The notes: generated from the letters alone by a model not told the origin. A stretch of DNA of 64,000 bases from Candidatus Obscuribacterales bacterium (GCA_019750335.1 JAIEOQ010000004.1:310001-374000); one strand, 5' to 3'; shown: positions 1-64,000, numbered from the stretch's first letter. Numbers and translations are program-made.

Positions 1-672
1 CGGTTTAAGAACATTTTGAAGTCAATGGCGCTAAGCCAGATGTCTAAAATGGAAACCCCTGAAATTATGGCTGAGCAAGCTGAATCTCAATTGGAATCCG
101 AATTGAAAAACCTGATGGATGCTCTGACTTCAGGCATGGCAAACGAAAAAATACTCAAAGATAAATTGGCTAAAAGCAAAGAAGAGGTTACTCTCTGGGA
201 CGGGCGAGCAAAAGTTGCTGTCGGGCAGAATAATGACGATGTAGCGAAACAAGCTCTACAAAAGAAGCAAAGTTTTGTGCAAGAAGGACAAACACTAGAA
301 AACCAGATTGCTGAACAAGCAAATATCAATCAGGCTTTGAAACAAAAACATGCTCAACTGCAAGCCAAGCTGAATGATTTCCGCTTGAACAAAGGAAAGC
401 TTATCGCTCAAATGAAAGCTGGTGAATCTACGGCAAAAATAAGTGAATTGCTTTCGGATAGCTCGAGTTCCGGTCTTGGCCATTGGGAGCAAAAAATCAA
501 TCAAAAAGCAGCTCGCGCCGACGCTCTTGCTGAAATAGCCGATCCTGGCGGTGTTGAAGGGCGCTTCAAAGACGAGGCAAAAGAACGACTGCTTGAAGAT
601 GAGCTTTCTTCGATTAAAGCTCAGGTAGGCGGATTTAAGCTAATCGAAGAGAAAGAACCGCCGGCTGAATAA
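1..672 (+). CDS. PspA/IM30 (phage-shock/Vipp1) family protein, N-terminus truncated by window edge
   Basis: Frame is open from base 1 (RFKNILKSMALSQMSKMETPEIMAEQ...), typical PspA N-terminal region; coiled-coil with ...EVTLWDGRAKVAVGQNNDDVAKQAL...; stop at 672. Confidence 0.75.
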   Translation, partial: RFKNILKSMALSQMSKMETPEIMAEQAESQLESELKNLMDALTSGMANEKILKDKLAKSKEEVTLWDGRAKVAVGQNNDDVAKQALQKKQSFVQEGQTLENQIAEQANINQALKQKHAQLQAKLNDFRLNKGKLIAQMKAGESTAKISELLSDSSSSGLGHWEQKINQKAARADALAEIADPGGVEGRFKDEAKERLLEDELSSIKAQVGGFKLIEEKEPPAE

Positions 673-792
673 TAAACAACATTGTCTAACCTTGGCTCTT
701 GTGCTTTGATCTTATTTAGGAGCGCATGAGGCAATTTCGGTATTTCAATTAAAATCAAGCACCATGGACAATTTAGGCGACCGGCAGCTCCT

Positions 793-1689
793 TTGGCAAT
801 CGGTATTGTCCTTTTGCTTGTTTGTATGCAAGCGGGAATGGCTGTTAATGGACCGGCTGCCGCTGATGCTTCAGGCTTTAAGTTTTTAGCTGCCGGTGAC
901 TATGCAAAAGCATTGCAATGTTTCAATATCGCAGCCAGAGAAAATCCTGACTCGAGCGAGGTTCATTTTGGTCGCGCGACGGCACTGAGTAATCTTGGTC
1001 GCAAAGACGAAGCGCTTAAAGAGTATAAGTTAGCTTTATTATTGAATCCTGGCCGGGATCTTAAGAAAAAGCTTGAATCAGGATTGACCCTACTTCAAGC
1101 TAATTGCAATAAAACGTCCGCCAATGTGTCGGCTCAGCCGGCTTTATCCGGTGCTGCTCTTGAGGCTGAGCATAGTATCGGCAAGATCATGTCTCAATCT
1201 GAGGACCGAATCAACGGCATTCATACCAGTGCTGAAAAATTCGCCAGCAATCTTTATAGCGGCAAGTTAAGTCAGCAAAAAAAAATCATGGAAGCCGCCA
1301 AGCAAGAAGCGGATATTTTGCGTAATAACGCTCGTTGGCGGAGCGGAATGTCTTTTGCTGACATTAATGAATACGAGGCTGATATTAGGAGAAGATCCGG
1401 ATACATCTTAAATAAGGCTCGCAGTGATTATGACAATCATCGTCGCGAAGCACAAATGCGTGCTCACGGTATAAAAGACAGCGCCGAAGGTTTGCAAAAA
1501 CAGATGTTGGAAAAACCTTCGGAAACAAGTGGTGTGTTTTTGCTGCCTAAAGGAACAAATTTATATGTGCGAAATTACGGGCATTTTGATCCGGTTATGC
1601 CGGAGCACGTAGCACCAACACCATTATCGGCTGTACCATTGAAGCTGCCGGAGGTACTGCGCCTTGAGCAGAAACATAAGAAGAAGTAG
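793..1689 (+). CDS. TPR-containing secreted hypothetical protein
   Basis: ORF 298 aa; N-terminal hydrophobic stretch; TPR-like FKFLAAGDYAKALQCFNIAARENPDSSEVHFGRATALSNLGRKDEALKEYKLALLLNP. Start codon uncertain (TTG in track). Confidence 0.7.
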   Translation: MAIGIVLLLVCMQAGMAVNGPAAADASGFKFLAAGDYAKALQCFNIAARENPDSSEVHFGRATALSNLGRKDEALKEYKLALLLNPGRDLKKKLESGLTLLQANCNKTSANVSAQPALSGAALEAEHSIGKIMSQSEDRINGIHTSAEKFASNLYSGKLSQQKKIMEAAKQEADILRNNARWRSGMSFADINEYEADIRRRSGYILNKARSDYDNHRREAQMRAHGIKDSAEGLQKQMLEKPSETSGVFLLPKGTNLYVRNYGHFDPVMPEHVAPTPLSAVPLKLPEVLRLEQKHKKK

Positions 1690-3076
1690 CTGCCAAAAAT
1701 TTTTGATTTTGCTTTTAAGCTGTTGCTTGCCGGCGTTTGCTGCTGACTCGAATTATGACTTTGCCTTGCGTTTTTTCGGCGCCAAAGATTATGTCCGTGC
1801 TCTGAAATATTTTGATGCCGCGGTCGATGCGTCACCGACTAATGGTGAGTATCACTATTGGCGTGGGCGTTGTTTGGCCAATTTGAAACGAGCTAAAGAA
1901 GCGAGCGCTGAATATAAAGTTGCTTATTTGCTTGCTGATGATCCGAAAATTAAAGGGTATTGCAAGCAAGCTCTAGCCCAGTATAAAAAATTACCGCCCT
2001 CAGCTATTTCTGAAGGCGAAGAAAAATTAGCTTTTGCCGTGCAGTCTTTAAGTCAAGCTGGAAAAGCCGCTGCCGCAGCTCCACGCAGCTCGCTTGCCGC
2101 TCCAAGTCTAATGCCGGCTGCGACTTCAACAACTAAACGTCAAGAATATTTTGCTGCCGATATGAATCCGGTAAAATCGGGCAAATTTTTCAAACTTTCA
2201 AGCAAAAAGCTTGAATGGGATTTGCAAATGAACAAAAACTTTTTGCAATCAATGCAAAGCGCTAACGCTAATCTGGACAGATTGGCTGCCGGAACCAACT
2301 GGACTTTGGCGCCGCGTATTTTGGCCCAAAACTCACGTTTGAATTTTAATCGTCGTCCTGTGTCTTCCGGACCGCCGGCACCGGCTCATGCAGCTAAAAC
2401 TATCAGTCAAGCGGATTATAACGATTTGGTCGCCAGCGATATCGTGGTGATTATTGACCATTCTGGTTCCATGGGAGTAGTTGATTGTCCAAGTGAGGAC
2501 AATGATACTTTGCCGGCTCAATCACGGTTGAGCTGGTCTGTGGAGGAGTTGAATAATTTTTCGCGCCTGATCATTCACGCTTTGCCCCATGGTTTCACTT
2601 TGATTACGTATGACGATAAGCCGGATGTTTATTCAATCAATTCACAAAGCCAGTTAACTAGTGTTCTTAGAAATTTAAAAGAAGGTGGCGGCACCAATTT
2701 AGCGGCTGCTCTAAAAGAAGCCTTTCGCACTCATAATGTTCACCGACAGCAACCGCTCTTAATTGCCGTTATCACTGATGCTGAAATAGATTTGCAATCG
2801 GCTCAACAAACAATTGCCGCTGCTACTCATGAGTATCCTTTGCCTAATGGAGTTTTTATTACGTTACTCCAAGTGGGCGAAGGTGCCGAAGCGCAAGCCG
2901 CCGATACTTTATCTCTTTTGAATAATTTGCGATCGCGAGCCGGCGCTGCTTACGATCCTTTTATTGGTATTCCTTTCTCACGTTTGCGCCGAGAAGGAGT
3001 TGGACGAGATATTCTTGCTGTCTTTCATGCTGCGGTTAAAGATAGCAAAAGCGGTCCTTCTAAAAAGCCGCTGTAG
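1664..3076 (+). CDS. Secreted TPR + von Willebrand factor A domain protein
   Basis: Signal peptide (FLILLLSCCLPAFAA), TPR region, vWA MIDAS (DIVVIIDHSGSMG ... GGGTNL ... VITDAE). Start codon (TTG) overlaps preceding gene by 26 nt. Confidence 0.8.
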   Translation: MSRNIRRSSCQKFLILLLSCCLPAFAADSNYDFALRFFGAKDYVRALKYFDAAVDASPTNGEYHYWRGRCLANLKRAKEASAEYKVAYLLADDPKIKGYCKQALAQYKKLPPSAISEGEEKLAFAVQSLSQAGKAAAAAPRSSLAAPSLMPAATSTTKRQEYFAADMNPVKSGKFFKLSSKKLEWDLQMNKNFLQSMQSANANLDRLAAGTNWTLAPRILAQNSRLNFNRRPVSSGPPAPAHAAKTISQADYNDLVASDIVVIIDHSGSMGVVDCPSEDNDTLPAQSRLSWSVEELNNFSRLIIHALPHGFTLITYDDKPDVYSINSQSQLTSVLRNLKEGGGTNLAAALKEAFRTHNVHRQQPLLIAVITDAEIDLQSAQQTIAAATHEYPLPNGVFITLLQVGEGAEAQAADTLSLLNNLRSRAGAAYDPFIGIPFSRLRREGVGRDILAVFHAAVKDSKSGPSKKPL

Positions 3077-5288
3077 CAGAGAATGTCATTTTTGTGCCGG
3101 TTGCGGACGGTGCACAGACGAGCTTGCTTATTTTGACATCTTTCCAGGTACGATCGCTTGTATCACCGACGGTAAAAGTACTGCTGTATTTAAAGGGAAC
3201 ACTGATCTTTTTCATGTGTGATGAAATTATTGCTTTTTCAGCGCTGCAAATAATCCCTTTAGAGACGGCGCTCCAGTCAAGTTCCATGTCGTCGGGAATC
3301 GGAATTTGCATCGCCAGATCATAAGCAAATACGCTTGTGGCTAAAGATGCGCCAGGGACAAGCTTGTAATTGACTGTACCGGTTGCAGTGGCGTGTCCGG
3401 ATGCGCTCCAGGGACGAGTTTCCCATTTATCTGATTCGTGAGTGAACGCAGTCATCAATCCACCTTTATCTACGGTTCCGCTTACGCTAACGTTGCCGGT
3501 AGCGTTGAAATCCATACGATTGGTCCCTTCGCTTTTTGTGTCTTTTAGTTCCAGATTATTCAAAGTTACGGTCTTGATCACTGCGTTGCGATAGCGCCAT
3601 TTCTCTTGAGGCAAAGTTTTATTCAGTTGGAAAATTTTGTTTTTCGGCAAATGTTCTTTAATGGCGTTTTTCAGAGTTTCGTCAGACCAATCAATGGAAC
3701 AGCTTTTAAGATGTGCTACTGCTTGTCCGTCTGTAGCTGATAGATCGAAGCCCCGAGCAACAACGTTGCATGGTTGTTTGCCGATTAAAGATGAATTTTC
3801 AATGGAAAAATCCATATCACTACGGATGTGTACATCTTCGTCAACATCAACGAGCATGGTGCCATTTATGTTTGCTAGCTTGAGCTGTCCGCTTGGTCCG
3901 CTTAAAGTTGCTTTGCCTAATTTCAATACGATCGGCAATGACATGCGCGTGCTGCCCGGTTTGCCTTTAGATGAGAGTTCCATACCGTCGGGGAGTGATA
4001 AAACAGCTTGGTGTCCGGTGGTGGTGACGCTGAATGATTTTTTTGCGCTAGTCCAGACAAGTTGCTTGAGTTTAGCTTCTCCTTCGGACAAAGAGAAGTT
4101 TACTTGCCCGAATTTGTCTACTGAAAAAGGACCGACACTAGCATTGTCCAGATGTATAACTACTGTCGATGCCGGTCTGTGGATTGTAATACGAGCTTGC
4201 TGTGCTGTTTCAACCTGGTGGGTGTTAAATTCTGTAGCTCGACCTTTCTCGTCGAGGTCGACTTTTAAGGTGGCCGGTACTGTCCCGGGAAAGTGAGCGT
4301 CTGTTTCTTGAGTGTCGGTAATCAAATTGAGATGAGTATCTTCCATGAGCATAGAAGTTGCCATTTTAAGCGAAGGATCTTCTATACCTTGTTGTTTAGA
4401 CCAGAGTAAATCTTGTACTTTGAACAAACAGCGTTTGGAATGAGTTGAGGATCTTTTATTCTTGCCCCAACGAATTACACAATCGCCCATGTCGATTTCT
4501 TGTTCCTTTTTCTCAAGTGATAAAGCCAACTCGTTATCAGTGCGCTTTGCGTTCAAAAATAAAGTGGTGCCGCCGCTATTGAAAGTAAAGTCGGTGCGCT
4601 TACCAATCCATTTTGAACCGGTAAGAAATTTCATTTGAACCAAACATTGTCCCTGAAAGTTGAAATTGTTATCGATGTTAACGTCTGTCAGTTCGAATTT
4701 GGAGCCTGCTCCAACATGGATCTCTTTTTTACCAAAACGCAAATAAGAATCTGGCTTCAAGCTGAGGACCATATTTTTTATGTGCATGCTTTGCAGCATC
4801 TTTCGTGGATCGCCGCCATCTGCTTTAAGGCTCGCTTGATCGGCTAGAACATTGAAAAAGAAAGCCCCTAATGTTTGCACCAGATCGACGTCTGCCGTAG
4901 CTTTGCCTTTTTGCAAAACAATCTCTTTCGGCAAAGCGATGTTGTTCATTACTAAGGGCCGTGAAGTGTTGAGCTTGCCAACGGCATTGACTGTGCTAAT
5001 AAAGTTTGGATTGTCTATGGGGACAATAAATTCAAGAGTAAAAGTGGTGTTGGGATCGATCCGCAAGGATTTATCCTTAATTGTGTAGTTGCCGTCCTTA
5101 AATCGTCCAGAAGCGCTAATACTTGCTTTTGTTGTGGCTTCAGTCAGACGTCTGTAAAGCGGATCTTTGACTTGTATATTAAAGACCGCATCGATGCTTT
5201 GTTTCTGAGGAGTAAGCAAGTTTGAACAGCTCGATAAAATCGAGACAAAAAAACAAACGAGCACAACGCGATTTATGCTGGCAAGCAT
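3060..5288 (-). CDS. Large predicted lipoprotein, beta-rich hypothetical
   Basis: ORF extends to 5393 but the best start is internal MLASINRVVLVCFFVSILSSCSN (lipobox LSSC) at 5288; long protein with repetitive beta-strand character. Confidence 0.65.
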   Translation of the reverse strand: MLASINRVVLVCFFVSILSSCSNLLTPQKQSIDAVFNIQVKDPLYRRLTEATTKASISASGRFKDGNYTIKDKSLRIDPNTTFTLEFIVPIDNPNFISTVNAVGKLNTSRPLVMNNIALPKEIVLQKGKATADVDLVQTLGAFFFNVLADQASLKADGGDPRKMLQSMHIKNMVLSLKPDSYLRFGKKEIHVGAGSKFELTDVNIDNNFNFQGQCLVQMKFLTGSKWIGKRTDFTFNSGGTTLFLNAKRTDNELALSLEKKEQEIDMGDCVIRWGKNKRSSTHSKRCLFKVQDLLWSKQQGIEDPSLKMATSMLMEDTHLNLITDTQETDAHFPGTVPATLKVDLDEKGRATEFNTHQVETAQQARITIHRPASTVVIHLDNASVGPFSVDKFGQVNFSLSEGEAKLKQLVWTSAKKSFSVTTTGHQAVLSLPDGMELSSKGKPGSTRMSLPIVLKLGKATLSGPSGQLKLANINGTMLVDVDEDVHIRSDMDFSIENSSLIGKQPCNVVARGFDLSATDGQAVAHLKSCSIDWSDETLKNAIKEHLPKNKIFQLNKTLPQEKWRYRNAVIKTVTLNNLELKDTKSEGTNRMDFNATGNVSVSGTVDKGGLMTAFTHESDKWETRPWSASGHATATGTVNYKLVPGASLATSVFAYDLAMQIPIPDDMELDWSAVSKGIICSAEKAIISSHMKKISVPFKYSSTFTVGDTSDRTWKDVKISKLVCAPSATGTKMTFSATAAF

Positions 5289-5454
5289 CAGCTCGAAACT
5301 CTCATGCGGTAATGGCATTTTACAGCAGGACAGGATTTTTTTTGTTAGGTTCCGCCTGTTGCAAATAGATCTGCTTTTATTTAATGAGCGCAACTATCTG
5401 GAGCGGGTTGGCTTGTCATGGTACAATTCCGTCGCTTTTAGTTGGGATTTATCG

Positions 5455-6387
5455 ATGCGGACAAGAACAAGCTTATTTCTAACCTTCGCACTTTGCTTGA
5501 TTGGTCCTGCTAATGCGGCAACTAACCTTGATCCACCTACTGTAAAAGAACTGGCCGGCTTAGAGTTGAAATTCTTTGATGACAACTTTAACAACGATTC
5601 AGATGAGGCTCGAGTAGGGCGCATTGAAAAGCTGGTTTATGGTGAAGTTGGCACTGGTTCGCCTAAAGAAAGAATAGACAAGCTTGTTTCCATGATTGGA
5701 CCGGTTTCGACAACTGTGGCAGCGAAAACGGAAGCCGTACCGCCTGTCTTGGCTGAAACCAATTCGACTATTAATGATTATCCCCACGTTACTGAGCTTG
5801 AAAAAGCGATTCTCGGGCAAAGTTATGCCTCTGATCCTTTAGCCCAGCGCTTTAGTCGTATGGAAATAAAAGCTTTTGGCAGTGCGGCGAATAACCCGGA
5901 TTTTAGCCAGCGTACTGATGCTCTTGAAGGATATGCCGAGAAAAAGCTCCACAAAAAACCTTTTGTTCCGGAAAGAAAAGACAATCCAGGACAAAATTCT
6001 GCCCCCAGTCGCGTGCCGCAAATTCTTTCTATGGTCGGCAATTCACTGCTTGGCATGAGTGGGACGAGTTTCAGTGGTGTCAGGGTACGTCAGCGCCAAG
6101 ATGTTGTAAGCCCCCAGTCTTCGGATTCACAAGAAACAATACGAGACGAAGATCCCGAAGTTTTTGAAGATGCACCGCCGCCAGCCGAAGCAAAGCTGCT
6201 GACGAAAGTTGGTTGGTGTGAGCAGCATCTTTTTGGGCATACATTTCCGGATCTGCATTTATTAGGGCGTCTCGGGCAGCTAAATCAAGAGTTGAAAGTA
6301 AAACCGGGCGCGAGCAATGCTGCTTTGATGGATGACATTGAGCCGATGATTAAAGCTGTGCTAGTTCGCAAGGGATCTAAATCGTAA
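5455..6387 (+). CDS. Secreted hypothetical protein with about three degenerate repeats
   Basis: Internal ATG at 5455 gives signal peptide MRTRTSLFLTFALCLIGPANAA; repeats of an LE..-FG..-D..-R..RLE type. Confidence 0.65.
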   Translation: MRTRTSLFLTFALCLIGPANAATNLDPPTVKELAGLELKFFDDNFNNDSDEARVGRIEKLVYGEVGTGSPKERIDKLVSMIGPVSTTVAAKTEAVPPVLAETNSTINDYPHVTELEKAILGQSYASDPLAQRFSRMEIKAFGSAANNPDFSQRTDALEGYAEKKLHKKPFVPERKDNPGQNSAPSRVPQILSMVGNSLLGMSGTSFSGVRVRQRQDVVSPQSSDSQETIRDEDPEVFEDAPPPAEAKLLTKVGWCEQHLFGHTFPDLHLLGRLGQLNQELKVKPGASNAALMDDIEPMIKAVLVRKGSKS

Positions 6388-6512
6388 AGTTAGGCAAGCC
6401 AAGTGAACTATTTCGGTTTGGATGTACGAGAATAGGCAAACCGAGCACAAGTATCCGGTTACAAGCTCATTCCAGCAGGCTGTAAACAGTTCTGCAGGCA
6501 AAGGAGAACGAT

Positions 6513-6983
6513 ATGTTGAAAGAAAATGACAAGTTTCCTGAGTTCAAATTGCAAAATCAGGATGGTAAAGAGGTCAGTCTCAAGGATTTCAGCGGCAAAT
6601 GGCTGGTAGTTTATTTCTATCCTAAAGACGATACACCAGGTTGCACCATTCAAGGTAAGTCATTCACCGCAACCAAAGAAGAGTTTCAAAAAGAAGGTAT
6701 TCATGTTGTCGGCGTTAGCCAAGATGATGTTGAATCACACAAAAATTTCTGCAACAAATTCTCTTTTGCTGTAGAGCTTCTTGCCGACACAGAAACCTCG
6801 TTGCTTAAAGCTTGCGGCATTGGCCAAAGCGAATATAAAGGCAACATGTATTGGGACCGTACAACTTTTGTTGTTGATCCCGAAGGCAAAGTCAAAAAAG
6901 TATACGAGAAAGTGCAACCGGACGGTCATGAGCAAACTTTGCTCAATGAGATCAAGCAACTGAAGCAAGTTGCAGTTCGCTAA
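6513..6983 (+). CDS. bcp: Thioredoxin-dependent thiol peroxidase (peroxiredoxin Q/Bcp type)
   Basis: FKLQNQDGKEVSLKDFSGKWLVVYFYPKDDTPGCTIQ peroxidatic Cys motif; ...YWDRTTFVVDPEGKVKKVYEKVQPDGH. Confidence 0.92.
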   Translation: MLKENDKFPEFKLQNQDGKEVSLKDFSGKWLVVYFYPKDDTPGCTIQGKSFTATKEEFQKEGIHVVGVSQDDVESHKNFCNKFSFAVELLADTETSLLKACGIGQSEYKGNMYWDRTTFVVDPEGKVKKVYEKVQPDGHEQTLLNEIKQLKQVAVR

Positions 6984-7005
6984 AGCACTCGAACTAAAGA
7001 CAGTT

Positions 7006-7037
7006 AGAGGCAGGGGCAAATGCTCCTGCCTCTTTTT
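7006..7037. terminator. Rho-independent terminator hairpin between convergent genes
   Basis: AGAGGCAGGgGcaaatgCtCCTGCCTCTTTTT stem-loop followed by T-run, between bcp-like (+) and serpin (-) genes. Confidence 0.8.
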
Positions 7038-8259
7038 ATGATTTAGTCGGATCGCCGACAAGACCAATAAAGATTATAGTTTTGGTCGAATTGTTGACGA
7101 TGGCAAATATAAAAGGACGATCTACTTTCATGACAAAAGGTGTTTCCGGCGGCGGCATTGCCGAACCGCACATCGTCATGACAGTCACTGCCGCCGCTTC
7201 TGTTCCTTCTTCATTTACATCGACGAATGTTTTGTGGAGTACATCGCCGACCCAAATATGTTGTACTGTTTTGGTCATGGGCGAAAAATCTGCAGCTTGC
7301 TTGTCGAAAGGGGTTTTCATCCCTAAATTCATCAGCGGACTTTTCAGGCGACTGTCGTAAGCAAACTTGAATTTAGGCAAATAGATTTCGCCCGGGCGAG
7401 CCGACAAAGAACCTGTCAACGACTGCCAATTCTTTGCTGAGAGAGTAGGCAATAAATCAAATGCGCTTTTACCTTTGGCCGGTAATAAGACATACATGCT
7501 TGTTTGTTTATCTGCATAAGGCAAATTGATCATTTCGCCGGTCGAATTTTTTAAGTAAGCCATCCGTCCGCTGCGATGCATTGTCGGACATTTAGTTATT
7601 TGACCGGAGCTTGCCTGAAAGTCTATGAGCTGAGTTGATGATTTGTCGAATACATTTTCCCAGGGAGCTTTGAAGTATGTAGCATTGACTAAAAGCAACA
7701 GATCCGCGGCTGATAATTGGTTGAGCATCCTTGGTATTTTGCCTTTAGTTTTGCCGCTAATCCAACTATTGATTATGTTTAGCGATTGCGGATTGGCAAA
7801 ATCAAGCGCTTCTACTTGAGCTTGATAATTGGATTTGCAGACATCAATAAAAGCCGGATTGAATTGAATTTTTTTGTCGCCCCATAATGAGTTGGCGATA
7901 TTCAAATGGAAGTTCGGATCTCCTTGGGTGACAGTTGAAGCAAGCGCTTTGTTCGGCGCAGTAATCGTCGCTACAAGAGTCCTGTCTGCTGTGTTGATAT
8001 TTTGCGTATTGTTGTCGGTCAAATTCAAGACTGAAACAATTTCGTCTTTTGTTTTGCCGGCAGCGCCATTTACCGACATTTTCAGAACCTCGCCGATACT
8101 CAATGGTGAGATGAAAATGTTCGTTGCTTTTTTGTCTTTGTTTGTTAGCTCCTGTAGTAGCTTGAAGCCGAAGTTGTTATTGGCTAAAACCGGATCGTCT
8201 AGGTTTTTTGCTTCTGCTGCCGGTAACAGTAGAAAAAGTACAAGCAGTAGAGGAAGCAT
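7036..8259 (-). CDS. Serpin-family serine protease inhibitor, exported
   Basis: N-terminal signal peptide; NIFISPLSIGEVLKMSVNGAAGKTKDEI; hinge VDVNEEGTEAAAVTVMTM; C-terminal DRPFIFAIVNNSTKTIIFIGLVGDP. Confidence 0.93.
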   Translation of the reverse strand: MLPLLLVLFLLLPAAEAKNLDDPVLANNNFGFKLLQELTNKDKKATNIFISPLSIGEVLKMSVNGAAGKTKDEIVSVLNLTDNNTQNINTADRTLVATITAPNKALASTVTQGDPNFHLNIANSLWGDKKIQFNPAFIDVCKSNYQAQVEALDFANPQSLNIINSWISGKTKGKIPRMLNQLSAADLLLLVNATYFKAPWENVFDKSSTQLIDFQASSGQITKCPTMHRSGRMAYLKNSTGEMINLPYADKQTSMYVLLPAKGKSAFDLLPTLSAKNWQSLTGSLSARPGEIYLPKFKFAYDSRLKSPLMNLGMKTPFDKQAADFSPMTKTVQHIWVGDVLHKTFVDVNEEGTEAAAVTVMTMCGSAMPPPETPFVMKVDRPFIFAIVNNSTKTIIFIGLVGDPTKS

Positions 8260-8261
8260 GT

Positions 8262-9164
8262 TTATTTGTTGCCTCCGGTTGCTGAAATCGCTTCCATTAT
8301 TTGTTGGCGTATGTTGTTGACGCTCTCGGCACCGCTTGGCACAAAAATAGTCGTAGCGTTAGATTTGGCGCCGACAATGGCTAAGGTCTCAAAATATTGA
8401 GTCATCATTAGCATGTTGATTATGCTTTCATCCGAAGCTGATGTATAAGCGCCTTTCAATTCTTCAACCGATTTTTTCATGCCGTCGACAATGGCCAGGC
8501 GCTGTTGGGCTATCCCTTCGCCTTTTAAACGATCCGAATCACGCTGTGCTTCAGCTTGTTTGACGCGTAATATTTTTTCGGCTTCACCGCGGGCGTTTGC
8601 TGCTTCCCGTTCACGTTGTGCAGCGTTGATATCGTTCATTGCTGCTTTTACTTTTGCATCTGGCTCAATTTCGGTAACTAACGCTTTGACGATTGAATAA
8701 CCGAAAACTTTCATGTCATTTGTCAATTCGGTTCTTATGGCTTGAGCGATGGTGTCTTTGCTGTCGAAAACTTCATCAAGACTTTGTTTCGGAACTTGTG
8801 ATCTAACTACGTCGAAAACGAAAGTTTCAATTTGCGTTTCCGGGTGAGCTAGTTGATAGAAAGCATCATGCTCGCTACCTTCAATTACTTGATAGTTAAC
8901 GGCGACACTCAAACGTACCGATACTTTATCGCTAGTAATCGTGTCGACCGGCACAATATGTTGTTGCAACTGAAGGCTTAAAGTTGTGCGAACCGTATCA
9001 ATATATGGAATCTTAAAATTCAATCCTGCTCGGGCGGTCGTGTGGTATTTGCCGAATCTTTCAATCAACTTTACGGTACGGTTGCTAACCGTATAAGCGG
9101 CTGAAAATATGGTAACGACCATCACTAGAAAAACAAAAAAGAGACCGATAGCTTCCACGTTCAT
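8262..9164 (-). CDS. SPFH/Band 7 (stomatin/prohibitin-like) membrane protein
   Basis: N-terminal TM; ERFGKYHTTARAGLNFKIPYIDTVRTTLSLQLQQ; ...AQREREAANARGEAEKILRVKQAEAQRDSDRLKGEGIAQQR. Confidence 0.92.
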   Translation of the reverse strand: MNVEAIGLFFVFLVMVVTIFSAAYTVSNRTVKLIERFGKYHTTARAGLNFKIPYIDTVRTTLSLQLQQHIVPVDTITSDKVSVRLSVAVNYQVIEGSEHDAFYQLAHPETQIETFVFDVVRSQVPKQSLDEVFDSKDTIAQAIRTELTNDMKVFGYSIVKALVTEIEPDAKVKAAMNDINAAQREREAANARGEAEKILRVKQAEAQRDSDRLKGEGIAQQRLAIVDGMKKSVEELKGAYTSASDESIINMLMMTQYFETLAIVGAKSNATTIFVPSGAESVNNIRQQIMEAISATGGNK

Positions 9165-9207
9165 CCTCCTGGCAGGCTGTTCGTGTCAACTCTAACACTT
9201 ATTTGCT

Positions 9208-10095
9208 TTATTTACCTTGAATCATGCTTTCGCTGACAGACCAAAGTCTTTGAGCTGCTTGAAGATCGTTTGCTTGAGAACAAGGGATGACTAAAGTCGG
9301 TTTTCCGCGAATCTGTTTGAAACCGTCCGGACCGTAAAAAGATCCGTTTGTTGCCTGAGGATCGAGTGCTGCATGGAGAATTGGTAAAGCGCCTTGAGCA
9401 TCTGTTTGAGCTAAAAGCGAAGTTAGAATTTCGGAGACGTATGTACGTAAAACTCTTCTGCCTTGGCGTGGGCCGTTTTGCAAAATATTGGTTTTTGCCA
9501 CACCAGGGTGTGCTGCGATACTAGTTAAGTTTTGAGCGCGACGGGCAAGCTCAAAACTGAATAACAGATTGGCCAATTTGGAGTTGCCGTAAGCTTTCCA
9601 TCCTTCATAAGTTCGCTCGCCTTGCAGATCGTTGAAATCAATATTTCCGTAGCGATGCGCAATCGAACTGACAGTCACTACACGCGGTGCGCTAGAGCTT
9701 GCAAGCAAGGGCATCAGCCAATTTGTCAAGGCAAAATGACCGAGGTGATTGGTGGCAAACTGCATCTCAAAGCCGTCGGCGCTAAGCTTTCTTTCCGGCA
9801 GGGCCATAATTGCTGCGTTATTTATAAGCAAGTCGATGCTTTTTCTTTTTGCTGTTTGTTCGGTGACAAAAGCGCGAACTGAACTAAGGCTGGATAAATC
9901 AAGTTGTGCGAATTCGAGATCGGCTTGAGGCTGTTCAGCTTTTATGCGTTCAATTGCTGCTTCTGCTCTTATTGGATCGCGGCAGGCTAGAATTACTTTA
10001 GTGTTTTGATTGGCCAGGCTTAAGGCTACCTGATAGCCAATTCCGCCATTTGCGCCGGTAACGATTGCTGTTTTGTTATGATTCTCTATCACCAT
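9208..10095 (-). CDS. Short-chain dehydrogenase/reductase (retinol dehydrogenase-like)
   Basis: TGANGGIGYQVA cofactor motif, NNAAIM, catalytic S...YxxxK-like YGNSKLANLLF. Confidence 0.9.
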   Translation of the reverse strand: MVIENHNKTAIVTGANGGIGYQVALSLANQNTKVILACRDPIRAEAAIERIKAEQPQADLEFAQLDLSSLSSVRAFVTEQTAKRKSIDLLINNAAIMALPERKLSADGFEMQFATNHLGHFALTNWLMPLLASSSAPRVVTVSSIAHRYGNIDFNDLQGERTYEGWKAYGNSKLANLLFSFELARRAQNLTSIAAHPGVAKTNILQNGPRQGRRVLRTYVSEILTSLLAQTDAQGALPILHAALDPQATNGSFYGPDGFKQIRGKPTLVIPCSQANDLQAAQRLWSVSESMIQGK

Positions 10096-10109
10096 CCGAA
10101 TAAGGTAGC

Positions 10110-10310
10110 ATGGAAAATCAATACATCAAGCTCGATCAATATTTGAAACTGGCTGGCGCCGTAAATTCAGGGGGCGAAGCTAAACATTTAATTCAGGGCG
10201 GCGCTGTTATGGTTAACGGGCAAATTGAAACAAGACGCGGGCGGAAATTGGTCGCCGGCGATCTTGTAAAGTACGATCAAAAAGAGTTTAAGGTAGTCCT
10301 TGACGGATAA
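10110..10310 (+). CDS. Small S4-domain RNA-binding protein (YbcJ/YaaA-like)
   Basis: 66 aa: IKLDQYLKLAGAVNSGGEAKHLIQGGAVMVNGQIETRRGRKLVAGDLV. Confidence 0.85.
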   Translation: MENQYIKLDQYLKLAGAVNSGGEAKHLIQGGAVMVNGQIETRRGRKLVAGDLVKYDQKEFKVVLDG

Positions 10311-10368
10311 CTTGCTAAACTCATCAAGTTTCGCTTAGAAATTTTTGCGATGTCACGAGGAGTGAACG

Positions 10369-11367
10369 ATGAAAATTGGCGTATCTATTACAGTTTCAGT
10401 AATCTCAGCCTTGCTGCTTTCGCCTGCGGCGCCGGCTCTCGATTTTGGCGATTTGCTTAAAAATTATCTGGGTACGGCTGCCAACAACCAAACGGCTGCC
10501 GGTCAAGACACGATTAAAATCAATATGAATACTCGTCAAGCACAGCTTGAGCAAGAAATTGCTGCCGGTGTAGCCTCCGGTCAGCTAACTCCGCAAGAAG
10601 AAAATGATTTGCGCGCAGATCTCAACAGGATCGCTGCCTTGCAAGGGTCATATTTGGCTGACGGAGTTTTTTCGAACTTTGAAGTTCAATCGTTGCTCAA
10701 TGAGATGAGCAACTTTTCCGGACGATTGAGTTCATATATGTCGAATACAACCAGTGTCGCTACTGGAAGTTATCGCGACAACAATTGGTTCCGTAATTAT
10801 TTCAATCAAAATAGTTCCAACGATGTGGTTGGCAATCAACAAATGATGCGGGCTAATATCGACTCACGCCAAGCTCAGCTTGACTCTTTAATTACAGAAG
10901 GGATGAGCAACGGACGCTTGAACTGGAACGATGCCCAAAGTTTCCGTAATGAGCTAGGGCGTATTGCAAACAATGAATACACGAGTCTGGCTGATGGCAG
11001 ACTGAGCTATTCGGAATCACGCCGTTTAATGGATGATCTTGAAGCTTTGAATACCAAAGTTACAAGCCATCTCCATGGTCAATGGGGTGGCGGTGGACGT
11101 CGCGGTCCGGGGCGTCACCATACCAACATCAATACCCAGCAAACATTGCTGCGCCAACGTATCGAAAGAGGACGTATTTCCGGACGGATTTCTGCTCGTG
11201 AATATGACCAATTAATTCGGGACGACCAAAAAATTGAAAGTCTGGAAAGCCAGCTGCGTAACTCAGGCAGAAGGTTGACTTTTGAGGAACAAAGACGCTT
11301 GCACAGCGAACTCGATCAGCTGTCTCGCCGTATAAGCCAGGCTTTGGATTCGCGTCAAGCCTACTAA
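10369..11367 (+). CDS. Secreted hypothetical protein with three ~76-aa tandem helical repeats
   Basis: Signal peptide; three alignable units beginning INMNTRQAQL / ANIDSRQAQL / TNINTQQTLL. Confidence 0.8.
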   Translation: MKIGVSITVSVISALLLSPAAPALDFGDLLKNYLGTAANNQTAAGQDTIKINMNTRQAQLEQEIAAGVASGQLTPQEENDLRADLNRIAALQGSYLADGVFSNFEVQSLLNEMSNFSGRLSSYMSNTTSVATGSYRDNNWFRNYFNQNSSNDVVGNQQMMRANIDSRQAQLDSLITEGMSNGRLNWNDAQSFRNELGRIANNEYTSLADGRLSYSESRRLMDDLEALNTKVTSHLHGQWGGGGRRGPGRHHTNINTQQTLLRQRIERGRISGRISAREYDQLIRDDQKIESLESQLRNSGRRLTFEEQRRLHSELDQLSRRISQALDSRQAY

Positions 11368-11386
11368 ATAAAAGCCCAGTTTAATG

Positions 11387-11420
11387 AATAAGAGCCTTCT
11401 TTGGAGGCTCTTATTTTTTT
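11387..11420 (+). terminator. Rho-independent terminator
   Basis: AATAAGAGCCT..TCTTTGG..AGGCTCTTATTTTTTT stem-loop directly after the 10369 CDS. Confidence 0.85.
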
Positions 11421-11480
11421 GGAACCAAAAGCTAAAAATTGCGTCCCCAATCAAACAAACCGATAAAAGTGGAGTTTCTT

Positions 11481-11777
11481 ATGATAGTCAACGAAAAAGA
11501 AACAGTGGTAGTTAGAGAACCTGGTAGCACGGGTGATGGTGCTGTAGCAGCCATTTTAATTGCCCTTCTTGTAGCAGTAGTGATCGGCTATGCGATGTTT
11601 GCTTCGCAACCGGCGCAAAGTCCGTCTACTTATATACAAAAGGAAAGAACAGTGGAAACTACTGTTCCTGTCCCGGTGCAAGATTCAACACCGGCTCCCG
11701 CGCCTAGTGTTCAAATAAACACAGCGCCGGCAGAGCAACCGGTGGCACCAAGCACTGAATCCGGAGCCAGCCAGTAA
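11481..11777 (+). CDS. Small single-pass membrane protein with Pro/Thr-rich tail
   Basis: ATG at 11481; TM AAILIALLVAVVIGYAMF; low-complexity PAPAPS tail. Confidence 0.6.
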   Translation: MIVNEKETVVVREPGSTGDGAVAAILIALLVAVVIGYAMFASQPAQSPSTYIQKERTVETTVPVPVQDSTPAPAPSVQINTAPAEQPVAPSTESGASQ

Positions 11778-11791
11778 ATAAATGGAACTAA

Positions 11792-12559
11792 TTAGGGAAG
11801 GACTGCAACAATGCGTGCAGGACTTCCTGTTCCGTTTTTAATCGGTAAGGCACCACAAAAAAGCTTTGCGCCGCGGGCAGGAAGCTTGTCCAGACAAGCC
11901 AAATTCTCAATTAAATAAACTCCTTTAGTCAGGATATGGCTGTGGACTGGGAATTGGCTGGTATTGCCTGGATCAAGGGATAAAGTGTCGATACCTAAAT
12001 AAGCTGCCTGTCTTTTTTCGGCCAAAAATTCAGCAGCTTCATGGCTATATCCAGGAAAGTGTAAATGTCCTTGGCTGTCTGCGTTGCGGTAAGCTTGCGG
12101 ATTATGCCAGCGTTGTGACCAGCCGGTCAGCAAAAGCACGGCCGAATGTGCTGGAATCAAACCTTTCTTTTCGAATTCTTTGATTTTTTCCAGGCTTAGT
12201 GAATAATCTTGATTCCGCTCCACTTCTTTGCGTACATCAATTACTACACACGGCACAAAAAGATTTGCTGTGGGCAGTTGATCTATAGACGTTGCTCCGG
12301 CTAAAAAATGGCAGGGCGCGTCAATATGTGTGCCGTAATGTTCGGGCATTTGAAATGTGCCGTAGCCGTATCCGTCTTTATTGACTGTGGCTACGGTCGT
12401 GTATTGAAAAGCGTCTCTGTCGTTGCGATAGTTAGGAATATCTGCGCTAATGGTATGAGTAAGATCGACAATTTTGTTTGCTTGTTCTTTTGCTTGAGCC
12501 GAAATATTTGTTAGTAAAAGCGCCAGAAGTAAACAAGTTATTTTGCTGTTGATTCTCAT
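11792..12559 (-). CDS. Exported cyclase-family protein (kynurenine formamidase-like)
   Basis: Signal peptide; IVDLTHTISADIPNYRND; EHYGTHIDAPCHF metal-binding motif; AAYLGIDTLSLDPG. Confidence 0.88.
   Translation of the reverse strand: MRINSKITCLLLALLLTNISAQAKEQANKIVDLTHTISADIPNYRNDRDAFQYTTVATVNKDGYGYGTFQMPEHYGTHIDAPCHFLAGATSIDQLPTANLFVPCVVIDVRKEVERNQDYSLSLEKIKEFEKKGLIPAHSAVLLLTGWSQRWHNPQAYRNADSQGHLHFPGYSHEAAEFLAEKRQAAYLGIDTLSLDPGNTSQFPVHSHILTKGVYLIENLACLDKLPARGAKLFCGALPIKNGTGSPARIVAVLP
11796..11827. terminator. Probable hairpin/terminator between convergent genes
   Basis: GGAAGGACTGCA acaatgcg TGCAGGACTTCC imperfect inverted repeat (one mismatch); overlaps the 3' end of the 11792 gene. Confidence 0.5.
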
Positions 12560-12570
12560 GCTATTCCTTA

Positions 12571-13200
12571 TTAATCAAGCTTCGGTGGGTCCATGGAAAA
12601 TTTTGTTTCAATAAAACAGTATTGATGACCGGAAAGTCGACCGACAGGATCGAGTACATCCAGATTTATTTTGTCGTGCTCAAGATATACCGACTCATGT
12701 AAATGAAAACGCAGCACATCACCAAGTACCAGGTTGCCGGCGCCTGGTTGTCCGCCAAACTCAATCACTTGACGTAAGCGACATTCCATACTGATTAAAG
12801 CTTCAGCGACCCGAAACGGACGAACGACCTGACACGCAGCTGTTTCAATTTCGACTGCTTTGAATTCGCTAATGTCGGCGGCATATTCGCCTGATGTTTG
12901 GCACATTTTTTCAGCTAGTTTGCGGCTTACTATGTTTACGACAAACTCTTTGGTTTGACGAATATTGCGCAAAGTGTCTTTAGGAACAGCTTTACCGTCA
13001 ACAACCATTTTTTTGTTTGATGGTGCAAAACAAATTACCGGTGGGTTCGTGCTGGCTACGGTGAAAAAAGAAAATGGAGCTAAATTTGATATGCCCGTAT
13101 CGCTTACTGTGGAGACCCAGGCAATCGGGCGTGGCAAAACGCTTCCGGTCAAGAGTTTATACAACGACTCCGGACTGGCTTTGGCTGTGTCGATGATCAT
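12571..13200 (-). CDS. Flavin reductase-like / flavoredoxin family protein
   Basis: LLTGSVLPRPIAWVSTVSDTGISNLAPFSFFTVASTNPPVICFAPSNKK typical FMN-binding split barrel. Confidence 0.9.
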   Translation of the reverse strand: MIIDTAKASPESLYKLLTGSVLPRPIAWVSTVSDTGISNLAPFSFFTVASTNPPVICFAPSNKKMVVDGKAVPKDTLRNIRQTKEFVVNIVSRKLAEKMCQTSGEYAADISEFKAVEIETAACQVVRPFRVAEALISMECRLRQVIEFGGQPGAGNLVLGDVLRFHLHESVYLEHDKINLDVLDPVGRLSGHQYCFIETKFSMDPPKLD

Positions 13201-13209
13201 CAGATTCCT

Positions 13210-15201
13210 CTACTGCTCTGTGCGTGACAGACCAAACTGTTCTTCAAAATTAGCCAGTTGTTCGAAAGTGCCGACAGCGTATACTTCATCATTTTGATTC
13301 AAGCTTAAGTCAGGCTCCGGGAAGGCTGTAATAGTTTGGTCATGTTTGATAGCGCTTATGGTAGCACCGGTACGTCCGCGAATGTTTAATTCACGAATGC
13401 TCCTACCGCAAACTTGGTCGTTCATGTCAACTTTAAACCAGATTCCCATTTGATCTTCGCCAAATGAGGGTTGAGAATCGGCTAACTCCAATTGGTCGAT
13501 GTCAGGTTGGAAAACTGCATAACGGATCGTTCTTATTTTTTCCAGTGCCCGTTTTACCTCTTCTGTCGATCGTTCAAGTCCATGCAGTACTAAACGTGTG
13601 ATTTCGATGCTGGCTTCAAATTCCGGCTGTACAACAGCGTTGACCCCGGCTGCACGAAATATTCTTATGTCATCGGTGCGGTGTGCCCGGGCGACAATTT
13701 TGATATCCGGATTCTTTTCGCGAGCAAAAGCGGCGACTGTTGTTGCCGATAATGGATCGGGCATGGAGAGTACAAGACAGGATGCATGTTTTAAGTTAGC
13801 TTTGACTAAAGCTAACTTGCCCATAGCATCGCCGTAAATATGAGGAATGCCGCGCACAGCCAAATCTTCAATAATATTGGCATTGAGTTCGATTACTACA
13901 AAAGGGATTTTGTAAGCTTCCAAAACCAGACCGAGATTGCGTCCGATTCGTCCGAAGCCGCAAACGATCACATGATTACGCAAGTTCGTATGACGTGATG
14001 TCTCTTTTTCATTCGGTGAGCCTGATTCGAATCTGCGCAGGATAATCCGTGGTATCACTGACATCAAGCCTGGGCTAGCAATCATAGTAATCACCGCTCC
14101 GGCAAAAAAGAGATTGTACATGGCGTCGGTAATGATTTTGGACTCGTAGCCTAAAGTCAAAAGAACGAAAGAGAACTCACCGATTTGGGCCAAGCCGAAG
14201 CCGACAAGTATGGCGCTACGCCGGCTGCTGGTGGCAAACATAGCGGCAAATGTACCGATTAAAGCTTTGCCTAAAATAAGTAAAACTACGAAAACAATTA
14301 CTTCCAGCCAATGCTGAACAATAAACAGCGGATCTAGAAACATACCGACTGAAACAAAAAATATGGTCGAAAAGACATCTCTTAACGGGGACATGTCGTG
14401 CAAAGCTTGGTGAGCGTAAGTCGATTCGCTCATCATGATTCCGGCAAGGAATGCCCCCAACGCGATTGACAACCCGAGACTTTCGCTCAATAAAGCAATC
14501 GCTAAACAAAGTACAAGGATGGTCAAAAGAAAGATTTCGCGCGAATTGGATTTTACCGATTCGGCAAGCACTCGTGGTACTACTTTTGTCGCGCCCCAGA
14601 TTATGGCACCGATGAAAATCACTGCTTTAACTACGGACAAAAGCAGTGCGGATAAATCGGCGTTAGAGGTTGTGGACATCTCTTGCAATACAGGCAAGAA
14701 AGGTATGATGACAACCAAGCTCAAATCTTGCACTAAAGAAAGCGGAATTAAAATCTGTCCGTGTATTGATTCGGATTCACCACGATCCATAAGAACTTTT
14801 GACATGACAACGCTGCTGGAAATGGCGCAAATGCAACCAAAGAGCAGTCCGGCCGCCGGGCTGTTGGCAAGCCCTGTGCAAGCGGCAATCAGCCAGGCGA
14901 CGGCAATGGTGCCAACCATTTGTGTAATGCCGGCAGACAATATTCGTTTTGCCGAAGACATGACTTGTTTCAGCGAAAGATCCACACCCAAGGTAAACAG
15001 CAACATTGCAACGCCAAATTCGGCTAAAACCTGAATTTGGTCCATTTGGCTGATTAACTTCAGTCCGTGGGGGCCGATGGCGATTCCGGCCAGCATGTAG
15101 CCGGCAATTACCGGTTGCTTAAACTTGACGCATATTTGACCAGTAATCAAAGCGATGGTCCAGATCAGGGCCAAATCTTTGATCAATGCAAAGTCATGCA
15201 T
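13210..15201 (-). CDS. Kef-type monovalent cation:proton antiporter with TrkA-N and TrkA-C domains
   Basis: Na/H exchanger membrane domain (GYMLAGIAIGPHGLKLI), RCK domain (VIVCGFGRIGRNLGLVLE), C-terminal TrkA-C region. Confidence 0.93.
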   Translation of the reverse strand: MHDFALIKDLALIWTIALITGQICVKFKQPVIAGYMLAGIAIGPHGLKLISQMDQIQVLAEFGVAMLLFTLGVDLSLKQVMSSAKRILSAGITQMVGTIAVAWLIAACTGLANSPAAGLLFGCICAISSSVVMSKVLMDRGESESIHGQILIPLSLVQDLSLVVIIPFLPVLQEMSTTSNADLSALLLSVVKAVIFIGAIIWGATKVVPRVLAESVKSNSREIFLLTILVLCLAIALLSESLGLSIALGAFLAGIMMSESTYAHQALHDMSPLRDVFSTIFFVSVGMFLDPLFIVQHWLEVIVFVVLLILGKALIGTFAAMFATSSRRSAILVGFGLAQIGEFSFVLLTLGYESKIITDAMYNLFFAGAVITMIASPGLMSVIPRIILRRFESGSPNEKETSRHTNLRNHVIVCGFGRIGRNLGLVLEAYKIPFVVIELNANIIEDLAVRGIPHIYGDAMGKLALVKANLKHASCLVLSMPDPLSATTVAAFAREKNPDIKIVARAHRTDDIRIFRAAGVNAVVQPEFEASIEITRLVLHGLERSTEEVKRALEKIRTIRYAVFQPDIDQLELADSQPSFGEDQMGIWFKVDMNDQVCGRSIRELNIRGRTGATISAIKHDQTITAFPEPDLSLNQNDEVYAVGTFEQLANFEEQFGLSRTEQ

Positions 15202-15237
15202 AAGCTCTCCTTTATGCCATCTTACTAGAAATTGCCA

Positions 15238-15275
15238 GAAAAGGTGCTTCTACTTTTTGGTAGAGCACCTTTTCC
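15238..15275 (-). terminator. Hairpin downstream of small lipoprotein gene
   Basis: GAAAAGGTGCTtctactttttggtagAGCACCTTTTC stem-loop. Confidence 0.65.
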
Positions 15276-15319
15276 GTGACTGGTCGGTCGCAAAGAAATC
15301 AAGTATTTTGCAACATTTG

Positions 15320-15502
15320 CTAATGTTTCTTTGTTGAAGGCTTGGAGTCCAGATCTTCCAGGCTCTCTTCTGCGGCTGTAGCATCGCTGGTGGTGCTGAC
15401 CGAGCTCTCTTCATTGATTGTTTCCGGTTTTTGTTCGGAACAAGCTGTTCCCAAGAAAACAATGGCTAGAAGCACGACAGCAATATTGATAATTTGTCGC
15501 AT
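15320..15502 (-). CDS. Small putative lipoprotein (60 aa)
   Basis: MRQIINIAVVLLAIVFLGTACSEQK: signal peptide and lipobox LGTAC, acidic/Ser-rich tail. Confidence 0.6.
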   Translation of the reverse strand: MRQIINIAVVLLAIVFLGTACSEQKPETINEESSVSTTSDATAAEESLEDLDSKPSTKKH

Positions 15503-15518
15503 TGGTTATTCCTTCAAG

Positions 15519-15722
15519 TTATTTCTTTGCTTTCTTAACTTTCTTTTTGCAAGCTTTTTCGGTTGATGTTTTTGTCTCTTTCGACTTTTCGACATCATGG
15601 CTTGCCGGAGCTGTTTCAACTACGGCCGGTTCTGATGTTTGTGTTTCTGTATCGTCAGCCATTGCTGCACCGCCGAATCCTAGTGTAAGTAAAGCGGCGA
15701 GCGCTATGCTTGCGAATCTCAT
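15519..15722 (-). CDS. Small secreted protein with Lys-rich C-terminus (67 aa)
   Basis: MRFASIALAALLTLGFGGAAMADD signal peptide; tail KACKKKVKKAKK; RBS-like AAAGGAGAACC upstream. Confidence 0.65.
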   Translation of the reverse strand: MRFASIALAALLTLGFGGAAMADDTETQTSEPAVVETAPASHDVEKSKETKTSTEKACKKKVKKAKK

Positions 15723-15744
15723 GTGGTTCTCCTTTTGTTACTAA

Positions 15745-15816
15745 GTTGGTGATTCTTACCTGGTCGCTGCAGCAAGGAAGAAGACGAACAATTTGCTTCA
15801 GCTAAGAATCACCAAC
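15745..15816. repeat. Perfect 14-bp inverted repeat, 44-nt spacer, in intergenic region
   Basis: GTTGGTGATTCTTA (15745-15758) and TAAGAATCACCAAC (15803-15816) are exact reverse complements. Confidence 0.85.
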
Positions 15817-15852
15817 CCTGATCGTACAAAGGTTACCTTGCAAAAAGCTTGC

Positions 15853-17235
15853 TTAGGCTTGCGGAGCTGGGAAAGAGATTCTAACTACTGTTCCCTGCCC
15901 GTTTTCATCTGACATTGAAATTTCGGCTTGATGGTTCACCGCGACTTCTTTGACGATGGAAAGACCCAATCCTGAGCCGTTCGCTGCGCTACCAAGTACG
16001 CGATAAAAGCGTTCAAAAACTTTCTCTCTTTCAGCGGCCGGAATTCCTGGCCCGTTATCCGAAACGGAAAGAATAACGCGTTTGTTTTCGGCCAGTAAAC
16101 GGATGCAGACTTTACCCTCAACTGGAGTGTATTTCAAAGCATTGTCCAAAAGATTGGCTACAAGCTGTTGCAAGCTTGTAGCATCACCCTTGATTTTGTT
16201 TGACTCTTGCGCAAATTCGAAGGCTAAGTCAATCTTTTTTGAAATGGCGAATGAAACGTAGTTGGATATTACGTCGGACACTACAAAATTGAGATCGACG
16301 CTGCCGGCATTTTCGTAGTTAATGGTTCCCGGGTCGCTCCTGGCTAAGGCTAAAAGCTGGTTTACTAAATGTGTGGTTCGATCTAAGCCCGTATCAAGCT
16401 GTTTAATGATATTACGCATTTCGTCAGGGTTGGACATGCTTAAGCCGACGCTAGAATAGGTTTTTAACCCGGCAAGGGGCGTTCGTAATTGGTGAGAAGC
16501 ATTAGCGATGAAACGTTGTTGCGCTTTAATATCTTCGCGTAAACGAGAAAGAAGATCGTTTATTGAAATAACCAGCGGATAAACTTCTTTTGGCGCTATG
16601 TCTTCGCTAACCGGACTTAGATCCAGCCTCGATCTTTTAGCGATAGCTGCTTGTAAAAATTGCAGCGGCTCGAGACCCCGTCCGACTCCGATCCACAAAG
16701 CGGTAGCTCCTAAAAGCATCATCAAGAGCTGTGGGACAAAAATGCTCATGAATATTTGCGTGGAAAGTTGTTTTCGACTGTGCAAAGTTTCGGCAACTTG
16801 AACGATAATCGGTTCGCTATCGGCTTCCGGCACGAACACTTTTCTTTCAGCTAAGCGTACATAATTTGAGCCGGCAAGCACTGTTCTGAATTGCGGTAAA
16901 GTCTCGGAAAGATCGGATGGTGCTTTAGGTAAAACCGCGTCGCCGGATAGCTTCTCGCCACTTAGTTTTTGGACTCGATATAAAAACAGATCCGAATTGT
17001 CGTGGCGAAGAATAGCTTGAGCAGCTGGTGGTAAATCGACAAACAAATGATCGTTTTTTACTTTTATGCGAGCGACAACCGAATCGGAAGAGTTCACGAG
17101 CTCTCGATCATATGTGTCGTTGGCGAATTTCAAGGCTAAATAATAACCGGCCGTAGTGCTGACAAGCCAAAGAAGTCCTAAAGGAACCGCCAGCCAGAGC
17201 ACCAATTTTTTGCGGATTGAACGTTTCATTTCCAT
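15853..17235 (-). CDS. Sensor histidine kinase (QseC/TctE-like)
   Basis: Two TMs, HAMP-like linker, H-box ANASHQLRTPLAGLKTY, N-box NLLDNALKYTP, GPGIP, GLGLSIVKE. Confidence 0.94.
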   Translation of the reverse strand: MEMKRSIRKKLVLWLAVPLGLLWLVSTTAGYYLALKFANDTYDRELVNSSDSVVARIKVKNDHLFVDLPPAAQAILRHDNSDLFLYRVQKLSGEKLSGDAVLPKAPSDLSETLPQFRTVLAGSNYVRLAERKVFVPEADSEPIIVQVAETLHSRKQLSTQIFMSIFVPQLLMMLLGATALWIGVGRGLEPLQFLQAAIAKRSRLDLSPVSEDIAPKEVYPLVISINDLLSRLREDIKAQQRFIANASHQLRTPLAGLKTYSSVGLSMSNPDEMRNIIKQLDTGLDRTTHLVNQLLALARSDPGTINYENAGSVDLNFVVSDVISNYVSFAISKKIDLAFEFAQESNKIKGDATSLQQLVANLLDNALKYTPVEGKVCIRLLAENKRVILSVSDNGPGIPAAEREKVFERFYRVLGSAANGSGLGLSIVKEVAVNHQAEISMSDENGQGTVVRISFPAPQA

Positions 17236-17894
17236 TCTTCCAGCATATAGCCGAAGCCACGAACAGTGCTTATTCGTACCGCCGCCGGTTCGAGTTTCCG
17301 TCTGAGACGGTGAATGATGATTTCGATAGCGTTGTCGCTCGGTTCTTCTTCCCAGTTGGCTATCTGTTCAATAAGCTGTCGCTTCCGCACTAAGCGTCCT
17401 GTTTTTTGCAGTAGAAGTTCAAGGACTGCCACTTCACGCGGCGTCAGTTCGGCCGGGACTCCGGCAATCAATACTTCGCGACTGTTAGTGATAAAGCGTA
17501 CCGGACCATGCACAAGCTCGATTTTATTGCTCCAAATATGTTTGCGCAAAAGAGCGCGAATACGTGCTTCCAGCTCGCGAAAATCAAAGGGTTTGCTAAT
17601 GTAATCGTTGGCGCCGCAATCCAGACCGCTAATTTTATCTTCTACCGAATCGCGGGCCGTAATTATGATTACCGGTAAAGACTGTTCTTCTTTGCGTAAG
17701 GCTTTTAAGACTTCGACGCCATCGGTGTCGGGCAAGCCGAGGTCAAGAAGCAGAAGATCGTAGCTTATTTCGCGCAAAGAAGCTTTAGCTTCGCTGGCGT
17801 TTGCTACAGCATCGACTGCATAGCCGGCATTCTCCAGCCCTAATTTTAGGGCTTCTTGCAGGAATAGATCGTCTTCAACAACCAGAACTCTCAT
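17226..17894 (-). CDS. OmpR-family response regulator
   Basis: MRVLVVEDDLFLQEALKLGLENAGY, DLLLLDLGLPDTDG, C-terminal winged helix; overlaps HK gene by 10 nt. Confidence 0.95.
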   Translation of the reverse strand: MRVLVVEDDLFLQEALKLGLENAGYAVDAVANASEAKASLREISYDLLLLDLGLPDTDGVEVLKALRKEEQSLPVIIITARDSVEDKISGLDCGANDYISKPFDFRELEARIRALLRKHIWSNKIELVHGPVRFITNSREVLIAGVPAELTPREVAVLELLLQKTGRLVRKRQLIEQIANWEEEPSDNAIEIIIHRLRRKLEPAAVRISTVRGFGYMLEEWK

Positions 17895-18057
17895 CTTACC
17901 GGTATAGCAGCTGAACCTTGCTTTTAGTTTTCAACTTCCTTAAATGTTAACTTGGCTTCTCTAAATTGTGGCGGGATTGGCGTTCTTCGGTTATAAAGAG
18001 TTTTAAAGGCGGTGGTTTCGGACCTTGCCTAGGAATCTTTATTGCGAGGGAAGGATC

Positions 18058-19044
18058 GTGCGCTCATATTTAAGTTTGTTTCTGGCATTATCTATGTTTT
18101 GTACGATCCCGGCAATGGCACAAAGCGGCATGCGGCTTCCCCGTAATAATGCTGCCTCTGCTTCTAAGTACAAACCTTTGACCGGCGCAGTTGATTATCG
18201 TGAGCCGGTTGTCGACTCTAATGATTTTGCACCTTTGGATGGGCGTACCGATGTCGCTCAGCTGCAAGGTGTAACAAACGGTATGCAAATGCGGGCCGGT
18301 GTTGGTGCTAATCGTCAACCATTGCGTTCTGCCGTTCCTTTATTTGGCAGTCAAAATCCTTTCAATTTGGATGCTAATCGTGGGCGTTTACCAGGCGATT
18401 TAAACGAGCAAGAGCTGAATGTATTGAAATCACATGACATTGTGATTATGCAAGATCGTTCAAGCTCAATGGGCGAAAAAGAATATTTTGCACAGGGTGA
18501 GTTTCCGCGCTGGTATTGGTGTCTTGCTCAAGCAAACGACTTTGGACGGCAAACCCAAAGATTGCCTAATTGGAGTTTTACTCTGGTGCTTTTTTCCAGC
18601 AAATACGATGTTTATCATAATGTTCGCTTGCCTCAGGTGCCTTCAATCTATCAAAGCCGGCATGGGCTTTATGTCGGTACTAAGCTTGCCGAGCCGATGT
18701 CCGAGCAACTAAACGATTATTTTCGCCGCCGCGCTTCCGGACGGGCTAAGCCACTGATCATCGCCGTAGTTACTGATGGTAAGCCGCAGGATGACGAAGA
18801 TCTTTGCGATTTAATTATTGATGCGACACATCATATGCGCAATCGTGACGATATCAGCATCACTTTTTTGCAAGTCGGTACTGATGATGAGGGGCGAAAA
18901 AAATTGCGTAAATTCGACTATAAACTGGTCAAAAAAGGTGCGCGTTTCGATATCGTGAATGTAATGCCCTTTGAGACCGTTACGCAAATGGGTTTGACTC
19001 GCGCTTTAGTCACTGCAGTACAAAACGCCAATTCAGGATATTAA
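18058..19044 (+). CDS. Secreted vWA-domain protein
   Basis: GTG start at 18058 after GAGGGAAGG; signal peptide; DIVIMQDRSSSMG MIDAS; PLIIAVVTDGKPQDDEDL. Confidence 0.8.
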   Translation: MRSYLSLFLALSMFCTIPAMAQSGMRLPRNNAASASKYKPLTGAVDYREPVVDSNDFAPLDGRTDVAQLQGVTNGMQMRAGVGANRQPLRSAVPLFGSQNPFNLDANRGRLPGDLNEQELNVLKSHDIVIMQDRSSSMGEKEYFAQGEFPRWYWCLAQANDFGRQTQRLPNWSFTLVLFSSKYDVYHNVRLPQVPSIYQSRHGLYVGTKLAEPMSEQLNDYFRRRASGRAKPLIIAVVTDGKPQDDEDLCDLIIDATHHMRNRDDISITFLQVGTDDEGRKKLRKFDYKLVKKGARFDIVNVMPFETVTQMGLTRALVTAVQNANSGY

Positions 19045-19092
19045 AAATCGATTCGGCTATAGTATGGGCAATCTTTTTTGCCGGAGCCGAAT

Positions 19093-20031
19093 ATGCCTGA
19101 ATCAACCGATGTTATGGCCCTTATCACCAGGATAGAGGGCAGTGTTTCGGTTGAGCGTTCACAAGCGTCAACGTTCTTAGTTAGACTTTTGCTTGCCGGA
19201 GCTGAGTTCCCTGGCTTCTGGAGTGGCGAAATTATTCCGCCTTTGCGCTTGGAGCTGGCTGAATGGACTTTGATTCAACGTTTTGCCAATGTAGAGGCTA
19301 TTGAGGTTTGGCGTCAATCGGAAGAGCGGAAAAAAATATTGGGCGAGTTGAGCTCTGACTTGCGTATTTGGGATGACTTAACCAGCACTCCCTCCCCTGG
19401 TACCGTTGCCACGTCTATTGTCACTGATGTGAAAGCGGGGATGCATGACGAGTATTGGTCGTGGCTTCTAAAAATTCAAAAAGCGCAAGCTCAATTTCCC
19501 GGCTATGCCGGTATCTATCTGCAGCCGCCGGCTCCGGGTACCGCTGGTTGCAAATGGACCTCAGTCCTTCGTTTTGATACAGCCGAAGATCTTGAACGCT
19601 GGTTTTCTTCGCCTGTGCGTCAAGAACTTTTGGCTGAAGCGAATCAATTTGTCAACGCTACATATTTTCAAAGATTGACCAGCTCTTTTCCTGGTTGGTT
19701 TCCAATAGATAATAATACTGGCGCTCGTCCGGCAAAATGGAAAACAGCAGTTTTAGTTTTTATTGGACTCTTTCCGCTTCTAATGTTGCTGAAGCGCTTT
19801 TTTTATCCGCAACTGGCTGGGATAAATCCGGCTGTTGCTACAGCTGTTGGTACGGCGGTCAGTGTGTCGATCATGACTTGGTTTACTATGCCAATCCTTA
19901 TATACGGATTTAATTGGTGGCTTTTGCCAAATCAAAACACACGACTAAAAAACAATATTGCCGGTAGCTTGCTAGCGATCTTGATCGTTGCTCTTGAAAT
20001 TTTCTTTTTGCATGATTTGCTGCCATATTGA
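19093..20031 (+). CDS. Double antibiotic-biosynthesis-monooxygenase (ABM)-like domain membrane protein
   Basis: Two ABM-like modules (EFPGFWSGEIIPP... and QFPGYAGIYLQPP...) followed by three hydrophobic segments. Confidence 0.8.
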   Translation: MPESTDVMALITRIEGSVSVERSQASTFLVRLLLAGAEFPGFWSGEIIPPLRLELAEWTLIQRFANVEAIEVWRQSEERKKILGELSSDLRIWDDLTSTPSPGTVATSIVTDVKAGMHDEYWSWLLKIQKAQAQFPGYAGIYLQPPAPGTAGCKWTSVLRFDTAEDLERWFSSPVRQELLAEANQFVNATYFQRLTSSFPGWFPIDNNTGARPAKWKTAVLVFIGLFPLLMLLKRFFYPQLAGINPAVATAVGTAVSVSIMTWFTMPILIYGFNWWLLPNQNTRLKNNIAGSLLAILIVALEIFFLHDLLPY

Positions 20032-20149
20032 AACCTGAGCAATGGTATTAAATTTGGTGCTTGAATAGTCCGAAAACTTCCTGACAAGCGGACCATCTTT
20101 AATATGTAAGAGACATAAATAAGATACACTGCCCTGCACTTGGTTATGC

Positions 20150-21688
20150 GTGAGGTTTAATCTAATGGGCAATTGCTTCAAGAAGATGCTAGTTGCGCTG
20201 TCCGGTTTATGGATTGGTGCATCGGCATCTTTTCCGCCGGCTATGGCTGCTGACAGCGATCTTACTGGTGTTCGCGGTTCTTTCTTCGACTTTGTCGATG
20301 ATCCATGGAAACATGTCGGGCATGAAGAAGAATCTGCACGCTTCTATCCAGATGGACTGCTTGTAATGGACAAGGGGATCATCAAAGCTTTCGGACCTTA
20401 TTCCGAAGTGGCGGCTAAATATCCCGGTCTTAAAGTTACCAACATTCCAGATCGGATCATTGTTCCGGGCTTTATCGATGGACATGTGCACTTTCCGCAA
20501 ACCCGTGTGCTTGGTGCTTACGGACTACAACTTCTTCCTTGGCTCCAAGAATGGATCTTCCCGGAAGAAGCAAAATATCGCGATGATAATTATGCCCGTG
20601 ATGGCGTAAAACGTTATTTCGATAACATGCTTGCTGCCGGCACAACTACCGTGCAAGATTTTGGCACCTCATACAAAAGCGCGGTGGATATATTCTTTCA
20701 AGAAGCAAGCAAGCGCAACATGCGCGTTATTTGCGGAATCGGTGGTATCGATCGTAACGCCCCCGATTATTTCGTGACACCGCCGGCGCAGTTCTATGCC
20801 GACAGCAAAGAGCTTATCCAAAAGTATCATGGTAAAGGTCGTAACTTGTATGCCATTACGCCTCGTTTTGCTTACGGTGATTCATCCGAACTGTTGACTA
20901 AGTGTTCGCAGTTGCATAAAGAGTTTCCGGATTGCTGGGTGAACACTCACGTTTCGGAAAACCCGACTGAAACAAGAAATGCTCCGCTTGAACATAATGT
21001 TAGCGACTATCTTGGCTGTTATGAAAAATTCGGCTTGGTTGGACCTAAGTTCACAGCCGGACATGGCGTATGGCTTTCTGATAGTGAATTGTCTCGTTTG
21101 AATAAAGCCGGAGCTTCAATCTCTTTCTGCCCGAATTCAAATACTTTTTTGGGTAGCGGTCTTTTCCGCCTAGGAGCAGTTACGGATCCGGCACGTCGTG
21201 TACGTTTGACTTTCGGTACTGATATGGGCGGCGGCAACAATTTCTGCATGCTCAACGTGCTCGATCAAGCTTATAAAATCGGCATGTGCAACAACACCAT
21301 GCTCGACGGCAGCATCGACCCGCGGTGGCACGACAACGCCGAGTCCGAGCGCAATAAGCTTAACGCTTATCGTGCTTTCTATTCGGTAACTCTCGGTGGA
21401 GCGCAAGGGCTTTATCTGGATGACAAAATCGGTAATTTCAATCCTGGCAAAGAAGCTGACTTCGTTGCCCTTGATTGGAACGGTGGCCCGCCGGCAACTG
21501 CTTGGCACCAATCGCTTATTTGTGATAAGCCAAAAACAATGAAAGATGCCTCACAGCTTCTTTTTGGCATCATGGCTGTTGGTGACGACCGCGCAGTTGA
21601 TGAAACCTGGGTCATGGGCAAACGCTTGTACAAAAAACCACAAGCGGTCGTTGTAAAAAGCAACGAACAGACAGCAGGCGATAACTAA
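20150..21688 (+). CDS. Exported amidohydrolase, guanine deaminase-like
   Basis: N-terminal hydrophobic signal (LVALSGLWIGASASFPPAMAADS); GFIDGHVHFPQTRVLGAYGLQLLPWLQEWIFPEEAKY; FGTDMGGGNNFCML; GNFNPGKEADFVALDW. Confidence 0.88.
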   Translation: MRFNLMGNCFKKMLVALSGLWIGASASFPPAMAADSDLTGVRGSFFDFVDDPWKHVGHEEESARFYPDGLLVMDKGIIKAFGPYSEVAAKYPGLKVTNIPDRIIVPGFIDGHVHFPQTRVLGAYGLQLLPWLQEWIFPEEAKYRDDNYARDGVKRYFDNMLAAGTTTVQDFGTSYKSAVDIFFQEASKRNMRVICGIGGIDRNAPDYFVTPPAQFYADSKELIQKYHGKGRNLYAITPRFAYGDSSELLTKCSQLHKEFPDCWVNTHVSENPTETRNAPLEHNVSDYLGCYEKFGLVGPKFTAGHGVWLSDSELSRLNKAGASISFCPNSNTFLGSGLFRLGAVTDPARRVRLTFGTDMGGGNNFCMLNVLDQAYKIGMCNNTMLDGSIDPRWHDNAESERNKLNAYRAFYSVTLGGAQGLYLDDKIGNFNPGKEADFVALDWNGGPPATAWHQSLICDKPKTMKDASQLLFGIMAVGDDRAVDETWVMGKRLYKKPQAVVVKSNEQTAGDN

Positions 21689-21722
21689 GCAGTAACCGGA
21701 AACAGCGGCGGAGGATTTATTT

Positions 21723-23258
21723 ATGGAACCTAAATCAGATTCAAATTCAAATGGATTCTCTCGCCGCCGTTTTCTGGCAAAAACAATTGCCGTTTCCGGT
21801 TCATTCCTTGCCTCGGGCGCTTATGCTAAGCAGCTCTTGGCTCAATCGCCAAATAATGCTTCGGTTGATCTAACTGTTTTGCAAAAAAGTATTCAAGGTA
21901 AAGTTGTACAAAAAGGTGATCCGGAGTTTGACACTTTTGTTTATGGCGAACTTTGGAACAAGCTTGTGCCCAAGCGTGCACCGCAAGTGGTTGTGCGTGT
22001 CAACAATGAACAAGATGTAGTTGAAGCTGTCAGATTTGCTAAAGCAAACAAATTGAAAGTTGTGGTGCGTGGTGGCGGGCATAATTGGTGCTCACCTTCT
22101 TTGCGCAACGGCGGCATGATGATTGATCTGACTAACTTGAACAAGGTTATTTCAATCGATCCGCTAGCACGAAAAGCAGTAGTACAGCCGATTATCAGTA
22201 ATCGCGAAATACAAGCTCATTTGAATGCTCATGGTATGTCTTATCCCAGTGGGCATTGCCCACCGGTAAAACTAAGCGGTTATTTACTCGGCGGCGGTAT
22301 GGCTTGGAACCAAGGCGTTTGGGGAACCGGTACTGAAAGTGTTGAAGCTGTCGAGCTGGTCACTCCGGATGGCGAGCTTATTACAGCAAGCGCCGAACAA
22401 AATAACGATTATTATTGGGCTGCTCGCGGAGCCGGTTGTGGGCTCTTTGCTGTGGCTGTCCGTTATCATTTGAAACTTTATCCTTTGCCTAAATATATAA
22501 CGGCAAATTCTTATTCTTATCCGCTAGATCAAGCAGTGCCAATTGCTGATTGGTTAGGACAAATTTCCCATCGATTACCGAACAATGTTGAACTTAGTTT
22601 ATTTATGTTGAAAGCGCCGCCGGAACTTGCAGCAAAAACAAAAACCAGTGCCGGAAAGATTTGTATGGTTACGGCAACTGTTTTTGCTGATTCGGAGGAA
22701 GAAGCGCGCTCGGCGGTCAAGCTTTTAGACGAATGCCCGTCGATGAGCAAATGTATGGCAAAAGTCACCAACGAGCATGTGAATTTCGAAAAACTGTTTG
22801 ATATGTCTGGTTCTTTATGGCAAGCTGATCGCCGTAATCATGTTGAGGCGATGTTCTCTAACTCTAATGCCGGAAAGCTGTTCGCAGCGGTGAAAGATCA
22901 TTTCCTGAAAGTACCATCGCCTGAAAGCATAATTATGTTCGCCTTCTTTACCGGACCGAGCGTACCGGCACCGTTACCTGATGCTGCTTTCTCCATGAGC
23001 GCTCGTCTTTATGGCGGTCCTTGGACGATGTGGACTGAAGCCAAAGATGATGAAGCAAACAGCAAATGGCATAAAAAGTGTATTGAGCTTTTAAAGCCGT
23101 TTGTTCATGGTCACTATATCGGTGAAAGCGATACGATTACTTATCCGGCTCATATTAAAGGCGCTTTCTTGCCGCGCAATTATGAACGCCTGCAAAAACT
23201 GCGTCAAAAACATGATCCGGACGGTGTTTTCTTTTCCTTTGCCGAAGGTCTGAACTAA
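21723..23258 (+). CDS. Tat-exported FAD-binding oxidoreductase with BBE C-terminus
   Basis: Twin-arginine SRRRFLAKT; FAD_binding_4 VVRVNNEQDVVEAVRFAKANKLKVVVRGGGHNWCSPS; C-terminal NYERLQKLRQKHDPDGVF. Confidence 0.9.
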   Translation: MEPKSDSNSNGFSRRRFLAKTIAVSGSFLASGAYAKQLLAQSPNNASVDLTVLQKSIQGKVVQKGDPEFDTFVYGELWNKLVPKRAPQVVVRVNNEQDVVEAVRFAKANKLKVVVRGGGHNWCSPSLRNGGMMIDLTNLNKVISIDPLARKAVVQPIISNREIQAHLNAHGMSYPSGHCPPVKLSGYLLGGGMAWNQGVWGTGTESVEAVELVTPDGELITASAEQNNDYYWAARGAGCGLFAVAVRYHLKLYPLPKYITANSYSYPLDQAVPIADWLGQISHRLPNNVELSLFMLKAPPELAAKTKTSAGKICMVTATVFADSEEEARSAVKLLDECPSMSKCMAKVTNEHVNFEKLFDMSGSLWQADRRNHVEAMFSNSNAGKLFAAVKDHFLKVPSPESIIMFAFFTGPSVPAPLPDAAFSMSARLYGGPWTMWTEAKDDEANSKWHKKCIELLKPFVHGHYIGESDTITYPAHIKGAFLPRNYERLQKLRQKHDPDGVFFSFAEGLN

Positions 23259-23259
23259 G

Positions 23260-24192
23260 TTAGTTCAACTCGGTAATACGTAAAAGATCAAGCAAGCCGA
23301 TATCGAGCTGTTCGATTGTCCATTGTGTGTCATAAAGCATGCGGATACGATTGTCTAATAGCCTGATGTTTTCTTTCTCTTTGGCTGTTTTACCTTCGAT
23401 AGCGGCTAATTTTTCCAGCTGCTTTTCTTTGGTTGAACGTAAGTAGCGTCCTTTTTTCCAGCCATCAATCAAAACGTTTATCCGTGTGTGATTGTTGTTT
23501 GCATCGGGCGGTACAGAATTCAGATATTTAACTATAGTGTCGTAATTATGTTTTTGCGCAGGTTGACTCAAATGAAAAACATCGGCAAGTATGGTGGTGC
23601 CGCCGTCGATTTTTTTAGTACCGCTACGGCTGGCAGCAAGTGAAGCTGTGGATAAGAGTAAACCGATACTGCTGGCTAATAGCAAAAGCTCTGTGCCAAG
23701 GGCGTCTTTACCGTGCAAAAAGGCCGGACCGGATAAAACACCGAGTATGCCACCTTGCATAAAGTTGGCTGTGAACAAAGCGTTTAAGTTTCTTTGTCGT
23801 TTTGCTTGCAGCATGCTTTGCCCGTTCGATGACCAGGCAAGTTCGCGGTCTATGCGTCCGGATATCATTCGTATTTCAAGAGAGCAACCGAGCACTTTGT
23901 CAAAAACATCTATTTTGAGTGCCATCTCTTCATCGTTGTGCGGGTTGCCATCGCCGGCTTGTTTGATTTGAATCAAACGTTCGACTTGAGGCAAAATACC
24001 AAGTAAAGTGGCAGCTTCATAAGCTGCCGGAGATAATACTGCTTTTGTTTGCGATGCAGCGGCAATTTTAATTGGTGCTGCCGCTGTTTCTTCGATGGTC
24101 CCTTGTGCATGCATCGGCAACGAAAATGTTTGCGTAAGCACAAGGGCAATGCTCAAGAATATGCTTGTCGCTGTTCGTTGTCCGGCTTTCAA
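23260..24192 (-). CDS. Exported hypothetical protein, NF(M/L)xGG family member 1
   Basis: Signal peptide FLSIALVLTQTFSLPMHAQG; core GRIDREL...ANFMQGGILGVLSGPAFLHG; alignable with the 24205 and 55628 genes. Confidence 0.75.
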   Translation of the reverse strand: MKAGQRTATSIFLSIALVLTQTFSLPMHAQGTIEETAAAPIKIAAASQTKAVLSPAAYEAATLLGILPQVERLIQIKQAGDGNPHNDEEMALKIDVFDKVLGCSLEIRMISGRIDRELAWSSNGQSMLQAKRQRNLNALFTANFMQGGILGVLSGPAFLHGKDALGTELLLLASSIGLLLSTASLAASRSGTKKIDGGTTILADVFHLSQPAQKHNYDTIVKYLNSVPPDANNNHTRINVLIDGWKKGRYLRSTKEKQLEKLAAIEGKTAKEKENIRLLDNRIRMLYDTQWTIEQLDIGLLDLLRITELN

Positions 24193-24204
24193 AGCTGTTT
24201 CTCC

Positions 24205-25149
24205 TTAGTTAACTGCTATTGATTCGTGTAATTCATAAAGTGAAGCTTCGAACTCTTCCATATGGCACTTCAAATCTTCAAGCAGATCCATCCGTTGCGA
24301 GATAATACAAATATTTTCTTTCAGGCATTGCTCCGGGCTGAGCGGATGTGCCGCCAGTTGAGCGCAGTGCATGCGATTGTTTATATTTATTCCTTCGAAA
24401 TCTTGCCAGTGGCGGACCAATATTTCGCGACGTGTAAGTTTGCTTTCCGAGCCGGGAACCGGTGAATTCATGAACTTCCAAAGATAGCTGAGGCTGGCGT
24501 CTGCCGGTTTGAAATCTTGGTTGAAAATGTGACTGAGCATATTTGGTGCACAGTTGATTTTTCTTGACCAAAGAGACGGTACAAATAAGTTGCTTCCAGC
24601 AAGCAGAATCCCTGTGCCAAAAGTAGTAATGCCTACTTCTTGCGCCGGAATATGCAAACCATGCAAATTAAGCGATTGTTTGATTGTACCCATGACGCCG
24701 CCTTGCAAAAAGTTGGCATTGTTAATCATGTTGGCGGTCATGTTTTTTTTGTTGGTTAAAGAATCCAAGTTAACTCGTGTTGTGGAAAGATCGTAATTGA
24801 TCATTGCCACCACTTTGCGTACTTCTTGAGAAGCGATAAAAATCTTCCACAAGCAGAGCAAGCGCGCATGTTGCATCGCTTTTGGTAGTTGAGTTGTTTT
24901 TGCTTTGCCGGCTGCCTTGTATTGACGCAAGCTTTCAACATAAGGTTTTATTTTTAGTAGTTCGGCCAGTTCGTTGGCGTCAGCGCGCAACTGTCCTTGT
25001 GCCTCGGCTTCGAGATTACGGTCCGGAATTATTTTGATATCGCGAAATTCATGCTTGTCGGTGCTTGTAGCTGCCAAACAAAGCGGTGAACCAAATATGA
25101 TGGCAGGCAAGCTGCAGAACAAGGCTACACGTTGAATAATTGAATTCAT
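24205..25149 (-). CDS. Exported hypothetical protein, NF(M/L)xGG family member 2
   Basis: Signal peptide; core ANFLQGGVMGTIKQSLNLHG; starts 12 nt upstream of member 1. Confidence 0.75.
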   Translation of the reverse strand: MNSIIQRVALFCSLPAIIFGSPLCLAATSTDKHEFRDIKIIPDRNLEAEAQGQLRADANELAELLKIKPYVESLRQYKAAGKAKTTQLPKAMQHARLLCLWKIFIASQEVRKVVAMINYDLSTTRVNLDSLTNKKNMTANMINNANFLQGGVMGTIKQSLNLHGLHIPAQEVGITTFGTGILLAGSNLFVPSLWSRKINCAPNMLSHIFNQDFKPADASLSYLWKFMNSPVPGSESKLTRREILVRHWQDFEGININNRMHCAQLAAHPLSPEQCLKENICIISQRMDLLEDLKCHMEEFEASLYELHESIAVN

Positions 25150-25223
25150 GGTGTAGGTTCACGACTCCAAGCTTGAGACGTGAATAATCATACATCAACA
25201 TTGCGCTTGACTAGCCGGCTTCT

Positions 25224-26501
25224 TTAAGCGGGACTGCTAAGTGCGGGAAGCCATCGTTGCTCGTCTCGTGCTTTCTCGTCATCCGGCTTCTGGTTTAGAC
25301 GTTCCAGTTTGTCAAAATAACGACATTTTCCAAAGCTTTCAGTTCTTTCTGTTTGTAGGCTTTGCAAAGCATCCTCAATCAAGGCTTGTTCTTCCGGTAG
25401 CAATTCGCCGCCTCGGGCTCTGGCGTTGATCATAAATTCACGCATGGCGGACGATGTTTTATCGAGACCGGGAAAAGTTGCCCAAGCTTCCAGTTGGGTC
25501 ATTTTTTCAGAAGACAATTCTTTGCCTTGGTAGTTTGCCAGAATATACTCTTCGGCAAGTGCCCGCGCTTGATTTAAGCGAGAATCCGGGTTCGAAAAAT
25601 TTTTCCAAGCTTCAAGTTGTGCTATGTCAGCAGTTTTTAATGCTTTTTCCGGATCATCTCTATAAAGAAAGTCTTGTTGATAAAGCTTACGTAGATTATC
25701 GAATTTAGCTCCGGAATTTGGAATGTCGATCCAGCTTGCTAACTCTGCCTTTTCTTCCGGTGTTAATTTGCTTTCGTTCTCAGATTCAAGAAATTTCTTC
25801 TGAATCAGAGTGCGGGCACGATCAAATTCAGGATCTGGGTTGGAAAAACTTTCCCAACCTTTCAGTTCAGCTAAGCTGTTTATGTCCAAGCGAGGAGCAC
25901 CAGGAGCCGGCGGCTGTGCTAGCGGTATCAGCTGATCTAATTGATTCAAATAGCTAAGTTCACGAGCAAGATCCAGTCTTTTGTCCGGATTGGGAAAGGC
26001 TAGTCTGCTATTAAGAAGGGCGGTTTGTTCATGAGTCAAAGGAGTTTTCTCTGAAGCGGCCATCTCAGCATATAAAATGTTGCGAGCTCTGGTTGAACCA
26101 TCATCTAGTCCGGGGAGTGTTCGCCAAACCTCTAAATCGGTTGTTTCGCGTTCGTTCAATTCTTGCCCCATATTATCTCGCCTAGCCAATTCGCGCGGAT
26201 AAGCATGGGGATCTTCTTCGCCGTCTTTTTGCTCTGGGTTACCAGGAAATTCAAGCAAAGCGTTATTGTATGCTGTCGTATAAGAAGGTTTTGCTGATTT
26301 ATTTTTTTCTCCTAATAAGCCGGAGAATTCTATGCCGCTACCGGCAGCAGCCAAATCAACATTTTCTGCGGGAGATTTTGTCGCGTCGTCTTTTATCAGT
26401 GAGACTAAATCAAAACCGTCCGGCTTAGAATTTGTATCGTCTTTCGAGTTATCGTTTTCGGATAGTTTCGTTTGATTCTCTGAATCTCTGGCAAGCGACA
26501 T
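25224..26501 (-). CDS. WxxF-NPD repeat protein, paralog 1
   Basis: Tandem units e.g. ELKGWESFSNPDPEFDRARTLIQKKFLESENESKLTPEEKA; no signal peptide. Confidence 0.8.
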   Translation of the reverse strand: MSLARDSENQTKLSENDNSKDDTNSKPDGFDLVSLIKDDATKSPAENVDLAAAGSGIEFSGLLGEKNKSAKPSYTTAYNNALLEFPGNPEQKDGEEDPHAYPRELARRDNMGQELNERETTDLEVWRTLPGLDDGSTRARNILYAEMAASEKTPLTHEQTALLNSRLAFPNPDKRLDLARELSYLNQLDQLIPLAQPPAPGAPRLDINSLAELKGWESFSNPDPEFDRARTLIQKKFLESENESKLTPEEKAELASWIDIPNSGAKFDNLRKLYQQDFLYRDDPEKALKTADIAQLEAWKNFSNPDSRLNQARALAEEYILANYQGKELSSEKMTQLEAWATFPGLDKTSSAMREFMINARARGGELLPEEQALIEDALQSLQTERTESFGKCRYFDKLERLNQKPDDEKARDEQRWLPALSSPA

Positions 26502-26518
26502 ACTTATTCTCCGTAAAT

Positions 26519-27703
26519 TTAGACGGCAAGTGTATACCTTGGTAGCTTTCGGCGCGGTTCATGTTCAGGTCGTTCCCCGCGTTCTGGGGCATGTGTGTAG
26601 CGATAATAAGCTCTAAGCGAACCGTGAGGTTCGGCCTTAAAAGTATTGTTGGCTTCATGGGCTTGACTGAGCTTCTTATCTTCGACTTTAGAAAGAGTAG
26701 ATAGTTCGGCTTTGGCAGCAAGTTCGCGAGCCTCATTGAATTTTTGGTCAGGATTTGAAAAAGATTGCCAGGCTGTTAATTCAGCTTTGGCTGTCTCTGA
26801 AAGTTCCGGTCCTTCACCATAGTTGGCTAAGATATGAATTTGAGCTAGCTGACGTGCATGATTAAGACTTGAGTCCGGATTGTCAAAAGCTCTCCAAGCT
26901 TCTAGTTTAGCTACTTGGCTGGGGTTTAATCCTCCTTCCTTTTCGCCGTGAAGATATTCTTTTTCAACTAGTTTGCGCAAAGATGCCGAATTTTGATCCA
27001 GTCCGGGGAATTCCATCCAGCCAGATAATTCAGCTGATTCTTCTTTGGTCAGAAGGTCTTTTCGAGCGCTTTTGGCAGTTAATTCACGTGGACGATCATA
27101 TTGCGGATCCGGATTACTGAAACTCCGCCACGCTTCAAGCTCGTTTTTTTCTTGAGCGGTCAATTCTTCTTCTTCGCGACCTTGCTTTGCTCTCAGAGTA
27201 CGAGCATTATCCAAGCGGGGGTCAGGATTAGGAAACTCTTCCCAGCTTCGGAGAAAGGCAGCTTCAGGCAAGGTAAGGTTGCCTGTCTGATCAAATAGCT
27301 CTTTGAATCTCAGGTTGCGCGCTGTATCCGAGCCATCATCTAATCCGGGAAATTGTCGCCATGTTTCGAGTTCATTTCGTTCCTGATTCGATAAAGGCTG
27401 GGTGCCAAGCGTTTCACGTTGAGCTAGCTCTCGAGGATAAGCGTGAGGGTCTTGATCGTCGTTTACTCCGGCTTGACCAGGAAACTCTTTCAATGCTTTT
27501 TGCCAAGCGCTCTCTTGAGCTTCATTCGCTGAAATTAAATCAAGCACCGGCGCGTCAACGGCAGCAACTTGTAGTGGCCCTCGTTCGCTTTTTTGTTTAT
27601 CGCTGCTAAGCAAGTTGATAAAGTCAAAATCAGCATCGGAGCCGCTTTTTGGATCAAAATCTATTACAAGATCTTTCTTACTCTCAGTTTTATCTGTGCT
27701 CAT
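26519..27703 (-). CDS. WxxF-NPD repeat protein, paralog 2
   Basis: Units e.g. ELEAWRSFSNPDPQYDRPRELTAKSARKDLLTKEESA; same architecture as neighbours. Confidence 0.8.
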   Translation of the reverse strand: MSTDKTESKKDLVIDFDPKSGSDADFDFINLLSSDKQKSERGPLQVAAVDAPVLDLISANEAQESAWQKALKEFPGQAGVNDDQDPHAYPRELAQRETLGTQPLSNQERNELETWRQFPGLDDGSDTARNLRFKELFDQTGNLTLPEAAFLRSWEEFPNPDPRLDNARTLRAKQGREEEELTAQEKNELEAWRSFSNPDPQYDRPRELTAKSARKDLLTKEESAELSGWMEFPGLDQNSASLRKLVEKEYLHGEKEGGLNPSQVAKLEAWRAFDNPDSSLNHARQLAQIHILANYGEGPELSETAKAELTAWQSFSNPDQKFNEARELAAKAELSTLSKVEDKKLSQAHEANNTFKAEPHGSLRAYYRYTHAPERGERPEHEPRRKLPRYTLAV

Positions 27704-27773
27704 AAGATTTACCGGTAGCCATATCTCTATTTCCTACCCGGCTCCGGGATAATCTTAAACCGCTTGAGATTAA

Positions 27774-29024
27774 CTAGTCTGCTGATGCTCCGTAATGTCT
27801 TCCTGGCATCATTCGGCGTAAATCTACATCGATGGTTTTGTTCAAGCTGTATTGTTTGCGATGCTCTTCATCGGCAAATAACGGGTCGATAACTTTTCGT
27901 CCGGTAAGCTCACCGTAAGCATCGCTTAGTGTCACTTTTTCCATGTGGCTAAGCGGAGTAGTTGGATCCAGCTCTCCTCTTATGTAAATTTCACGTGCTT
28001 GGTCAAAACGTTTGTCCAGGTCCGGAAAATTAGCCCAGGCTCCTAACTCGGCGGCTTGTTCTTTAGTTAGAGCAGGACCTTTGTCATATTGATTGAGCAC
28101 AGAAGCCTGAGCCAATTCTCTTGCCTGATTAAAGCGGCGATCCGGATTCTCGAAAGTCGTCCAAGCTTCTAATTTAGCTATTTCAGCTGGCTGTAAACCT
28201 TTAATCGGATCATCGCCATAAAGCAGATCTCTCTGAGCTAATTTACGCAGTTCGCTTGATCTGTAATCAGGCTCCGGAAATTGAACCCAGGAGCCTAGCT
28301 CAGCTTTCTCTTGTGGGCTTAAAGAGTCTGCATACCCCTCCTGTCTATTTCCTGGCTGAAAATAGGCTTGCAAGGCTTTGTGCATCAATTCACGCGGGCG
28401 GTCAAGCTTCTCTGCCGAATTTGGAAAACTGCGCCAACTCTCTAGCTCTGCGCGTTCTTTTGCGGTCAGGCTGCTCTCATTTAAATATTGCTTTTGACTT
28501 AAATCGCGTAAGTGTGCCATTTGTTTTCCCGAACCAGGAAACTCGTCCACGCTGCGAATAAAAGCCTTTTCTTCGTTTGTAGTTTCTTCACCCAAGAGAT
28601 ATTTATGGGTTAATTCTCGTGCTTTATTTTGGTTCTCGTCCAAGCCAGGAAATTTACGCCAAGCTTTAAGCTCCAGAGTCTCTTCGTCAGAGAGAGCCGG
28701 ATTCTCTAAAATTTCACGACGCACAAGTTGTCTTGGCTGAGCGTGAGGATCTTCGCCTTTGTGATCCAAAGGCGGACCGGGAAACTCAAATAATGCTTTA
28801 GCGTCGGCTTCGCGATAGCGATTATTGTCTGTTTTTATTTGACTAAATTCGCGTGACAGATCAAAGCCTGAGCTGGCGGCTATTTCAATTTGACCAGGTT
28901 GTTCTTTCGATGCATCCGGTTTAGCTAAAAAGACTAAATTTAAGCTGTCTGTTTTGCTCTCTTCATTTGATTCAGCGCGAACGGCATTGTCCGGCTGATT
29001 AATTTGCCTGTCTTCTAAAGTCAT
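27774..29024 (-). CDS. WxxF-NPD repeat protein, paralog 3
   Basis: Units e.g. KLEAWTTFENPDRRFNQARELAQASVLNQYDKGPALTKEQAA. Confidence 0.8.
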   Translation of the reverse strand: MTLEDRQINQPDNAVRAESNEESKTDSLNLVFLAKPDASKEQPGQIEIAASSGFDLSREFSQIKTDNNRYREADAKALFEFPGPPLDHKGEDPHAQPRQLVRREILENPALSDEETLELKAWRKFPGLDENQNKARELTHKYLLGEETTNEEKAFIRSVDEFPGSGKQMAHLRDLSQKQYLNESSLTAKERAELESWRSFPNSAEKLDRPRELMHKALQAYFQPGNRQEGYADSLSPQEKAELGSWVQFPEPDYRSSELRKLAQRDLLYGDDPIKGLQPAEIAKLEAWTTFENPDRRFNQARELAQASVLNQYDKGPALTKEQAAELGAWANFPDLDKRFDQAREIYIRGELDPTTPLSHMEKVTLSDAYGELTGRKVIDPLFADEEHRKQYSLNKTIDVDLRRMMPGRHYGASAD

Positions 29025-29158
29025 TTAGTAAATTCTCGCGGTTAGAACTGTTGCGGTAGTGACAGCTTTAATAAACCCGAGTAATGCGTGATTTCCGTAT
29101 TGCTGAAGCAGAAGGATTCATATAAAATCCATCCAGATTCAGGAGTACGTTTCGGCCC

Positions 29159-30955
29159 ATGAGTGAGCGCGAATCCGAGTTGACTTACACGCGATGTGAT
29201 GAGGATAACTCATTTAATTCATTGAGGCAAGAAGCAGTTGCAGACTGCTTTGGAAATACGCAGAATCGTGTAAAAGAAAATGCGGATACTTACTGTAATC
29301 CGATGAATCTTGATTATGCTTTTGTTCCGAAAAAAGATTATTCGCTAAACAATGCTCATCGCTCTTCAGCTGATCCTTCCTGCCAACTTTTGGACGGCAA
29401 ACTCTATCTTTTCAGCACCAATCAAGAAGGCTATTGGGTCTCGGAAAATATGGGCAAATGGGATTTCATTCCGCATTTGTTCAAATCTAATTTTAACGAG
29501 GATCAAGTATGCGCTCCTGGCGCTTGGGCTGGTAAAAATGGCATGTTTCTACTGCCGAGTTTTACAGATCAAGTCTCAATGCCCCTTTATCAAAGCAAAG
29601 ACCCAAGTACCGGTGTGTGGACTGAAGCTGCTAAAGCTTTTCCTTTGCCGGTGTGGGATCCGTCCCTGTTTGAGGATGAAGACGGTAAAACTTATGTTTA
29701 TTGGGGGTCGAGCAATCTTTATCCGCTTAAAGGGGTAGAGCTTGATCCAGCAAATCAGTTTGCCATTAAAGGACAAATTCAGGAGCTGTTGCGTTTGCAT
29801 ACGCAGATACATGGCTGGGAACGTTTTGGTGACGACAACCAAAACGGCAAGCTTGATCCTTTCATTGAAGGTCCTTGGATGAGTAAATTCAAGGGCAGAT
29901 ATTATTTACAGTATGCTGCCCCCGGTACTGAGTTAAATGTTTACGGTGATGGTGTTTATACAGCGGACAGCCCGCTTGGCCCATTCAAATATCAAGCCCA
30001 TAATCCTTTTTCTTGGAAGCCGACTGGCTTTATTACCGGTGCCGGACATGGCAGTACCTTTGCCGACAAGCATGGCAATCTATGGCATGTGGGTTCTTCG
30101 GTAATCAGTCAAAAAAACACATTTGAACGACGGTTGAGCATGTTTCCGACCTATGTAGATGGTGAAGGCGTGTTGCATACCGACACATCTTTTGGTGATT
30201 ATCCGCATAAACTTGCCGTTGAAAAACGAGAAGAAGATTCAGGCTATACCGGTTGGACTTTGCTTTCTTATAATAAAAAAGCTTGGGCTTCCGAATCCAA
30301 AGAAAACAAAGATACGGCGCATGCTTTTGACGAAAATATCAAAACTTACTGGAGCGCTCCGAACAACAAAGAAGGACAGTTCTTAGCTGTTGATTTAGGC
30401 AAAGATTGTGATGTCCGCGCCATTCAAGTCAATTATGCCGACGACGAAGCCAGGCTTTTCGGTAAACAGCACGGGCTGAGTCATCGCTATCAAATACTGG
30501 AGTCGAAGGACAAAAGTGTTTGGAATCTACTTGTTGATAAAAGCAAGAACGATAAAGAAGTTCCTCACGATTATATTGAGCTTGTCGAGCCTGTTTCTAC
30601 CCGTTATCTTAAACTTGTCAATTTGGAGATGCCGACGGGCAATTTTGCCATCGGTGATTTGCGCGTTTTCGGACAAGCACCAGGACCAGTGCCTGAGGCT
30701 GTTTCTGATTTTAAGGTGGAGCGTAATGCGGCTGATCGTCGAGATGCTGTCCTTAATTGGCAGGCTGTAGATGGTGCCTATGCCTATGAAATTGCTTTTG
30801 GTGTTGAGCCGGAAAAGTTATACAGTTCGCTTTTGGTTCATGACACTAAATATAATCTGCATTCTTTGAATGTTGATTCGTCATATTATTTCCGGATAAA
30901 AGCTGTCAGCGAAACAGGCATTTCAAAGCCAAGTACTGTCATTTCTATCCGTTAA
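29159..30955 (+). CDS. GH43-like beta-propeller + F5/8 type C (discoidin) + fibronectin III domain protein
   Basis: GH43-like YCNPMNLDY...DPSCQLLDGKLYLFST...VWDPSLFEDEDGKTYVYWGS...IEGPWMSKFKGRYYLQYAAPGTE; discoidin KENKDTAHAFDENIKTYWSAPNNKEGQFLAVDLGKDCDVRAIQV; FN3 PGPVPEAVSDFKVERNAADRRDAVLNWQAVDGAYAYEI. Confidence 0.85.
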   Translation: MSERESELTYTRCDEDNSFNSLRQEAVADCFGNTQNRVKENADTYCNPMNLDYAFVPKKDYSLNNAHRSSADPSCQLLDGKLYLFSTNQEGYWVSENMGKWDFIPHLFKSNFNEDQVCAPGAWAGKNGMFLLPSFTDQVSMPLYQSKDPSTGVWTEAAKAFPLPVWDPSLFEDEDGKTYVYWGSSNLYPLKGVELDPANQFAIKGQIQELLRLHTQIHGWERFGDDNQNGKLDPFIEGPWMSKFKGRYYLQYAAPGTELNVYGDGVYTADSPLGPFKYQAHNPFSWKPTGFITGAGHGSTFADKHGNLWHVGSSVISQKNTFERRLSMFPTYVDGEGVLHTDTSFGDYPHKLAVEKREEDSGYTGWTLLSYNKKAWASESKENKDTAHAFDENIKTYWSAPNNKEGQFLAVDLGKDCDVRAIQVNYADDEARLFGKQHGLSHRYQILESKDKSVWNLLVDKSKNDKEVPHDYIELVEPVSTRYLKLVNLEMPTGNFAIGDLRVFGQAPGPVPEAVSDFKVERNAADRRDAVLNWQAVDGAYAYEIAFGVEPEKLYSSLLVHDTKYNLHSLNVDSSYYFRIKAVSETGISKPSTVISIR

Positions 30956-32187
30956 GACGGTGACCTTCCGGGGAGCAGTTTACGCTCGTCGAAGTGCTTA
31001 TCTGGGCTAGCGGGAGAATGGTAGGAGCGGGCGTAGTTTTTATTCGGCTCGTCGGTATCCGGTGTTGTCGCTTCAGCATAAGCTTGATCCAGCATTTCTT
31101 CTTCCGCAATAGTCAAAGATTGCATTCCTTCAAGCTCGCTTTTAGCATAAAGTTTTCGTGCTTGGTCGAACTTGCTGTCCGGATCGCTGAATTTCATCCA
31201 AGCGGTTAGCTCGGCTAATTCAGCCTGAGACAGGGGCGGACCGTCTTTATAGTTCGCTCTTATGTGAGCTTCAGCTAAAATACGCGCCGGTTCTTGTTTT
31301 GCCCCGGAAACATTGAAAATGCGTTGCGCTTCAAGCTTAGCGATATCAGCTGGTGTCAATCCGGCTTTTGCATCGCTTTCGTTTAAAAACTCCTTTTGCG
31401 CGAGAATGCGTAATTCTGCCGAATGTTTATTTAAGCCGGGGAAATCAATCCAGCTAGCCAGCTCCGCTTTCTCTAATTCTGTCAATGAAGATTCATTTTC
31501 AATAAGCTGGCGAGGACGATCGTATCTGGAATCAGGATTATTGAAACTGCGCCAAGCTTCAAGTTTAGCTTGTTCTTCCGGGTTTAATTGCCGACCGTTT
31601 TCACCATTGTCCGGTGATTGGGCAAGCCAGCGGTCCATATAAGCTAAATTGCGGGCCTCACTTAAACGTTTATCCGGATTGGGAAATTCTTGCCAACTTG
31701 AAAGAAAAGCTGTGTCTTCACGTGTCATAGAGTCCCGAGCAATCAGATTCTTAAACATCAAGTTACGAGCGGCGGTGCTGTCGTCATCCAATCCGGGAAA
31801 ACGTTTCCACGCTCTCAGTTTGTCATACTCCTCTTCGGATAAAGTGCCTAAAATGTCGCGACGAGCTAAATCGCGGGGCTCGTAAAGCGGATCTTCTTTC
31901 CCTGGCTCAATTTTATCTTTTGGAAAAAGGGTTTTTGCTTTTCGATCGGCGCTTTGTTCAGCGGTTTCTTTTGTTTCATGTTCACCGGACTCTGTTGAAA
32001 TCAACTCTCCGGCAAAAGCTAACTGCTGCGGTTCGGATTGAGAAGTACTTTTAGTATCTGCTGAAACCTTCTTGTCTTGAAAATATAGCGAAACTAAATT
32101 TAGTTCTGAAGATTGAGATTGGCTATTTTGCGTTTGTGCCAAATCAAGAATATCTGGGTGGCTTTTGCCCCCATTGCTAAGTGTCAT
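30952..32187 (-). CDS. WxxF-NPD repeat protein, paralog 4
   Basis: Units e.g. KLEAWRSFNNPDSRYDRPRQLIENESSLTELEKA; overlaps the 3' end of the GH43-like gene by 4 nt. Confidence 0.8.
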   Translation of the reverse strand: MTLSNGGKSHPDILDLAQTQNSQSQSSELNLVSLYFQDKKVSADTKSTSQSEPQQLAFAGELISTESGEHETKETAEQSADRKAKTLFPKDKIEPGKEDPLYEPRDLARRDILGTLSEEEYDKLRAWKRFPGLDDDSTAARNLMFKNLIARDSMTREDTAFLSSWQEFPNPDKRLSEARNLAYMDRWLAQSPDNGENGRQLNPEEQAKLEAWRSFNNPDSRYDRPRQLIENESSLTELEKAELASWIDFPGLNKHSAELRILAQKEFLNESDAKAGLTPADIAKLEAQRIFNVSGAKQEPARILAEAHIRANYKDGPPLSQAELAELTAWMKFSDPDSKFDQARKLYAKSELEGMQSLTIAEEEMLDQAYAEATTPDTDEPNKNYARSYHSPASPDKHFDERKLLPGRSPS

Positions 32188-32323
32188 TCAATTCTTCCTC
32201 ACTGCGGTTCCGGGAGTATAGGTGAAGATTAGAAAGTTGTAAAGAGGACAGCGATCTTGTTTGTCTAAGCTGAACCTGCTACAACATGCTGTAGCTGTCG
32301 GTTACATACAAGAGGTGCTGTTC

Positions 32324-33346
32324 ATGCGTAAGCATTTTATGGTTGCTGTTTTTGCTTTGACTCTTTCATTAACCAGTGAAAGTTTGCTGCCGATGGCAAC
32401 TTATGCGCAACAAGGTATGGCTGCACCTAATGTTTCAGTAGTTACTTTGCAAACATATCCCGGACAAAACGGACAACAAATGGTCGTCACGCCAAGAGGC
32501 ATGGCCGTCCCCTTGCCAGGTCCCGGTGTGAATGGTGGCACTGTGCAGATTTATATGGGAGCCCAAGGCGGATATTGGTACGTTGACAGAAACAATCAAA
32601 ATGTTGATTTGACAGCTGACGTGCAAAGATTGCAAGCAAGAATTTCGCAAAACTCTTATCAGCAAGTGCCACAAGTACCTCAATATGCGCCTCAACCGGT
32701 TACAGTCAATAATTACGAAAATAATTCCACTAGCGAATCATCGGGTAGCGGTGCCGGAACCGCTGCTATGGCTGGCCTTGGTGCAATGGCTGGTGCGGCT
32801 ATGGGTTCGGCAATGTGGGGTAGCAGTGCGCCTTACGGCACGCCATATTATTACGGTGCCGGTGGGCATCCTTATTATTATGGTGCTAATAACAAACCGG
32901 TTTATGTGAATAACAGTCGAAATGTCAGTGGTAATACAGTGAACCGCACTGTTGATCCTACCGTTAATACAGCTAACGTTAATCGTGCCAATGTAAACAC
33001 TGGTAATGTCAATAATGCTCATTTCAACCAGATGCAAGATCAGCAAAGATGGTATGAAAATCAACGCACACAAAATCCAGCTCAATTTCAGCAATGGCAA
33101 AATCAGCGTAGTACCGGTAGTAACCCGTTTGTGCATCAACAAGCTAATTTTGGTAACGGTAATTTCAACAATACTGCAGCCGCTCAACAGCGTAACGGCA
33201 ACTTCAACAATGGTGCGGCAGCTCAGCAACGCAGTGGCAACTTCGCCCAAAGCAGCGGGCGTAATTTTAGTGGTGCGCAACAACAAAGACAGTCGTTTAG
33301 CGGTGCTAATGGCGGCGGTCGTTTTGGTGGCGGACGCCGTCGTTAA
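32324..33346 (+). CDS. Secreted Asn/Gln/Gly-rich low-complexity protein
   Basis: ATG at 32324, signal peptide MRKHFMVAVFALTLSLTSESLLPMATYAQ; NVNRANVNTGNVNNAHFNQ; C-terminus GGGRFGGGRRR. Confidence 0.7.
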   Translation: MRKHFMVAVFALTLSLTSESLLPMATYAQQGMAAPNVSVVTLQTYPGQNGQQMVVTPRGMAVPLPGPGVNGGTVQIYMGAQGGYWYVDRNNQNVDLTADVQRLQARISQNSYQQVPQVPQYAPQPVTVNNYENNSTSESSGSGAGTAAMAGLGAMAGAAMGSAMWGSSAPYGTPYYYGAGGHPYYYGANNKPVYVNNSRNVSGNTVNRTVDPTVNTANVNRANVNTGNVNNAHFNQMQDQQRWYENQRTQNPAQFQQWQNQRSTGSNPFVHQQANFGNGNFNNTAAAQQRNGNFNNGAAAQQRSGNFAQSSGRNFSGAQQQRQSFSGANGGGRFGGGRRR

Positions 33347-34590
33347 GACTCCGGCTCTTTGTACAAACTTTGCATATTCAAGTCGCGTAATTTCGGGGCT
33401 TTGAATGTTGTTACCAATACGACTAGCAAAGTCATGCAACCGCCGAATACAACCGAAGGAACAACTCCAAGAAGTTTGGCTGCCACGCCTGATTCGAAGG
33501 CGCCAATCTCGTTGGATGAGTTAATGAACATGCTGTTTACTGCAGCAACTCTGCCTTTCATATCGTCCGGTGTGGAGAGTTGATAGATTGTATTGCGCAA
33601 ATAAACGTTGATGCCATCGAAAGCACCGCTTAGAGCTAAAAGAAAAAGTGAGAGATAAAAGTTAGTCGATAAACCGAAAGCAATCATACAAAGACCGAAG
33701 GCAGCAACAGCAACAAGAAAAATGCGACCGGCACCGGTTGAAATCGGTCGGTGAGTGAGTATGGTTGCTGCAAGTAGCGCGCCGGCCGATGGTGCGGCTC
33801 TCATTATTCCTAGAGCTTGAGGTCCCATCTGAAAAACTTGATCGGCAAAAATTGGTAAAAGTGCAACGGCACCGCCGAAAAGTACAGCGAAAAGATCAAG
33901 AGCCATAGCGCCAAGTATTATTTGATTGGCAAAAACAAAACGTAAGCCTTCGTTTATATTTTCTAGAATACCGGCACTGTTTTCGGTGCGTAATGAACTT
34001 CTTGCCTTGATCAGAAAAAAGCAAATAAGTGAGCCGATCAGTAACAAAGCTGAGAATAAATAAGTTGCTTGTGCCTCGAAACATACATATAAGAAACCGC
34101 CGATGATCGGACCAGCCATGGCTGAGCCTTGCCAGGTTGCGCTATTCCAGGCGGCCGCATTGCCGTAAAGTTCTCGCGGGACGATGTCGGAAAGTAAGCC
34201 GAAAGCGGCTGGTGCATAAAATCCACGCGCAAATCCGGTTAGAGCAATGATTGCAAATATAGACGGAATTAGTAGTGCAATGCTCAAATTTTTTGCTGAC
34301 AATAAAGAGAGTGTGCCGATGGCTAAGCCTAACGCAACGGTAGCGTAAATAAGAATGCTGCGGCGGTCAATGCGATCGGCGATATGTCCGGCATAAAGAG
34401 CGATAGTAATGGCTGGCAGCGCTTCAGCTAATCCGATTAAGCCTAAGGATAAAGCATTTTTTGTTAAAGCATAAATTTGCCAACCAACGGCGATGCTTTG
34501 AATTTGTACGGCGATAGTAACCATTAAGCGTCCGGCCAGAAGTAAGCGAAAGTCCGGAATGCGTATGGCGGCGTAAGGATTTTCGTTCAT
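33343..34590 (-). CDS. MFS transporter (EntS-like)
   Basis: Multiple TMs; PYAAIRIPDFRLLLAGRLMVTIAVQIQSIAVGWQIYALTKNALSLGLIGLAEALP; GHIADRIDRRSIL. Confidence 0.92.
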   Translation of the reverse strand: MNENPYAAIRIPDFRLLLAGRLMVTIAVQIQSIAVGWQIYALTKNALSLGLIGLAEALPAITIALYAGHIADRIDRRSILIYATVALGLAIGTLSLLSAKNLSIALLIPSIFAIIALTGFARGFYAPAAFGLLSDIVPRELYGNAAAWNSATWQGSAMAGPIIGGFLYVCFEAQATYLFSALLLIGSLICFFLIKARSSLRTENSAGILENINEGLRFVFANQIILGAMALDLFAVLFGGAVALLPIFADQVFQMGPQALGIMRAAPSAGALLAATILTHRPISTGAGRIFLVAVAAFGLCMIAFGLSTNFYLSLFLLALSGAFDGINVYLRNTIYQLSTPDDMKGRVAAVNSMFINSSNEIGAFESGVAAKLLGVVPSVVFGGCMTLLVVLVTTFKAPKLRDLNMQSLYKEPES

Positions 34591-34593
34591 TGA

Positions 34594-35211
34594 TTATTTA
34601 CCGAATTTCTGGCGGCAGCGAATCAGCTCGGCAAGAGTGGCCGCTACGTCATCCAGATCCATAGGCATAATCTCTTTGCCGTAAAGGAGCTCTTGTTGAA
34701 TTACATAGGACATCATTGAGCCACCAATGACGGTGGCAAGCGAAAGCGGGCTTTTAACCGGAAGTTTAGGGTGTTTGCTGAAAAAAGTTTCGGCAATAAC
34801 AATAACTCTGGAAAAAACGGTTTTTGCGTAAAGACGCGCTAAATCCGGAAAACGTTCTGATTCGCCTATTACTGTTCGTAAAAGGGCGAGATATTCTTTG
34901 TCAGCTCGTCGTGATTTGATGATATCGCGCAGCATATAAACAAACTCTTCCGGAGTGGCGCTCATCATTTTTTGTTCGAAGTTCGGCGTGAAACGATTGA
35001 TCGTTAACTCTTCGATGATTGCCGTGAATAACTCTTCTTTGTTTTTAAAGTGGCTGTAAATAGTCGCGCGAATGACACCGGCTTTAGCGGCGACGCTAGC
35101 CAGGGTGGTGGCGGCATAGCCATGCTCGAGAAAAACTTTGATTGCTGCTTCGACAATCTGTTTTTTCTTGTTGCGTGGGTGGGCTTGCGGCTTTTCAGTG
35201 ATTTTTGGCAT
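34594..35211 (-). CDS. TetR/AcrR-family transcriptional regulator
   Basis: IVEAAIKVFLEHGYAATTLASVAAKAGVIRATIYSHFKNKEELFTAI. Confidence 0.95.
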   Translation of the reverse strand: MPKITEKPQAHPRNKKKQIVEAAIKVFLEHGYAATTLASVAAKAGVIRATIYSHFKNKEELFTAIIEELTINRFTPNFEQKMMSATPEEFVYMLRDIIKSRRADKEYLALLRTVIGESERFPDLARLYAKTVFSRVIVIAETFFSKHPKLPVKSPLSLATVIGGSMMSYVIQQELLYGKEIMPMDLDDVAATLAELIRCRQKFGK

Positions 35212-35228
35212 TAGTTGTTAACGGATTA

Positions 35229-35252
35229 ATCATACATACGTGTATGTATGAT
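35229..35252. promoter_or_regulatory. Palindromic operator, probable TetR-family binding site
   Basis: ATCATACATAC-GT-GTATGTATGAT: perfect 11-bp arms, 2-bp centre, between divergent tetR and HlyD genes. Confidence 0.85.
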
Positions 35253-35282
35253 AGCATAGAGGCTCACGACCGGGGACAAAAA

Positions 35283-36527
35283 ATGACTAGCATCCAAAAT
35301 AAAGAACCGGCGGCTCTTTCGCCGCAAGCGCCTCATGGAAACCGCCGAAAAAAGCTGATTCTATTTATAGTGATTTTGCTCCTTGCCGGGGCGGCGGCTT
35401 ATTTTTTGATGCGTGGCGGACAAAATGACAGCAGTAAGCTTATGGTTAGTGGACGCATCGAAGGTTATGAAACGAATGTCGGCGCTAAGATCGGTGGGCG
35501 CGTCGATCTTATATCTGTTCGTGAAGGCGAGCTTGTTAGCAAAGGCAAGCTTCTTGTTCAAATAAGTGATGATAATGTTCAAGCTGAATTGCGCGGCAAA
35601 AATGCGGCGATTGAAAAAGCTAAAGAACAAGTCGAAGAAGCTCGTTATCAGCTGGAAGTAATTAAAAGTCAAATTACTGAAGGCGGGTTGAAAGTGGATC
35701 AATCTCAAGAAGAATCACAAGGGCGCATCAGCGAGGCTGAATCTAATGTCGCTAAATTTCAAGCTCAGTTTAGCGAGGCGGAAGCTTCTCTTGCCCAAGC
35801 CAAAGCTGATTTGCAGCTGGCACAAATCAGAAAAGAACGCTATGACTTTTTAGTGTCTAAAATGGCTGTAACTAAGGATGAACGCGATCAAATTGCTACT
35901 TCTTATGAGAGCAATTTAGCTCTTGTTAGTGCGCGTCAGGCTGGCGTTCTTTCGGCGCAAAAACAATTGAAAGCTGCTCGCGGACAATTGGATCAAGCTC
36001 GTTCCAGTCGTTTGAGCCCGGGTATTCAAAGCGCTCAACTGCTTGCTTCGCGCAAACAGCTTTTGCAAGCTGAGCATCAGTTGAAACGAGCTGAGCATGA
36101 GGTAGTTAATGCCGAGGCTTCTCGTGATGAGACTTTAGCAAATATCGCTTATTTGAAAATCCTCAGTCCGATTGACGGAGTGGTAACGGCTCGTGCTGTT
36201 GAGCCGGGAGCGGTTGTCGTGCCTGGTCAAACACTTTTATCTTTGATCAATCTGGATACGGTTTATTTGCGTGCTTATATTCCGGAAGGACAGATTGGCA
36301 AGATACGTATCGGGCAAAAATCGCTTGTTTATTTAGATGCCAAACCAAATGAGCCTTTTGATGGCGAAATTATTCAAGTTGATCCCGAAGGATCTTTTAC
36401 GCCGGAGAATATTTATTTCAAAGACGATCGTGTACGCCAGGTTTTTGGGATCAAAATTGCTATTCGTCAACCGGGTAAATTTGCTAAACCCGGTATGCCG
36501 GCCGATGCGCAGATCCTTTTGCAATAA
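35283..36527 (+). CDS. HlyD-family membrane fusion protein (YbhG/EmrA-like)
   Basis: Single N-terminal TM, SGRIEGYETNVGAKIGGRVDLISVREGELVSKGKLL, coiled-coil, YLKILSPIDGVVTARAVEPGAVVVPGQTL. Start at internal ATG 35283. Confidence 0.93.
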   Translation: MTSIQNKEPAALSPQAPHGNRRKKLILFIVILLLAGAAAYFLMRGGQNDSSKLMVSGRIEGYETNVGAKIGGRVDLISVREGELVSKGKLLVQISDDNVQAELRGKNAAIEKAKEQVEEARYQLEVIKSQITEGGLKVDQSQEESQGRISEAESNVAKFQAQFSEAEASLAQAKADLQLAQIRKERYDFLVSKMAVTKDERDQIATSYESNLALVSARQAGVLSAQKQLKAARGQLDQARSSRLSPGIQSAQLLASRKQLLQAEHQLKRAEHEVVNAEASRDETLANIAYLKILSPIDGVVTARAVEPGAVVVPGQTLLSLINLDTVYLRAYIPEGQIGKIRIGQKSLVYLDAKPNEPFDGEIIQVDPEGSFTPENIYFKDDRVRQVFGIKIAIRQPGKFAKPGMPADAQILLQ

Positions 36528-36536
36528 GGTGCGGTT

Positions 36537-38441
36537 ATGCTTTCTGACCCGATAGTCTCGGTACATCATCTGTCTAAATCTTATGGCAGCCAGGCGGCTG
36601 TCAAAGAGCTTGACTTTGAAATTCGTGCCGGTGAAATTTTTGGATTGATCGGACCGGATGGCGCCGGTAAAACAAGTACTTTCAACATATTGGGCGGCAT
36701 TATGGAAAAAACCGCTGGTGATGTGATTGTGCTTGGTACTTCAGCTCGTGAAGCGCGTTTACAAACCGGTTATTTGACGCAAATATTTTCACTCTATCTT
36801 GATTTAAGCATAAATGAAAATATTGAATATGCTGCTCGCATACGTGAAGTTCCAACTGCTGAGTATGAAGAACGCCGACAAAAATATTTGCGTCTGATGA
36901 ATCTTGACAAATTCGGTGGTCGGCTTGCCGGGCAGCTTTCAGGCGGTATGAAGCAGAAGTTGGCTCTTTGTTGCGCTTTGATTGCCCAGCCGAAAGTTTT
37001 ATTGTTAGACGAACCGACAACCGGTGTTGATCCGATTTCCCGCCGCGACTTTTGGGATGTATTGGCGTCCATTACCGGCGAAGGTGTAACCGTTGCTGTT
37101 GCCACGCCCTATCTTGACGAAGCTGAGCGGTGCAGCCGTGTAGCTTTGATGCACAAAGGTTCTATATATCAAATCGGCACTCCGGCTGAATTAAGAAAGA
37201 ATCTTGGTTTGAGCAGGCTGGAAGTAAGAAGTAGCGATGTAAACGCTACTTTAAGAGCTCTTGAGTCTATGCCGCCCTCGTCATCAATTGCCGATATTCA
37301 AGAGTTTGGCGACCGTTTGGATGTGCTTGTTTCTAATGCGCCGCAAGCTGAAGCTGAAATAAAATCTGCTCTTGCCGGACTATCTTTACCCCCGGTTTCT
37401 ATAGAAAATCAAGAGCCGACTTTGGAAAATGTTTTTGTCACCAGTCTCAAAGATTCGGTGTCCCTAAAAACTACACCCTTTCCGCTTGTAACAAAAGCGG
37501 TTTTAACGACGGGGCAAGCTATTGCCGCTCAAGCCATATCAAAGCGTTTTGGCAACTTTCAAGCAGTGAAAGATGTCAGTCTTACTGTCGACTATGGCGA
37601 AATTTACGGATTGCTGGGTGCTAACGGCGCCGGCAAAACGACAACAATAAAAATGCTTTGCGGATTGTTTGACGCCACTTCCGGTCAGATGGCTCTTGCC
37701 GGTCGTAAACATGATTTACGCAATGTGGAATTGCGTAAGCAGATTGGTTATATGAGCCAGAAATTTGTTCTATATGACGACTTGACGGTGATGGAAAATT
37801 TACGTTTTTATGCCGGTGTTTATCATATTCCGTCCGAACTGCTTAAAGAAAGACTTAGTTGGGCTATTTCTACTTTTGAGCTTGAGGGTTATGAAGAAAC
37901 TTTGACCGCTGCACTGCCTGGAGGTTGGAAGCAAAAACTTTCTTTTGCGGCATCAGTGCTACATCAGCCTTCAATCATCTTTCTTGATGAACCAACTTCC
38001 GGTGTCGATCCTCTTGCTCGTCGACAATTATGGACCTATATCCGTCAATTTGCGCGTAACGGTGCGGCAATTCTTGTCACCACACACTTTTTAGAAGAAG
38101 CGGAACATTGTCAACGCTTAGGTTTTATGGTCGCCGGTGAGCTTGTCGCTCAAGGTACGCCCAGTCAAATCAAAGCCGATGAACCAGGGCAGCTGATTGA
38201 GCTTGCTGTGAATGACGTGCAAGCGGCTTATAAAAAATTACGTGAGTCCTTTGAGCCTTGGCGAACTTCCATTTTTGGTAGCCGGCTCCATGTAGTGGTA
38301 GATGATCACGGTGTTAATCAAGGGGCAGTATTAGCTCTCCTTGAGCATTCGGGTATCGCACTTTTGAGCCAGCGGACAATTCCTTTCTCTTTGGAAGATG
38401 CTTTTATCGGCATCGTGCAAAGAGCAAGCGGAGGGCATTGA
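36537..38441 (+). CDS. ABC transporter, two fused ATPase domains (YbhF-like)
   Basis: Two Walker A motifs (GPDGAGKTST, GANGAGKTTT), two signature regions (LSGGMKQK, LPGGWKQK). Confidence 0.94.
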   Translation: MLSDPIVSVHHLSKSYGSQAAVKELDFEIRAGEIFGLIGPDGAGKTSTFNILGGIMEKTAGDVIVLGTSAREARLQTGYLTQIFSLYLDLSINENIEYAARIREVPTAEYEERRQKYLRLMNLDKFGGRLAGQLSGGMKQKLALCCALIAQPKVLLLDEPTTGVDPISRRDFWDVLASITGEGVTVAVATPYLDEAERCSRVALMHKGSIYQIGTPAELRKNLGLSRLEVRSSDVNATLRALESMPPSSSIADIQEFGDRLDVLVSNAPQAEAEIKSALAGLSLPPVSIENQEPTLENVFVTSLKDSVSLKTTPFPLVTKAVLTTGQAIAAQAISKRFGNFQAVKDVSLTVDYGEIYGLLGANGAGKTTTIKMLCGLFDATSGQMALAGRKHDLRNVELRKQIGYMSQKFVLYDDLTVMENLRFYAGVYHIPSELLKERLSWAISTFELEGYEETLTAALPGGWKQKLSFAASVLHQPSIIFLDEPTSGVDPLARRQLWTYIRQFARNGAAILVTTHFLEEAEHCQRLGFMVAGELVAQGTPSQIKADEPGQLIELAVNDVQAAYKKLRESFEPWRTSIFGSRLHVVVDDHGVNQGAVLALLEHSGIALLSQRTIPFSLEDAFIGIVQRASGGH

Positions 38442-38442
38442 T

Positions 38443-39555
38443 ATGCGTCTTTTTCGCCGAGCTTTAGCCCAAACGAAAAAAGAAATAGTTCAATTTCGTC
38501 GCGATCCGCTCACAGTTGGTTTGGCTTACGCTTTGCCTTTTGCTGCTTTGCTCATGTATGGGTTTGCTATTCGTTTGGAAGCCAAAGATATTCATGTGGC
38601 TGTTTTTAATTATGACAGTGGCAAGTTAAGTCGTGAGTTTGTCGATACGATTTATGCTTCTCGGCAGTTCAAAATGATCCCGACCGGTAACGGCAGCATC
38701 TTCTTGCCTTTGGATCGTAGCGCCGCTAAAGCGTCTATCGTGATTCCGCCTGAGTTCTCACGCCGGATTAAAAGCGGTGGCACAGCCGATATTCAAATAT
38801 TGATTGATGGTACTGATATTAACAACGCGCGAGTAATTAAAAACGGTTTTTACGCGCTGACACAAGTGTTTTTGCGCAATCAAAACTTAAGACACCAAAA
38901 TCAATATATTCGTCTGGCAACACGTTTATGGTTCAATCCTGGGCGTAAAGAATCGTTGTATATTGTTCCTGGTGCCATTGCGCTTATGACTTGGATTTTT
39001 CCGGCGTTACTGTCGGCTTTTGCTTTCGTGCGAGAAAAAGAACAAGGTACTGTTCTTCAACTTTATGCTTCGAGCATAACGGCCGAGGAGCTTGTGTTGG
39101 GCAAAACCATTGCTTATTTTTTAATCGGCATGGTGGAAGCTTTGCTTGTGATTGCCGGGGGGATTCTGATATTTCATGTGCCTTTTGTCGGCGATCCTTT
39201 CTTCTACGCGCTTTCTACCATGCTCTATGTTTCAAGCGGGGTGCTCTTCGGTATGTGGGCCGGCAGTCGTGCCAGCAATCAAATGGCAGCGATGCAAATT
39301 TGCTCGACAGTCGGCTTCTTAAGTGCCATGCTTCTTTCCGGATTTATTTATCCGATACGCAATATTACTTATCCGATTTCGCTTCTTTCAAATATCGTTC
39401 CGGCTCGTTATTACATCGAGGCCGCAAGAGATGCTTTTGTCCGTGCTGGTTCTTGGAGCGCCCATTGGTATGTGCCGGTTTTTCTCCTTTTCTTGAATGT
39501 AGTTATTTTTACGGGGGCTGTGTTCGGCATGCGCAAAATGCAGCTTTCCAAATGA
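38443..39555 (+). CDS. ABC-2 type permease (YbhS/YhhJ-like)
   Basis: RRALAQTKKEIVQFRRDPLTVGLAYALPFAALLMYGFA; six TM topology; start at ATG 38443. Confidence 0.92.
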   Translation: MRLFRRALAQTKKEIVQFRRDPLTVGLAYALPFAALLMYGFAIRLEAKDIHVAVFNYDSGKLSREFVDTIYASRQFKMIPTGNGSIFLPLDRSAAKASIVIPPEFSRRIKSGGTADIQILIDGTDINNARVIKNGFYALTQVFLRNQNLRHQNQYIRLATRLWFNPGRKESLYIVPGAIALMTWIFPALLSAFAFVREKEQGTVLQLYASSITAEELVLGKTIAYFLIGMVEALLVIAGGILIFHVPFVGDPFFYALSTMLYVSSGVLFGMWAGSRASNQMAAMQICSTVGFLSAMLLSGFIYPIRNITYPISLLSNIVPARYYIEAARDAFVRAGSWSAHWYVPVFLLFLNVVIFTGAVFGMRKMQLSK

Positions 39556-39565
39556 GGAGATCCGT

Positions 39566-40693
39566 ATGTCATTTTTAACTAACAGCGGATTTTGGGCTTT
39601 GCTTGTGAAAGAAACAAGCCAGCTTCTTCGTAACAAGCAGCTCCTGTTCATGCTTGTGATCATGCCGACTATCCAAATATTTTTATACGGCTTTGCTTTG
39701 AGTCCTGAAGTCAAACATTTACGTATGGGTGTAATTGATTATTCGCAATCGCCACTCTCGCGAAAAACCGTTTCCGCTTTCATCAAAAACGGTGTGTTCG
39801 ATCTGGAAAGTTCAGGAGGGAACGAACTAAAGCTTACAAGCTTTGTCCGTGACGGGAAGCTTGATGTCGGAGTGGTTATTCCACCTGATTTCGAACGAAA
39901 AATAAAATCTCACAGACCCTCTACGGTTCAAATTATTTTAGACGGCGTCGATGCAAACACAGCCGGTATCGCCACCGGATACATAAATCAAATTATTGCT
40001 AATCTTGGTTCTGAGAGTTACGTTCACTCACCGTTGCTGCCTTATCCTGACGCTGTGCGTAACAATGCTACTTTTATTTATAACGCCGGTCTTGTGCCTG
40101 CTTGGTTCTTTGTTCCGGGCGTAATTGGTATGGTTTTGAATATTGTGGGAATTATGGTCTCTTCGGCCACCCTTTTGCGTGAAAAAGAAACCGGAACTCT
40201 TGAGCAGCTTTTGATGACACCGGTTACTTCGGCAGAAATTTTGGTAGCTAAAATAGTACCTTTGATTGCCGTACTGTTTCTCAATGTTGGGGTAAGCGTA
40301 TTTATCGGTATGTCGGTTTTTGCTATGCCTTTTCGCGGCAATCCATTGGCCTTTGTGATTATCTCTTTGCTTTATATTTTTGTGGTTCTGGCAATCGGCA
40401 TTGCTTTATCTACAGTGGCTGAAAATCAACGTCAAGCCATGCTGATCTCATTCTTTATCTCCTTGCCTGTCATTCAGCTGTCCGGTGCTATAGCGCCGCT
40501 GGAAAGCATGCCGCCGTTTTTTCAAAATCTTTCTTTGTTCAATCCATTACGTTATTACATTGTGTGTCTTAAAGGTGTCCTACTTAAAGGGGTTGGTCTC
40601 GACATACTTTGGCCTGAAATTCTAGCGATTTTTTGTTTTGCCGTACCCTTGCTCAGCCTTAGTGCTGCACGTTTTAGAAAACAGCTTAGCTGA
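39566..40693 (+). CDS. ABC-2 type permease (YbhR-like)
   Basis: LLVKETSQLLRNKQLLFMLVIMPTIQIFLYGFAL; LREKETGTLEQLLMTPV. Confidence 0.93.
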   Translation: MSFLTNSGFWALLVKETSQLLRNKQLLFMLVIMPTIQIFLYGFALSPEVKHLRMGVIDYSQSPLSRKTVSAFIKNGVFDLESSGGNELKLTSFVRDGKLDVGVVIPPDFERKIKSHRPSTVQIILDGVDANTAGIATGYINQIIANLGSESYVHSPLLPYPDAVRNNATFIYNAGLVPAWFFVPGVIGMVLNIVGIMVSSATLLREKETGTLEQLLMTPVTSAEILVAKIVPLIAVLFLNVGVSVFIGMSVFAMPFRGNPLAFVIISLLYIFVVLAIGIALSTVAENQRQAMLISFFISLPVIQLSGAIAPLESMPPFFQNLSLFNPLRYYIVCLKGVLLKGVGLDILWPEILAIFCFAVPLLSLSAARFRKQLS

Positions 40694-40708
40694 AATGGAG
40701 ACCTGCCA

Positions 40709-42247
40709 ATGTTGGCGATAAAAATCAAATACGCTACAGCTTTAGGACTGGTGCTTTTGGCAAGTACCTTTACTGTTGCTCAAGCTCAACCGGCAGATAC
40801 GGTGGATATACCGTCTCCGAGTTTGAAAGCGCTTTTGACGATTACAAATAATATGGATCCTTATCAACTGGATGCCGGTGATACGAGAATTATTTCGCTC
40901 AAAGAAACCTTAGAACGAGCCATGGCAGAAAATTTGGACATCCGTATACGGAATGCTGATGTCACTTCGCGTAAATGGACTTTAGCTTCGTCTTACGGTA
41001 AATTTTTGCCTAATATCAATCTTTCCTACCGCTGGCAATATTTGCGCGGAACACCGAATCTGCCTTTATTTGGCGGTGCCGAGCCAATTCACTTAAACAA
41101 CCCTTTTATTATTACCGGAGCCGGCTTTAATTATTACGGTTATCGCGGTGGCAAAATTTTATTTGGCGCTCTGCAAAATCGTAATTATTTACGAGCGGCG
41201 CGTTATGAACAGAAGTCTGTTTTAAGCGACATCCTTTTGGAAAGCGCTCGTAATTATTATCGTTTGATGCTGGCTGAGGCAGTGTTGAATATTCGAATTA
41301 AAGCTGTGGAAACTTCGCAATCGCAGCTTAATCTAACCGTAGATTTACGTGATGGCGGTCGTGCCACCCAGCTTGATGTTTTGCAGGCACGGACACAGCT
41401 AGCTACGGATCGTCAAAATCTGATCGATCAACAAATTGAAAGACGCGATGTGGCAATTACGCTGGCCGAATTGCTTAATTTGGATCAAGGCGTGGATCTT
41501 GTGCCTGCCTCACGCCAAGTCAGCATGAAACGTTTGATTGCCGAACCGTTTAAGCCGGGCTTGTTAATTGCTAAAGCTGTTGCTAACCGGCCAGAATTGC
41601 ACCAATATGAAGAGTTGCGTTTGGCCGCCAAGAAATCAATCGTCATGGCTACGGCCCCATTACAACCCTCTTTTAATTTCTTCGGCAATATATATGGAAT
41701 TGGTGAGACTCTTTCTAATTCATACAAAACCGTAAATAATCCAATTACACTTGCTGAATCTGCCAGCTTTGGCGGCAATAGCTTGAGCCGAAGAGTATCT
41801 CGCCAAATCGGACCTTTGTATACCCTGGGCTATCAAGTAAATTGGAACTTTGAAGGCTTAGGCGCGGTGGATTTAGCCAATGTAATTTCAGCAAAAGCCC
41901 AGGCACGCCAGGCTCAATTGGAGATGGTGAAGCAAGTAAACAAAGTGACAAGCGAAGTACGTAAATCCTGTTTGCGGACATTAAGTGCCGAAAGAAAAAC
42001 CGAAGAGACCGTAGCTAAGCTTAATTCATCCTCGGAAGAGTTGCGTTTGGCACAGCTACGTTTTCAGCATGGAGTCGGACTTTATCTTGATGTAATTAAA
42101 GCGCAACAGGATTATACTTCGGCTCAAATTGAAAATGCGCAGGCGCTGGTTGATTACGATATTTCTCAAGTACAATTTCTGAGGGACCTCGGGGTAATTT
42201 CAATCGCTAATATCACCAGTCCTCGACCCTTGGTTCTCACACAATAA
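40709..42247 (+). CDS. TolC-family outer membrane efflux protein
   Basis: Signal peptide; ISLKETLERAMAENLDIRIRNADV; DLRDGGRATQLDVLQARTQLA; FQHGVGLYLDVIKAQQDYTSAQ. Confidence 0.93.
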   Translation: MLAIKIKYATALGLVLLASTFTVAQAQPADTVDIPSPSLKALLTITNNMDPYQLDAGDTRIISLKETLERAMAENLDIRIRNADVTSRKWTLASSYGKFLPNINLSYRWQYLRGTPNLPLFGGAEPIHLNNPFIITGAGFNYYGYRGGKILFGALQNRNYLRAARYEQKSVLSDILLESARNYYRLMLAEAVLNIRIKAVETSQSQLNLTVDLRDGGRATQLDVLQARTQLATDRQNLIDQQIERRDVAITLAELLNLDQGVDLVPASRQVSMKRLIAEPFKPGLLIAKAVANRPELHQYEELRLAAKKSIVMATAPLQPSFNFFGNIYGIGETLSNSYKTVNNPITLAESASFGGNSLSRRVSRQIGPLYTLGYQVNWNFEGLGAVDLANVISAKAQARQAQLEMVKQVNKVTSEVRKSCLRTLSAERKTEETVAKLNSSSEELRLAQLRFQHGVGLYLDVIKAQQDYTSAQIENAQALVDYDISQVQFLRDLGVISIANITSPRPLVLTQ

Positions 42248-42259
42248 GGACTAATATTT

Positions 42260-43003
42260 TTGGATCAAGCCGAATTCCTGCTGCTTGTTTTTATCCTTTC
42301 ACTACTTTCCGGAGCTATAGCTGCAGTGGCAGGTTTTGGTATCGGTAGCTTTTTGACGCCTTTGTTTGCTCTACAAATCGGGACAAAACTTGCGGTTGCC
42401 GCTACTTCCATTCCCCATTTTTTAGCTACTCTTTTTCGATTTTGGATGTTGCGTCGTTTTATCGATAAGGATATTTTAGTTAGCTTCGGTATTTCAAGCG
42501 CCGCCGGAGGGTTAACCGGAGCCCTAATTCATAGTCATATTGAAAATACTCATTTGAATGCAATTTTTGGACTGATTTTGGTTGTCGCCGGAGCTGGTGG
42601 GGTCAGTGGCTTTAGCGAAAAAATACGTTTTCATGGCATATTCTCATTTTTTGCCGGTGCAGTATCCGGGCTATTGGGCGGTCTTGTCGGTAATCAGGGT
42701 GGAATCAGATCTGCCGCTCTGCTCGGTTTTAATTTGGATAAAACCGCTTTTGTCGCTACTACCACCTTGATTGGATTGATTGTCGATTGTGTACGAATGC
42801 CGGTTTATTTTGCCAATGATTTCAATAATATATTGGCTCTTAAAGAACCGATTCTGATTGCTACGGCCGGTGCTCTTGCTGGCACTTTGCTCGGCAAATA
42901 TTTTTTGCAGAATCTTGACCAAAAAATGTTCAAGCGCCTAGTTTCGATAATCGTTCTATTGCTCGGTATTTGGATGTTGTGGACCGGAATCTTGCCCGAA
43001 TAA
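42260..43003 (+). CDS. TauE/SafE-family (sulfite exporter-like) membrane permease
   Basis: Probable TTG start preceded by AAGGA; LLSGAIAAVAGFGIGSFLTPLFAL; GAVSGLLGGLVGNQGGIRSAALL. Confidence 0.85.
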   Translation: MDQAEFLLLVFILSLLSGAIAAVAGFGIGSFLTPLFALQIGTKLAVAATSIPHFLATLFRFWMLRRFIDKDILVSFGISSAAGGLTGALIHSHIENTHLNAIFGLILVVAGAGGVSGFSEKIRFHGIFSFFAGAVSGLLGGLVGNQGGIRSAALLGFNLDKTAFVATTTLIGLIVDCVRMPVYFANDFNNILALKEPILIATAGALAGTLLGKYFLQNLDQKMFKRLVSIIVLLLGIWMLWTGILPE

Positions 43004-46000
43004 CATCAAAAGAGCAGGAATTACAAGTAAAGTCAGGCATGTGGAGCTGAGCATACCGCCAAGTATGACAATGGCTAACGGCTGTTCCAGTTCGCGCCCG
43101 GCGCCGCCCATTACGGCAATCGGCAGTACCCCAAGAGATGCTGTTAAGGCGGTCATTAATACCGGGCTGAGGCGATTGAGAGCGCTCTCTTCTATACGTT
43201 TTTTGCGGCTCAAATTGGTTGGAGTTGATTGGTTGAAATGATTGACCAGCATTAAAGCATTGCGTGTTGAAATACCGAGTAAAGTGATAAAGCCGACAAG
43301 GGAACCGATACTCAAAACAGCGCCGGAAAAAAGTACAGCCCAAATACCACCGACAAGAGCAAGGGGTAAATTGAACATGACTAAAAATGCTGTTTTAAGA
43401 GATTTGAAAGCAAAAGTTAAAAGCAATAACATACCGATAATAGCCATTGCCGAAAGCCAGATCAAATCACGAGTAGCTGTTTCTTGGGCTTCAAATTGTC
43501 CGCTGTAAGCAAGATAATAACCAGGCGGCAATTTAACTTTGCTCTTGATCGCTTCACGCATCTCTTGGACAACACTGCCTAGATCTCGTCCGGAAACGTT
43601 TGCTTGTACAACAACTCTACGACTGGCATTCTCATGGTTGATTGTATTGGGACTTTCGCCTGGAGTGACGTCAGCTAATGCTCCAATTGGTATTTTGGCA
43701 TGACTGGGAGTGTCAATAAGCGTTGCTTGAATTAGCTCCATGTTGCTGCGATATTCAGGTTTAAACCAAACATAAACATCAAAAGAATTTTGTCCTTCAA
43801 TGATTTGCGAAACGGTCACACCCTTGAACGCCGCTTCAATTGCTGAAGAAAGATCTTTGACTCTGACGCCGTAGCGAGCGGCAGCGGTGCGGTCTATTTT
43901 AATTGATATTTGCGGTACCGGAATAATCGGTTCAACGTGTACATCAACAGCCCCTTTAATCCCTTTGGCTACAGCTTCAATCTCTTTTGCTTTTTTGTGT
44001 AGGAGATTGAGATCCGGTCCGAATAGTTTAATAGCGATTGCTGCGTTTACTCCGGATAGAACATGTTCCATACGATGTTGAAGATAAGAACCGGAATCGG
44101 CAACCAACCCGGGTATGTGTGCAAACTCATGGCGTAAATGATAAAGAATATCTTTTTTGTGCGGACTGTCCGGCTTCAAACGAATATCGAATTCGCTGAA
44201 GTTGCCACCACCCCAATCCTCGCCGCCTTCTGCTCGTCCGGCACGCTGGCTTGTTGCTAAAACGTCATGCTTAGCCAGAAAATGGGCGGTCAGCTCTTTG
44301 CCGATATTGGTGGTTGTAGTTAGACTTGTACCAGGCATGGAAGTCGCTACGACAACCAAATTATTCTCGTCGAAGGCCGGTAAAAATTCGGAACCCATTA
44401 CTACTAAGGGCAATAGAGAAAAGATGAACAATAAAATTGTCGCTGCCAGAACCGACTTAGGATTGCTGATACTTAAGCGTAAAAGTGGAGTATAAATCTT
44501 TTTGATTGCTAAAACTAATGGCGCTTCCTGTTCCGGTAAATTCTTCGCAGAGCCGAGTAAGAGAAAACAAAGTGCTGGTGTTAAAGTCAAAGCAACCAGT
44601 AAAGAAGAGAGTAAGGCAGCTAAATAAGCCGCTGCAAGCGGGCTGAAAATCCTTCCTTCCAATCCACCTAAAGAAAGTACCGGTAAAAACACCAAGCCGA
44701 TAATGAATGTGGCGTAGACAACCGAGCTGCGAACCGCAGTTGAAGCTTCATATATAACTTGCCAGGCATTTTTATTAAGCGAGAGCATTTTGTTCTCGCG
44801 TAGTTTTTGGTATACGTTTTCCACATCAACAATAGCATCGTCAACTACTTCGCCGATAGCAATGGCTAGTCCGCCCAGTGTCATGACATTTATTGTATAG
44901 CCGCAATACTTAAGAACTAAAGCAGCTGATAAAAGTGAAAGTGGAATTGCTGTTAAAGAGATAAAGGCCGTGCGCCAGTTCCGCAAAAATAGGAGGAGTA
45001 CTAAAGCGACAAGTACAGCGCCGAGTATAAGCGCTTCGCCGACATTTTTAATTGCTACTTCAATAAAGTCAGCTTGGCGAAAAGTGTATATAAGTTTGAT
45101 GTCTGAAGGAAAGCTTGCTTGCAATTCGGATACGGTTTTTTCTACAAGTCTGCTTGTTTCTAAAGTATTGGCCCAGGGCTGTTTATAAACAGTAAGCACC
45201 ACTCCGGCGTGACCGTCGACAATGGCGTCACCAACTTTGAATTGCGGGCCGATTTGTATTGAGGCGACGTTCTTTAAAAGAACCGGTAATCCGTCGCGGC
45301 TTGTGATTACAGTATCGGCTAAATCTTCAATTGAAGTGATTCGACCAAGCCCGCGAATAAGTTCTTCACTTTCTTTTGTTCTCAGAGTACCGCCTGGAGC
45401 GTTTATATTGCTACCGGCGGCAGCTTCCACAGCTTGAGACAAAGTAATATCGTATTGCTTTAGTTTTTCCGGATCGATAAGCACTTGGTACTGTTTGGTT
45501 TCGCCACCGATGACTATTACGTTGGATACGCCCGGCACTGCCATCAAGCGTAAGCGCAGAGTCCAATCGGCTAAAGTACGCAGATCCATGGTCGAAGTTT
45601 TGCCGTTTGCATAAAGTCCGATTTTTAAAATATCGCCTGTTGCTGATGTTATTGGGGCAAGGGAGGGCTCACGTACATTTGCCGGTAAATTATTTCTGGT
45701 GGATTGAAGCTTTTCTGAAACCAGTTGGCGAGCTGTAAAAATATTGGTGCCATCTTGAAAAATAACAGTAATTGCCGATAAGCCTGTCGTCGACAATGAA
45801 CGAACTGTTTTTACACCGACAGTGCCGTTCAGTCCGGACTCAAGGGGACGCGTAACCAGGCTTTCTGTCTCTTCCGGAGCAAAGCCGGGAGCTTCGGTGA
45901 GAATAACCACCTGTACCGGTGAAAAGTCAGGAAAAACATCGATCGGCAACTTTAATGCCGATTGAACTCCTGCTGCCAGCCAGATTAATGATAGAACTGT

Positions 46001-46048
46001 GACAATCCAAGGGTTTTTTATCGACCATTTAATGATTCGGTTCAACAT
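42956..46048 (-). CDS. CzcA/CusA-family heavy-metal RND efflux pump
   Basis: LNRIIKWSIKNPWIVTVLSLIWLAAGVQSALKLPIDVFPDFSPVQVVILTEAPGFAPEETE; VDDAIVDVENVYQKLRE. Confidence 0.95.
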   Translation of the reverse strand: MLNRIIKWSIKNPWIVTVLSLIWLAAGVQSALKLPIDVFPDFSPVQVVILTEAPGFAPEETESLVTRPLESGLNGTVGVKTVRSLSTTGLSAITVIFQDGTNIFTARQLVSEKLQSTRNNLPANVREPSLAPITSATGDILKIGLYANGKTSTMDLRTLADWTLRLRLMAVPGVSNVIVIGGETKQYQVLIDPEKLKQYDITLSQAVEAAAGSNINAPGGTLRTKESEELIRGLGRITSIEDLADTVITSRDGLPVLLKNVASIQIGPQFKVGDAIVDGHAGVVLTVYKQPWANTLETSRLVEKTVSELQASFPSDIKLIYTFRQADFIEVAIKNVGEALILGAVLVALVLLLFLRNWRTAFISLTAIPLSLLSAALVLKYCGYTINVMTLGGLAIAIGEVVDDAIVDVENVYQKLRENKMLSLNKNAWQVIYEASTAVRSSVVYATFIIGLVFLPVLSLGGLEGRIFSPLAAAYLAALLSSLLVALTLTPALCFLLLGSAKNLPEQEAPLVLAIKKIYTPLLRLSISNPKSVLAATILLFIFSLLPLVVMGSEFLPAFDENNLVVVATSMPGTSLTTTTNIGKELTAHFLAKHDVLATSQRAGRAEGGEDWGGGNFSEFDIRLKPDSPHKKDILYHLRHEFAHIPGLVADSGSYLQHRMEHVLSGVNAAIAIKLFGPDLNLLHKKAKEIEAVAKGIKGAVDVHVEPIIPVPQISIKIDRTAAARYGVRVKDLSSAIEAAFKGVTVSQIIEGQNSFDVYVWFKPEYRSNMELIQATLIDTPSHAKIPIGALADVTPGESPNTINHENASRRVVVQANVSGRDLGSVVQEMREAIKSKVKLPPGYYLAYSGQFEAQETATRDLIWLSAMAIIGMLLLLTFAFKSLKTAFLVMFNLPLALVGGIWAVLFSGAVLSIGSLVGFITLLGISTRNALMLVNHFNQSTPTNLSRKKRIEESALNRLSPVLMTALTASLGVLPIAVMGGAGRELEQPLAIVILGGMLSSTCLTLLVIPALLMLFGQDSGPQHPNTEQ

Positions 46049-47517
46049 CAGGAAGATCCTTTTTTCCTGCCTGTTTTAAGAACAAAAGTCCAGATACCGA
46101 TAATTACTAAAGCGGTTATCAATCCGCTTAAAAAGACAAAAAACATTTTTACTGGTTGAGCGGCTTGGGGCTCCTCGTCTTTCTCGTGCTGGCTGTGATC
46201 CTCATGTTCTTCACCTTCATGGGCACGAGCAATTCCCGGTTTGAGTAAATTTTGCGCTTGCAGTTGTTGGGCACCGCTAGTGACGATTAGATCACCTGCG
46301 GCGATGCCGTTGGTAATTTCGACATCGTTATTAGTGTGCATGCCGGTTTCAACGAACAGCGGTTCAAAGCCGTTCTCTACTTTCTTATAAACTAAAGTTT
46401 GCTCTTTATTTTTAACAAGAGCTGATTCAGGTAAAACAAAAGTTTCTTTATTGGCTGAGCCGGTGATTATCTGCGCGGTGACGAACATTCCCGGGCGTAA
46501 TATACCTTGAGGGTTCTTCGCTACTATGCGCACATGAAGCGTTTTGGTACCAGTATCAACTAATGAGCCAACCGAAGATATGACGCCTGAAAGAAGGTGT
46601 TTGGATGGTGTGTGTATAACGACGTTTTGCCCTTCTTTGACTTTAGGAATCTGTTCTTGAAAAATATCGACCATCACCCAGATTGGATCTAAATTTACTA
46701 TTGCAAAAACTTTTTTGCTTGGATCAACTCTTTCGCCAAGAGTAATAGAACGAGTAACGATACAGCCATTAACCGGTGCAATAATCGGTAGATCAGCAGT
46801 AACAGCACCGCTCTTAAGTGCTTGATCTACCGTGATTTCAGGCAGTCCCATAATTCGCAATTGACCTTTTGCCGTATCAGTTAATACGTCGCGTTGTTTT
46901 TGCAAAAGTTTGACCTCTTGCTCCAAGCGCTGACGTAAAGCGCTTAATTTGACTGTTGAACCGTCATAAGCATTTTTGGTTTCTTGATAGCTTTTTCGGG
47001 AAGAGATACCTTCTTTTAATAGCTCTTCTTCTCGTTCAAAATTGATTTTAGCCAGCTGTAGCTGGTTGGTTTGCAAAGTAATGTCGCTTTTAAGTTGAGT
47101 TTGTACACGGGCAATTTCAGCGCTAAGTTTGGTGCGTTCGCTTAAAAGCTGAGTTAAATTATTGGCGACTTCGATACTATAGACCAAAGCTAAGGTCTGA
47201 CCTTTTTTAACGGTGTCGCCTTGCTTGACATACACTTCTTTAACTAAGCCGGAGACAGGCGGATTAACGTCAAAAGCTTGTGTTTCGGCAGCTTGCACTT
47301 CACCGGTTGCTTTTAGAGTTTCTTTGAGCATTACTTTGCGAGGCAAGCCAAATTCAAGACCAAGAGCCTTTTGCCCCTGGCTATCGATATTGATTGTTTC
47401 CGGAGTTGAATCTTCTTTAACAGCGAAAGCTTCGTTCTCACCTTCATGAGCGTAAAGCGGTGCTATGCTGAAACTCATAAGAGCTGGAAGAGCTAGGAGT
47501 AGAGCGATTCTTTTCAC
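46048..47517 (-). CDS. CzcB/CusB-type RND membrane fusion protein with C-terminal His/Glu-rich segment and TM
   Basis: VKEVYVKQGDTVKKGQTLALVYS; barrel-sandwich and coiled coil; AHEGEEHEDHSQHEKDEE then FVFLSGLITALVIIGIWTFVL. Confidence 0.92.
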   Translation of the reverse strand: MKRIALLLALPALMSFSIAPLYAHEGENEAFAVKEDSTPETINIDSQGQKALGLEFGLPRKVMLKETLKATGEVQAAETQAFDVNPPVSGLVKEVYVKQGDTVKKGQTLALVYSIEVANNLTQLLSERTKLSAEIARVQTQLKSDITLQTNQLQLAKINFEREEELLKEGISSRKSYQETKNAYDGSTVKLSALRQRLEQEVKLLQKQRDVLTDTAKGQLRIMGLPEITVDQALKSGAVTADLPIIAPVNGCIVTRSITLGERVDPSKKVFAIVNLDPIWVMVDIFQEQIPKVKEGQNVVIHTPSKHLLSGVISSVGSLVDTGTKTLHVRIVAKNPQGILRPGMFVTAQIITGSANKETFVLPESALVKNKEQTLVYKKVENGFEPLFVETGMHTNNDVEITNGIAAGDLIVTSGAQQLQAQNLLKPGIARAHEGEEHEDHSQHEKDEEPQAAQPVKMFFVFLSGLITALVIIGIWTFVLKTGRKKGSS

Positions 47518-47640
47518 AAGACCATTGTTTCATACAATTTTATTCCGCGAACAAATGGTTTTAGTTTTCATTTTCGGCTTGAGGAACCTGATCTTGAAAT
47601 ACTCGTCAAATCATTAGTCCCTATTTGTGGATCAACAATC

Positions 47641-47856
47641 ATGGAATCACTTGGCAGCTTTTATAAACATAAAGTCAGTCTCGCTAATTGGCAGTTAGGC
47701 GTGCTCAAATGGAGTTCAGCCAGTATCGGCATAGCAATAGGCGTGTATTTTACTGACATTCTACGTCCGTATATTTTGCTTTTTGTCGGACTTGGCTTAG
47801 CTTTAGGTATATGGTTAACACCAATATGGTTTAGAGCGATGAAAGAAAGTTCTTAA
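47641..47856 (+). CDS. Small membrane protein (71 aa)
   Basis: Two hydrophobic segments; isolated ORF with no longer competitor. Confidence 0.5.
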   Translation: MESLGSFYKHKVSLANWQLGVLKWSSASIGIAIGVYFTDILRPYILLFVGLGLALGIWLTPIWFRAMKESS

Positions 47857-47910
47857 GCCTGGAACTCTCAGCGTCGACTCCCGTCATCGTTCCGGTAGAC
47901 GGAGAAAACG

Positions 47911-49608
47911 ATGCGTTATCTAGCAGCGGCTTTTGATTATGACGGTACACTTGCCACCCAAGGTCAGGTCGAACATCCGGTAGTAGCTGCTCTTGAAGAG
48001 CTTGTTGCTTCAGGACGAAAGCTTGTAATGGTTACCGGACGTGAGCTTGATGATCTGCTAGCTGTTTTTCCTCAAGCCAAAATATTTGATCGTATAGTCG
48101 CTGAAAATGGCGCTTTGCTCTATCGACCGGCAACCCAAGAAGAGATTATTCTTACTCCTCCGGCTGACTTGGTTTTTGTTGAAGAGTTAAAGCGGCGAGA
48201 TGTTACGCCATTATCGGTCGGTCGTGGCATTGTTGCGACCTGGCATCCAAATGAAACTACGGTATTGCAAACGATCCGTGATCTTGGTTTGGAGCTGCAA
48301 GTAATATTCAACAAAGGAGCAGTAATGGTCCTGCCTTCAGGGGTGAATAAAGGTACCGGCTTAAAAGCAGCTCTTGATGAACTAGGATTGTCACCCCACA
48401 ACGTAGTCGGTGTTGGTGATGCGGAAAACGATCATGCTTTCTTGTCTATGTGCGAAGTCTCGGTTGCTGTGCAAAACGCTTTGCCGGCAATTAAAGAACG
48501 GGTTGATATGGTAACCCAGAGAGAGCGCGGTAGCGGTATCGTCGAGCTTGTACGTGAGCTGCTTGCCAATGATCTGGTTAATCTTAAACCGTCAAGACAT
48601 CGTTTGGAGCTTGGTACCGATGAAGAAGGTAAAACCGTGCTTTGTGAGCCCTATGGTACCGGCGTTTTAATTGCCGGTACTTCCGGCGGCGGTAAAACTC
48701 AAACAACAATGGGCTTTCTTGATAAATTATCGGCAGCAGGTTATCAATTCTGTATTGTTGATCCGGAAGGTGATTATGATTGCTATGACGGAGCGGTTGT
48801 GCTTGGCGATCCGCAAAGAGTGCCAAGTATAGAAGAAGTTTTGCAGTTATTACGTAAGCCTGGCGAGAACGCGGCAATCAATTTACTTGGTGTGCCATTG
48901 GCCGATCGTCCGGCATTTTTTGCTACTTTAATTCCTCGCTTACAAGAGCTGCGTGCGGCAACCGGACGCCCGCACTGGATAGTGATTGACGAAGCTCACC
49001 ATTTACTGCCTTCCAAATGGGCGCCGATACCGCAACTTTTACCTAAACAAATCGGCGGCATGTTATTGATCACTGTTCATCCGGATAAAGTTTCGCAGCC
49101 GATTCTGGAGGCTCTTGATGTGGTAATCGGCATTGGTCAGGATCCGGGCGACATTATAGAAAACTTCGCTCGTCAAGTTGACAAAGCATTGCCAAAAGTC
49201 AGCCATGAGCCTTTGGAAGCTGGCAGAGCACAGGTCTGGTTCGTCGATAAAGATAAAGAATCAAAAACTGTCGATATGTCTGTCTCCAAGCGAGATCGCC
49301 GCCGTCATAAGAAAAAATATGCTGAAGGCGAGTTGCCTGCTCATCGCAGTTTCTTTTTTACAGGTCCGGAAGAAAAGCTCAATTTACGCGCTCAGAATCT
49401 AATGCTTTTTTGTCAACTAGCCGAAGGTATTGATGACGGTACATGGTCGTATCATTTGAAAAAACATGATTATTCTTCTTGGTTCAAAGAGATGATCAAA
49501 GATGATGAGCTTTCGCAAATTGCTTATGAAGCTGAAAGTGAGAGGCTGACTCCTAAAGAAAGCCGAACTAAAATTATCGAAGCGGTAAATCAACGCTATA
49601 CGGCTTAA
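47911..49608 (+). CDS. HAD-IIB hydrolase fused to HerA/DUF87-like P-loop ATPase
   Basis: HAD motif I AFDYDGTLA, motif IV GVGDAENDHAFL; Walker A IAGTSGGGKTQ, Walker B HWIVIDEAHHLL. Confidence 0.88.
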   Translation: MRYLAAAFDYDGTLATQGQVEHPVVAALEELVASGRKLVMVTGRELDDLLAVFPQAKIFDRIVAENGALLYRPATQEEIILTPPADLVFVEELKRRDVTPLSVGRGIVATWHPNETTVLQTIRDLGLELQVIFNKGAVMVLPSGVNKGTGLKAALDELGLSPHNVVGVGDAENDHAFLSMCEVSVAVQNALPAIKERVDMVTQRERGSGIVELVRELLANDLVNLKPSRHRLELGTDEEGKTVLCEPYGTGVLIAGTSGGGKTQTTMGFLDKLSAAGYQFCIVDPEGDYDCYDGAVVLGDPQRVPSIEEVLQLLRKPGENAAINLLGVPLADRPAFFATLIPRLQELRAATGRPHWIVIDEAHHLLPSKWAPIPQLLPKQIGGMLLITVHPDKVSQPILEALDVVIGIGQDPGDIIENFARQVDKALPKVSHEPLEAGRAQVWFVDKDKESKTVDMSVSKRDRRRHKKKYAEGELPAHRSFFFTGPEEKLNLRAQNLMLFCQLAEGIDDGTWSYHLKKHDYSSWFKEMIKDDELSQIAYEAESERLTPKESRTKIIEAVNQRYTA

Positions 49609-49716
49609 GAATAAATGACTTAGCTCATGCTTGCTTATGACCTTTGCTGGATTTGATTGTTTGTTTTTTGCAAGTAAGATGCATTTGAAATAGATTGCTG
49701 AGGAGTGCTTAGAATT

Positions 49717-51921
49717 ATGGTCTCCGCTTATATTTTTGCGCGCTTATTTTTGTTTGTCTTACTAACGTTTATTTTTATTCCAACCAGCTTCGCTCATAAC
49801 AGCCTTAAATTCGCCGGCTCTGGTTCGGGTTCAATTTCGGTTAATGGTGCTGACGGGCATAAAATCGGGCAATGTGCGCTTAAAAATACTTGCGTAGAAG
49901 CTGATGTTTCTATGTATATGGCAAAAGTGACGGTAAAACAAACATTCCATAATCCGTACAATCATAAAATAGAAGCTGTATATACTTTCCCGCTTCCTGA
50001 GCATGCGGCGGTGGATAATATGCGCATGACCATTGGTGACCGCACCATTTACGGTACTATTAAAACAAAAGTAAAAGCGCAAAAGATTTATAGTCAAGCA
50101 AAAAAGAGAGGCTATGTATCAGCTTTGCTTGAGCAAGAACGTCCGAATATTTTTAGACAAAATGTAGCTAACATCGAACCAGGCAAAGAGATTACAGTCA
50201 CTTTGCAGTACAGCGATCTCCTGCCATATGAAGGTGGACGATACACTTTTGCTTTTCCCCTTGTAGTCGGTCCGCGTTTTCAGCCTGAGGGCAGTTCATT
50301 TACTAATATCACTTACGGTGCTAGTAATTTAACTGCCGGACATCAAGTTTCAATCAAGGTTAATCTGCATTCCAGCTTGCCGATAAGTGATATACAGGCT
50401 GTTACGCATACTATTGATACTAATCAAATAAATCCAGGCGAAGCGATCATCAGCCTTGCTCGTGGTACGACAATTCCGAATAAAGATTTTGTGCTCAGTT
50501 GGCAGATTGCCGGTGAAAGTATAAAAAGCAGCTATCTTGCTCATCGTACTGGAAAATCAGGCTATCTAAATTTGATGCTGATGCCACCGAAGCGTTTGCG
50601 TAATGAAGATGCCGCTCCGAAAGAGATGATTTTTTTGATCGATCGTTCCGGTTCACAGTCGGGCGCTCCTTTAGCTAAAGCCAAAGAAACGCTGCATTAC
50701 ATTCTTGATCATATGAATCCTCAAGATACGATTCAAATTATTGCTTTTGGCGATCAGGTTGAGTCAGCTTTTGACAAACCTCAAGCAGCAAATCTTTTTA
50801 CTAAAATTAAAGCCGGAAGCTATATCGATAAGCTTGAAGGTAACGGCGGTACTTGGATGGGACCGGCGGTGGAAAAGGTCTGTTCAGTACCTGCGGATCA
50901 AAACCGAATTCGTATCGTTACTTTTATGACTGACGGTTATGTCGGCAACGATTTTGAAATTCTCGGTCTAATTCGTAAACTAAGAGCTCAATCACGCTGG
51001 TTTTCTTTCGGCACTGGAGCCAGTGTAAATCGATTTTTAATTGACGCTATTGCTCGTGAAGGCGGCGGTGAAGCCGATTACATATTGCTTGAAACCCCGG
51101 GAGATGTGATTGCAAAAAGATTTTATGAGCGAATCTCAACACCTGTTCTAACAAATGTATCTCTGGAATTCTCCGGAATTGAAGTAAAAGATCTTTTTCC
51201 GCGAGCCGTAAGCGATGTCTGGTCCGAGCGCCCGCTTTATTTCAAAGGGCGTTATACAAAAGCCGGGCAAGGTTTTGCCAAACTAAAAGGCTTTTTGAAA
51301 GGTAAACCCTATGAAGAGCTTTTGCCTGTTGTGCTACCTGAATATGAACCGGCTAACGCTGAGCTGCCTCAGGTTTGGGCCCGAGCTGCAGTAGAAGAAC
51401 TGACTGCTTTGGATTATTTCGGTATGCAAAACACAGAGCCGCGAGCCGAAGTAAAACAAGAAATTATTCGCTTATCTTTGACCCATCACATACTCTCCCA
51501 ATTTACTTCTTTTGTTGCCGTGGACGAAAGTGTTTTAACTCAATTGGGTGAACCAATTAAAGAAACGGTGCCAATTGAAATGCCCGAAGGTGTTTCTTAC
51601 GAACAAATTTTTGGCTCTGCGCAAAAGGCTAATTGGTCTTCAACAATTCCGCCGTCCTCGGTGAATTCCTCGCCCAGGGAGATTGAATGCAGCGGGGATG
51701 ATTTTGGTAGTTACCAGTCAGCGCCGCTTTTGCAAGGAGCGGTTAACGGTGTTATTGGACCGGCTTCAAGCGTAGTTTTGGGTGTTAATACTGCCGGAAC
51801 TGTAAAGGTGCGAAACACCTCAAATATCAGAACCTGGCTGCTGTGGTCTTTTTTGCTTTTGCTGATAATAACCTTTTATCTATTCTCTGGTGGCAAGAGG
51901 CTGTCCACTGCCCAAAAATGA
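49717..51921 (+). CDS. VIT + vWA domain protein with C-terminal TM anchor
   Basis: VIT-like MYMAKVTVKQTFHNPYNHKIEAVYTFPLPEHAAVDNMRM; vWA MIFLIDRSGSQSG; C-terminal WLLWSFLLLLIITFYLFSGGKR. Confidence 0.88.
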   Translation: MVSAYIFARLFLFVLLTFIFIPTSFAHNSLKFAGSGSGSISVNGADGHKIGQCALKNTCVEADVSMYMAKVTVKQTFHNPYNHKIEAVYTFPLPEHAAVDNMRMTIGDRTIYGTIKTKVKAQKIYSQAKKRGYVSALLEQERPNIFRQNVANIEPGKEITVTLQYSDLLPYEGGRYTFAFPLVVGPRFQPEGSSFTNITYGASNLTAGHQVSIKVNLHSSLPISDIQAVTHTIDTNQINPGEAIISLARGTTIPNKDFVLSWQIAGESIKSSYLAHRTGKSGYLNLMLMPPKRLRNEDAAPKEMIFLIDRSGSQSGAPLAKAKETLHYILDHMNPQDTIQIIAFGDQVESAFDKPQAANLFTKIKAGSYIDKLEGNGGTWMGPAVEKVCSVPADQNRIRIVTFMTDGYVGNDFEILGLIRKLRAQSRWFSFGTGASVNRFLIDAIAREGGGEADYILLETPGDVIAKRFYERISTPVLTNVSLEFSGIEVKDLFPRAVSDVWSERPLYFKGRYTKAGQGFAKLKGFLKGKPYEELLPVVLPEYEPANAELPQVWARAAVEELTALDYFGMQNTEPRAEVKQEIIRLSLTHHILSQFTSFVAVDESVLTQLGEPIKETVPIEMPEGVSYEQIFGSAQKANWSSTIPPSSVNSSPREIECSGDDFGSYQSAPLLQGAVNGVIGPASSVVLGVNTAGTVKVRNTSNIRTWLLWSFLLLLIITFYLFSGGKRLSTAQK

Positions 51922-52074
51922 ATCGTTTGCCCTTAAATCCTCGGGCTGTTGTATCGGCAAAATTTCCCCAAAATTGCCACAAATGATTGCTATATTCCAG
52001 CATGGGGAAAAGCAATTTACTAAATAAATGACGGTACCCCGCATTACCGCAACCTTTTAGGGTCAAATCTTTAT

Positions 52075-54441
52075 ATGGCACCGCTTAAAGAAGTCGACAC
52101 ATCTTCGCCACCGCCTGCTGCAACAACCGGAAGCGATATTTCATCTCCCGGCAGTGATCGTATAGATACCAGATCCGAGCGCTCGAACGATCCTCCAGTT
52201 GATCGTGTCGGTTTGCTTCAAGGAGCCGAAAACCTACCGCCAGGCGCTGATACAAGCCAGGGTTATGTTCCGGAGGTGAACATAGTTAACGGCAAAGATA
52301 GCACCGGCGATCCGGCATTAGCTGAAGCTACTGCTAATAAAGCTTTAGGCTTAATCGATAAACAGGCTGACGTTTATTATAAAAGAACTGATAAGCAGTA
52401 TGACCGCACCCCCGGTCATCATGAAAATACGGCTGATGGTTCTTCTTATGATATGGATCGTTTCGGACGATTGTCGACTTTTCATACAGGCAAAACAACT
52501 GATTACCCGGATGGCATTACTTATAGCAATATGAAGTATGACCGCCGCGGCGAACTTCTTTCTTATCAAAACACCGCCGGTCATACATTTACACGTTTAA
52601 CCCAGGCAGACAGAGAAGGATTCTCAACTTGGACCTGCCATGATAAACATGGGCGTCCAGCTACATATGCCGGCTCAGACAGTCATGTCTGGCGCGGTAA
52701 CATATCGATTACACCTGATGAAGGATTTCACAGTCATGTAGCTAGCGGTAAAAACAGTGGTGCTGTTTATAGCCGCAGTGCCGACGGTACTTTTACTCAA
52801 AGCACGGCGATTCGTGAAAATGGTGAATTCGTCGGGATTGACTCATTAGTACGTATGCCCGATGGCAGTGAAGTTACTGCCAAGTCGATGTTTAATAATG
52901 GCAAGCTTGACCATGACAAAAATCTTTCTATAGCAAGCGCTGACGGTAAAACTAAGTCTGAGCTAAAAGCTCCGGAAAACCAGAAGCCGGTGGCTGTTGC
53001 TGAAACTCAAGAGACTGCCAAATCTCCTCAGACCGATGCGACGGTTAAAATACCTGAGCCGGCTAAAACTCAAGAAGTAGCCAAAGCCCCGGATAAACCG
53101 GCTATGACTTCGGCAGAAGCAGCTAAAGCTGCCGATACGGCAATTAAAGCGATGGATTCTATTCCAGCTTTAATCGATCGCGTCGGAGCTGTATTTGATA
53201 AAGCCGAAATACTCAATGGAGCCACTATAACCTCGCGTTCCGACGGCCGGCATAACTTGAAGCTTAGTTTACAGCGTGGAATGACCTTACCTTCCACTAA
53301 AGAGAATATGGGACCGACACGCATCGCCCCTGAAGTTAACCTTACTATCGGTCAAAATCAAAATCGACGTAATAATGCCAGAAATATGGGCGAAAATGAT
53401 ACTTTGAGCGTCGACATTAATAGTGGTGTGAGAAGTACTGCCTATGGACCGCTTGGTGGCGGGCACCCAGCGTGGGCCACAGGAATACATATCGGTCGTG
53501 AACGAGACGGCGATCCTTATATGCGTACTGAAGGTAGCGGTCAAGGTCCGCTTGGTCGAGTACGCTCACGCAGTGAGAAACAATCGGGTGCTGACCTGGC
53601 AAACAGCGGCCCCCTTGGTCAAGCAATCAGCGAAAATCCACAAATTCTGGATAGTATACAAACCGGACTGGATGCTTTTAAGAATAGCGGCATCACCGGC
53701 TTCGATATGAAAAAGAACGATCGTCAGATGAACTTTTCGCTGGCAATGCGTTCTGAAACCGACATTCCAATCAATCAAACAATTGGTGCACCCGGTGCTG
53801 GAATAAGTGTTGAATCGCTGCATTTGAATAAAACACTTGGTGGCAGTGTGATTCGGACTGACGATTCAGTGACTGTGCAGTTTGACGAGAGCCGACAAGA
53901 TTCGCCATTCTTGCGAGTCAATGCTGCCGGCAGCGATCTGCAATTGAAGCCGACTAAAATGACGATTAAGGATGCTCAAGGCAGTCCGGAAATCGCTCTA
54001 TCGGTGAAAAATCCTTTCAACGAAAGTGAAATCATGGATTTTGGTTTGAAAAAAACCGGTGACGGTAAATATGATCTTTCCTATGATGGCAAAACTGAAA
54101 AGAGCATACCGATCAATCAAGAGATTCAATACGGGATTGCTAAGCTAAACGTTGATTCAGTAAAAATAGCTCCGAATGCGAAAATGACTGTTGAAAGAGA
54201 TGCAAACGGACAACCAGCGATTAGTAATATCGAAGGACTTACCATAAATAACAAGCTTGCCAGTTTTGGCAAGGAAGTAAACATGGCTCTTTCTCCACGC
54301 AAGATTACCTTTGAGAATAAAGACGGCGTACAAATGGTAAATCCGTCCAATCTAAATGCGGAGCCGATGGTCTTCTCCATACCGGCATCACAAATTATTG
54401 GTGATAAACCAAGCGCCTTAGCTAAGCCGAAAAGTCCTTAG
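52075..54441 (+). CDS. Large hypothetical protein with YD-repeat-like N-terminal patches
   Basis: 788-aa uninterrupted ORF; YDMDRFGRLSTF..., YPDGITYSNMKYDRRGELLSYQNTAGH; central Lys/Ala/Pro-rich linker. Confidence 0.7.
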   Translation: MAPLKEVDTSSPPPAATTGSDISSPGSDRIDTRSERSNDPPVDRVGLLQGAENLPPGADTSQGYVPEVNIVNGKDSTGDPALAEATANKALGLIDKQADVYYKRTDKQYDRTPGHHENTADGSSYDMDRFGRLSTFHTGKTTDYPDGITYSNMKYDRRGELLSYQNTAGHTFTRLTQADREGFSTWTCHDKHGRPATYAGSDSHVWRGNISITPDEGFHSHVASGKNSGAVYSRSADGTFTQSTAIRENGEFVGIDSLVRMPDGSEVTAKSMFNNGKLDHDKNLSIASADGKTKSELKAPENQKPVAVAETQETAKSPQTDATVKIPEPAKTQEVAKAPDKPAMTSAEAAKAADTAIKAMDSIPALIDRVGAVFDKAEILNGATITSRSDGRHNLKLSLQRGMTLPSTKENMGPTRIAPEVNLTIGQNQNRRNNARNMGENDTLSVDINSGVRSTAYGPLGGGHPAWATGIHIGRERDGDPYMRTEGSGQGPLGRVRSRSEKQSGADLANSGPLGQAISENPQILDSIQTGLDAFKNSGITGFDMKKNDRQMNFSLAMRSETDIPINQTIGAPGAGISVESLHLNKTLGGSVIRTDDSVTVQFDESRQDSPFLRVNAAGSDLQLKPTKMTIKDAQGSPEIALSVKNPFNESEIMDFGLKKTGDGKYDLSYDGKTEKSIPINQEIQYGIAKLNVDSVKIAPNAKMTVERDANGQPAISNIEGLTINNKLASFGKEVNMALSPRKITFENKDGVQMVNPSNLNAEPMVFSIPASQIIGDKPSALAKPKSP

Positions 54442-55517
54442 GCAGTAACTAAGTCTTTGACAGCAACACCACGCTCAGCTAGATCGTCGATGATGATCTT
54501 TGCTAGCTTCGGATCTTTGCCGATAGCCTCAGGCAGATGTACACCAGGGGTTGTGAACTGCTTTTTGGCTAGCATCATGGCAGTTGCTGCTGTAGTGAAG
54601 CCTGTTGTGCGGCTCATTGCCGAGTTGTTTTTTGTACGGCGGTCTATTAAACGCCAAGCGCGTTTTTTATTGCCCCGAGTAGCTTCAACTACCATCAAAA
54701 GCACGTCCGGATATTTTTCAGCCGGATAACGTGTGCCGATTGTAGCGCCGACACCCTGGAAAGCTTCGCCTTCCAACAAGCCCATTTCGTACAGATCGCG
54801 CATGGCGTCTAGGTGACCGGGCCAGCGTAAAGTAAGTTCGGCCATATCGGGCACATCAGGGAAGCTTGGCAGAAGCGAGCGTAAACCGTCGCTGATGAAA
54901 GCATCGAGATTGCCTAGTTCGCTGTCTTTAAATGTTTCGGCTGGCACCGTCATTGGTGCCGGATCGATATCTTTGCCGCCCTTTCTGGCGCGAGCCGGGC
55001 GTACATATTCAGAGAGTAGATCGTGTGGGTTGAAATAAACAGCATGTTTGAATACAGCTGGTGGATTCTCCGGCATGCCGCCGACAAGAATGCGTGCTGA
55101 ATCAAGACCGCCAAGCTCAGTGTGAGCAAGACCGACGAGCATGTGGCTCAGTCCGGGAGCAACACCGCAATCGACTACGCAGCAGGCACCGCTTTTTTTA
55201 GCTTGTGCGTCTAAGTCAACCGGCGGATCGGGAGTAAAACAAACATCAGCTACCGGAATGCCGGCAGCAATAAGATTAGCTAGTGCAGCATGTGAAATGC
55301 GGCTTGGTACAGCTAATACGGCAGCATCAGCACCTTTAACTAGTGTGGCAGCTTGTGTAGCGTCAAGTACATCGCCTTGAATAAAAGTAGCACCAACAGG
55401 CACTTGAGCCGGCTTGCGGACGTCGACGATGGTTACTTCCGGTTTTTCCGGTCTGGCAAGCAAATTCTCAGCAATGACTAATCCTTGCATGCCGCCGCCC
55501 ACTACAACAATTCGCAT
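54438..55517 (-). CDS. Saccharopine dehydrogenase-like NAD(P)-binding protein
   Basis: MRIVVVGGGMQGLVIAENLLARPEKPEVTIVDVR; PSRISHAALANLIAAGIPVADVCF; VVDCGVAPGLSHML. Confidence 0.88.
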   Translation of the reverse strand: MRIVVVGGGMQGLVIAENLLARPEKPEVTIVDVRKPAQVPVGATFIQGDVLDATQAATLVKGADAAVLAVPSRISHAALANLIAAGIPVADVCFTPDPPVDLDAQAKKSGACCVVDCGVAPGLSHMLVGLAHTELGGLDSARILVGGMPENPPAVFKHAVYFNPHDLLSEYVRPARARKGGKDIDPAPMTVPAETFKDSELGNLDAFISDGLRSLLPSFPDVPDMAELTLRWPGHLDAMRDLYEMGLLEGEAFQGVGATIGTRYPAEKYPDVLLMVVEATRGNKKRAWRLIDRRTKNNSAMSRTTGFTTAATAMMLAKKQFTTPGVHLPEAIGKDPKLAKIIIDDLAERGVAVKDLVTA

Positions 55518-55627
55518 GAAAATGCCCTCACTTTTGGTGATTACCATGACAAGAAGACCATAGTTTATATGCTAAAGCAGTATTGAATATCAGCCGAACC
55601 CTATTTATTTAGGTTTGCTATATAGGC

Positions 55628-56590
55628 TTAAGCTAAGCTACGCTTGCCATTCAGGACTTCGATTAATTCGAGTAAAAGATCGTCCATACCTAAGACTAAA
55701 ACACGCAGTTCGGTAAGCATGGCGACACGATCCTGCAAAACGGCAATATTTACTTCTTGAACTTTATAAGTGCCAGCGATGCGAGCAGCGGTTACTTTAG
55801 GTGATTCACGATGACCGCCGTGCATCAAGCACATGTTTAGTTTGCTCCAGCGATCAAGCAAGCTCATGCGTCTTGTAATTTTGCCTTTAGCTGGCACAGT
55901 ATTTAAATAAGTCCAGACTGATTCAGCTATTTCAGGCGGATGATCGCCGCCGGCAACGATTATTTTGGCTAAAGTATTTGGCAGATGTCTTTCTAGGTTG
56001 CGGTCGCCTTGTTGTTGGCGTAAAGCCCAGGTGGCAAGACTAGTTTGAATTGTGCCTTCTGTTGTTTCGATAATCTCCGGTGTAATATCCGGGATGTTGC
56101 CAAGTTTAAGGCTGCCGCGCACAATACCGCTAACGCCGCCAGAAAGAAAGTTGGCATAAGTGTTTAAGCGTACAGCTCGATCTCGACGCTCGGCTTGATA
56201 AGCTAAAACTTGGTTAGTATCGGCCAGCTCACGATCGATACGATTGCAGGTGCTGCGTACGGTCAAAGAGATTGTCAATATCTCTTCAAGCAAAGTCTGG
56301 CGTAGATTCAAAAGGTTGAGTTGATTTTGTACTGCTAAATTCTTGTTCTCGCCGCGCAGACGAACATATTCTTCAAGACTAGAAAGGATGCCCATTTGTG
56401 AGGCTAAAGTGCGAGCGTCAGGCGAAAGCGTTTTTGTTATATGCAGCTGGCTTTCGTGGGCTGTAAGCGGATGGGTCGGTAAACCTGCCAGCTTAAGCTT
56501 CTCTTGTTCAAGCTCAAGGGGCGTAGCAACTGCGCTTCTTGAAGAGAAGACCAGGGCGGCAATAAAAATGATGTATTTTGTTGACTTCAC
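55628..56590 (-). CDS. Exported hypothetical protein, NF(M/L)xGG family member 3
   Basis: GTG start at 56590 gives signal VKSTKYIIFIAALVFSSRSAVA; core NRIDREL...ANFLSGGVSGIVRGSLKLG. ORF track extends to 56734. Confidence 0.7.
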   Translation of the reverse strand: MKSTKYIIFIAALVFSSRSAVATPLELEQEKLKLAGLPTHPLTAHESQLHITKTLSPDARTLASQMGILSSLEEYVRLRGENKNLAVQNQLNLLNLRQTLLEEILTISLTVRSTCNRIDRELADTNQVLAYQAERRDRAVRLNTYANFLSGGVSGIVRGSLKLGNIPDITPEIIETTEGTIQTSLATWALRQQQGDRNLERHLPNTLAKIIVAGGDHPPEIAESVWTYLNTVPAKGKITRRMSLLDRWSKLNMCLMHGGHRESPKVTAARIAGTYKVQEVNIAVLQDRVAMLTELRVLVLGMDDLLLELIEVLNGKRSLA

Positions 56591-56671
56591 AAGCCGGCTC
56601 GCAAACCTCCTGATGTTAGGACCTTGGCGGCACTGTGTCAAATTCGGCCGGTTAGCGATTAGAATTAGGTT

Positions 56672-59600
56672 ATGTCTAAATCCGCCTCGGCAAAAATGCT
56701 CTCCTTGGACTGGGCGCACCCCCTTGTGCGTCAATGGTTTTTAGCGCGTTTTGGCAGTCCGACCGAACCCCAGCTTGCCGGTTGGCCCCATATACTTGCC
56801 GGACAAACGACACTTATTTCAGCGCCTACCGGTTCGGGTAAAACTCTGACTGCTTTTCTTGCTTGTATCGATAAGCTTGTACGCAAGGCTGTCGCCGGTA
56901 AGCTTGAGGATAAAACAGAAGTTGTTTATGTTTCACCGCTCAAAGCTTTAAGCAACGATATTCAAATCAATCTGGATGACCCGCTTTCCGAAATTTTAGC
57001 TCTGGCTGAAAGTCAGGGTATAACTATGCAACGCATTCGTACTGCAGTGCGCACAGGCGACACTCTTGCTTCAGAACGCCAGGCGATGCTCAAGCGTCCG
57101 CCGCATATTTTAGTGACTACACCTGAATCCTTATATATATTATTGACGGCTGAAAAAAGTCGGGCAAACTTAAGCTCAACTCAAACAATCATTGTTGATG
57201 AAATTCATGCTGTTGCTGATGATAAACGGGGCGCTCATTTAAGTTTATCCCTTGAGCGACTGGAGCATCTGTGTAAAAAAACGCCAGTGCGAATCGGTCT
57301 TTCGGCAACGCAAAAACCAATTGAGCTTATTGCTCGATTCCTGGCGGGCAGTCGCCGCCCGCAGCCGGTGATTGTCGATGTCGGACATAAACGTCAGCTT
57401 GACGTTGCTATTGCCGTGCCGGGCATGCCACTAGGAGCAGTGGCATCCAACGAACAGTGGGGCGAAACTTACGATCGTTTGGCGGAGCTTATCCAAAGCC
57501 ATAAATCGACCCTTATTTTTGTCAATACACGCAAACTTGCCGAACGAGTAACCATGAACCTGGCTGAACGTTTAGGCGAAGAAGCGGTAGCTGCGCATCA
57601 TGGCAGTTTGTCGCGCAAGCTGCGTTTGAGTGCGGAGCGAAGATTGAAAAGCGGGCAGTTGAAGGCCCTTGTGGCTACGGCGTCTCTTGAGCTTGGGATT
57701 GATATCGGTGCTATCGATCTTGTTTGCCAACTAGGCTCACCGCGTTCGATTGCTGTTGCTTTGCAGCGTATCGGTCGAGCTGGTCACTGGCGCGGTGCTG
57801 TACCTAAAGGGCGAATCTTTCCGACAACACGTGACGAGCTTATGGAATGTGCTGCTTTAGTTAAAGCAATCGAGACACGTGAGCTAGACAAAATCATTAT
57901 TCCTGAATGTTCTTTGGATATTCTTGCCCAACAGATAACTGCCATGTGCAGCTCTACTGATTGGAGCGAAGATGATTTGTATGAAGCTGTAACTGCTGCT
58001 TCGCCTTATGCTAACTTGGACAAAAAGACTTTTTATGAAGTCTTAGAGATGCTTGCCGAAGGTATATCAGCTCGTCGTGGTCGTTACGGAGCTTATCTCT
58101 TATGGGACCGTGTGAATAAGGTTCTTAAAGGTAGGCGCGGTGCTCGTTTGGCAGCAATAACCAGCGGTGGTGCCATCCCTGAAACCGGGTTATATACAGT
58201 AGTTGCTGAACCGGACGGTTTGACTGTCGGCACTCTTGACGAAGATTTTGCCATTGAAAGTAACGGTGGCGACATTATTTTATTAGGCAATGCCTCCTGG
58301 CGAATTCGTCGAGTGGAATCGGCTGCCGGGCGTGTAATTGTTGAAGATGCTCATGGTGCACCGCCGACAGTGCCATTCTGGTTAGGGGAAGGTCCGTCGC
58401 GCACGCCTGAGCTTTCGCTTCAAGTAGCTAAATTGCGTCTTTTAATCAGTGAAGCAAAAGATCCGGACGCACTTATGCGGATTTTGCAAACTGAATACGG
58501 TCTTGATCAATCCGGTGCTGAACAAGCGATTGAATATATCCTTGAAGGAAAACGAGTACTTGGTGCCGTCCCGCAGCAGGATCTAATTATCGCCGAGCGC
58601 TTTTTTGATGAAGGCGGCGGTATGCAGCTTGTCATTCATTCGCCTTTCGGCGGACGGATAAATAAAGCTTGGGGATTAGCTTTGCGCAAATGTTTTTGCC
58701 GTTCTTTCAATTTTGAGTTGCAAGCTGCAGCTACCGATGATGGTTTGAATATTTCGCTTGCCGAACAACACAGCTTCCCTTTAAGCGACGTGTTTACTTT
58801 TCTCAGTCCGGAATCGCTTAAGCACATACTTGAACAGGCAGTTCTAGCCTCGCCGATTTTTACCAGTCGCTTTCGCTGGGATGCAACACGTGCTCTTGCC
58901 TTATTGCGTTTTCAAGGCGGCAAAAAGGTACCGCCTTATCTGCAACGCTTGAAAGCAGACGATCTTTTAGCGGCTGTTTTTCCTGATGCTGCAGCTTGTC
59001 AGGATAATTTGCCTGGTGATATCGAGCTGCCTAATCATCCGCTTATTAATGAAGTGATGAAAGACGTACTGACAGAAGCGCTTGATCTTGAAGGTCTGAG
59101 CGATGTGATTGCCGGTTTGCGTGATGGGCGAATCAAGACGCTTTCGGTTGATACACCGGTGCCTTCGGTTTTCTCTCACGAAATACTTAACGCTAATCCA
59201 TATGCTTATCTTGATGATGCGCCACTTGAAGAACGTCGTGCTCGAGCAGTTGAAATGCGGCGAGTCTTGCCTGATTCAATGAAAGAGGTTGGGCAGTTGG
59301 ATCCGGCGGCAGTCAAACAAGTGCAGGATGAAGCTTGGCCTGATGTGCGCGATCATGATGAACTGCATGACTTGTTGCAAACTTTAATTGTTTTGCCTGA
59401 GTCGGCTGTGGTTAAAAATGAATGGGTGAAATATTTCGATCAACTCAAAGCTGAGCGACGGGCGGCAAAAGTAATTGCTAATGACAAAATATTTTTTGTT
59501 GCTGCCGAAAAGAAAAAAGTTTTTGCTGCTATTTATCCTCAAGCGCAATATTTAAATGAATTGCCCGATTTGGATCTGCCTGAAAAAGACGATCCAGCTG

Positions 59601-60904
59601 AAAGATTGCTTTCTTTATTGCGCGGCTGGTTATCCGTAAGCGGTCCGATTACAGCAAGTGAGCTTGCTTCTTTATTTGCTCTTGATCAAGCTGAAATAGC
59701 TCAAGCTCTTCTGATGTTGGAGGCTACCGGTGCTGTTTTGCGCGGGCAATTCAGACTTGGGGTGAAAGAGCTTGAATGGTGTGATCGACGGCTTTTAGCT
59801 CGGATTCACCGTCTGACTGTAAGCGCCTTACGTCAAAGTATCGAACCGGCAACTTCAGCTCAATTTATGCGTTGGCTTACTCACTGGCAACATGTAGCTG
59901 CCGGTTCGCAAGTCGCCGGCGACGAGCGTGGCACTCTGGAGATTATTCGTCAGCTGCAAGGTTTTGAAGTGCCGGTAAGTGCTTGGGAGCATCAAATTCT
60001 TGCTCGACGGGTCAAAAATTATGAGCCGGAATTTTTGGATAAACTTTGTTTGACCGGTCAGGTTGGTTGGGGTCGTCTTTCACCGCATCCGGCAACACTT
60101 GATCAACCGGTTGCCGCCGGGCGCAAACGGCGTCGTGTGACACCGACCAGCAACGCTCCGATTGCTTTTTTTGTGCGTGCCGATTGTGATTGGATGAATC
60201 CACAACATCCGGCAAAATCAGATGACAACCAAGGTTTGAGTAATGCAGCTATTGCTGTCAAAGAGTATTTGCGTCAAAGAGGAGCGAGCTTCTTTGCCGA
60301 TATAGTGCGTGGCAGCGGACGTTTGATGTCCGAAATCGAAGGAGCTCTATGGGAGCTTGTGGCTGCTGGCTTGGTTACTGCCGACGGTTTCGATAATTTA
60401 CGTGCATTAATTGACCGCAAACGTCGTTTAGGCGACGGTTACGGTCGTTTTCAACGTCCGCGTCACAGCAGCGGGCGCTGGTCTTTGCTCCATATAAATG
60501 AAGTGGAACGCGGGGCCGAATTGGAAGCAATCTGCTGGATGTATTTGCGCCGTTATGGCGTTGTTTTTCGTGATCTGCTTGTGCGTGAAAGTGTATTCCC
60601 GCGCTGGCGCGAGCTTTTAATTACATTCCGCCGTCTTGAAGATCGTGGCGAAGTACGCGGTGGTAGATTTGTCACCGGCTTTAGCGGCGAACAGTTTGCT
60701 TTGCCTGAAGCGGTGGAGTCTTTGCGTGCTTCGCGCCACCGTCAACCTGAATCGGAAATACTTGTGCTTTCTGCAGCTGATCCTTTGAATTTAATCGGCA
60801 TAGTTTTACCGGGCGAAAAAATCTCATCAACTTCAACAAATACGGTTGTATTGCGTGACGGTATGGAAGTTAACCCTCAGGCTAAAAAAACAAAACCAGC
60901 TTAA
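56672..60904 (+). CDS. lhr: Lhr-type large DEAD/DEAH-box helicase
   Basis: SAPTGSGKTLTAFL, IIVDEIHAVADDKRGAHLSLSLERL, IGLSATQKPIE, LELGIDIGAIDLVCQLGSPRSIAVALQRIGRAGH; 1410 aa. Confidence 0.94.
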   Translation: MSKSASAKMLSLDWAHPLVRQWFLARFGSPTEPQLAGWPHILAGQTTLISAPTGSGKTLTAFLACIDKLVRKAVAGKLEDKTEVVYVSPLKALSNDIQINLDDPLSEILALAESQGITMQRIRTAVRTGDTLASERQAMLKRPPHILVTTPESLYILLTAEKSRANLSSTQTIIVDEIHAVADDKRGAHLSLSLERLEHLCKKTPVRIGLSATQKPIELIARFLAGSRRPQPVIVDVGHKRQLDVAIAVPGMPLGAVASNEQWGETYDRLAELIQSHKSTLIFVNTRKLAERVTMNLAERLGEEAVAAHHGSLSRKLRLSAERRLKSGQLKALVATASLELGIDIGAIDLVCQLGSPRSIAVALQRIGRAGHWRGAVPKGRIFPTTRDELMECAALVKAIETRELDKIIIPECSLDILAQQITAMCSSTDWSEDDLYEAVTAASPYANLDKKTFYEVLEMLAEGISARRGRYGAYLLWDRVNKVLKGRRGARLAAITSGGAIPETGLYTVVAEPDGLTVGTLDEDFAIESNGGDIILLGNASWRIRRVESAAGRVIVEDAHGAPPTVPFWLGEGPSRTPELSLQVAKLRLLISEAKDPDALMRILQTEYGLDQSGAEQAIEYILEGKRVLGAVPQQDLIIAERFFDEGGGMQLVIHSPFGGRINKAWGLALRKCFCRSFNFELQAAATDDGLNISLAEQHSFPLSDVFTFLSPESLKHILEQAVLASPIFTSRFRWDATRALALLRFQGGKKVPPYLQRLKADDLLAAVFPDAAACQDNLPGDIELPNHPLINEVMKDVLTEALDLEGLSDVIAGLRDGRIKTLSVDTPVPSVFSHEILNANPYAYLDDAPLEERRARAVEMRRVLPDSMKEVGQLDPAAVKQVQDEAWPDVRDHDELHDLLQTLIVLPESAVVKNEWVKYFDQLKAERRAAKVIANDKIFFVAAEKKKVFAAIYPQAQYLNELPDLDLPEKDDPAERLLSLLRGWLSVSGPITASELASLFALDQAEIAQALLMLEATGAVLRGQFRLGVKELEWCDRRLLARIHRLTVSALRQSIEPATSAQFMRWLTHWQHVAAGSQVAGDERGTLEIIRQLQGFEVPVSAWEHQILARRVKNYEPEFLDKLCLTGQVGWGRLSPHPATLDQPVAAGRKRRRVTPTSNAPIAFFVRADCDWMNPQHPAKSDDNQGLSNAAIAVKEYLRQRGASFFADIVRGSGRLMSEIEGALWELVAAGLVTADGFDNLRALIDRKRRLGDGYGRFQRPRHSSGRWSLLHINEVERGAELEAICWMYLRRYGVVFRDLLVRESVFPRWRELLITFRRLEDRGEVRGGRFVTGFSGEQFALPEAVESLRASRHRQPESEILVLSAADPLNLIGIVLPGEKISSTSTNTVVLRDGMEVNPQAKKTKPA

Positions 60905-60999
60905 TAGATCTCTTTAATCTTAGTTGCGTATTTTTACCGCTGACAAGCTGAGTCGTTTTAAACACAATGACATTTATATATGGCTAGGTGGGGTTTCTT

Positions 61000-61827
61000 A
61001 TGGCGGTAAGTTCCGATGCCCGGGCAGCTCAAGACTCAAAATTTGAGGCTGTGAGCGAAGCAGCAAATAAAGAATCAAGTCAAAAACTTTCAGCTCAAGG
61101 CTGGGATAAAAATGACCAGGGATTTTTTGCGCGTAAAAACCAAAATGACGAAGCCGATATAGATAATCTGCTTGCTCAAGCTGATCTGCCGGCTCAAAAA
61201 GCAGAGGAAAAATCAGAGGGAGAAGAGCCTAGTTTAGATGAACTGCAAAATATGGGTGGGCTTACTCGAGAACGCCAAATGCAGATTATTGAACACCAGC
61301 TTAAAATTGCTGATGAAGTATTTGCCGAGCAGTTGAAGCGAGCAAGTACTCCTGAAGTTAAAGCTGATATTTATAGAAAAATTGCTGAGAACCATTTTTT
61401 CATGGGCGATCAATACATGCGCATGGATAACAAGCAAGAAAGCCATTTAGAACACATGAAAGCAGCCAAAAGCAATTTCAATACAGCTCTGAAAGAGCTT
61501 GAAGGGCGTGATTCGGATAAGCTAGAACGGGCAAAGATGCTTGGTGATTTGGCTTTTGCTGAAAGATGTTTGGCTACAAAAATTGGTGACGAAGACATTA
61601 AAAATGCGGAGTTACATTATCAACAAGCCATTGATCTGCTTAAGGCACAAAAAACGCCAGCCGATGATCAAGTTGCTCAAAATCAAAATGAGCGACTCTT
61701 GATGTATCTCTATAATAGGCAAGGACAGCTTTACAACTTGATCCGTCAACCGGAAAAAGCAATTAAAGCTCAAGATGCAGCAATGAAGATCTTTGTTAAA
61801 CATCCGGAGTGGCAACAAGGGAACTAA
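61000..61827 (+). CDS. TPR-like helical hypothetical protein
   Basis: ATG at 61000 (track start is GTG 60988); ...AELHYQQAIDLLKAQ...LYNRQGQLYNLIRQPEKAIKAQDAAMKIF. Confidence 0.7.
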   Translation: MAVSSDARAAQDSKFEAVSEAANKESSQKLSAQGWDKNDQGFFARKNQNDEADIDNLLAQADLPAQKAEEKSEGEEPSLDELQNMGGLTRERQMQIIEHQLKIADEVFAEQLKRASTPEVKADIYRKIAENHFFMGDQYMRMDNKQESHLEHMKAAKSNFNTALKELEGRDSDKLERAKMLGDLAFAERCLATKIGDEDIKNAELHYQQAIDLLKAQKTPADDQVAQNQNERLLMYLYNRQGQLYNLIRQPEKAIKAQDAAMKIFVKHPEWQQGN

Positions 61828-61880
61828 TTCGATTCATACATTGTCCTAGCCCTCGATGAAATATCGAGAGTGCGCGGACT

Positions 61881-62834
61881 ATGTGGATCAAGTTCTTTGT
61901 TTCACTTGCTATTGTGTTGAGCGTTTGTCAAGCTCAAGCAGGAGCGGCTGTTCTTTATCAGAGTAACTATTCTGAGGGAGTTCAGGCAAGTTTGCCGGTT
62001 TCTTACTGGGCAAAAGATGACTTAAAAAAGCCAAAAGCAATTGTTCTTTTGGTTCATGGTTTAACTCAGCGACCTTACAGTTTGGATGAATTTGCTTCTA
62101 ATTTAGCTGAAAAAGAATATGCCGTGTTTGGTGTTACTCAGCGCGGTCATGGCGAATGGCGCAAACACAAGCATTCACCAGGTTACACTTGCGACTTTAA
62201 AGAATCAGCGTTAGATATCCAAAAACTTTTGTTTGTACTGCGTCAAGCTTACGGTACAGATTTACCTGTTTATTTGATTGGTGAAAGCGCCGGTGCTTCT
62301 GTTGCTTTGCGTGCAGCTGTTAGTGCACCAAATATGGTGACAGGTGTGGTTCTGTGCAGCGGTGGAACAAAGCGCCAACACTATAAAATAAGTTGGGTGC
62401 TGGGCGATTTCTTTCGTTGCCTGCTTAATCCCTGGCGTCAAATAAATATGGCTCGTTATCAGCGTGAATATGCTTGCGAAGATCCGGCAATTGTTGAAAT
62501 TACTTTGCAAGATCCGGAAGCGCGCCCGACTCTTTCCGGAATTGAAATACTTAAAGCGAATGCGGCCGTTACTAAAAATCGTCGCTTTGTGAAAAAACTA
62601 AATCCGAATATTTCTCTGCTTGTATTGCAAGGAGAAAAAGATCGAGTGGTTACTTATCGGTCAGCCCAAAAAGTATTTGAAAGTGCACCGTCAATTAACA
62701 AATATTTTGTCAGTCTGCCTGATTCCGGACATATGATTATTGGTCGCCCGCAGGTTCATCCACTTGTCGTCTCTTCTGTTGCCAATTGGCTTGAAAAAGG
62801 ACCACGGGCTGGCACTCTTGCCGATAAATTTTAA
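61881..62834 (+). CDS. Exported alpha/beta hydrolase (lysophospholipase-like)
   Basis: Signal peptide; AIVLLVHGLTQRPYSLDEFASNLAEKEYAVFGVTQRGHG; nucleophile elbow LIGESAGASVAL; C-terminal SLPDSGHMI. Confidence 0.9.
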   Translation: MWIKFFVSLAIVLSVCQAQAGAAVLYQSNYSEGVQASLPVSYWAKDDLKKPKAIVLLVHGLTQRPYSLDEFASNLAEKEYAVFGVTQRGHGEWRKHKHSPGYTCDFKESALDIQKLLFVLRQAYGTDLPVYLIGESAGASVALRAAVSAPNMVTGVVLCSGGTKRQHYKISWVLGDFFRCLLNPWRQINMARYQREYACEDPAIVEITLQDPEARPTLSGIEILKANAAVTKNRRFVKKLNPNISLLVLQGEKDRVVTYRSAQKVFESAPSINKYFVSLPDSGHMIIGRPQVHPLVVSSVANWLEKGPRAGTLADKF

Positions 62835-62924
62835 AAATTCGAAATCAGGGGCGTTTTTATTGAACTATCCGGGCACCTAATTCGTATATAGAGATATACG
62901 GGTATCAACGGCGAGGGACAATTT

Positions 62925-63455
62925 ATGTCTAAAAACGTTCAAAAGCTCCTGGTGGCGGCAAGTTTTACTATTGTGGCCATCTCTCCGAGCTTTGCTCAAG
63001 AGGGACCACCCGGTGGGGAAGGACCTGGAGGACAGGGTAATTTTGGACAAGGCGGACCAGGTGGACCTGGGGGCGGCGGTGGTGGTGGTCGTTGCGGCGG
63101 AGGCGGCGGTGGTCGCTTCGGAATGGGCGGCGGCGGACCCGGTAGTGGCGGTGGACCAGGCGGTGGTGGACCCGGTGGCGGCGGTATGCGCGGTCAGTTC
63201 CGCGAACGGATGATCCAGCGTTTCGATGCCAACGGCAATGGTCAGCTTGATCAAGGCGAAAAAGACCAAATGAAAGCTTTTATGGAACAAAGACGGGCTC
63301 AGCGTCAGCAAGGTGGCGGACCTGGCGGTGGAGGCGGCGGAATGGGTGGTCAGTTCCGTATGCGCGGTCAAGGCGGACCCGGTGGAATGCCTGGCGGCGG
63401 ACCGAATGGTGGACCTCCCGGTGGTGGAGAAGGTCCAGGACCGGACATTCAATAG
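62925..63455 (+). CDS. Secreted Gly-rich protein with one canonical EF-hand
   Basis: Signal peptide VAASFTIVAISPSFAQ; GG/GP tracts; MIQRFDANGNGQLDQGEKDQMKAFM. Confidence 0.75.
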   Translation: MSKNVQKLLVAASFTIVAISPSFAQEGPPGGEGPGGQGNFGQGGPGGPGGGGGGGRCGGGGGGRFGMGGGGPGSGGGPGGGGPGGGGMRGQFRERMIQRFDANGNGQLDQGEKDQMKAFMEQRRAQRQQGGGPGGGGGGMGGQFRMRGQGGPGGMPGGGPNGGPPGGGEGPGPDIQ

Positions 63456-63475
63456 TCCTTAGTTTAATCTACAGT

Positions 63476-63511
63476 CATAAAGACCATTTGCTGCGGTAGA
63501 TGGTCTTTATG
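63476..63511 (+). terminator. Stem-loop after Gly-rich gene, probable terminator
   Basis: CATAAAGACCAT ttgctgcggtag ATGGTCTTTATG, perfect 12-bp arms. Confidence 0.7.
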
Positions 63512-63568
63512 CTGTTTATTCTTTGCGATAAAATCCAGCTGTGATTAACGCTGGGGTGATTATTGGCT

Positions 63569-64000
63569 ATGTCGAGCAAAAAATATTTGTATAACTTGTT
63601 TATGGCGGCGTCTTTAGCTCTTGCCATACCGCTTGCTCAGGCTGCAAGCCCAAGACAGCAAGTGAATACAGCTTTGAACAATGCTAAATCCCACACCGAT
63701 ACTTTAGTAAAAAATGTTGCTTCTTTTTTGCAGATGACCGGACGTTGGGCGCCGGCGCCACAAGGAAAAGATATGCAGCTCTGTCAAGCTTTGCAGTCAT
63801 TCCAGCAACAGGTGAATCTGACAGCTAAAAACAATGGCTCTCAGTCTTTCAACACCATGCAATTTCAGTTACAACAATTACAAAGTCAGGCTCAAAATCT
63901 TGGTCAACTGATCAATCAGGTTGGTCCGAATCCAACAGTACTTTCCAGTTGGAATCAAGTGCAAGGTGACATGATGGCGATCAACCAAGCGTTTTATATG
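63569..64000 (+). CDS. Secreted hypothetical protein, C-terminus truncated by window edge
   Basis: ATG at 63569 opens MSSKKYLYNLFMAASLALAIPLAQAASPRQQVNTALNNAKSHTDTLVKNVASFLQMTGRWAPAPQGKDMQL..., open to base 64000; absent from the ORF track because no stop is in the window. Confidence 0.7.
   Translation, partial: MSSKKYLYNLFMAASLALAIPLAQAASPRQQVNTALNNAKSHTDTLVKNVASFLQMTGRWAPAPQGKDMQLCQALQSFQQQVNLTAKNNGSQSFNTMQFQLQQLQSQAQNLGQLINQVGPNPTVLSSWNQVQGDMMAINQAFYM

Follow-up and report, generated by a model that had tools for sequence, protein, structure and literature searches.

The four proteins W1 to W4 encoded in the 64,000-nucleotide stretch of DNA analyzed here (the window), together with a fifth full-length paralog on another contig, consist of seven two-helix units of about 40 residues followed by a closing half-unit of one helix. 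Their placement in the alpha-solenoid structural class, as tandem antiparallel two-helix units, is well supported by the predicted models. We favor, with moderate confidence, the reading that they represent a lineage-specific family of cytoplasmic alpha-solenoids acting as protein-binding scaffolds. The window belongs to a 4.2-Mb genome of Candidatus Obscuribacterales (G000; 14 contigs, 92% complete), a group of uncultured, non-photosynthetic relatives of cyanobacteria.

Architecture and predicted fold of the repeat proteins

The four minus-strand ORFs of 394 to 425 aa claimed in the initial annotation were recovered with exact coordinates and with lengths of 425, 394, 416, and 411 aa (Table 1). 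Its description of a cluster of four paralogs stood insofar as the four ORFs are real, but the run is interrupted by an unrelated GH43/F5-8C/Fn3 gene, and the fifth copy lies elsewhere. Pairwise identity among W1 to W4 was 35 to 42%. Divergence is greatest at third codon positions, dN is 0.6 to 0.75, and dS has reached saturation, which argues that the paralogs are real, old coding genes under purifying constraint. Upstream of W4, we noted a sigma-70-like sequence (TTTACA-17-TATACT, 32243 to 32215) and a ribosome-binding site (GAGGAAG), both from a motif scan running near the chance rate. A HigB/HigA-like toxin-antitoxin pair, recognized by eye, lies directly upstream of the fifth paralog (L005:263-1015, contig C12).

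Table 1. Repeat genes and their neighbors (window coordinates unless a locus is given)
Feature	Length (aa)	Position	Strand	Remarks
Repeat protein W1	425	25224..26501	(-)	Units 1-7 = aa 71-366 (window 25404-26291)
Repeat protein W2	394	26519..27703	(-)	Units 1-7 = aa 60-338 (window 26690-27526); modelled as alpha-solenoid
Repeat protein W3	416	27774..29024	(-)	Units 1-7 = aa 67-356 (window 27957-28826)
Repeat protein W4	411	30952..32187	(-)	Units 1-7 = aa 80-356 (window 31120-31950)
Fifth full-length paralog	420	L005:1204-2466		Contig C12 (same genome, other contig)
mem1, exported/membrane protein	314	24205..25149	(-)	74 bp downstream of W1; not repeat family
mem2, mem1 paralog	310	23260..24192	(-)	mem1/mem2 pair conserved in Obscuribacterales; not repeat family
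GH43 + F5/8-type C + Fn3 protein	598	29159..30955	(+)	Between W4 and W3; not repeat family
Amidohydrolase + FAD-oxidoreductase genes		20150-23258		Adjoin mem pair; named by eye from sequence, without family search

The units were delimited with an HMM seeded with ten hand-picked units and then iterated, and the earlier count of "about eight" tandem units proved roughly right, the eighth being the half-unit. Disordered N- and C-terminal tails flank the array in W1 to W4; in W4, the former covers residues 1 to 79, and the latter carries DERKLLPGRSPS. Units 2 to 7 are typical; unit 1 diverges from them and forms an N-terminal cap (EDPHAxPRELxxRE). In the unit consensus, L-[ST]-x-E-E-x-A-x-L-x-[AS]-W-x-x-F-[PS]-[NG]-[PL]-D-x-x-x-[DN]-x-[AP]-R-x-L-x-x-K-x-x-L, helix A (LTxEExAxLxAWxxF) is joined to helix B (xxxRxLxxKxxL) by a Pro/Gly-Asp turn, PNPD or PGLD; a loop of variable length follows helix B, so that the period ranges from 34 to 50 aa. 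The PGLD turn is found mostly in units 2 and 5, and the NPD turn mostly in units 3, 4, and 6.

When each protein was scored with an HMM made from the other four, almost all units reached 13 to 45 bits, the two weakest, both of W4, scoring 4.4 and 2.1; the top scores among 1,000 shuffled proteins were 5.8 to 7.7 bits, with an overall maximum of 7.7. Column counts covered 35 units of the window genome (own units) and 20 units or part-units of other genomes (foreign units). The Arg of helix B was found in 35/35 own units and in 17/18 foreign ones, and L9 (29/30 and 17/18), F15 (31/34 and 16/17), and L35 (32/34 and 17/18) were similarly kept. W12, found in 27/32 own units, was not retained in the foreign ones.

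The array is acidic in all five paralogs (core pI of about 4.7 to 5.2, net charge of -10 to -17). None has a hydrophobic segment (maximum KD19 below 1), so that, judged from hydropathy, the repeat proteins have neither a signal peptide nor a transmembrane segment; nor was any catalytic signature found in them. Two short tail motifs, LNLVSL...LAAAG at the N end and [DE]xRRxLP at the C end, are common to the five paralogs. Within the genome, the N-terminal motif is confined to these five proteins, which ruled it out as a genome-wide export tag.

The AlphaFold2 model of W2, computed from a shallow alignment of 4 sequences (W2 and its three window paralogs), contains 16 helices in regular A/B alternation, with a mean pLDDT of about 90 across the array, about 280 residues at a pLDDT of at least 70, and disordered tails at residues 1 to 52 and 358 to 394. 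For the distant 245-aa homologue L094, aligned with its L095 orthologue only (2 sequences), the same A/B pairs were predicted with a pLDDT of 92 to 97 over the array. The initial annotation had guessed at a scaffold of the alpha-solenoid type, and the regular, high-confidence two-helix solenoid predicted for both proteins agrees with it. The curvature and handedness of the array and the burial of the invariant Arg can only be inferred.

Distribution, duplication, and genomic neighborhood

Among 53 genomes of the order, the full-length form was found in the window genome only. Shorter proteins with the same unit are scattered within the Obscuribacterales family of the window genome, in about ten genomes (G001, G003, G006, G009, G014, G017, G021, G035, G063, and the window genome itself), and none were detected in most genomes of that family. 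We defined the repeat family by at least two tandem units in which L9, F15, R, and L35 occupy the unit positions. Such units are present in all five proteins of the window genome, in L006/L108, L094, L095, L106, and L109, and more weakly in L102, L103, L104, and L105; L107 has one unit. Unlike the acidic own paralogs, L094 and L095, which are distant homologues, have a basic pI of about 9, so electrostatics are not common to the whole family. Synteny among the repeat homologues did not extend beyond close orthologues. In G021, the genes of a 374-aa repeat-family protein and of a protein with two LysM domains lie tail to tail (L102:8188-9312 and L032:15-1388), the LysM protein likewise having no evident signal peptide.

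In 386 genomes sampled evenly across the phylum, a single weak match was found outside the window genome, a lone stretch resembling a unit, LSDEEKAELAGLKEFPNN, that belongs to a membrane protein from another family of the same class (L110:7603-9201); it may be due to chance or may hint that the unit arose earlier. No homologues of the repeat proteins were found in phage, plasmid, and IMG/VR viral-contig searches. A genome-contig scan with the window family gave no confirmed match, and one with the distant homologues returned two Obscuribacterales MAGs (JAIEQI010000024 and JAKFVQ010000027), relatives at the level of genus or family; other phyla were covered by such pattern-based scans alone, which reach close relatives. 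Within the genomes searched, the expected restriction to related genomes was upheld, and the repeat family is likely confined to the order.

Units of the same rank in different paralogs were on average 49% identical, compared with 35% for units of different rank between paralogs and 34% for units within one protein, and in 95 of 140 tests the best-matching unit had the same rank. This conservation of rank indicates that the seven-unit array predates the gene duplications. The local expansion by duplication proposed earlier thus holds for the four window genes, as a duplication of whole genes after the array had reached seven units and not as a recent amplification of units.

W3, W2, W1, mem1, and mem2 share one orientation, are separated by 70, 17, 74, and 12 bp, and may form one transcript. 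The exported-protein family of mem1 and mem2, which has no Pfam match, occurred in 33/33 sampled genomes of the order (2 to 16 matches each) and in 0/17 other genomes of the class. Many of its members lie in ORFs of 820 to 890 aa holding at least two tandem copies, and further sites of the family lie at 55628 to 56734 of the window and at loci L074 to L093. In relatives, the mem pair often adjoins an amidohydrolase and/or an FAD oxidoreductase gene (L112, L116, L117, L118, and others), with varying gene order and strand. The role of mem1/mem2 as partners of the repeat proteins was tested in eight relatives and rejected: in the eight neighborhoods examined, no unit match, and thus no repeat gene, was found near the mem pair. 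Since the conserved block occurs there without repeat genes, the repeat cluster is an addition beside it, and guilt by association is accordingly weak. GH43-type enzymes are usually exported; the GH43/F5-8C/Fn3 protein of the window starts without an obvious signal peptide.

Known repeat families and alternative readings

By sequence HMMs or Foldseek, the repeat proteins are not members of any catalogued repeat family. No credible match to them was found in Pfam, NCBIfam, PHROGs, PADLOC, or PDB sequences, which bears out, as regards Pfam and NCBIfam, the initial statement that the unit fitted no repeat family known to its author. No TPR, HAT, Sel1, PPR, or HEAT model of Pfam or NCBIfam was listed for the window or related proteins at E values up to 1, and the PADLOC anti-phage defense models matched with 0 families. 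Foldseek searches of the W2 and L094 models against the PDB gave best E values of 0.96 and 0.25, with a TM of at most about 0.3, and no match to the PDB and viral models had an E value below 0.1. Short, sub-threshold, or clearly irrelevant matches (phrog_3792, DUF4880, MoCo_extend_TAT, and AcrE1) fell on repeated helix motifs and were dismissed as compositional or convergent, as was DUF2617 in one distant homologue (22.4 bits against a cut-off of 22.3, with no single stretch passing alone). With the phage tail-fibre assembly chaperone (phrog_3792, Caudo_TAP, PDB 5yvq; E of 5.9e-5 to 0.07), the proteins share one short helix motif of the EExAxLxxW type, repeated in the query, but the matches span only 14 to 25 residues, without flanking homology to the Obscuribacterales proteins and without a phage or viral homologue. 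We rejected this candidate and took the likeness as convergent.

One lead is the likeness to HAT (W-x-x-F...AR-x-L): both have a two-helix unit, W/F at a fixed spacing in helix A, and (A)R-x-L in helix B. The Obscuribacterales unit differs in having no Pfam HAT/Suf match, an extra FPNPD/PGLD turn and LTxEE cap, a longer and variable period, and a bacterial, lineage-specific distribution. With TPR it shares the helix-turn-helix alpha-solenoid and a probable scaffold role, but the TPR period is 34 against 34 to 50 here, the TPR signature is missing, and the A-B turn (FPNPD) is longer than that of TPR; neither the invariant Arg nor the NPD/PGLD turn is known as a TPR feature. Sel1-like repeats (SLR), which in bacteria are two-helix units of variable length (36 to 44 aa), are likewise paralog-rich, whereas the unit described here has neither their Gly/Ala-rich consensus nor a Sel1 model match. 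Instead of being an independent repeat, the unit could belong to the TPR/HAT/PPR/OPR two-helix superfamily as a highly diverged member, though we doubt it. The helix-turn-helix form, the length of 34 to 50 aa, and the fixed spacing of conserved aromatics would fit; conserved Tyr/Trp residues characterize HAT motifs (PMC8635915); and the weak Foldseek listings include PPR (PRORP1/2, 4ozs) and TPR (Fis1) entries, but these all had E values above 2 and a TM of at most 0.32, and the family models found nothing.

Tandem arrays of two-helix units of 35 to 40 aa are also typical of OPR and PPR proteins, and the OPR units, of 38 to 40 aa, are similar in length to ours (PMC8635915). The regularity of the array, the cyanobacterial lineage, and the basic charge of two distant homologues would likewise suit gene-expression regulators that bind nucleic acid with one unit per base or short stretch. 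A PPR-, OPR-, or TALE-like mode of reading RNA or DNA is nevertheless disfavored, and we consider it highly improbable, given the acidic surface of the five own paralogs, a 34- to 50-aa period made irregular by loop lengths, unlike that of code-reading arrays, and the lack of any RAP, PPR, or TALE match. The PPPEW (or LWALAR) consensus described for OPR units (PMC8635915) was absent from the unit alignment and column counts. Quite unlikely, too, is an exported or surface location of the repeat proteins in one polysaccharide or envelope system with mem1/mem2 and the GH43 gene. The co-directional genes with their short gaps and the position of the GH43 gene among the repeat genes point that way; the repeat proteins, however, have no signal peptide, the mem pair in the relatives stands apart from any unit match, and at other loci the repeat homologues have no mem genes nearby.

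Proposed role of the repeat family

Under the favored reading of cytoplasmic protein-binding scaffolds, L9, W12, F15, and L35 would form, with the invariant Arg, an intra- and inter-unit core, and LTxEE and NPD would act as helix N-caps, so that the units stack into one elongated scaffold. Since they have no signal peptide or transmembrane segment, the proteins would be cytoplasmic, and the acidic core of all five paralogs favors protein partners over nucleic acid. As in TPR and Sel1 scaffolds, each paralog might bind different protein partners through its disordered tails, its loops, and the variable faces of its helices, and the two tail motifs common to the five could serve as docking peptides. 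That these proteins make up a separate repeat family born within Obscuribacterales, with an invariant-Arg ladder and five modular binders that have different partners and common docking tails, strikes us as an unlikely extension of this reading.

TPR dominates bacterial alpha-solenoids (PMC11514114). A family with its own consensus, a fixed unit order, and paralog expansion would, if it is indeed a separate repeat, widen the range of natural scaffold families and provide a template for design, and it offers a first handle on the many uncharacterized multi-copy proteins of the uncultured Obscuribacterales.
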